IMG/VR virus record: IMGVR_UViG_3300021197_000927
Coordinates: 1 to 26,466 of that record
DNA length: 26,466 nucleotides
Direction: 5' to 3' (one strand)
Origin: a virus
Shown: one piece after another, positions 1 to 26,466 of the stretch
Numbering within the stretch: position 1 is the stretch's first letter
Layout of the letters: each line of letters begins with the position of its first letter
Translations under genes and position numbers: made by a program
The notes under the pieces: model-generated
Database searches by the model: none
Seen by the model: only the letters and a program-made list of their open reading frames with translations
Told to the model about the DNA's origin: nothing

Positions 1-183
1 AAGGCATCAAAACAATCAAGTTTTAATCACTGGCGTGATTAAAGCCTTAATATGTTTTTTTGTGTTCCACTAAAAGCAGTTAATTAATAATTAATATTAA
101 TATTCCTATAATTAAATTCCTTCTTGGAGAAGAAGCCAATAGTCACAGCCCCATTTAGGAACTGTCACTAAAAGAATACTTGG
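1..183. repeat. Terminal direct repeat, left copy
   Basis: Bases 1-183 align without gaps to 26284-26466. Bases 1-126 are identical, and all five mismatches lie at 127, 132, 151, 162 and 166. This is what a circular or terminally redundant genome gives when the assembler closes on itself with population variants. A true direct terminal repeat is the alternative. The repeat covers the 3' part of the proposed large RNA. It includes a very AT-rich TTAATTAATAATTAATATTAA stretch near 80-112 that is nearly all A and T. Confidence 0.9.
22..43 (-). terminator. 3' hairpin of the large RNA, possible terminator
   Basis: Bases 22-30 and 35-43 form a perfect 9-bp stem (minus strand TTTAATCAC, loop GCCA, GTGATTAAA). 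In the minus direction it is followed by ACTTGATTGTTTTGATGCC and then the hairpin at 26274-26294. There is only a weak U-rich tail (TTGTTTT), so it may be a 3' stabilising hairpin rather than an efficient terminator. A copy lies at 26305-26326 in the right terminal repeat. Confidence 0.4.
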
Positions 184-741
184 AGCATTCGCAAATTATC
201 ATATCAACTTAACTCTTCCGAGAAAGGCAGGTTTTTCTATCATCCTTTTACAAGCGTGTCGTGTTTAACGCAATATATCACTGCCGATATGACAGCATTG
301 TGATACATTTGATGGGTCTCTTTCGAGTGTGTCTTCCATCTCACTAGGTTTATATATTAGTATTATATTAGCCTATTCACGCATCTCTACGCTACAACCA
401 TTAAGACAAGTGAAAAGTAGTACCACAGAGGGGGTTCTTTTAAGGCATCCTAAACATAATCTAGGGTAGTCACTTGAATCGGAGTAATAAGCACCTCAGC
501 CATACCCTCTCTTTTAGGAAGGGATTCGACAACACAATAACAATCGGCGTGTCAACCTTAAATCTTATTTGGCAGCAAATAAATGCCACATCGGGTTCTG
601 TGAGGGGATTTGTATTAGTATTGTATTAGTTTTAGTAGAGTTAATAGAAAAGCAAGGATATATCTAAAGGGAATGATGTAATACTAATACGGAGATAACC
701 TTCGTCTAATACACCCTCACTTTTCTATTAACTCTTTCATC

Positions 742-770
742 ATTATAACACGACTTTTTATTAAAGTCAA
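742..770 (-). promoter_or_regulatory. Sigma-70 promoter driving the large RNA
   Basis: On the minus strand a -35 TTGACT (770-765) and a perfect -10 TATAAT (747-742) are separated by 17 bp. The start is expected near 735. It lies just after the stop codon of the glycosyltransferase gene and points into the gene-free region, so it gives the structured RNA its own transcription unit instead of read-through from the tail operon. Confidence 0.85.
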
Positions 771-782
771 CCGTTATTGTAA

Positions 783-1625
783 TTATTTTTTATATTCTTC
801 ACTTATTATTTTAGGAACTGCGGCATTCCAATTAATCCTATGATGCAGTCTACTGTGTTTACTCACCATCAAAGTTACTTTAGTGCTACTAGGATGACAC
901 ATAACTGTGAAGAACGATTTAACATAGGTTCCGCTATTCAAGTATAATTCAGTTAAACCACCTGAGTTGGACTGTGTTGCTTTTTGGTATAGTGCTAACT
1001 TCATCAATGTGAGAAACAATATTCCTTGACTTCCTAACATAACATATGCATTTACATCCTCATTTAATCGTCCTAGGAACTTAAATGGTTTTTTAGTGGT
1101 ACATACGAAACTATTCATTGCTTTTCTTTTAGGTTTCTTAATATGATATGCTGGACCACCATAGAAATCGCCACCTTGTCCCATAGCAATTGTAGAGAAT
1201 CCTGATTTGTCTAAAAACTTAATTAAAGTGCTAAATGCTCTATCCAGATTAACTATCTTTACTCTTTTTGGTACAACATTGTTTGTCTCATCTGTAATGT
1301 GTCTAAAGTCAAAGTAATCATCGTCTAATACAATAAAGTGGTCTAATCCTAATTCTTCTGCTATAGACCAACACATATTCCTAGCAAATACAACACCTTT
1401 ATTGTGGTCTTCATTATCCATCGTGTCTGTTATAAGAGCAGCCTGACTTTTATCAAATGTGTATGTTTCTCCAGGATACTTCTTTTCATATTCTGGTGCT
1501 GTTACATCTTCGTTATCTAATATTAAATATATTTTGCCAGTATAACCGTGTCGTTTAATCGTGTTATATGTTGTGCATTTTCCTGCTCTACCGTGACTTA
1601 ATATGAATACAGCGTAATTATTCAT
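783..1625 (-). CDS. TAGT-like (TET-associated) glycosyltransferase
   Basis: Predicted 280-aa glycosyltransferase with a GT-A-like layout. Residues 6-14 (VFILSHGRA) form the N-terminal nucleotide-binding strand and loop. Residues 31-40 form the second strand ending in LDNED. HFIVLDDDYFDF near 96-107 carries the DDD (101-103) expected to bind metal and nucleotide sugar. Glycine-rich GQGGDFYGGP and a GSQG motif follow. Related TAGT enzymes in phages add sugars to hydroxylated pyrimidines in DNA. That is family knowledge; the substrate here is not shown. The start at 1625 overlaps the end of the ParB-like gene and has GATAGAG upstream. A longer frame beginning at 1655 would overlap that gene by 38 bp and is less likely. 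No TET-type oxygenase, methyltransferase or hydroxymethyl-nucleotide synthase is visible, so the acceptor base is unknown. A capsid or nucleotide substrate is an alternative. Confidence 0.7.
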   Translation of the reverse strand: MNNYAVFILSHGRAGKCTTYNTIKRHGYTGKIYLILDNEDVTAPEYEKKYPGETYTFDKSQAALITDTMDNEDHNKGVVFARNMCWSIAEELGLDHFIVLDDDYFDFRHITDETNNVVPKRVKIVNLDRAFSTLIKFLDKSGFSTIAMGQGGDFYGGPAYHIKKPKRKAMNSFVCTTKKPFKFLGRLNEDVNAYVMLGSQGILFLTLMKLALYQKATQSNSGGLTELYLNSGTYVKSFFTVMCHPSSTKVTLMVSKHSRLHHRINWNAAVPKIISEEYKK

Positions 1626-2403
1626 CTCTATCAGCCATATACTTATTATCGTCATCTACTGCTTCTTTGTAGATATCAATAACATCATCTCTTAACTGTG
1701 CGTATCCGTGTTCTATTGCTTTCTCAAAGTCAATAACAACTAAAGCACTATCCTCAAATAACTTCTGTGTTTCTTTATCGGCGTGACAATAGTATTCTGC
1801 TATGCGACCGTAATCAAATACAGTGTGTCTGTGTGCGCCTAATCTAAGGAAAGATTTAATATCATCAGGCACGACAGACACATCTATATCTTGGAGCAAC
1901 GACCTTGTTTTTTCGTCATCATAAAGATGCATTAATTCTGGTTCTTTTCCCTTAGGAGTATAAATTGGTGTGTCTATTTTTTTGGTATATCTATCTTCTT
2001 CTGCTTGAGATTGTGATAGAATAAAGTCTTCACCGAAACCGCTCATATCAACATCATAGTCATCTGCTTGGAGAGCCTTTAATTCTTCTATAAGAACATC
2101 ATCATCCCATTCAGCGAACTCACTCACTCTGTTATCAGCGATACGATATGCTTTAATCTTATTCTCTTCCATATCTTTTGGAAGAGTGAGTATAGGGACA
2201 GTGTCCATACCTAGTGAGAGAGCGGCCTTGTGTCTGGTGTGACCTACTACGATAACATTGTTGTAATCAACAACAATCGGTTGGTTGAATCCAAATTCTT
2301 TAATACTGTTGGCTACTGGTGCTACGGCTTTATCGTTTTTGCGAGGGTTCTTCTCGTAGGGTGTGATACTATCTATATCTACCCAGTTAATCTCGTTCGG
2401 CAT
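1618..2403 (-). CDS. ParB/Srx-fold N-terminal domain protein
   Basis: A 261-aa protein. Residues 7-65 match the ParB N-terminal (ParBc) fold: an ITPYEKNPRKND opening, VANSIKEFGFNQPIVVD, then GHTRHKAA at 54-61 in the position of the ParB GxRRxxA nucleotide-binding box. KAYRIADNR near 84-92 is typical of the phage and modification-associated branch. Residues from about 130 onward form a second, acidic, mostly helical region that I cannot assign. It sits directly before the glycosyltransferase with an 8-bp overlap, so the two are co-translated. No parS sites or ParA partner are present, so a role in DNA or nucleotide modification, or as a nuclease or NTPase, is more likely than partition. It has no transmembrane segment. 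The start follows an AGGAG site. Confidence 0.8.
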   Translation of the reverse strand: MPNEINWVDIDSITPYEKNPRKNDKAVAPVANSIKEFGFNQPIVVDYNNVIVVGHTRHKAALSLGMDTVPILTLPKDMEENKIKAYRIADNRVSEFAEWDDDVLIEELKALQADDYDVDMSGFGEDFILSQSQAEEDRYTKKIDTPIYTPKGKEPELMHLYDDEKTRSLLQDIDVSVVPDDIKSFLRLGAHRHTVFDYGRIAEYYCHADKETQKLFEDSALVVIDFEKAIEHGYAQLRDDVIDIYKEAVDDDNKYMADRDE

Positions 2404-2439
2404 CGAAATTCTCCTTTTATTTAATAATATTTATCTTTT

Positions 2440-2757
2440 CTAAATGTTAATGACTCCTGAGCCGTTTCTTTCCCATACGGCTTCAACTTCATAACTGTCT
2501 AATAGAGTTTGTATATTATCTGTATTAACAGCAACCGCATAAACAGGAAACGGGGTCTTAAATGTTGGTATAACGCAAAAACTTTTAACTTCTTCTTCCC
2601 ATTGTATATCTTGTAATACCTCTCTATTCACCAATAGAAAAACATCAAATTCTTTTTTATTAAAGAATATTCTAGGTGACCCATTATTGGTTCCTAGATG
2701 TGTTTCTTTGCCAGCAAATCCTCTGAGGAAATACCAAGTGTCGTTTCTTATACGCAT
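2440..2757 (-). CDS. Hypothetical protein (105 aa)
   Basis: A 105-aa protein with mixed alpha/beta character (FFNKKEFDVFLLV, SFCVIPTFKTPFPVYAVAV) and an acidic C-terminal half. No domain is recognised and no signal peptide or membrane helix is seen. Its start overlaps the last 10 bases of the preceding 73-aa gene. This matches the tight coupling of the fibre gene, the 73-aa gene and the 105-aa gene. Position right after a fibre gene allows a fibre chaperone or tail accessory role, but nothing in the sequence proves it. Confidence 0.75.
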   Translation of the reverse strand: MRIRNDTWYFLRGFAGKETHLGTNNGSPRIFFNKKEFDVFLLVNREVLQDIQWEEEVKSFCVIPTFKTPFPVYAVAVNTDNIQTLLDSYEVEAVWERNGSGVINI

Positions 2758-2969
2758 AGTTCTTGTTCTTCGTCGCTGTATAATTCCATCATTGTTTCCA
2801 ATAGATGCTCATATCTTTCTTGTGCTTTTATAGGCAGTTTTCTAAACTCTACGATATACATCTGGAACTCGTTAAAGTCACAGGAACCGACGATTTCGGC
2901 TTTCTGGAGCATCGCATCCAACTTCATTAGGGTATACGATTGCTTCTCATTATACAACTTAATCTTCAT
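2748..2969 (-). CDS. Hypothetical protein (73 aa)
   Basis: A small 73-aa, mainly helical acidic protein (pattern LMKLDAMLQKAEIV, LPIKAQERYEHLLETMMELYSDEEQE). Its ATG at 2969 overlaps the stop codon of the fibre gene in a TAATG junction, so it is translationally coupled to the fibre. No family is recognised. A fibre assembly helper is a reasonable inference from position only. Confidence 0.75.
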   Translation of the reverse strand: MKIKLYNEKQSYTLMKLDAMLQKAEIVGSCDFNEFQMYIVEFRKLPIKAQERYEHLLETMMELYSDEEQELCV

Positions 2970-4045
2970 TAATGCAAGTTCTCCCAGGCTGTTCCATTAT
3001 ACACTTTTACTTTGCCTGGATTTGTTGAGTTGTTAAAATATAAATCACCTGCTGTCGGGGCTACAGAGGTTGGGTCACTTGATGCGACATGCAATCTAAG
3101 GTTACCATTAACTGATGTTCTATATCTTTCTACTTTAACTTGTTCTACTGGAGTGGTTAACCCTACGCCAGGTCGTAATGATATCTCTGATCCTTTTAAT
3201 ACTATTGGCTTCCAGTTATATCCAAGACCATCGCCAGCAAAGTTGGTGCCATTTGCGTCATCTCTAACTTCTATTTCAAATCCATCGTTTGCACCATATA
3301 CATCCATAGCCATTTTAATGTTATCTTGGTCAGCATATTTTTTGTTAAATGAAACAAAGTAATCACCTGCATATGTGTTACCGTCTCCGCCTACATTTGT
3401 TCTAGGTTTAGTATTATTCGGGTCTAATGTGAAATTATACTGATACCGTGATCCCGCATTATTCCTTTGTCCTACAATAGCAACAACATCATCATTTGAG
3501 TCTTCTAATATCATAAGAGGTTTATTCCAACCAGTATTGTCTGTTGTTAACCTTAATACCGCCTGAGTTATACCACCTGCTGAACCATCTAACTTAAATT
3601 GTCCGACCGTGTTATCTGCTGATGCTTTCCATAGGTTTGTGCTTTGGTAGGTCAATATATCACCAGCACTTCCTGGCGTAATCAAGCCGCCTGCTGATGT
3701 GGCATTGCCATGGAATGATTCAGCATAAATGTCGTTATATTTAAGCAATTGGGTCCCAATATCATAAGTATTATTTGCGGCTGGACTAATGGTTGTTGTA
3801 TTTGCGATAGCACCAGCATTTGCAGGGTCAAAAGAAGATGTTCCAGCATCACCCCATTCTACTGCGCCTGATGTTGAGTTGTATTGTAATACTTGGTCGT
3901 TTGAAGCACCAGTTGTGCTTATCTTTGCTAATGTTACGGCATCATCGGCTATCTTTGCTGTTGTTACAGCATCATCTTTAAGAAAGTTTGTATTAATACT
4001 TCCTGCTGATATATTTGTATTCGGTGTTCTTATTCTTATAGCCAT
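2969..4045 (-). CDS. Tail fibre or tip-attached fibre protein
   Basis: A 358-aa protein rich in T, S, N and G. The N-terminus has short repeats (AVTTAKIADDAVTLAKI) common at the attachment end of phage fibres, then NNTYDIGTQLLKYNDIYAESFHG, a motif shared with marine phage fibres. The C-terminus ends with GDLYFNNST...VKVYNGTAWENLH, nearly the same closing module as the large fibre at 16477-20763. It follows the J-like tip protein, so it is likely the central or side fibre contacting the receptor. The start at 4045 has a nearby AGGAG site. Confidence 0.8.
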   Translation of the reverse strand: MAIRIRTPNTNISAGSINTNFLKDDAVTTAKIADDAVTLAKISTTGASNDQVLQYNSTSGAVEWGDAGTSSFDPANAGAIANTTTISPAANNTYDIGTQLLKYNDIYAESFHGNATSAGGLITPGSAGDILTYQSTNLWKASADNTVGQFKLDGSAGGITQAVLRLTTDNTGWNKPLMILEDSNDDVVAIVGQRNNAGSRYQYNFTLDPNNTKPRTNVGGDGNTYAGDYFVSFNKKYADQDNIKMAMDVYGANDGFEIEVRDDANGTNFAGDGLGYNWKPIVLKGSEISLRPGVGLTTPVEQVKVERYRTSVNGNLRLHVASSDPTSVAPTAGDLYFNNSTNPGKVKVYNGTAWENLH

Positions 4046-4054
4046 AGTCTACTC

Positions 4055-5473
4055 CTAATCGTTATCATCAGCACGAGCATTGGTTACAATAGAACCACCA
4101 TATACATCGGAATCATATTCTCTTAATGCTAATGATACTTCACTATTTGGCTCAATCATTGTGGACATCACTATAAATTCTTTATTGGTCATACCGAATG
4201 TGTCATTTGTCACTGTTACTTTATCACCAACTTGTAGGTCTATTCCTTCTACAGTTGTTTTCAAGTTAATCATATGTGACTGCCTAGATTGGTTTAATTC
4301 TTCTCTTAATATCTGTTCTACAACACTTGCTGTCTTTACGAATGGCATAGGAATCTCTGCTTCTAAATCTATTCCGTTGTCTTCTGTTTTTAGTGTTGAA
4401 CTCTCTAATATTTTAATATTATCTTTATAATCGGTTGCTGGGTCTAGGTACTTAGCAGTCAACTTATTAAAGATATTTGACTTATCACCTAATACATAAT
4501 CAATGTTTCCAATCGTATTTTCTTTAGTGATAGCGAGACTTGTTGTGCTAATTGGTCTATCAATCTTTAACTTGTATTTGTTTCCGAAAGCAATATAACC
4601 ACGACAAGATGAAAGCATATCTATAACATTTGCGTGTAATGTTCCGTTGGTAGATACATTCCCTCTTAACTCAAAGTTTTTAGTGTCGCAATAATCACCT
4701 GCGTCCTCAAAAGAATCCATATCAATATCATCATCAGGAATACCCTTCCCGTATCGATTGTCCGTGATATAATCCAGTATGCACCAGGCTGGATTATCGG
4801 AGAATGCAACTGTTCCTAAATCGCCTGGATCCCTAACTTTCTTGCCTTCAACATTAAATGTTACTTGTGGTAGACCGTTCTTCCATACATCTTCATCATA
4901 TTCTAGTCTTAAATATGCGTATGCGATACCTCTAAATCTAGGGTCTGTCCAAGATGCTTTGTTTGTTAAATCACCAATTGCTGATTGACCATCTGTGCCT
5001 GGTCTGAAATACATATTCACTTTGCCGCTCCAATGAGAAGCGATAGACCAACTATCTGGATCTGTTGAGCCTGCTGATGAACAAGTTCCTGCTGATACTC
5101 CGTCAAAGAATATCTCTGAACATTTATTCATCTCACCTTCACCAATTGCAAATACAAGATGAAGATGTGCGTTCTCGTAATCACCAACTGTTCCTTCTGT
5201 GTGAGCAAATACTCTTATGCCACCCGTTCTTGTTGCACCATATATGACTGGAATAGACTGGTTTGACCCTGTCTTATTCACCATAATTCCTTGTGCGCCC
5301 TGTTGTGCGAAATCAGCCGCACTACCTAAATCCGGAGTCATTGCCTTTGTGAGTTTTTGTGCGGCTATAATAGATACTGCCGCTATCGCCACATAAGCAA
5401 TAACTGTTGCTGTTGCGGCTGCTACACCTACACCAACAAGTGCTGTGACTATCGCCGCTACTACTTTAGCCAT
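4055..5473 (-). CDS. Tail tip protein, J-like host-specificity protein
   Basis: A 472-aa protein. Residues 1-45 are strongly hydrophobic with alanine and valine runs, as in lambda gpI-like or J-like N-termini that sit in the tail tip. QSIPVIYGATRTGG (72-85) and HLVFAIGEGEM are hallmark J-family strings. The central part carries beta-rich repeats such as NPAWCILDYITDNRYGKG. The C-terminal part (VGDKVTVTNDTFGM and following) resembles tail-hub lobes. Lambda J is over 1100 aa, so this is a compact version lacking long fibronectin-type tails. The separate 358-aa fibre downstream may supply the distal part. The start at 5473 lies inside the end of the GNAT-like gene and has an AGGAG site. Confidence 0.85.
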   Translation of the reverse strand: MAKVVAAIVTALVGVGVAAATATVIAYVAIAAVSIIAAQKLTKAMTPDLGSAADFAQQGAQGIMVNKTGSNQSIPVIYGATRTGGIRVFAHTEGTVGDYENAHLHLVFAIGEGEMNKCSEIFFDGVSAGTCSSAGSTDPDSWSIASHWSGKVNMYFRPGTDGQSAIGDLTNKASWTDPRFRGIAYAYLRLEYDEDVWKNGLPQVTFNVEGKKVRDPGDLGTVAFSDNPAWCILDYITDNRYGKGIPDDDIDMDSFEDAGDYCDTKNFELRGNVSTNGTLHANVIDMLSSCRGYIAFGNKYKLKIDRPISTTSLAITKENTIGNIDYVLGDKSNIFNKLTAKYLDPATDYKDNIKILESSTLKTEDNGIDLEAEIPMPFVKTASVVEQILREELNQSRQSHMINLKTTVEGIDLQVGDKVTVTNDTFGMTNKEFIVMSTMIEPNSEVSLALREYDSDVYGGSIVTNARADDND

Positions 5474-5939
5474 ATGATATCTCCTTAACTAGTCTAATAT
5501 CTTGCACGAAGAAATCCCTGTCTTTTAACTTTTCTACTAATCTGTCGTGTCCTTCTTCAAGTGGTAGACTTAATGAATATGTGTTAACTTTATTTTCGGT
5601 ACATATCTTTTCAATGTGACCTAATAGTTGAATAAGGTTTCTTCCTGACCTGTAATCTTTATCTATGCACCAGACTAACTCTGACGCATCTCTTATGGAT
5701 TCATTGTATATAAATGGTGCCACTGTTGCTACATAACAACTTTTTAATTCACCATCTTTGTTTCTTCCACCTACTGCGATTATCTCTGTTCTTTGGAATA
5801 ATCCCCACCAAGTTTCTTGTTTAGTCTCAAAAGGTATTTTGCTATGAGAATAGAATGCTGTGTCTTCCCACCAAGTATCGCATAAATCTATGACTTCTTT
5901 GGTGTTTCTTATACCCAGATTTTCATATGTTAATCTCAT
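5466..5939 (-). CDS. GNAT-like acyltransferase-fold protein in the tail cluster
   Basis: The 157-aa form starts at 5939 in a TAATG overlap with the preceding gene; an upstream ATG at 5957 would give 163 aa. Residues 53-60 (IIAVGGRN) and 87-105 (SELVWCIDKDYRSGRNLIQ) follow the GNAT pattern, with the hydrophobic beta4 strand and an RSGRN loop at the acetyl-CoA pyrophosphate position. VNTYSLSLP afterwards fits beta5. The weak loop and lack of a clear catalytic base leave enzyme activity open. It lies between tail hub and tip genes, where phages carry either structural peptides (lambda K/NlpC position) or accessory enzymes. It may modify a tail or host protein. Confidence 0.6.
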   Translation of the reverse strand: MRLTYENLGIRNTKEVIDLCDTWWEDTAFYSHSKIPFETKQETWWGLFQRTEIIAVGGRNKDGELKSCYVATVAPFIYNESIRDASELVWCIDKDYRSGRNLIQLLGHIEKICTENKVNTYSLSLPLEEGHDRLVEKLKDRDFFVQDIRLVKEISYG

Positions 5940-6508
5940 TAGTCGTCTTGTCCCCATACAATCTCTTTTTCATAATCAATAGCGAACTTAAAACAATCAT
6001 CACCAGGAAAGTATACCTTTTGGTTAGCATCGTTGGAGAAGCGACCAGACTTTCTACTAAAGTCAACCCAATGAGAACTTGCTGATATACCAATCGTTGC
6101 TGTTCTACCCTCAAAGTCGTGTTTAATAACTGGTTTATCTATTCTTCCATCAAATATCAATACCGAGTTGCCAAGTGCGGCACCAGCATCATCTAGGAAT
6201 AGTTTATGGATTTTAACGGGTCTATCTATATAAGCATAATCTAAAAACATACTTACGAAATCATCTGGAATAGCAGACAATGATAACGATACAGACTCAA
6301 TACCGTTGTTACTATTTTCTGTTAAAGAACTAATACTTAATAATCCTTGGGCAGATTGGAATGTTTTGGAATCGTGTGATATGTTTCTTGCAAAGTCTGT
6401 TAAGTATGTTGGGTTACTCGGGTCAACGAGTACCTCTACTAAAGTCGCTATCGAGTTAAAACTCTTAAGACTTTCTGCCTTTGCCGTGGGATTATAACCT
6501 CTTGCCAT
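5939..6508 (-). CDS. Tail hub or distal tail protein (lambda L / DUF2163-like)
   Basis: A 189-aa protein with MARGYNPTAKAESLKSFNS at the N-terminus and VEVLVD... strands. A C-terminal stretch near 142-175 (SSHWVDFSRKSGRFSND, then YFPGDDCFKFA) resembles the N-x-x-x-Q-x-x-FPGD-x-x-F ending of gpL-like and BR0599-like tail hub proteins. It is shorter than lambda L (232 aa) and shows no cysteine cluster for an iron-sulfur site. Position after the tape measure and before the tip protein agrees with a hub role. Confidence 0.6.
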   Translation of the reverse strand: MARGYNPTAKAESLKSFNSIATLVEVLVDPSNPTYLTDFARNISHDSKTFQSAQGLLSISSLTENSNNGIESVSLSLSAIPDDFVSMFLDYAYIDRPVKIHKLFLDDAGAALGNSVLIFDGRIDKPVIKHDFEGRTATIGISASSHWVDFSRKSGRFSNDANQKVYFPGDDCFKFAIDYEKEIVWGQDD

Positions 6509-6509
6509 T

Positions 6510-7172
6510 TTAGTCCTTCCATTGTTCTATAAATTCTACCTTGAATCCATACAACAACGCACTGTTAACATCAAATTGTAATTCTGACTTGGCGAAGATT
6601 GCGTGTAATGGAATATCGGCACTAAAAGTATTTAGTGTAGTTGAGGATGTTACTCCTTCCAATAAAGCAGGCTCAAATCTAATCACGCATTCGTTACTAT
6701 CACTTCCACCATCAGCCGCTACGACATAAATCTTGTCTTGGTTACTAAACTGTATAAAGTTTCCGCCCCTAATCGCTGTGTCTAATGTGCCACTAAATCC
6801 ATTTACTCTCACTTCTCTTTCACCAGCGGCGAATGTGGTCGTTACTGTATGTGTGCTACTATCTGTTATATGAGACGCATCATTAATTAATTCTTTTGGT
6901 ACATTCAACTTAAATGCTTTGGCTGACCCTTGCATAGCATTGTAGAACGCAATAAACTTTTGCATCTCTTCTGCTTCCATTGGTGGATATGTGTATTCTA
7001 ATCTTATTCTATGAGCGCCTAAACTTCTTCTCTGTGTGGTCAAAGCATTGGTTGTAGATGTTAATGTTGGTTGCTCTATAGAAACACCAATCTCAAGTGG
7101 AGTTGTTGTCGTTGGATATACTCTATCCGTTGCATCATCGGTGTCTAAGTAATCATAATTCGTTATTGCCAT
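6510..7172 (-). CDS. Distal or minor tail protein
   Basis: A 220-aa protein directly after the tape measure. VSIEQPTLTSTTNALTTQRRS, RIRLEYTYPPMEAEEMQKFIAFYNAMQGSAKAFKL and a C-terminal ALLYGFKVEFIEQW give a beta-sandwich-like pattern with the common 'measured profile/width' theme of distal tail proteins. AGGAG precedes the ATG at 7172. This is the usual slot of lambda M or Dit-like proteins, which join the tail tube to the tip. The family is judged from layout and pattern, not a clear motif. Confidence 0.6.
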   Translation of the reverse strand: MAITNYDYLDTDDATDRVYPTTTTPLEIGVSIEQPTLTSTTNALTTQRRSLGAHRIRLEYTYPPMEAEEMQKFIAFYNAMQGSAKAFKLNVPKELINDASHITDSSTHTVTTTFAAGEREVRVNGFSGTLDTAIRGGNFIQFSNQDKIYVVAADGGSDSNECVIRFEPALLEGVTSSTTLNTFSADIPLHAIFAKSELQFDVNSALLYGFKVEFIEQWKD

Positions 7173-7181
7173 TTAATTCTC

Positions 7182-9269
7182 CTAACCTAGTGGTCCAGTT
7201 CTACCTCTTGTGTGATAGGCTTCCTGAATAACATTTGTAATTGTATTTTTATTTTCTATTAAGAACTCAACACCCGATTGTGTGTCTACAGCATTCAGGT
7301 TAAAGTTAACAGTCAATGGACCTTCGGTACCAGCATTCATCATTTGTCTGGACTTTGCGTTACTGAATACACGAGAGTTGCCATTTGGCACGATTAACTC
7401 AGGACCATTTTCACCAACTATCGATGGTTTGTTTCCTGTTGCTAAACCACCACCAGCAAATCCTGGAATCATAAGACTTGAACCACCAGTTAATGCTGCC
7501 ATTAACGGCTTTACAATCATTGTTTGTATAATAACTTTCGCAATCATTTGGAATACCATTGCGGCTATACTTTTTAGTCCATCAAACGCAGATGTTACTC
7601 CTGAGAATACATTATAGAATGTGTCACCAATAGAACCAGCCATACTCTCAAAGCCTTGTTTAATACCCATTGCTGTGTTGGCTGCCATACCTAGTGCTGA
7701 GTTGGATTGTATACCGAAATGTTCCATCGCATTTGCTGACTCCATTAACGACATAGTACCATTGTTATACTGTGTGTTTATCATATCCATAAGGATACTA
7801 TTTTCTTGGCTCAAATCATTTGCGTCTGATAATGTTTTATTATAATCTTTCATAGACTTGGTTGCTCTTGTTACAGCCATTGGCTTCGCAACATTAAAGA
7901 TTGCTTCATTGCGACCAAAGTGTCTACTCATTAAATCTTGTTCTAATCTATCATATTCTCCGAGTGTCTCGTTAACGGCATCTCTGGTTTTCCCTACCAT
8001 ACCATCTCTTTGTATATCAAACCATCCTAGAATAGCATTCACCATATCTGGAATAATAGAGTTATCAACTGCTTCGTCTTTTCCTTTATTAAACCAACCT
8101 AAAACTCCTTGAACAGCATCTTTGGTTTTACTCACCATTCCACCAGTCATCTCATCAAACTTGCCAGTGACTTTATCAGCCATACCTTTAACTTTATCTG
8201 TTACTCCTGATGCCATCTCGGATACATTATCCTTAAAGTCTTTAATGGCTGTAATAGCACCTGTTATCTTTTCTACGATTGTTTCTATAACTTCTTTAAC
8301 TGTCTCAATCGCTGTCTTTAACTTAGGTAGTGCTGTCTCATATAAAGGCATCATAACATCAAAGACTTTGCCTAGAATATCAAATAGAGTACCAAGAATA
8401 GGAACAATAACATCTGTGAATAGAACACCAATAAACTCCCATAATGGTTGCATCTTTTCTAATGCGCCAGAGATTGTATCTATAATACCAGGCATTGCTT
8501 CTAATATATTTTCTGCTAAATCTGCCAGAACTGGCATCAATGGTGTTAGGGCGTCGGTGAATAACTGACCAAATGAGTTCTTCAATCTACCTACTGTGTC
8601 GTTGAATGCTTCAGCATTATTAGCGGCATCTAAATCAACGATATTGGAGTTCGCGGCTACATCATCTAGCGTTGCCTGTAAGTCTTCTGCTGATGTGTTT
8701 AACGAGGCGAACTGGGCGGCTATCTCAGGTCCTGCTTTACCACCGACAACTTTTGAGAACTCTTCAGTTGATATCGTGCCCGCATTTAGGGCATTCGTCA
8801 TAGCGATAAGTAATTCTGGACCTGTTTTTAATTCACCATTTGAGGTCTTAATACTTTCACCAAGTTTATCTGTTATCTTCTGAAAAGACTTCTGTCCTTC
8901 TGTACCTTGTTGTAATCTGGTACTTGTTTGTAATAGGGCTCTTTCATATGTTGCGGTATTAATACCCGCTTCATCCATCGCTTGACCTAATACTTGGAAT
9001 CCTTTGAATGCTTCGCCTGATGATGCGGCACCGGCGGCTCTGGCTGACTTAGCCAAAGCATCCATATCATTAATCTTATCACCAACAATCTTAACAGCAC
9101 CAAAGGCACCAGCGGCTACTGCCGCGGCACCTATGGCAGTTTTCATTCCGCCCCATTTACTATTGGTGTTTTTAACTTTGCCGTCTAACTTGTCAACATT
9201 GCCATTAATAGTTTTAATGGCACTAGAAGCCTGATCCGTTGCAGAAATTATTAAATTCATATCACTCAT
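7182..9269 (-). CDS. Tail tape measure protein
   Basis: A 695-aa protein. The N-terminal 1-60 has DQASSAIKTINGNVDKLDGK, typical of tape measures, then a hydrophobic alanine-rich segment near 45-65. Long helical parts (about 220-470) contain repeated hydrophobic stretches (LMPVLADLAENILEAMPGI, FIGVLFTDVIVPILGTLF) that may insert in the membrane during DNA entry. Near the C-terminus PSIVGENGPELIVP is a widely shared tape-measure ending. At roughly 0.15 nm per residue it predicts a tail of about 100 nm. Its start codon overlaps the stop of the frameshifted chaperone in ATGA. Confidence 0.93.
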   Translation of the reverse strand: MSDMNLIISATDQASSAIKTINGNVDKLDGKVKNTNSKWGGMKTAIGAAAVAAGAFGAVKIVGDKINDMDALAKSARAAGAASSGEAFKGFQVLGQAMDEAGINTATYERALLQTSTRLQQGTEGQKSFQKITDKLGESIKTSNGELKTGPELLIAMTNALNAGTISTEEFSKVVGGKAGPEIAAQFASLNTSAEDLQATLDDVAANSNIVDLDAANNAEAFNDTVGRLKNSFGQLFTDALTPLMPVLADLAENILEAMPGIIDTISGALEKMQPLWEFIGVLFTDVIVPILGTLFDILGKVFDVMMPLYETALPKLKTAIETVKEVIETIVEKITGAITAIKDFKDNVSEMASGVTDKVKGMADKVTGKFDEMTGGMVSKTKDAVQGVLGWFNKGKDEAVDNSIIPDMVNAILGWFDIQRDGMVGKTRDAVNETLGEYDRLEQDLMSRHFGRNEAIFNVAKPMAVTRATKSMKDYNKTLSDANDLSQENSILMDMINTQYNNGTMSLMESANAMEHFGIQSNSALGMAANTAMGIKQGFESMAGSIGDTFYNVFSGVTSAFDGLKSIAAMVFQMIAKVIIQTMIVKPLMAALTGGSSLMIPGFAGGGLATGNKPSIVGENGPELIVPNGNSRVFSNAKSRQMMNAGTEGPLTVNFNLNAVDTQSGVEFLIENKNTITNVIQEAYHTRGRTGPLG

Positions 9270-9747
9270 TGGCTTTCTCTCCTTATAATCTCAAAGTATG
9301 CTGACCAATACGCAACTTCAATTGCAGGCATCTGCATAATCTCTATAACAGTCTTCTTTAACTCGTGGGCTATGTGGAACAACACCAGCAAGTCCCTTTC
9401 GTCTGTTAACTTTTTACTGGGTCATCCGTTTCTAAATCGGAATCACCCATTGCTGTTACAATCTTAAGGATAATATTTGGGTCAACATCTCTCATTAATT
9501 CAGTTTTTTCAACTAACTTAAACATTTTCTGGCCTTTATCATCTAAGGCACGCATAATCATCATTTCGACGAGTGCTTCTGCTGACTTTCCCTTCTGTTG
9601 TAATTCTATCACCTTGCTTTGTTGAGCAAAGTTAAGACCGCTAATATTCCAATACACCACTGTACCCCATTCTGGTACATCTAGGTGTGCTTGTCCTTGG
9701 TTCGCAATCTCCTTAAAGTGTTCTTTGGCTGTGCTTAATACTGTCAT
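9266..9747 (-). CDS. Tail assembly chaperone, -1 frameshift product (GT-like)
   Basis: After the Lys codon AAA at 9414-9412 a -1 shift bypasses the TAA at 9408 and reads 48 more codons to a TGA at 9268-9266. This makes about 160 aa. The extension includes LLVLFHIAHELKK and AIEVAYWSAYFEIIRRE, the 'x-W-x-A-Y-F' ending typical of lambda T-type and HK97-type chaperone extensions. The -1 frame opens only after a TGA six codons before the zero-frame stop, so the shift window is very short and contains the AAAAA run. The extension stop overlaps the tape-measure start, as in lambda. The short form coats the tape measure; the long form is expected to recruit tail tube subunits. Confidence 0.85.
9406..9747 (-). 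CDS. Tail assembly chaperone, short form (G-like)
   Basis: A 113-aa protein between the gp10-like gene and the tape measure. It starts MTVLSTAKEHFKEIANQ, has a short beta portion (GTVVYWNISGLNFAQQSKVIELQQ) and ends in helices with an acidic tail (GDSDLETDDPVKS). This fits the alpha/beta architecture of phage tail assembly chaperones (TAC families). It is made in large excess over the frameshifted form in related phages. A good ribosome site (AGGAAG) precedes the ATG at 9747. Confidence 0.85.
   Translation of the reverse strand: MTVLSTAKEHFKEIANQGQAHLDVPEWGTVVYWNISGLNFAQQSKVIELQQKGKSAEALVEMMIMRALDDKGQKMFKLVEKTELMRDVDPNIILKIVTAMGDSDLETDDPVKS
9411..9415 (-). promoter_or_regulatory. Slippery A-run for -1 frameshift
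   Basis: On the minus strand the sequence GTAAAAAGTTAA holds five A residues two codons before the zero-frame stop. The P-site Lys tRNA on AAA can re-pair on AAA one base back. It is not a textbook X-XXY-YYZ heptamer, so the shift may lean on P-site slippage near the stop codon. Confidence 0.65.
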
Positions 9748-9749
9748 AG

Positions 9750-10091
9750 TTACTTCCTTCTTTTCTTCATTTTATATTTGTTGTCTCTTTTATTCTTTTC
9801 AATCACTTCTTTGGCTGGTTTAGTCATACCTTGGCCACCAAATTGCTTTGACCATCCATCTTCTAATCGTTGAATATAAGGGACACTGTTTTTAATAGTA
9901 GAACCTTTTTTGTTCTTCTTCAATCTCCACCCAGCCTGAGCAGTACCTTCATCATAAGGCGTATATCTTCTTAACGCCTGATAATAATCTGAACCCATCT
10001 CATCCGTCATCTTGGCGAGATGTTTTTTCAACTTCTCTTTCAAGTCTTTGGATCCTTCAAGTTTCATTTTAATGCTCATACTGGGCTTCAA
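9750..10091 (-). CDS. HK97 gp10-like head-tail or tail completion protein
   Basis: A 113-aa basic protein. RYTPYDEGTAQAGWR (about residues 42-56) and the later NSVPYIQRLEDGWSKQ are the conserved pair of motifs of the HK97 gp10-like family, which closes the head-tail junction. The lysine- and arginine-rich C-terminus (KYKMKKRRK) is normal for the family. Its position after the tail tube rather than before the tail terminator is a little unusual. The frame opens with TTG at 10091, but an ATG at 10079 (109 aa) is an equally plausible start and I cannot decide between them. Confidence 0.75.
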   Translation of the reverse strand: MKPSMSIKMKLEGSKDLKEKLKKHLAKMTDEMGSDYYQALRRYTPYDEGTAQAGWRLKKNKKGSTIKNSVPYIQRLEDGWSKQFGGQGMTKPAKEVIEKNKRDNKYKMKKRRK

Positions 10092-10102
10092 TCTTTTCTA
10101 TC

Positions 10103-10558
10103 TTAAGTCAACAATGAGTTGCCTTGAATAGTTACACTCATCTCGGCTAAACCATCGTGTGCCAATGAACGACTGATACCAGTTATGATACCTGTTCCGT
10201 TGTATGACTCGTGACCGTGTGAGTCTGAGTCATCTGCGTAGAACTCCCACTCATACGATGTTCCGATAGTGATGGCTTCAATTGTTGATGTTGCCACCAA
10301 AGTCTCACTAAAGTTTTCTACTTCAGCAGATGATGTTGCGTCATCATATGTTAAATAAACATCTGCTGTTGCAGTCCAAGTTTTGTGTGTTGTTTTATAA
10401 GAACGAGACCCGTTACTTGCCATGCTTGTGTCCTCGACAGTATCGATAGACTCATCCACTGACCAAGAGCGTAGGTTCGCAACAGTTTCGTATGAACTAC
10501 TGTCTGCAACCGCAATTCTAACCGCTCCGCCTGTTCCTGTTTTTGTTATATTAGCCAT
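10103..10558 (-). CDS. Major tail tube protein
   Basis: The ATG at 10558 is chosen because AGGAG lies 7 bp upstream, giving a 151-aa protein beginning MANITKTG. An in-frame ATG at 10573 includes the ribosome site itself. Motifs such as VANLRSWSVDESIDTVEDTSMAS and SRSYKTTHKTWTATADVYLTYDD match the beta-sandwich tail tube family, in which 'W-x-V-D-x-x-x-D-x-x-x-x-T-x-M' is common. The gene follows the terminator-like and 65-aa genes and precedes the chaperone, the expected order. It overlaps the preceding gene by 8 bp. Confidence 0.85.
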   Translation of the reverse strand: MANITKTGTGGAVRIAVADSSSYETVANLRSWSVDESIDTVEDTSMASNGSRSYKTTHKTWTATADVYLTYDDATSSAEVENFSETLVATSTIEAITIGTSYEWEFYADDSDSHGHESYNGTGIITGISRSLAHDGLAEMSVTIQGNSLLT

Positions 10559-10748
10559 TGTCATTCTCCTCATTTAGGTCTAATGTTGAATCTGTCTCTA
10601 CTTTCGCTTTAACAGACTTTTTCTCAGGCTTATCCTGAGATTTGTTTTCTACAAGTTCCCAACCATTTTTTAAGTGATAAGGGATATCTCTTGCAGGAAT
10701 ACGAGACATTAACTGTCCCAATGGTGTTATCATTTTAACATTTTTCAT
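10551..10748 (-). CDS. Small hypothetical protein between neck and tail tube genes
   Basis: A 65-aa protein. Residues 1-33 form a short motif (MITPLGQLMSRIPARDIPYHLKNGWELVE) similar to small 'x-G-W-x-L-V' phage structural proteins. The remainder is charged, lysine-rich then acidic, and probably disordered. Its ATG abuts the terminator-like gene's stop and its end overlaps the tail tube start, so it is co-translated with the morphogenesis genes. The function is unknown. Confidence 0.7.
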   Translation of the reverse strand: MKNVKMITPLGQLMSRIPARDIPYHLKNGWELVENKSQDKPEKKSVKAKVETDSTLDLNEENDNG

Positions 10749-11200
10749 TATGTTACTCCTCGTTTGAATATGTATTGGACTTCTACTTCTATTGTGAACT
10801 GACCATAAGGATGCTCTAAAGCACTACCCATAATCACTTCTTTAACTTGAGTGTCTTTTGCTTGTCCGCCTCTTGTTCTATCGGTATCCAGTTTTTCTTC
10901 AATGGCTTCTATTAAATTATTAATAGTTGTGTCTATCGCTTTGTCATTTGACTTTACGAAACATACTATCTCCACTGTCATCAAACCTTCTCTTATTATA
11001 CTAGAACCACCTGCCGTCAAATCGGTGCGACTTTCGTTTCCTGCTGTCACCACAATATGAGGGAAATTGGTTCTTGCTAATCCGTAGAACTCATCTTGCG
11101 TTCTAAACATAGGCTCCCGAGTTACAGAACCCATCTGTACCGTATTAATATCTTTTAACTTTAATATTATATCAGCAACGATGTTTTCTCTATAACTCAT
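10748..11200 (-). CDS. Tail terminator or tail-completion protein
   Basis: A 150-aa protein with REN-IVADIILKLKDINTVQMGSVTREP at the N-terminus, then FPHIVVTAGNES, a beta strand pair and a helical segment with LIEAIEEKLDTDRT. The order 'helix, V-x-x-G-x-V, x-FPxIxV' is the layout of the tail terminator and minor tail proteins (lambda U type). The position between the head-tail adaptor and the tail tube supports it. It overlaps the adaptor gene by ATGA at 11200-11197. Confidence 0.65.
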   Translation of the reverse strand: MSYRENIVADIILKLKDINTVQMGSVTREPMFRTQDEFYGLARTNFPHIVVTAGNESRTDLTAGGSSIIREGLMTVEIVCFVKSNDKAIDTTINNLIEAIEEKLDTDRTRGGQAKDTQVKEVIMGSALEHPYGQFTIEVEVQYIFKRGVT

Positions 11201-11607
11201 CTTGTTAATCTATCTATTTTGGTATAAGTCTTTTCACCATCTTCATAAGAAGCATCACCATCTGTGTCGTAATCAACGCCGGTTTCTAACTCCCTGCGCC
11301 AAGTTTCTTCATACCTATCACGGTAGAAAGATGACATTCCCATAAAGATATCTCCTTCTCGGAAACTACTTAAACGCGGAAGAATAAAGAAGGTTAACGC
11401 CGCATAGACAGTTGTTTCAGTCCACTGGGCATCTCGGAGTTTACTCTCATCAAAGTTAATTGGATGCTGTTCCCACCATTCAGCCTTTAACCGCTTTTTA
11501 ATCGTGTCTGTGGCACGAGTTAACTCGGTAGTGAAAGAAGCCACACCATGCTCAAATATATCAGGAACATAGTCGGTGATATCACTATCTGTTGCGTAAT
11601 TCGCCAT
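11197..11607 (-). CDS. Head-tail adaptor (gp6-like)
   Basis: A 136-aa, mostly helical protein beginning MANYATDSDITDYVPDIFEHG, which fits the common 'Y-A-T-x-x-D-I' opening of DNA-packaging adaptor or connector proteins. It sits right after the major capsid gene, the normal place of HK97 gp6-like adaptors. The aromatic run RDRYEETWRRELETGVDYDTDGD is typical of such proteins. A clear AGGAGAA site precedes the ATG. Confidence 0.7.
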   Translation of the reverse strand: MANYATDSDITDYVPDIFEHGVASFTTELTRATDTIKKRLKAEWWEQHPINFDESKLRDAQWTETTVYAALTFFILPRLSSFREGDIFMGMSSFYRDRYEETWRRELETGVDYDTDGDASYEDGEKTYTKIDRLTR

Positions 11608-11628
11608 ATCTTATTCTCCTTGTTTAAG

Positions 11629-11652
11629 GATATGAGGGCGAACCCTCATATC
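11629..11652 (-). terminator. Strong hairpin with UUCG loop after the capsid gene
   Basis: Bases 11629-11638 and 11643-11652 form a perfect 10-bp stem. Transcribed from the minus strand the loop reads UUCG, a very stable tetraloop. No U-tract follows, so it is more likely a partial terminator, mRNA stabiliser or processing signal separating abundant capsid mRNA from downstream genes. Confidence 0.65.
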
Positions 11653-11670
11653 TTATAGTCCTAAAGTGGA

Positions 11671-12486
11671 TTATGCTACATTAACTAGTTTAATACCACG
11701 AGTTGCGTCAACAACGCCAACACCTGCGTGTAGTGAAGCAACGATATCGTTACCTACTGCAGCCGCACGGCGCTGAACTTCTAAGTCAACACCCTTGAAC
11801 ATTGCGATGCGTAATGCATCCTTGCCAAAGATGAAACCTTTGTTAGCACCAGAAACATAGTGTGATGTAAACATCTGGACCCCACCAAGTAGACCTATAT
11901 AGCCACTTCTCAAACCTTCAGTCTGGAAATCACCACCAGCGTATGCTGCCGCACCTACATCTTTAAGTAGGTTTGCCGCTTCTGCTGGAGATAGGATACC
12001 AACTAATTGTCCCATTTCGCCTGTTCCGCGAACTTGAGCAACTGCGTCAATGATTGCGTTAACAGTCATTGGGTCAGCGTCTGTAGTTGATGCTGTTAAA
12101 CCACCCATTGCTGTTACACAGTCAGCGTCAAATGCCGCTTGGATGCTGTTACCAAGGACACGCCCTGTCTCTGATGGATCGATACCACCAAGGTCTCTCA
12201 TCGTGTGTCTACTTGCGTAGATGTTAGCATTAATAGTCACCATTGTGTCTGTTAATGTTTGCGATGTGAAATCCTCAGTTGTTGAATCCGGGTCTGTTGA
12301 TACGATTTTAGTCGCAGACGCTTCACCCATAACTGGAATCTGTGCTGTGAATGAACCATTAGGTAGTTGAACCGAAGGTATTAAAGAACCACCTAAGAAA
12401 AGGCTGTTCTCGTGCGCAGTGTAGACTGTCGCCGCTTTTGTGTTGACCATTAAACTTTCTAGGTCATATGCTGTGTTAAATGCCAT
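11671..12486 (-). CDS. Major capsid protein
   Basis: A 271-aa protein with a HK97-like pattern: an N-terminal arm (MAFNTAYDLESLMVNTKAATVYTA), the E-loop-like part near SVQLPNGSFTAQIPVMGEA, a spine helix around DPSETGRVLGNSIQAAFDAD, and an A-domain with GILSPAEAANLLKD and LLGGVQMFTS. The C-terminal ALRIAMFKGVDLEVQRR... and DIVASLHAGVGV are a typical end for capsids of this kind. It is preceded by the scaffold gene and a strong ribosome site. It is followed by a stable hairpin, consistent with high expression. Confidence 0.85.
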   Translation of the reverse strand: MAFNTAYDLESLMVNTKAATVYTAHENSLFLGGSLIPSVQLPNGSFTAQIPVMGEASATKIVSTDPDSTTEDFTSQTLTDTMVTINANIYASRHTMRDLGGIDPSETGRVLGNSIQAAFDADCVTAMGGLTASTTDADPMTVNAIIDAVAQVRGTGEMGQLVGILSPAEAANLLKDVGAAAYAGGDFQTEGLRSGYIGLLGGVQMFTSHYVSGANKGFIFGKDALRIAMFKGVDLEVQRRAAAVGNDIVASLHAGVGVVDATRGIKLVNVA

Positions 12487-12505
12487 TGCATTCTCCTCTA
12501 TTTAA

Positions 12506-13180
12506 TTAAATTGAACCAGACGCTTTCATTTTTTTATAAGCATCTCGGCCCTCTTGTTTTGTTAAATCTAATGATGATAAATCAACATCAGGCTTTGTGT
12601 TACTCTCCCCAACTGTTCCCATAGAACCAGCACCTTGTGGTCCTGCTCTTAGGAAATGCGGTGATGAATCCAAGAAATTATTAACTAAAGTATCGATAGT
12701 GACTGGTGTACCACCTTTTGTGTCATACATCACTTCGCCCTTATCTGACAGGACATGGACTTCACCTTCTTCCGAAAGTGTCACCCTATTTTGTAGCAGT
12801 TGAGCAACTTGCTCTGGAGAAATTGCGTTACGCCCAGTGGCCGCTTTTAATATTGCGCCCTCTATTTTCTCTTTATGCAGTTGACCTCGCATAGCCTCAA
12901 ATCGCTCCTCAAACTTTTGAGCCTGTTCTTGTAGAATAGTCTCAAATTCTCCTCTTGCTTTCTGTTCTTCAACTTTACTTTTTTCTTTTTCTTGCTTCAG
13001 CGTCCTATACTCATTAATGTTAATATCATCGTATTTGCTTTTCTGTTTTGCCAGACGAGCCTTAACAATGGCATCAACTTCTGTCTGAGTGAATGACCTT
13101 GTTTCTTCCTGATTTAATTCAATAGAAGCATCAGTTACTTCCGGTGTTTCCCCTACTTGTGTTTCATCTATAGTAGTCAT
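12506..13180 (-). CDS. Capsid scaffold protein
   Basis: A 224-aa highly charged protein. FTQTEVDAIVKARLAKQ near residues 30-46 is the widespread scaffold opening, followed by a coiled-coil helix of about 70 residues (LKQEKEKSKVEEQKARGEFETILQEQ...). The C-terminal half is glycine-, serine- and aspartate-rich and probably flexible. A near-perfect AAAGGAGG site lies 5 bp before the ATG. Position between portal and capsid is the normal one. No protease gene is seen nearby. Confidence 0.85.
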   Translation of the reverse strand: MTTIDETQVGETPEVTDASIELNQEETRSFTQTEVDAIVKARLAKQKSKYDDININEYRTLKQEKEKSKVEEQKARGEFETILQEQAQKFEERFEAMRGQLHKEKIEGAILKAATGRNAISPEQVAQLLQNRVTLSEEGEVHVLSDKGEVMYDTKGGTPVTIDTLVNNFLDSSPHFLRAGPQGAGSMGTVGESNTKPDVDLSSLDLTKQEGRDAYKKMKASGSI

Positions 13181-13244
13181 AGCATCCTCCTTTGGAGTGG
13201 TTAGTTATATTAATATTAAAGAGATAATTCTCTAACACTAATAT

Positions 13245-14633
13245 TTATACATCTTCAATTGTAGGTGGTCCAGAAGCATCTATTTCGTCAATAATTGCGT
13301 CTAAAACATCACCATTCTTAACAACTATCATCGCTATCTGCTTGGATAACTCTTTATCAAGTGTTTCACTTTGGATTCCCATCGCTCTAACTTGCTGATA
13401 ATTGGCTAAATCGTTATTTTCGTCTCTTAGGTCAAACTTTTTCTTATATTCAACTCTAAAGTCTTCATCTGCTTCAACTCCAGTCCATAACTGGAATAAA
13501 TCCCATATTTTATGTTCTAATCTTTCTAAACTATCTGCTTTATCACCCAATCTCGTGTTAAGCATACTAAATTCTGTTGCTAATGCCACGCCTGATTTAG
13601 CCACAGTCTTTTGACCGACCACAGCCTCCAAATGAGTCATCTTCATAATCATTGTTTGATGTTCTTTTAACACTTTAATAATGGAATCAATATTAGCACT
13701 TGATGGTTGTAGCAAATAAGGTTTCAACTCACCAGGCAGTGATGAATCCATCGTTAAGATAGACCCTGCTCCGGCAGATGCGTCTGTGTCGGCAGTTTTA
13801 ACAAGTGATGGGTGAGAACTAATCCTAATGGCTTGCTCTGCTTCCGACATCAAGTTAAAGATTGCTTGTTGTATTTTCGCAACATCAGCCAAATCACTGT
13901 TTCCGATTCCTCTTATATGACTTGGATTTGCTTTTAACATATTAAATGGAATAACACCAATCTCATTTGGCATCTCATCACCGACTAACAGAACATCATT
14001 TTCTTTATCAAATTCATAACGAGTGATTGTGTCTTTAGTCCATACTTGTACACATAGTTTATCTTCGTCTTCATACTCTTTATGCTTCAAGTAATCTAAT
14101 TCATACTTTCCGTAATTCCTAGAAAACTTCCAGTCTAATACATTTTCTGGAGATATCAACTGAGTATATGGTCTAATATCGTGTGCTATCTCTTGTTCTA
14201 ATGTTAATGTTGTCTCTGTGCGTGGTTTATCAACTAATACCCAGCAGTGACCGTATATCATTGCTAAACTATTTGCCTCTTTCATAAATTGGTCCAGGTC
14301 AGTCCCGTCTAGGTCGCAGTTGTCAATGAATGAATGGGTATACGGAAGATTTGCCATATTCCCTAAACTCCTAGTAGGTAGAGTCCTGAACAAGAACGCT
14401 CTGTAGGTATCGACAACAAGTTTACAACTATTTTCTAATGCTGTATACTCTAACCTTGACCCATATTGGTCTCCTGGTTGATGGCCTTCATTTATATACT
14501 TGCGGAGCATCTCTAACGAACTATTACGATAGTCAAATCCTCCATTAAATGATGCCCAAAAGTAACGCCACCTTGGTAGATGTTTTTTATACACTGGATG
14601 GACATCTTGTATAGTCTCTTTCGTTAAAGACAT
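13245..14633 (-). CDS. Portal protein (DUF4055-like)
   Basis: A 462-aa protein directly after the terminase large subunit. PVYKKHLPRWRYFWASFNGG, RLEYTALENSCKLVVDTYRAFLF and the later SDLADVAKIQQAIFNLMSEAEQAIR, then LEAVVGQKTVAKSGVALATEFSML are characteristic of the DUF4055 branch of portals. The 12 subunits form the DNA entry channel and connect terminase, head and tail. The stop at 13245 is followed by a 64-bp gap that holds a weak AGAGA/TCTCT hairpin and the scaffold ribosome site. Confidence 0.85.
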   Translation of the reverse strand: MSLTKETIQDVHPVYKKHLPRWRYFWASFNGGFDYRNSSLEMLRKYINEGHQPGDQYGSRLEYTALENSCKLVVDTYRAFLFRTLPTRSLGNMANLPYTHSFIDNCDLDGTDLDQFMKEANSLAMIYGHCWVLVDKPRTETTLTLEQEIAHDIRPYTQLISPENVLDWKFSRNYGKYELDYLKHKEYEDEDKLCVQVWTKDTITRYEFDKENDVLLVGDEMPNEIGVIPFNMLKANPSHIRGIGNSDLADVAKIQQAIFNLMSEAEQAIRISSHPSLVKTADTDASAGAGSILTMDSSLPGELKPYLLQPSSANIDSIIKVLKEHQTMIMKMTHLEAVVGQKTVAKSGVALATEFSMLNTRLGDKADSLERLEHKIWDLFQLWTGVEADEDFRVEYKKKFDLRDENNDLANYQQVRAMGIQSETLDKELSKQIAMIVVKNGDVLDAIIDEIDASGPPTIEDV

Positions 14634-14645
14634 ATCTTTTCTCCT

Positions 14646-15887
14646 TTAATACATCCCAAAGTTGTGTTGTTTTTGGGGGGTTATTTGTCTAGTCACTGGG
14701 AACATATAGTCTACTCCATATCCTAACGCATCAGGAAAGTGAGAGTAGTCTTCTCTTCCACTCGTGTCAGGTATAAGAGTTCCCTCTTTATAACTGAAAC
14801 GGATTAAACATTTAATTAACTGTTTACATTTTGGGCTAATAAATAATCTAACTTCGTCGTTACTATTTAACAATAATGAGTTAACGGAGTTAATCCTATC
14901 ACGCACCAAGGGATGCCTTGGTTTATATCTCACATCCCATCCCGCATTTTGTAATATAGAGATATCTGTTCTTCCGCCAGCACTCGTTTTACGCTGAACG
15001 CCAGCCGGATCCGGGAAACATACAACTTTTTGGGTTGGATATCTTCTTTTTATCTCCTGTACCATCTCGTCCGTATTGGAAGACCATAAACAGACTTCAT
15101 CAATAATATGAAGACCAGATGATGTTGGCACTGCCACTAATGTGGCCATTGGGGAAACATTAAAGTCGGTGAATACGAAGATAGACTTTAGTTTATCTGC
15201 TTCACCTGTCCATTCTTGGACATTGCGTTCTTTCTTAAATGAATAATATATAACAGATGTGGCTGACTCAAAAGAAGCGAGATATTCCTGAGCGAATGTG
15301 GAACTATCCATATCCCTCATCGCGGCATCAATCTCTTCTTGCGGGACATTGGATCCCTCCAAAGTCGTATACTGCCAAGCACCCCAATTATCATCGGTTG
15401 CTGCCATATCATACAAGTCCTTGAACCAGTTGCCGACACCTTTTGGAGTACCAAGAAACAATGCGTGTCCTGGTGGAGTTTCAGCAGATAATGACGGTCT
15501 TAATACTTCCGTCCATGCTTCTGGCTTTATATCAGCAACTTCATCAACGCAAATGAACGATGAACCCATACCCCTTAAGGAGTCAGGATTATCCGCGCCT
15601 CTTAGCATAATTGTGCTTCCGTTTCTCAAATATATCTCCAGTCTACTTTCATTTACTTTATCTATCCAGTTTAATTCTCTTAACTTGTTCTTTAACGGTC
15701 CCCATACAATATTGCGGCACATCTGGTAGGTTGGGGCCACATATAGGACCGACTTTCCAGGGTTTCTTGCGAACTTGGCTAGTTCTCTAATTGCGAGAAC
15801 TGACTTTCCAAATCTGCGTCCCGCACATAATACACGAAACCTTTTTTTTGACGATGCAACTTCGGCTTGATACTTCGTTAATGGCAT
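14646..15887 (-). CDS. terL: Terminase large subunit
   Basis: A 413-aa packaging motor. The ATPase part shows Walker A CAGRRFGKS (21-29), Walker B FICVDE (111-116) and the coupling motif GTPKG (146-150). The nuclease part shows the acidic residues D241 (VFTDFNVSP), D293 (FPDPAG) and D386 (HFPDALGYG), as expected for the RNase H-like fold. Length is typical of siphovirus-type enzymes. Its start is adjacent to the small subunit's end. Upstream and downstream genes complete a standard packaging-head cassette. Confidence 0.95.
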   Translation of the reverse strand: MPLTKYQAEVASSKKRFRVLCAGRRFGKSVLAIRELAKFARNPGKSVLYVAPTYQMCRNIVWGPLKNKLRELNWIDKVNESRLEIYLRNGSTIMLRGADNPDSLRGMGSSFICVDEVADIKPEAWTEVLRPSLSAETPPGHALFLGTPKGVGNWFKDLYDMAATDDNWGAWQYTTLEGSNVPQEEIDAAMRDMDSSTFAQEYLASFESATSVIYYSFKKERNVQEWTGEADKLKSIFVFTDFNVSPMATLVAVPTSSGLHIIDEVCLWSSNTDEMVQEIKRRYPTQKVVCFPDPAGVQRKTSAGGRTDISILQNAGWDVRYKPRHPLVRDRINSVNSLLLNSNDEVRLFISPKCKQLIKCLIRFSYKEGTLIPDTSGREDYSHFPDALGYGVDYMFPVTRQITPQKQHNFGMY

Positions 15888-16225
15888 TAATCTAGGTCGT
15901 CATTCCAAGGCAGTGCTTTAGCATCTGATTCCGAAATCGGATTCTCTTGCTGATTTAACCAGTTTTTGCCTAACCAAATCAACATTGCCGCATTGTTACT
16001 AGTCATAGCGACTTCGTATTGCTTACGCCTTAATGCCATCTTTCCTTGGGCGCGGCCCTTTTCAATAATATGGCTATAATGCTTGGTCAAAGTTCTGTGG
16101 TCAATATCCATTATATACCCCATCTCTTGTGGAGTGCATAATATCATAGACAACTTTTTAAGCATCTCAACATCAATACTATCTTTAAGACTTGGTCTAC
16201 CTGCTTTTCTTTTCTTTTCTTCCAT
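15887..16225 (-). CDS. terS: Terminase small subunit
   Basis: A 112-aa basic protein. KRKAGRPSLKDS at the N-terminus and a following helix-turn-helix-like region (MLKKLSMILCTPQEMGYIMDIDHRTLTKHY) match small terminase subunits that bind pac or cos DNA. The later AMTSNNAAMLIWLGKNWLNQ is a very typical TerS oligomerisation helix. Adjacent to the large subunit with a 1-base overlap. Confidence 0.9.
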   Translation of the reverse strand: MEEKKRKAGRPSLKDSIDVEMLKKLSMILCTPQEMGYIMDIDHRTLTKHYSHIIEKGRAQGKMALRRKQYEVAMTSNNAAMLIWLGKNWLNQQENPISESDAKALPWNDDLD

Positions 16226-16235
16226 AATTATTCCT

Positions 16236-16484
16236 TTACATAAAGTAATTGGCTACTGCTGAACCGACAACCAATAACATAATCGCCCACAATCGTCCAT
16301 CAATCTTTTCAACTTTTTTATCTATTTTTTCTATCTGTCCATCTAAGTGTTTTTGGTTCGTTTTAATCTCTGTTAAATCTTGCTTCATAGCCATAATATC
16401 CGCGGTGTTCTGTTTAATATCTAGTGAATCCTGTGTTGCTTCCATCATCACTACCTTCTTTGTTTTTGGTTTAATCTTATCCAT
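16236..16484 (-). CDS. Small coiled-coil membrane protein, holin or XhlA-like candidate
   Basis: 82 aa when starting at 16484 (MDKIKPK). A longer frame from 16574 would overlap the fibre gene by about 100 bp. Residues 13-62 form a charged coiled coil (DLTEIKTNQKHLDGQIEKIDKKVEKID), and residues 65-82 are one hydrophobic segment (LWAIMLLVVGSAVANYFM) ending at the C-terminus. This coil-plus-single-helix layout is like XhlA-type and phage holin-like proteins, so it could help lyse the host. A terminase- or fibre-linked membrane anchor is another option. No strong ribosome site is visible, so coupling to the fibre gene is likely. Confidence 0.55.
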   Translation of the reverse strand: MDKIKPKTKKVVMMEATQDSLDIKQNTADIMAMKQDLTEIKTNQKHLDGQIEKIDKKVEKIDGRLWAIMLLVVGSAVANYFM

Positions 16485-19400
16485 GGAAATTAACCCACGC
16501 TGTGCCATTGTAGCCTCTAAACTTTTTCGTTGTCGTATTAAAGTAGAAATCCCCCTCTTCACCAGTAGGGTCACTTGCCGCTGTGTGCATTTTCTGGATA
16601 ACTTGATGAGAAACTCTATCTTCTTCTAACTCTACCAATTCTGTTGTTGTTGATGTGCCTTCGTTTCTTAAAGAGATGTGTCCTGCTGGTGTTCCTGTTT
16701 GAGCACCATCATATACAAGATGGAGACCACTTAATGCTGTGCTACCTGAGTTATCAGGCATATCTACCACTCTTAACTCTTGTGATACTTGAGTGAAATC
16801 TGTATTTGTTGTGATAACATTTGTTGATACATCAGCACCACTACCAGAGTTCCCGATAACTGTAATTGTATATTCGCCGGACCAATTATCTACTGTTGAA
16901 CTACCTGATGAACCAGAAACTGATGGGTTTCTTATCTTAACTAAATTGGAACCTATCTGTATTAACTTACCCGTTTCATCTTGTGCGGCGAACTTAACTT
17001 GAACACCGTGTCCTGCTAGACCACCAGAGATATCATAATCCATATGGTTAATTAAAAACTGTGCTACTGGTTGTGATTGGTTAATATTTGTTGTCTGTGT
17101 TATTCCAACGAAAGGATAACCATTTGCTGGTATTGATGCTGATGATATGCCATCATTGCCGGTCAACAGATTCCAACCACCCCACTGGGTTACTCCTGGA
17201 ATAGTTAATCCATTTTTATTTGCGACTACTTCGTGTCCATTAAAACTACCACCCGATACATCACCTGTTAAGTCACCTGTTACATCACCTGTTAATGAAA
17301 CAGTCAATCCACTGTTTGGTCCAATCTCTAAATTCTGTCCACCAAATGGCTTAAGTGTTGAAGCAGCCCCCGAGTTTGACTGAAAGTATGCACCCGCGGC
17401 ATCACCAATCCAAGTTTGTGGTGCTACATTGTAGATGTATCCAGAACCTGAAGCGTTTAGTTCTAATACTCTATTTGTATCTGTTGCTAGTTTGTTGTAA
17501 GATTCTCCCCAAGGATATGTTCCGTGTGTTATTGATAGTTCGTCAATTGCTACAGCACCTGTACCATTTGCGTTAAGGTTTAAGTCACCGTTTGCGTTTG
17601 TTACAGATATACTAGACTCATCAATCTTAATTGACCCAGCAATCGGCCCAACATACAAGTCAGCCACATTTGCGTGAAGATAACCTGTACCATCTGTTCT
17701 TATCTCTAGGTTTTGGTTGCTATCTGTTTGGTTAATCAATGTGCCACTAAATTCTAAATCACCAACATGTAAGTCTGGTGCTTCTAATGTTCCGTGTGCG
17801 TTAACTGTTCCTGAGTTATTCTGTGGTCCTAGATGAATAGTTGTGTCGTCAATAGATGTTGTGTTACCAGCAGAACTAATTGTAATATCGCCTGATGTTC
17901 CGGCTGCGCCTGCTGTAATGTTTAATGATTGGTCTGTGTCCGTGGTTATGTCTATCTGTCCGGCCGCATCAGAACCCAACACCTTATGTCCGTCAATATA
18001 TAAAGAACCTGGTCCAATATATACATCTTGCCACATTTTTGTTGCTGAACCTAATGACCTTGTGTTGTCTGCGTCTGGTACAATATCACCAGATACTTCA
18101 ATATCTTTAACCCATAGTTTATCCCAGATACTGCTACCACTACCAAGATGACTTAACCCTACTGACCCATCCTGTTCTTTATGACCAGGTAGAACATCAC
18201 CATCCACAATAGCATTGGCATTTGTGAATAATCCACCGTATGAGTCAACATATCCTCCTGAGGTCACAATACTTCCAGTGGATGCTATTGTTCCCGTCGT
18301 TACTGCTGTTGTAATTAAATCATCTACATAGATATTATCAAATGGAACAGACGATGAACCTAAGTCAATTGCCGAAGCACTGGATGGTATAATAGCCGTT
18401 TGAAGACTAATTGTCTGGGCGTGGTTGCCGCCACTTGTGTTTACTGATGACGCATCTAAAGTGTCTGTCTCTATGTTTCTGAAATAACCTGTCCTGTAAT
18501 ATTTTGGTGTTGCGTCTGACTCTCCAAGGTCATAAGTATTCTCTGTCAGTGGTGTTAAAGTTTGCGTGGATAAGTTCCTACCTAATTCCGCAATATAAGC
18601 CTTATCAAAGTATTCATTTGAACCTGAACCACCTAAATGAATATCACTATCTGTTATATCAGGATCCGTTTTAAGAGGAATCAAAGACCCTTGTAATCCT
18701 ATATCACCGCCACTAGTATTGTCACCATAAATTGAGTTAACATGGATTTGTGCAAATGGTGTACTCTTTGAACCAATATTGGCACCTCGCCAAAGGTCCC
18801 AGAATGGATATGTTCCTGATGTGCCCCAAGTTGGTGTTACTGTTGTTCCTATCGTTGAGTCTTCAACACCGTTTGCTGAACTTACATTTAATAATGGAGT
18901 AGTTATTGACTGTGCTGAAAGCCTTAAGTAATTAGGCGATACTGATGTTCCGTTTCCAGAGTCGTATAGAACAATACTACCTGGAGTTATTGTTGTGGTG
19001 TCTATATCGTATTGTCCAGTTGAACCATCATCAACCGTAATAGATGTTGTAATGCCTAGAGTTGATAGAGTGCTAATAGCACCACCTGTAATCTGAGCAT
19101 TCGCTGTTGTCATTGTTGAGAATGTACCTGCAGCCGATGTTGAAGCACCAATAATCGTATTATCAATTGTTCCTGCGTTAATATCAGCCGTCGTTGCGGT
19201 TAAGTCATCAAATGAAATTGCTGGGATATTTGTAATATTAACATCATCAATTGTTCCACCAGTTATCGTTACATTGGAACTGGTCATATTTGTAATTGTT
19301 CCTGTTGTTGCTGTTAAAGTATTCGTATTAACATCTTCTACTTTTAAGTCAGCATAACTTGAGCCTACTTTGGCTTCCCACTTGTCTGTTGTTTCATTCC

Positions 19401-20763
19401 ATTGAACTAAAGCGTTATCACTTGTTCCTCTTTCAATCTCTATTCCTGCATTCTCTGATGGAGTACCAGTTACATTATTATTAAGAACAACAATATTATC
19501 ATCAACAGTCATTGTCTCTGTGTTTACAGTTGTTTGAGTACCATTAACTGTTAGGTTTCCTGTTAATACAGTGTCTCCTGTGACCGCTAGGTCACCACCA
19601 ATTGAAGCATCATCTGTTACATCTAAGTCATCACTAACATTTACATCCGTTGCGTTAACTGTCGTACTATTAACTGTTGTAATAGCACCAGTCGTTGCTG
19701 TTGCTGTTGTGAATGTTCCTGCTACAGGAGTTGTTGCTCCGATAACACTATTATCAATTGTGCCCGCATTAATATCTGCTGTTGTGGCTACTAACGATGT
19801 GGTTGACACAGCCGCTGGAGTAGAACCACCAACGACAGTGCCATCTATTGTTCCGCCATTAATATCAGCGGTTGTTGCGGTTAAATCTGTGGTTACAATT
19901 GTTGATGGTGTTGTTGCACCAATGGTTGTATTATCTATTGTTCCGGCATTTATATCTGCTGTTGTGGCAGTCAAGTTTGTGGTTACAATTGTCGAGGGCG
20001 TTGTTGCACCAATAGTTGTTCCGTCAATGGCTCCGCCATTTAAGTCAACTGAGTCTGAAGCAAGTGTGCTAAATCTTCCGGTGCTTGATGTTGTTGCGCC
20101 TACAGTTGTTCCATCAATAGAACCACCGTTTATATCCACAGTTGTTGATGTTAAATCATCAATCGTTCCTGTGTCTACATCTAAATTCGTTGAGTTTACA
20201 TTGGTACTGTTTACTGTTGTAATATCACCCGTTGTGCTGTTTACATCTGTGGCATTAACAGTCGTTATGTTGCCTGTTGTACTGTTTACAGTTGTAATAT
20301 CACCCGTGACTGCTGTAATTGTGTTAACACTGTCTAAATCTTTACTGTTTACATCTAAATCTGTTAATAGTTTTGCTTTACTGAGGTCTATTGATGCTCC
20401 AACTAACTCTATCTTCGCTGAACTGTCGCTATCTGCGTTGATTGTGAATCCATCGGGTGTTGAGATACCTGCATCGGGCAGTTTAACATTAATCTGGTCA
20501 TTATTTGTGCCAGATGTGATATCAATTGTCTTATCATCGTCTTTAATACTCTTAAGATTAAAGTTATCAATAGACTTGGACTTAAATACACCTTCACCAG
20601 AACCAGTGTTTGCCATAGTGACACTCACATCATAGTGACTGACTTCTATCGTTGCTATTGCATCTGGTACTGTGACTGTTACTACATTAGAATCATCTTC
20701 AGTAATTGTAAGATTATAAAGAGTTTGTTCTGTTACAGTGACGCTTGTTACTTCTCCTGCCAT
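16477..20763 (-). CDS. Giant repetitive tail fibre or structural fibre protein
   Basis: A 1428-aa, very T, D, S, N, G-rich protein. About residues 150-360 hold repeats of about 30 aa on the theme TATTADINAGTIDNTTIGAT and variants. DDASIGGDLAVTGDTVLTGN and VDDNIVVLNNNVTGTPSENAG near 370-450 are well known from marine phage fibres. Many later NTYDLGESDATPKYYRTGYF-type repeats suggest a long beta-helical shaft. The C-terminal GDFYFNTTTKKFRGYNGTAW is shared with the 358-aa fibre. It lies upstream of the terminase genes with a fibre-adaptor gene (20774-21109). It overlaps the next gene by 8 bp. The exact place in the virion cannot be read from sequence. Confidence 0.85.
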   Translation of the reverse strand: MAGEVTSVTVTEQTLYNLTITEDDSNVVTVTVPDAIATIEVSHYDVSVTMANTGSGEGVFKSKSIDNFNLKSIKDDDKTIDITSGTNNDQINVKLPDAGISTPDGFTINADSDSSAKIELVGASIDLSKAKLLTDLDVNSKDLDSVNTITAVTGDITTVNSTTGNITTVNATDVNSTTGDITTVNSTNVNSTNLDVDTGTIDDLTSTTVDINGGSIDGTTVGATTSSTGRFSTLASDSVDLNGGAIDGTTIGATTPSTIVTTNLTATTADINAGTIDNTTIGATTPSTIVTTDLTATTADINGGTIDGTVVGGSTPAAVSTTSLVATTADINAGTIDNSVIGATTPVAGTFTTATATTGAITTVNSTTVNATDVNVSDDLDVTDDASIGGDLAVTGDTVLTGNLTVNGTQTTVNTETMTVDDNIVVLNNNVTGTPSENAGIEIERGTSDNALVQWNETTDKWEAKVGSSYADLKVEDVNTNTLTATTGTITNMTSSNVTITGGTIDDVNITNIPAISFDDLTATTADINAGTIDNTIIGASTSAAGTFSTMTTANAQITGGAISTLSTLGITTSITVDDGSTGQYDIDTTTITPGSIVLYDSGNGTSVSPNYLRLSAQSITTPLLNVSSANGVEDSTIGTTVTPTWGTSGTYPFWDLWRGANIGSKSTPFAQIHVNSIYGDNTSGGDIGLQGSLIPLKTDPDITDSDIHLGGSGSNEYFDKAYIAELGRNLSTQTLTPLTENTYDLGESDATPKYYRTGYFRNIETDTLDASSVNTSGGNHAQTISLQTAIIPSSASAIDLGSSSVPFDNIYVDDLITTAVTTGTIASTGSIVTSGGYVDSYGGLFTNANAIVDGDVLPGHKEQDGSVGLSHLGSGSSIWDKLWVKDIEVSGDIVPDADNTRSLGSATKMWQDVYIGPGSLYIDGHKVLGSDAAGQIDITTDTDQSLNITAGAAGTSGDITISSAGNTTSIDDTTIHLGPQNNSGTVNAHGTLEAPDLHVGDLEFSGTLINQTDSNQNLEIRTDGTGYLHANVADLYVGPIAGSIKIDESSISVTNANGDLNLNANGTGAVAIDELSITHGTYPWGESYNKLATDTNRVLELNASGSGYIYNVAPQTWIGDAAGAYFQSNSGAASTLKPFGGQNLEIGPNSGLTVSLTGDVTGDLTGDVSGGSFNGHEVVANKNGLTIPGVTQWGGWNLLTGNDGISSASIPANGYPFVGITQTTNINQSQPVAQFLINHMDYDISGGLAGHGVQVKFAAQDETGKLIQIGSNLVKIRNPSVSGSSGSSTVDNWSGEYTITVIGNSGSGADVSTNVITTNTDFTQVSQELRVVDMPDNSGSTALSGLHLVYDGAQTGTPAGHISLRNEGTSTTTELVELEEDRVSHQVIQKMHTAASDPTGEEGDFYFNTTTKKFRGYNGTAWVNFHG
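19700..20140 (-). repeat. Imperfect tandem repeats of about 90 bp inside the fibre gene
   Basis: The DNA encoding the TADINxGTIDxTxIGATTPxT protein motif recurs four to five times with unit length near 90-105 bp. Unit strings such as GTTGTTGCACCAAT and ATTATCTATTGTTCC recur. Such repeats let fibre length change by recombination and can also cause assembly collapse. Confidence 0.75.
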
Positions 20764-20773
20764 TTTTCTCTCC

Positions 20774-21109
20774 TTATCGTGTTACATTTGACTTGATGTT
20801 TACGAATCCTTCTAATAGCCTGACCACATCATTGTTTGCTTGTGTCATCTCTACATCATATACGCACTGTTGTGCCGGTAATAATGCTGTATTGGTTGAT
20901 GTCATCTTCCAAGTGAATTGTCCTTGTGTTGCGTTTGTTACTTCAAAAGTAAATGTTCCTGCTACTGTACCACTCAGTGCTGTTGTTCTCACTTGCCCAG
21001 CAAATGAACAACCAGATATATCAACAACTGTTCCGCTATCGTCTTTTAGTGTTAATGCTCTATTGAATGTGGCACCTTGGTCCATATCAAAGTCATATTT
21101 TGCTGACAT
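20774..21109 (-). CDS. Fibre-associated or baseplate-type protein
   Basis: A 111-aa protein beginning with YDFDMDQGATFNRALTLKDDSGTVVDISG, a beta-rich pattern (x-QGATF-x-x-x-L-x-x-DxxGxxxDLxG) frequent in small phage proteins next to tail fibres. The middle holds paired strands (FTFEVTNATQGQFTWKMTS), followed by CVYDVEMTQANNDVVRLLEGFVNI. It directly precedes the 1428-aa fibre (10-bp gap) and has an AGGAG site. It likely attaches or caps the fibre. Confidence 0.75.
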   Translation of the reverse strand: MSAKYDFDMDQGATFNRALTLKDDSGTVVDISGCSFAGQVRTTALSGTVAGTFTFEVTNATQGQFTWKMTSTNTALLPAQQCVYDVEMTQANNDVVRLLEGFVNIKSNVTR

Positions 21110-21118
21110 AATGTTCTC

Positions 21119-21241
21119 CTAGAATATCATATTAAATAAATGAACTGCCATCCAAGAAAAGAACGCAATATAAGATATTGCCAACATTCCGTTAATCATT
21201 CTTAACATATTCGTTAATAGTTTTTGGTTTTCTTCATTCAT
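21119..21241 (-). CDS. Small membrane protein (40 aa)
   Basis: A 40-aa ORF with ATG at 21241 and an AGGAG site 10 bp upstream, ending in TAG whose bases flow into the AGGAG of the next gene. Residues 1-18 are polar (NEENQKLLTNMLRMING) and residues 19-40 form one hydrophobic helix (MLAISYIAFFSWMAVHLF). A holin or pinholin-like role is possible. It is too short to recognise by family. Confidence 0.6.
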   Translation of the reverse strand: MNEENQKLLTNMLRMINGMLAISYIAFFSWMAVHLFNMIF

Positions 21242-21346
21242 TGGGGTTTTTCTCCTGTGTAATAGTATTTATGTTATCTGCTAAAGACCATCTCTGATAT
21301 ACGGTTATTTGTTCTAAATACAGGGATGAGTAGGTTTCGGCACCGA

Positions 21347-21440
21347 CTTATCATACTGTCAAAGGTGATAAGGGTATGAGTTAATCCTTTTTCTCATACC
21401 CTTTTCATTGTCTTCTATATGAGAGAATGTTAATTCTCTC
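21347..21440. terminator. Three hairpins in the 200-bp gap before the fibre operon
   Basis: In the gap 21242-21442, three perfect stems occur: 21347-21353/21366-21372 (7 bp), 21372-21380/21393-21401 (9 bp, GGGTATGAG/CTCATACCC) and 21421-21428/21433-21440 (8 bp). On the plus strand the 9-bp stem is followed by TTTTC and the 8-bp stem leads into CGTTATTTTTT. Minus transcripts lack strong U-tails. They may separate the HNH genes from the fibre operon, or form a small structured RNA. I find no gene in the gap and no clear promoter. Confidence 0.5.
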
Positions 21441-21442
21441 CG

Positions 21443-21475
21443 TTATTTTTTCTTAGGTTTCTTCTTGTAAGCCAT
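21443..21475 (-). CDS. Ten-codon lysine-rich mini-ORF
   Basis: MAYKKKPKKK, with a GGAG site 8 bp upstream of ATG 21475 and stop TAA at 21443, overlapping the 3' end of the HNH gene in another frame. The good ribosome site and a clean stop make translation plausible. A chance ORF from an A-rich stretch is equally possible. Confidence 0.35.
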   Translation of the reverse strand: MAYKKKPKKK

Positions 21476-21947
21476 TTTTTTTCTCCAAATACTTTTTTGC
21501 TCTTTCCATCATCCTATAAATCATCTGATGGTTACACTCGTAATCTTTACAGAGTTGCTTGACTACATATTTTCCTTCAAGACCACCCAACGCATTATAA
21601 TCATCTAATATCCGAACACAATCTTGGTCACTAAATCTCGGCGATGTTCCAAAGTCCTGATACCGTCTATTCATCACTTCAGTATGAGTCTGCATAATTA
21701 AATGTTCCGGATTAGCACATAACTTGTTTCTACAAGTATTCCCTATTCTTAACCCCAAATCAAAAGCCGCATCACCAAAGATACCACTCTCTATTGCCAT
21801 CACACGCTGAATAGTTCTCATCTTTTCTTTATGCCTGACGAAGCCATATCCTTGACGGTGTTTAGCACCAATCCAATGCCAACATCCTGTAATCTCATCT
21901 TTTCTACTTCTCTTTTCTATCAATCTGACATAATTATGTGTAGTCAT
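21453..21947 (-). CDS. HNH endonuclease with C-terminal DNA-binding region
   Basis: A 164-aa protein starting at 21947 after AAAGGAGAAAAT. GCWHWIGAKHRQGYG (21-35) and NTCRNKLCANPEHL (70-83) make the zinc-knuckle HNH core (C72, C77, N79, P80, H82) of phage and homing-type HNH nucleases. The C-terminal part (FSDQDCVRILDDYNALGG... VVKQLCKDYECNHQMIYRMM) looks like a helix-turn-helix. A longer upstream frame from 22082 would overlap the next HNH gene and has no ribosome site. Free-standing homing nuclease or packaging-related nickase are both possible. Confidence 0.8.
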   Translation of the reverse strand: MTTHNYVRLIEKRSRKDEITGCWHWIGAKHRQGYGFVRHKEKMRTIQRVMAIESGIFGDAAFDLGLRIGNTCRNKLCANPEHLIMQTHTEVMNRRYQDFGTSPRFSDQDCVRILDDYNALGGLEGKYVVKQLCKDYECNHQMIYRMMERAKKYLEKKNGLQEET

Positions 21948-21978
21948 ATTTTCTCCTTTTATTCTATTATTTATCTTT

Positions 21979-22410
21979 TTATTTAAGGTGCTTCCAAGAT
22001 GTTCTCGTGTTAATCCTAGAAACTTGAGCCTGAGAGATACCATATATGGCACCAATCTCATACTGATACATCCCTGAGTCACACAGTTCTCTAATCTCTT
22101 GGCATTCTTCTTCTGTTATCGTAGCAAACTGTCTTTTCTCTCTCACCTTCTGAGCAACTTGGTCTCTCTGGTGTCCTATGGTTAAATGAACAGGGTTACA
22201 ACATTGTGGGCGACCGCAAGTGTGGTGAACTTGAACATAGTCAATGTTAACACCCTCTAACACCATGGCTAACCGATGCGTCTTCCACAACTTGCCGTCT
22301 ATCCGAGTTAAACCATAACCACAAGTGTGGATAGAACCGACCCAATCTAAACATTCACCGTGTGGTACCAAAAGGTCATAGAAATCTTGTTTTGTATAAT
22401 TCTTTTTCAT
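21979..22410 (-). CDS. HNH endonuclease, paralogue
   Basis: A 143-aa protein starting at 22410 with GGAGATAAG before the ATG. CLDWVGSIHTCGYGLTR (20-36), HHTCGRPQCCNPVHL (62-76) and a C-terminal helix-turn-helix (ITEEECQEIRELCDSGMYQYEIGAIYGISQAQVSRI) mirror the layout of the neighbouring HNH gene, so the two are likely a tandem pair of diverged copies. They may be homing elements. A phage-encoded role in packaging cannot be excluded. Confidence 0.8.
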   Translation of the reverse strand: MKKNYTKQDFYDLLVPHGECLDWVGSIHTCGYGLTRIDGKLWKTHRLAMVLEGVNIDYVQVHHTCGRPQCCNPVHLTIGHQRDQVAQKVREKRQFATITEEECQEIRELCDSGMYQYEIGAIYGISQAQVSRINTRTSWKHLK

Positions 22411-22491
22411 CTTATCTCCAAATATAGTCAACACTATCGAAATTGTCCGCCGCCGTCCAAGGGTGTAGTGTTGTAGTAGAAACTGCCGAAC

Positions 22492-22514
22492 CTCAGGCAT
22501 CGTTGTCCTGAGGA
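22492..22514. terminator. Hairpin between HNH gene and 51-aa gene
   Basis: Bases 22492-22498 and 22508-22514 form a perfect 7-bp stem (CCTCAGG/CCTGAGG) with a 9-nt loop. It lies in the 127-bp gap between the 51-aa gene and the second HNH gene. No U-tract follows on either strand. Possibly a weak terminator or leader element of the HNH mRNA. Confidence 0.4.
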
Positions 22515-22537
22515 ACTATGGTGGCACGGTGGCTAGA

Positions 22538-22693
22538 TTATTTGCCTGACTTTGCCAATAGTTTTTTTATTTTTCTTTCTTGTCTTCGTCTGGCTAATCG
22601 TGGCGGTTCTTGAAAGACACGGCCATTCATCTCAACACCGAACCCTGTTTGCTTTGCTAAATTGTTTATTAAACTTCCTCTTCCTTTTTTCAT
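22538..22693 (-). CDS. Small basic protein (51 aa)
   Basis: A 51-aa ORF from ATG 22693 with GGAG seven bases upstream. It begins MKKGRGSLINNLAKQTGFG and ends in a very basic tail (RRRQERKIKKLLAKSGK). It is preceded by a structured leader. Function is unknown. A nucleic-acid-binding role follows only from charge. Confidence 0.7.
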   Translation of the reverse strand: MKKGRGSLINNLAKQTGFGVEMNGRVFQEPPRLARRRQERKIKKLLAKSGK

Positions 22694-22715
22694 ATTAAAT
22701 CTCCAATTAAATTAA

Positions 22716-22872
22716 AAAGTGGTCCACTTTCGACAACAAGTGTGAACCAAACTCGCACTCAATGAGGAATATTATTCTCATTTGCCTAAAGGGGTAGGAT
22801 TAAAACGGCAGTCTTATTAAGGAACCTACCCCAATTATTGGCCGCACTCGCGGCCCATAATCACTCTCGTGA
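22716..22872 (-). promoter_or_regulatory. Highly structured leader, possible cis-regulatory RNA
   Basis: Between the 108-aa gene (stop 22873) and the 51-aa gene, five hairpins follow each other in the minus transcript. They are 22872-22869/22864-22861 with a GAGA (GNRA) loop; 22855-22850/22845-22840 (6 bp GGCCGC); 22832-22825/22798-22791 (8 bp GGGGTAGG/CCTACCCC); 22782-22777/22766-22761 (6 bp AATGAG/CTCATT); and 22730-22725/22721-22716 (6 bp, followed by a run of U). The last resembles a terminator just before the ribosome site, so attenuation is possible. I do not recognise a known riboswitch. Confidence 0.55.
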
Positions 22873-23199
22873 CTATATCTTTAACTCCTTGGTTAATAAA
22901 GCAAGGAACCCATCACTATGGTACCCTTTATCTTCGTTAATCAACCCTAAGACTTTATCAATACCATCGTGTGTTTCAAGTTCGCAATCACGCAGATGGT
23001 CCGTATAATAATCTAATAAGTTTTCTAACTTCATTGGCTTTTCATTTAACTGAAGCATATACTCCGAGTGATAACCAAATGGTGTTAAGTAATATTTTTC
23101 TTCATCATTGGCTTTAATCACCGTTACATAACCATGTTTTATATCATAGTCAAATAACACTTTCTTGCCAATCTCTCTTAATTCTTTTTCCGTCTTCAT
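22873..23199 (-). CDS. Hypothetical protein (108 aa)
   Basis: A 108-aa mixed alpha/beta protein (VTVIKANDEEKYYLTPFGYHSEYMLQ, LENLLDYYTDHLRDCE). No domain is recognised, and no signal or membrane segment is seen. The start at 23199 follows GGAGATATA. It is the first gene after the array of tandem promoters (23248-23588), so it and the genes behind it may be expressed strongly or under several controls. Confidence 0.75.
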   Translation of the reverse strand: MKTEKELREIGKKVLFDYDIKHGYVTVIKANDEEKYYLTPFGYHSEYMLQLNEKPMKLENLLDYYTDHLRDCELETHDGIDKVLGLINEDKGYHSDGFLALLTKELKI

Positions 23200-23247
23200 A
23201 TTATATCTCCGTTATAAAGCAAGAACCATTTCTCACTTCATACATAT

Positions 23248-23276
23248 ATTATAACACTAAATACAATTAAAGTCAA
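23248..23276 (-). promoter_or_regulatory. Sigma-70 promoter P0
   Basis: Minus strand TTGACT (23276-23271), 17-bp spacer, TATAAT (23253-23248). The start is expected near 23241, about 42 bp before the 108-aa gene. Its leader resembles that of the promoter at 25543-25570. Confidence 0.85.
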
Positions 23277-23334
23277 GTTTTTTATACATTATTTTTAATA
23301 TAAATGGTGGCATTATCCATCGTCCATCACTTCT

Positions 23335-23362
23335 ATTATATCACACTTAGCGCCACTGTCAA
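23335..23362 (-). promoter_or_regulatory. Sigma-70 promoter P1
   Basis: Minus strand TTGACA (23362-23357), 16-bp spacer, TATAAT (23340-23335). The -35 sits in GTTGACAGTGGCG, shared exactly with P2 and P3. Unlike them it has no GGTCGACC at its start site. Confidence 0.85.
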
Positions 23363-23403
23363 CTTTAATTGCGCCGTGCGGCACATTATTTTCACTGTAT
23401 AGA

Positions 23404-23422
23404 CCTAAATGTTCCATTTAGG
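23404..23422. repeat. Hairpin repeat copy 1 (CCTAAATG stem)
   Basis: Perfect 8-bp stem CCTAAATG/CATTTAGG with a TTC loop. A second copy with the same stem and flanks (TATAGA, GCTCC) lies at 23598-23618. Both lie upstream of a GTTGACAGTGGCG promoter, so they may be terminators or protein-binding sites of a duplicated module. Confidence 0.7.
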
Positions 23423-23437
23423 CTCCTACCTGAATAA

Positions 23438-23445
23438 GGTCGACC
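23438..23445. promoter_or_regulatory. GGTCGACC palindrome at P2 start, operator candidate
   Basis: Eight-base palindrome overlapping the expected P2 start (about 23444), immediately after the -10 box. The same element occurs at the same distance from P3. A repressor operator is the simplest reading. Confidence 0.5.
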
Positions 23446-23450
23446 AGTCT

Positions 23451-23478
23451 ATTATAACATACAATTCGCCACTGTCAA
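23451..23478 (-). promoter_or_regulatory. Sigma-70 promoter P2
   Basis: Minus strand TTGACA (23478-23473), 16-bp spacer, TATAAT (23456-23451). Near-copy of P3 in the shared GTTGACAGTGGCG block and the ACTGGTCGACC block after the -10. Confidence 0.9.
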
Positions 23479-23513
23479 CCATAATAAAGAAATTATTTTT
23501 CACAGTGCCTGTT

Positions 23514-23532
23514 GTTAATGATAATCATTCTC
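23514..23532. promoter_or_regulatory. Fur-box-like operator
   Basis: GTTAATGATAATCATTCTC matches the classical 19-bp Fur consensus GATAATGATAATCATTATC at 17 of 19 positions. It lies between P3 and P2, about 22-40 bases downstream of the expected P3 start. If functional, host Fur with iron would block P3 elongation or nearby initiation. In AT-rich DNA a chance match is possible. Confidence 0.45.
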
Positions 23533-23547
23533 ATTTAGCGCCAGCGT

Positions 23548-23555
23548 GGTCGACC
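23548..23555. promoter_or_regulatory. GGTCGACC palindrome at P3 start, operator candidate
   Basis: Same palindrome as at P2, here extended to TGGTCGACCA (23547-23556). It covers the expected P3 start (about 23554). Confidence 0.5.
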
Positions 23556-23560
23556 AGTTT

Positions 23561-23588
23561 ATTATAACATATGAAACGCCACTGTCAA
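23561..23588 (-). promoter_or_regulatory. Sigma-70 promoter P3
   Basis: Minus strand TTGACA (23588-23583), 16-bp spacer, TATAAT (23566-23561). First of four tandem promoters in transcription order. The distance to P2 is 110 bp and from P2 to P1 116 bp, suggesting tandem duplication. Confidence 0.9.
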
Positions 23589-23597
23589 CACTATAGA

Positions 23598-23618
23598 CCT
23601 AAATGTTAAACATTTAGG
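23598..23618. repeat. Hairpin repeat copy 2 (CCTAAATG stem)
   Basis: Stem CCTAAATG/CATTTAGG with loop TTAAA, the partner of the copy at 23404-23422. It lies 10 bp upstream of the P3 -35 box. Confidence 0.7.
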
Positions 23619-23670
23619 CTCCCATATCGCAATTATTTTCCATCTTAACCCATCTTTTTTCGCTTAACCG

Positions 23671-23709
23671 TCTGTTCATTTTTGCAACATCTGTATCATT
23701 TTTACAACA
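23671..23709. repeat. Two adjacent 19-20 bp direct repeats
   Basis: TCTGTTCATTTTTGCAACA (23671-23689) is followed directly by TCTGTATCATTTTTACAACA (23690-23709). The repeats differ by one insertion and two substitutions. They could be iterons of a replication origin or binding sites for a phage regulator. Nearby are a 12-bp palindrome (23761-23772) and a TTGTTG/CAACAA stem. The rest of 23619-23808 shows no gene. Confidence 0.55.
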
Positions 23710-23808
23710 GGAAACCCCTTTTTGTTGCAAAAAAACAACAATGAGCCCTAACAGAGAATAGGATTATAATCCCCATATGGTATTCTTATGGTATATTAGC
23801 CAATATCT

Positions 23809-23904
23809 TTAATGGTACACCACTGGAATGGTGTTTTCCCAAGGGCTTCTACCTGGTCTTGGTGGGTATATTGGTTCTTTTTTTCTCTTTATTAATTCAA
23901 CCAT
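23809..23904 (-). CDS. Possible small protein (31 aa)
   Basis: ORF of 31 codons starting inside the end of the 179-aa gene (ATG at 23904) and ending TAA at 23809. It is basic at first and proline-rich (EPIYPPRPGRSPWENTIPVVYH). There is only a weak ribosome site. The overlap with the upstream stop would allow translational coupling. Confidence 0.4.
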   Translation of the reverse strand: MVELIKRKKEPIYPPRPGRSPWENTIPVVYH

Positions 23905-24431
23905 TTTATCTTAATCTTACATAGGTTTAATACCGGAACACACGAACTATTGTTATACTTTTCATCCCATTCTTTACACCATTCTACATAGGCATTAAAT
24001 CTTCTATACATTGGCTCTGTTACATCCTGTAATGTGTGTCTGTCGTGTTGCATTGGCTGTAATATCTTATCTTTGAGCATAATGAAGATTTGATAGTGTG
24101 TGTAGTATTTTCCGTGTGTGGCTACCCAATCTTTATGATGTGTTAATCTTCTTATCTCTTTACTCTTTACTTTTACTTTCTTTCCCTTACTATATTTTGT
24201 TTTCTTCATTAAAGGACTATACAGAAGGTTACTTGATATAAAGGTATTAAAGTCTGAGTATTTGCTCATATGCCAATGGTTTTGCCAATAGTCTATAAGA
24301 TAATCATAAGCATCATTCAGGTGATAATGAATCTTCTTGGCTTCTGATTTACTACATACCATCTTTGTATTTGGTGGTAGACTTGAGTCGTGTGGATTTG
24401 GATATTCTTCTCTTGTTGCTTCTATAATCAT
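23892..24431 (-). CDS. Hypothetical protein (179 aa)
   Basis: A 179-aa protein rich in H, Y, W and K (HYHLNDAYDYLIDYWQNHWHM), with a basic lysine-rich central loop (KKTKYSKGKKVKVKSKEIRR) and many histidines around HGKYYTHYQ and QHDRHTLQD. No recognised domain. The start overlaps the stop of the 53-aa gene (ATGA). A nucleic-acid-associated role is conceivable from charge; nothing more can be said. Confidence 0.75.
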   Translation of the reverse strand: MIIEATREEYPNPHDSSLPPNTKMVCSKSEAKKIHYHLNDAYDYLIDYWQNHWHMSKYSDFNTFISSNLLYSPLMKKTKYSKGKKVKVKSKEIRRLTHHKDWVATHGKYYTHYQIFIMLKDKILQPMQHDRHTLQDVTEPMYRRFNAYVEWCKEWDEKYNNSSCVPVLNLCKIKIKWLN

Positions 24432-24589
24432 TTGATTGTTTTCTCCGTATAGTTAAATGGTGGACTTCTTTTCACTCCATTCTTAATTGCTCTGATGAGT
24501 AATGTGTGGTACTCTTCTAAGGCTTTCTGTTTAATCTCTTCGTTAATTCTATCGACTTCTCTCTGTCTAATCTTTTCTAAATCCAACAT
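24428..24589 (-). CDS. Small helical protein (53 aa)
   Basis: Starts at 24589 where CGGAGAATACA precedes the ATG. An upstream in-frame ATG at 24634 would overlap the 69-aa gene by 58 bp without a ribosome site. The protein is helical and charged (LEKIRQREVDRINEEIKQKALEE). No family recognised. It is coupled to the 179-aa gene by ATGA. Confidence 0.65.
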   Translation of the reverse strand: MLDLEKIRQREVDRINEEIKQKALEEYHTLLIRAIKNGVKRSPPFNYTEKTIK

Positions 24590-24786
24590 TGTATTCTCCG
24601 TAATTCCTGAGGTGTTGCTAATGTGTCTATCCATTCTTCAACTACCCATTGCTTATCATTTATAAATGCGTCTTCTGTTAATCTTCTATATAAATCTACA
24701 TCTAATCCGACATACTTAAACTCAGCATTCATTCGGTTCCAAAAGACTTCTATATCGATAGTTTCTAGGATTTTATCTATATTCAT
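24577..24786 (-). CDS. Hypothetical protein (69 aa)
   Basis: A 69-aa acidic, mainly helical protein (IEVFWNRMNAEFKYVGLDVDLYRRLTEDAF, WVVEEWIDTLATPQELRRIQ). Its start overlaps the stop of the 169-aa gene by one base and its end overlaps the next gene. Function unknown. Confidence 0.7.
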   Translation of the reverse strand: MNIDKILETIDIEVFWNRMNAEFKYVGLDVDLYRRLTEDAFINDKQWVVEEWIDTLATPQELRRIQCWI

Positions 24787-25295
24787 TATGCTGTCTCCTG
24801 AGTGAAAAGATATACAGGCTTATAGTCCTGAACTCTTTGGTTAATTATATTATCATTCTCGTCATTATAACCATCAAACTTTTGTTCTACTTGTTCCCAT
24901 TTCCAAGTATAACCTAAGTCTTCGTGGGTTTTTATATAATGATTAATTGCTTGTTCTACATCATCAGCACTTGAAGATGTTGGCTTAAACATATCATAAC
25001 CAAATTCTTCATCACCTAGGTCGTGCAACTTAAGGAATAAATCCTGCCCAGCATCCCATACTGCTTCCTGTAATTCTTCCATTCTCTTCTGGTCTTTTGT
25101 AGTAATCAAATGGTCTTTAAGATTAATATACCAACCCTCGTTATAATGTGCAGGTTCTACACTTTCTATCATTCGCAAATACTTCTTATTCAAGTTTTTG
25201 GATAACTCTTTAACTAACATATTGGATTGGTGTTGATATACTGCTGATTCGCAACCGATATTAAAACTTTTTCCATCATTAAATATGTGAAACAT
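24786..25295 (-). CDS. Hypothetical protein (169 aa)
   Basis: A 169-aa acidic protein, mostly helical (KELSKNLNKKYLRMIESVEP, KRMEELQEAVWDAGQDLFLKLHDLGDEEFG). No recognised motif, membrane segment or signal. The ATG at 25295 forms a TAATG junction with the zinc-ribbon-like gene upstream, so the two are co-translated from the 25543-25570 promoter. Confidence 0.75.
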   Translation of the reverse strand: MFHIFNDGKSFNIGCESAVYQHQSNMLVKELSKNLNKKYLRMIESVEPAHYNEGWYINLKDHLITTKDQKRMEELQEAVWDAGQDLFLKLHDLGDEEFGYDMFKPTSSSADDVEQAINHYIKTHEDLGYTWKWEQVEQKFDGYNDENDNIINQRVQDYKPVYLFTQETA

Positions 25296-25495
25296 TATTC
25301 TATCTCCTTATAACCGTGTTGTTTTAATTCTTCTTCATCGCTATTATGACAATCTTCGCATATGACTACTTCATCGTCTATCTTTTCATTAACCCATATG
25401 TTAATACATACATCTTCTGTTAACATTTCGTCACATCCGTGGCATAATTGCTCATACTGATTATCAGCAGTTTCCTGAGGTATATAATAAGTCAT
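25295..25495 (-). CDS. Small zinc-ribbon-like protein (66 aa)
   Basis: A 66-aa acidic protein with two C-x2-C pairs, CHGC (18-21) and CEDC (47-50), spaced like a treble-clef or zinc ribbon, plus a separate C30. It starts after CGGAGAAAAAA. Small zinc-binding phage proteins often bind RNA polymerase or other host factors, but this is inference. Confidence 0.65.
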   Translation of the reverse strand: MTYYIPQETADNQYEQLCHGCDEMLTEDVCINIWVNEKIDDEVVICEDCHNSDEEELKQHGYKEIE

Positions 25496-25542
25496 TTTTT
25501 TTCTCCGTTATTAAACAAGAATAATCTCTCATTTATAAGTAT

Positions 25543-25570
25543 ATTATAACACATATCCTGATGCTGTCAA
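25543..25570 (-). promoter_or_regulatory. Sigma-70 promoter for the 66/169-aa operon
   Basis: Minus strand TTGACA (25570-25565), 16-bp spacer, TATAAT (25548-25543). The -35 overlaps the end of the preceding gene. The leader to 25496 closely resembles the P0 leader at 23200-23241 (both contain TTCTTG...ATAACGGAGA). Confidence 0.85.
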
Positions 25571-25767
25571 CTTTTTGGGGTTTTTATGTGGTACATAAGT
25601 CGTTTCTTATAGATATTCCCATTTTCATAGGTTTTGACTATCTTAATTAACTCTTTTCTACCGATATAACACTGAAACTGCCCTAATACAGACCAAGTCG
25701 CATAATGCTTCTTACTCTTTACTATAGTGATATCTTTAAGTTTTACTTTTACTTTTTTCTTTTTCAT
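25567..25767 (-). CDS. Basic hypothetical protein (66 aa)
   Basis: A 66-aa very basic protein (MKKKKVKVKLKD at the start; KELIKIVKTYENG later). The predicted transcript start of the promoter at 25774-25802 falls on the ATG, so the mRNA is probably leaderless. No family recognised; nucleic acid binding is possible. Confidence 0.65.
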   Translation of the reverse strand: MKKKKVKVKLKDITIVKSKKHYATWSVLGQFQCYIGRKELIKIVKTYENGNIYKKRLMYHIKTPKS

Positions 25768-25773
25768 AATACT

Positions 25774-25802
25774 ATTATAACATAGTATTTATCAAAAGTC
25801 AA
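25774..25802 (-). promoter_or_regulatory. Sigma-70 promoter with no leader
   Basis: Minus strand TTGACT (25802-25797), 17-bp spacer, TATAAT (25779-25774). The -10 box is only 6 bp from the ATG of the 66-aa gene, so transcription should begin at or beside the start codon. Confidence 0.85.
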
Positions 25803-25816
25803 ACGAAGAGTGTATT

Positions 25817-26074
25817 TTAGACTAAATTATTGCGATTTACACGAATCATCTTTTTATCAGTAGGTCTAGATGAGATGCTATCTTTTCTAGGTCTTCCTAC
25901 TTTTGTGTCTTTCAGGTGATTGGTAGAGATTGCTTCCTGATGTGTCTTAAGTCCGAGTGAGATACGAACTCTGTCATTCATCTCTAATTGCTTAACGATT
26001 TCAGTTAAACCTCGTTCTTTTGCTTCTTCAATAGAGATGTGTTCTTTAATAAGGAATGGTTCTTGTTTAGGCAT
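25817..26074 (-). CDS. Hypothetical protein with AT-hook-like motif (85 aa)
   Basis: An 85-aa protein. The N-terminal half is helical and acidic (IEEAKERGLTEIVKQLEM); the C-terminal half is basic with KVGRPRKDS (about 58-66), an AT-hook-like GRPRK string. It overlaps the end of the 57-aa gene by 8 bp. A DNA-binding regulator is possible from the GRPRK motif alone. Confidence 0.65.
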   Translation of the reverse strand: MPKQEPFLIKEHISIEEAKERGLTEIVKQLEMNDRVRISLGLKTHQEAISTNHLKDTKVGRPRKDSISSRPTDKKMIRVNRNNLV

Positions 26075-26240
26075 AGGATTTTAACATCTCTCTGAGTTTA
26101 ATATAGTCGATTTCCTTGTCACTAGCAGGTCTGACTTGTGGGTATTCTACATAGTCATTATCTTCAATAATACAATATATAGTACCATCGACAATCTTAT
26201 GCTTAAGATTTAATCTTGCTATTATCTCTCTCAAATTCAT
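26067..26240 (-). CDS. Small hypothetical protein (57 aa)
   Basis: ORF of 57 codons from ATG 26240 to TAA 26067. It begins MNLREIIARLNLKHKIVDG and ends EIDYIKLREMLKSYA, giving an amphipathic-helix, beta-strand, helix pattern. There is no good ribosome site or promoter immediately upstream. Transcription may continue from the large RNA across the circle junction. No family recognised. Confidence 0.6.
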   Translation of the reverse strand: MNLREIIARLNLKHKIVDGTIYCIIEDNDYVEYPQVRPASDKEIDYIKLREMLKSYA

Positions 26241-26273
26241 ATAATTATTTAGTCAGTTATTAATCTCGTCTTA

Positions 26274-26294
26274 TTTGATGCCAAAGGCATCAAA
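26274..26294. terminator. Perfect 9-bp hairpin at the circle junction
   Basis: TTTGATGCC (26274-26282), loop AAA, GGCATCAAA (26286-26294). In the minus direction it follows the TTTAATCAC hairpin and lies between the large RNA and the 57-aa gene. No U-tract follows, so it may be a weak terminator or the 3' cap of the large RNA. Confidence 0.5.
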
Positions 26295-26466
26295 ACAATC
26301 AAGTTTTAATCACTGGCGTGATTAAAGCCTTAATATGTTTTTTTGTGTTCCACTAAAAGCAGTTAATTAATAATTAATATTAATATTCCTATAATTAAAT
26401 TCCTTCTTGTAGAAAAAGCCAATAGTCACAGCCACATTTAGGAATTGTAACTAAAAGAATACTTGG
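26284..26466. repeat. Terminal direct repeat, right copy
   Basis: Second copy of bases 1-183 with five substitutions at positions corresponding to 127, 132, 151, 162 and 166. The genome is best read as a circle of about 26,283 bp whose large RNA spans the join. Confidence 0.9.

Follow-up and report, generated by a model that had tools for sequence, protein, structure and literature searches.

The minus strand of the first 770 nucleotides of the viral record IMGVR_UViG_3300021197_000927 (26,466 bases; its full length is called the window below) probably encodes a free-standing, folded RNA that has a sigma70-type promoter of its own and belongs to a phage RNA family absent from Rfam. The relatives of this RNA form a family with covarying helices and a pseudoknot; they have no conserved reading frame, and their genes stand free of the neighboring ones. 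The original prediction of a large, structured and promoter-driven phage RNA in this interval is supported: of the outcomes named as refuting it, neither a lack of covariation in homologues nor a conserved protein frame was found.

Carriers and genomic setting of the RNA family

Relatives of the window's terminase are encoded by many viral contigs, and the full records of these contigs were searched at the DNA level. This search returned one 44-nt match, situated in a 28-kb record; the motif UUAAGGUUGACAnGCCGA...GAAUCC is common to the window and the locus in that record. Patterns derived from this shared motif and from later members were scanned over the viral contigs of IMG/VR, and the covariance model R1 was then applied. 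Chance pattern matches in protein-coding sequence were first recognized by eye, and none of them was recognized by R1. In total, the IMG/VR pattern scans and R1 yielded 34 copies of the RNA in 33 viral records. One member (L073), found independently of the patterns, scores 86.7 bits with R1 (E 1.4e-15). A record of 277 kb carries two diverged copies (L135, 30268-30422; L179, 251052-251194), and a second copy in this record scores 64 bits with R1. In the core, members are between 47 and 76% identical to the window.

The carriers are uncultured phage sequences, at least 33 in number and about 26 kb to 277 kb in size, and include small siphoviruses like the window's phage as well as T4-like phages. 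A relative of the window's terminase is detectable in 13 of 27 carrier records (29-65% identity), while T4 baseplate genes lie beside the RNA in a 102-kb and in a 34-kb carrier; the region of the latter recurs in a 57-kb record. Taken together, the terminases, the T4 baseplate genes and the 277-kb record show carriers so diverse that the RNA must be considered common to different phage lineages. A blastn comparison of several members with 50,697 phage records gave no real match and none in isolate phages, and two exact-pattern scans of about 85,000 genomes of bacteria and archaea found no member. A pattern match in Pseudomonas was unrelated and was not recognized by R1. The RNA is absent from the nearest Pelagibacter phages and from the lake phage DSL-LC06, all of which have terminases of about 47-49% identity, and we found no paper describing this RNA family in the literature searched.

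Nearly all genes of the window, among them those for the large terminase (14646-15887), the portal, the major head protein, the tail and a repetitive protein of 1,428 amino acids, are on the minus strand; the RNA lies at the boundary between the structural module and a module of small genes. Positions 1-183 match positions 26284-26466 with 97% identity and five mismatches. This overlap of its ends makes the record either circular or terminally redundant, and places the RNA gene across the contig junction. The differences (at 127, 132, 151, 162 and 166) all fall inside the 3' part of the RNA gene, and the assembly has probably joined two strain variants here. Just upstream of the RNA (783-2403), the gene for a TET-associated glycosyltransferase (PF20691) adjoins one for a ParB-N protein, a pairing that suggests hypermodified DNA bases in this 26-kb phage. 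At 23199-23892, where genes are sparse, several minus-strand promoters close to the consensus (TTGACAGTGGCG...TATAAT) occur together with a hairpin that is repeated (CCTAAATGTT..ATTTAGG); most of the phage's promoter activity is probably clustered in this stretch. An HNH endonuclease gene (21979-22500, within 21453-22500) adjoins a second gene that is similar by eye.

Helices, junction and pseudoknot

The structure was assessed with three alignments: A1 (23 sequences) covers the core, A3 (18 sequences) the 5' part, and A4 (nine close members) the 3' half. A pairwise covariation scan corrected over all column pairs (22 rows, low power) gave no single significant pair, a result that we attribute to the small number of rows. 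A stem-level test was therefore used, in which alignments were re-evolved on the inferred tree with substitutions placed at random columns, and all four-pair stems were scanned. The features of the window's copy are the following.

742-770, minus: sigma70-type promoter TTGACT-17-TATAAT with TG before the -10 element, 11/12 matches to consensus
637-735, minus: 5' extension with a 16-bp helix (735-720/652-637; 28 bp with G-U pairs), beyond shuffles, not seen in relatives
612-690, minus: stem 690-680/622-612 across the 5' helix, with 365-355 as the other possible partner; no support from relatives
532-552, minus: helix PA (ACAC/GUGU), after motif UUAAGGUUGACAnGCCGA; A3 columns 35-38/55-58 exceed all 60 null maxima
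383-530, minus: R1 match over 142 positions, 121.6 bits, E 4.6e-23, the window being part of the training set
499-530, minus: stem P1b (530-528/501-499) enclosing hairpin PB (523-505); helix 1 of A1, 93% of cells paired
407-476, minus: three-way junction, PD (476-471/412-407) enclosing PE (465-449) and PF (441-413); covariation, reached by 0 of 60 null maxima
311-340, minus: hairpin GAUGG/CCAUC with an inner GNRA loop; helix 1 of A4, 100% paired, double changes in 3 of 5 pairs
274-307, minus: hairpin carrying the pseudoknot loop; helices 2 and 3 of A4, 100% paired, five of 13 pairs with double changes
286-292, minus: pseudoknot strand 1, UCAUAUC; helix 4 of A4, seven pairs, 100% paired, five with double changes
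199-205, minus: pseudoknot strand 2, GAUAUGA, pairing with 286-292
254-271, minus: hairpin GCGU/ACGC; helix 5 of A4, invariant in the close subgroup
213-248, minus: invariant hairpin AAAGG..CCUUU (248-223) and a hairpin with a GNRA cap (222-213); helices 6-8 of A4
145-190, minus: hairpins 190-174 and 165-145, the 3' end of the supported structure; helices 9 and 10 of A4
26274-26294, minus: last hairpin before the next gene, UUUGAUGCC-UUU-GGCAUCAAA, spanning the contig junction (26284-26294 = 1-11)

When run unguided on A1, RNAalifold returned 20 pairs, 15 of which show compensatory double changes. In this core, 94.3% of the cells are paired and 69 are double-change cells (20.1 +/- 3.1 after shuffling, 5-13 after sliding), counts for which the structure was derived from the very alignment in which it was counted. 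The stems PB, PD, PE and PF, which lie in the core (383-530 of the window), exceed the best stem of every tree-preserving null (0 of 60), and P1b exceeds the null maxima in A3. Double changes are found in five of the six pairs of helix 1 of A1, in five of six in PD, three of four in PE and two of four in PF. Hairpin PB has the common form CCGUUCUGAUGUGUGACGG, and the near-invariant segments GACUACCC and GAUGCCUUAAA lie in the core junction. All four core helices of the family as defined by R1 are present in the window, together with these two segments. The first two sequences invited a long-range pairing, UUAAGG/CCUUAA, which was rejected because CCUUAAA is invariant and the changes in UUAAGG are not compensated (UUAAGCC in L129 and L148; CACAAGG in L128).

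The structure of the 3' half comprises 54 pairs in A4, with 98.4% pairing and double changes in 19 pairs; the 51 double-change cells compare with 19.6 +/- 3.3 in shuffled alignments. A GNRA hairpin had been noticed in the window's sequence, and its CUC-GAAA-GAG loop is found inside the hairpin at 340-311, whose inner loop reads GAAA or GUAA in members of the subgroup and whose support is reached by only 0-2 of 30 null maxima. The adjoining hairpin (274-307) is not significant on its own against the tree null (6 of 30). Its loop forms the pseudoknot with the tail (292-286/205-199), which was found as a crossing helix by the stem scan, exceeds all tree-null maxima and covaries across most members. 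Within A4, its strands read CUUAAUC/GAUUAAG in L115, L121, L124 and L127, and CUGUAUU/AAUACAG in L129, L130 and L148. Outside A4, where the loops were picked by eye, the forms are CUGUAU/AUACAG (L102, L105), UACGAUU/AAUCGUA (L131), AUAUCAU/AUGAUAU (L155), UGAUGAAUU/AAUUCAUCA (L138), CCACAAUGU/ACAUUGUGG (L179) and UCAGACAU/AUGUCUGA (L142). Among 12 members, the loop pairs with its own tail over a mean of 7.0 bp and with the tails of other members over 4.6; the sum for own tails was reached in none of 20,000 tail permutations.

Hairpin GCGU/ACGC is neither supported nor refuted by covariation, as it is invariant. Relatives from the same subgroup have GGAA, GUAA or GAAA as the loop of the 222-213 hairpin, and the hairpins 190-174 and 165-145 are 95 and 92% paired, with double changes in four of seven and one of seven pairs, respectively. 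The hairpin at 26274-26294, which has no U tract, is the probable 3' boundary of the RNA; other members likewise have a closing hairpin ahead of the next gene, and in L102 and L105 its tail is U-rich. No counterpart of the pseudoknot was identified in the group formed by L101, L128, L141 and L073; 3' of the core, these four members share CCUGA.A, then UUAAAAAUC around a hairpin that varies. A distant subgroup (L138, 846-1100; L135, 1840-2100; L179, 1650-1850) has a second conserved motif, GCGUCAUnGUAAUAGnGAnAGAGGGCGC, and includes L139, L146 and L150, which carry this motif in altered form.

The 5' extension and the layout of the gene

The predicted consensus promoter at 742-770 is readily recognizable, and its position places the expected start of the transcript at about 735. 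The perfect 16-bp inverted repeat reported to begin at this base also exists, 735-720 being the exact reverse complement of 652-637, and the helix is predicted to extend to 28 bp (735-708/664-637) once G-U pairs are allowed. This repeat is beyond chance, since the longest perfect inverted repeat in 60 dinucleotide shuffles was only 13 (mean 9.1). The idea that a start base opening such a helix is a hallmark of the family was nevertheless rejected, because it is a feature of one sequence: neither the helix nor the stems crossing it were seen in the relatives examined. The covariation that was found in homologues resides in other helices than the one to which the original prediction gave prominence. 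Two 11-bp stems that cross the 16-bp helix (690-680/622-612 and 689-679/365-355) are indeed present in the window, but they share one strand, so that only one of them can form at a time, and relatives lend them no support.

The minimum free energy of the RNA has a z-score of -4.75, and of -2.86 once the first 99 nt are removed. The conserved RNA begins near position 560 of the window, about 175 nt downstream of the predicted start; relatives often have their predicted start at a much shorter distance from this conserved RNA, and the promoter of L129 almost abuts CACAGAACCC. L073 has a 5' hairpin of its own that is unrelated to that of the window. The element CUAAUAC/U recurs before and after the core in many members, and four of its seven minus-strand copies in the window fall within the RNA. 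The complement GUAUUAG of the window's element was not seen in other members; that these copies act as binding repeats is a guess.

The interval had been described as free of genes, and no open reading frame of more than 51 amino acids starts and stops wholly within 1-780. Every frame of the core is broken by stop codons in the window and in its relatives, and there is hence no conserved protein frame. Most relatives are preceded by a good pair of promoter hexamers with a spacing of 16-17 nt; the promoter is weak or absent upstream of L131, L155, L179, L138, L139, L146 and L150. In L105 and L102, the order is intrinsic terminator, promoter, RNA and terminator, and in L102 a fresh consensus promoter precedes the next gene. 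The next clear genes are convergent to the RNA in L142 and L155. In L142 (1106-2816), the convergent genes are of the intein-like and TnsA-like endonuclease types, and a PhoH-like gene was recognized by eye upstream. The RNA tends to come after the tail genes in small siphoviruses, but adjacent genes differ between lineages and no neighboring protein conserved across the family was found, so no single protein partner can be linked to the RNA. The terminators and promoters of L102 and L105, the convergent genes, the varied neighbors and the broken frames together argue for an independent RNA gene.

A role as a cis-acting leader, controlling by antitermination or in a riboswitch-like manner the module transcribed after it, would fit the window and most relatives in so far as the gene that follows, 400-600 nt past the core, has the same orientation, and no terminator with a U tract was found after the window's copy. 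Yet the downstream genes are not conserved, they are convergent in two members, and in two others a terminator separates the RNA from the next gene, in one of them with a new promoter in addition. As a family-wide role, this reading is already contradicted, and we consider it very unlikely. Still less probable, in our view, is a DNA element such as a replication origin or a packaging site, whose hairpins would act in single-stranded DNA. The position at a module boundary in a genome with overlapping ends would suit such an element; a fold that extends over about 400 nt in several domains and has a pseudoknot, GNRA loops and accepted changes to G-U pairs, a promoter before the RNA in most members, and two copies in one genome would not.

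Relation to known large RNAs and possible function

GOLLD and ROOL, two large RNAs of phages whose function is unknown, assemble into cages, and OLE forms a dimer (PMC12286853). Membership in one of the former two families had been considered for the window's RNA, but cmscan against the 4,227 families of Rfam, GOLLD and ROOL included, gave no match for the window or its relatives, and the window showed no GOLLD or ROOL match up to E 10; the other branch of that proposal, a new class, is the one that agrees with this result. The RNA resembles GOLLD and ROOL in kind and is a separate family. With GOLLD (RF02032), it has in common the large size, the presence in phages or prophages, the elaborate fold and the division into a variable 5' and a more conserved 3' part (PMC12286853). 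It differs in the lack of any sequence or model match, and in a pseudoknot that joins a hairpin loop to a tail some 80-110 nt farther downstream. Both GOLLD and ROOL are often located near tRNA islands (PMC12286853), a feature that is usual, not obligatory, for GOLLD; ARAGORN detected no tRNA genes in the window, nor any at 28 related loci. With ROOL, the RNA shares a stand-alone existence in phages, a similar length, pseudoknots and the lack of an identified protein partner (PMC12286853). The layout as a large pseudoknotted RNA in its own transcription unit is likewise ROOL-like, but is a general feature and does not make the RNA a ROOL; moreover, the family has been found only in viral contigs, the two exact-pattern scans of bacterial and archaeal genomes having yielded none, whereas ROOL occurs in prophages.

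A GOLLD or ROOL branch so divergent that the Rfam models miss it would account for the size class, the presence in phages, the pseudoknot and the GOLLD-like gradient of conservation (PMC12286853). It is set against the lack of a model match in the window and its relatives, the lack of tRNA genes at the scanned homologous loci, and a search for GOLLD in the whole contig that found none, a search run with no positive control; we regard this explanation as quite improbable. Only slightly better placed, and still unlikely, is a catalytic RNA, either a remnant of a self-splicing intron or a new ribozyme. The large pseudoknotted fold and the invariant junction nucleotides are compatible with catalysis, as are the HNH endonuclease-like genes found a few kb from several members; these genes differ, however, and their placement is inconsistent. 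Rfam contains no matching group I intron, group II intron or ribozyme, and the RNA is placed between genes, not inside one. In some members UUCAAGAGACUA resembles the R element of group I introns, and AUAUAGUC the S element, a likeness that has the appearance of chance. The segment covaries with another partner (helix PD) and the likeness is lost in other members; the intron reading of UUCAAGAGACUA was rejected on the basis of this partner and of cmscan. The packaging RNA (pRNA) of phi29 is a structural phage RNA and functions as a multimer. It is far shorter and is tied to one packaging ATPase, whereas the carriers of the present family share no one terminase.

The most likely reading remains a folded RNA particle that acts in trans. 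The sigma70-type promoter would give rise to a non-coding transcript of about 600-750 nt, which would fold into a compact particle with a 5' hairpin domain (PA, P1b/PB), followed by the core, a PD/PE/PF three-way junction with its two near-invariant segments, and by a 3' domain locked by the loop-to-tail pseudoknot. We infer that transcription takes place during infection and that the folded RNA acts in trans. As proposed for GOLLD, ROOL and OLE, the particle, made of RNA only or of RNA and protein, may bind or sequester a component of the host or of the phage. By analogy with these RNAs, it might also form multimers, as the original prediction suggested. A more far-reaching version, in which an undescribed class of large phage RNAs, unrelated to the catalogued families and common to different lineages, forms a particle of RNA only, is put forward tentatively and is rather doubtful.

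Large, ornate phage RNAs, whose purpose is still puzzling, are known in only a few classes. The model R1 allows cultured phages and metatranscriptomes to be searched for further members, and the compact core and the pseudoknot are direct targets for structural work. The existence of an independent class with solid covariation even in genomes of about 26 kb, which have little room to spare, and, twice, in a phage of 277 kb suggests that phages repeatedly resort to big structural RNAs as a strategy. Should the particle indeed consist of RNA only in small siphoviruses, T4-like phages and the 277-kb phage, a common function in infection would be carried out by RNA alone.
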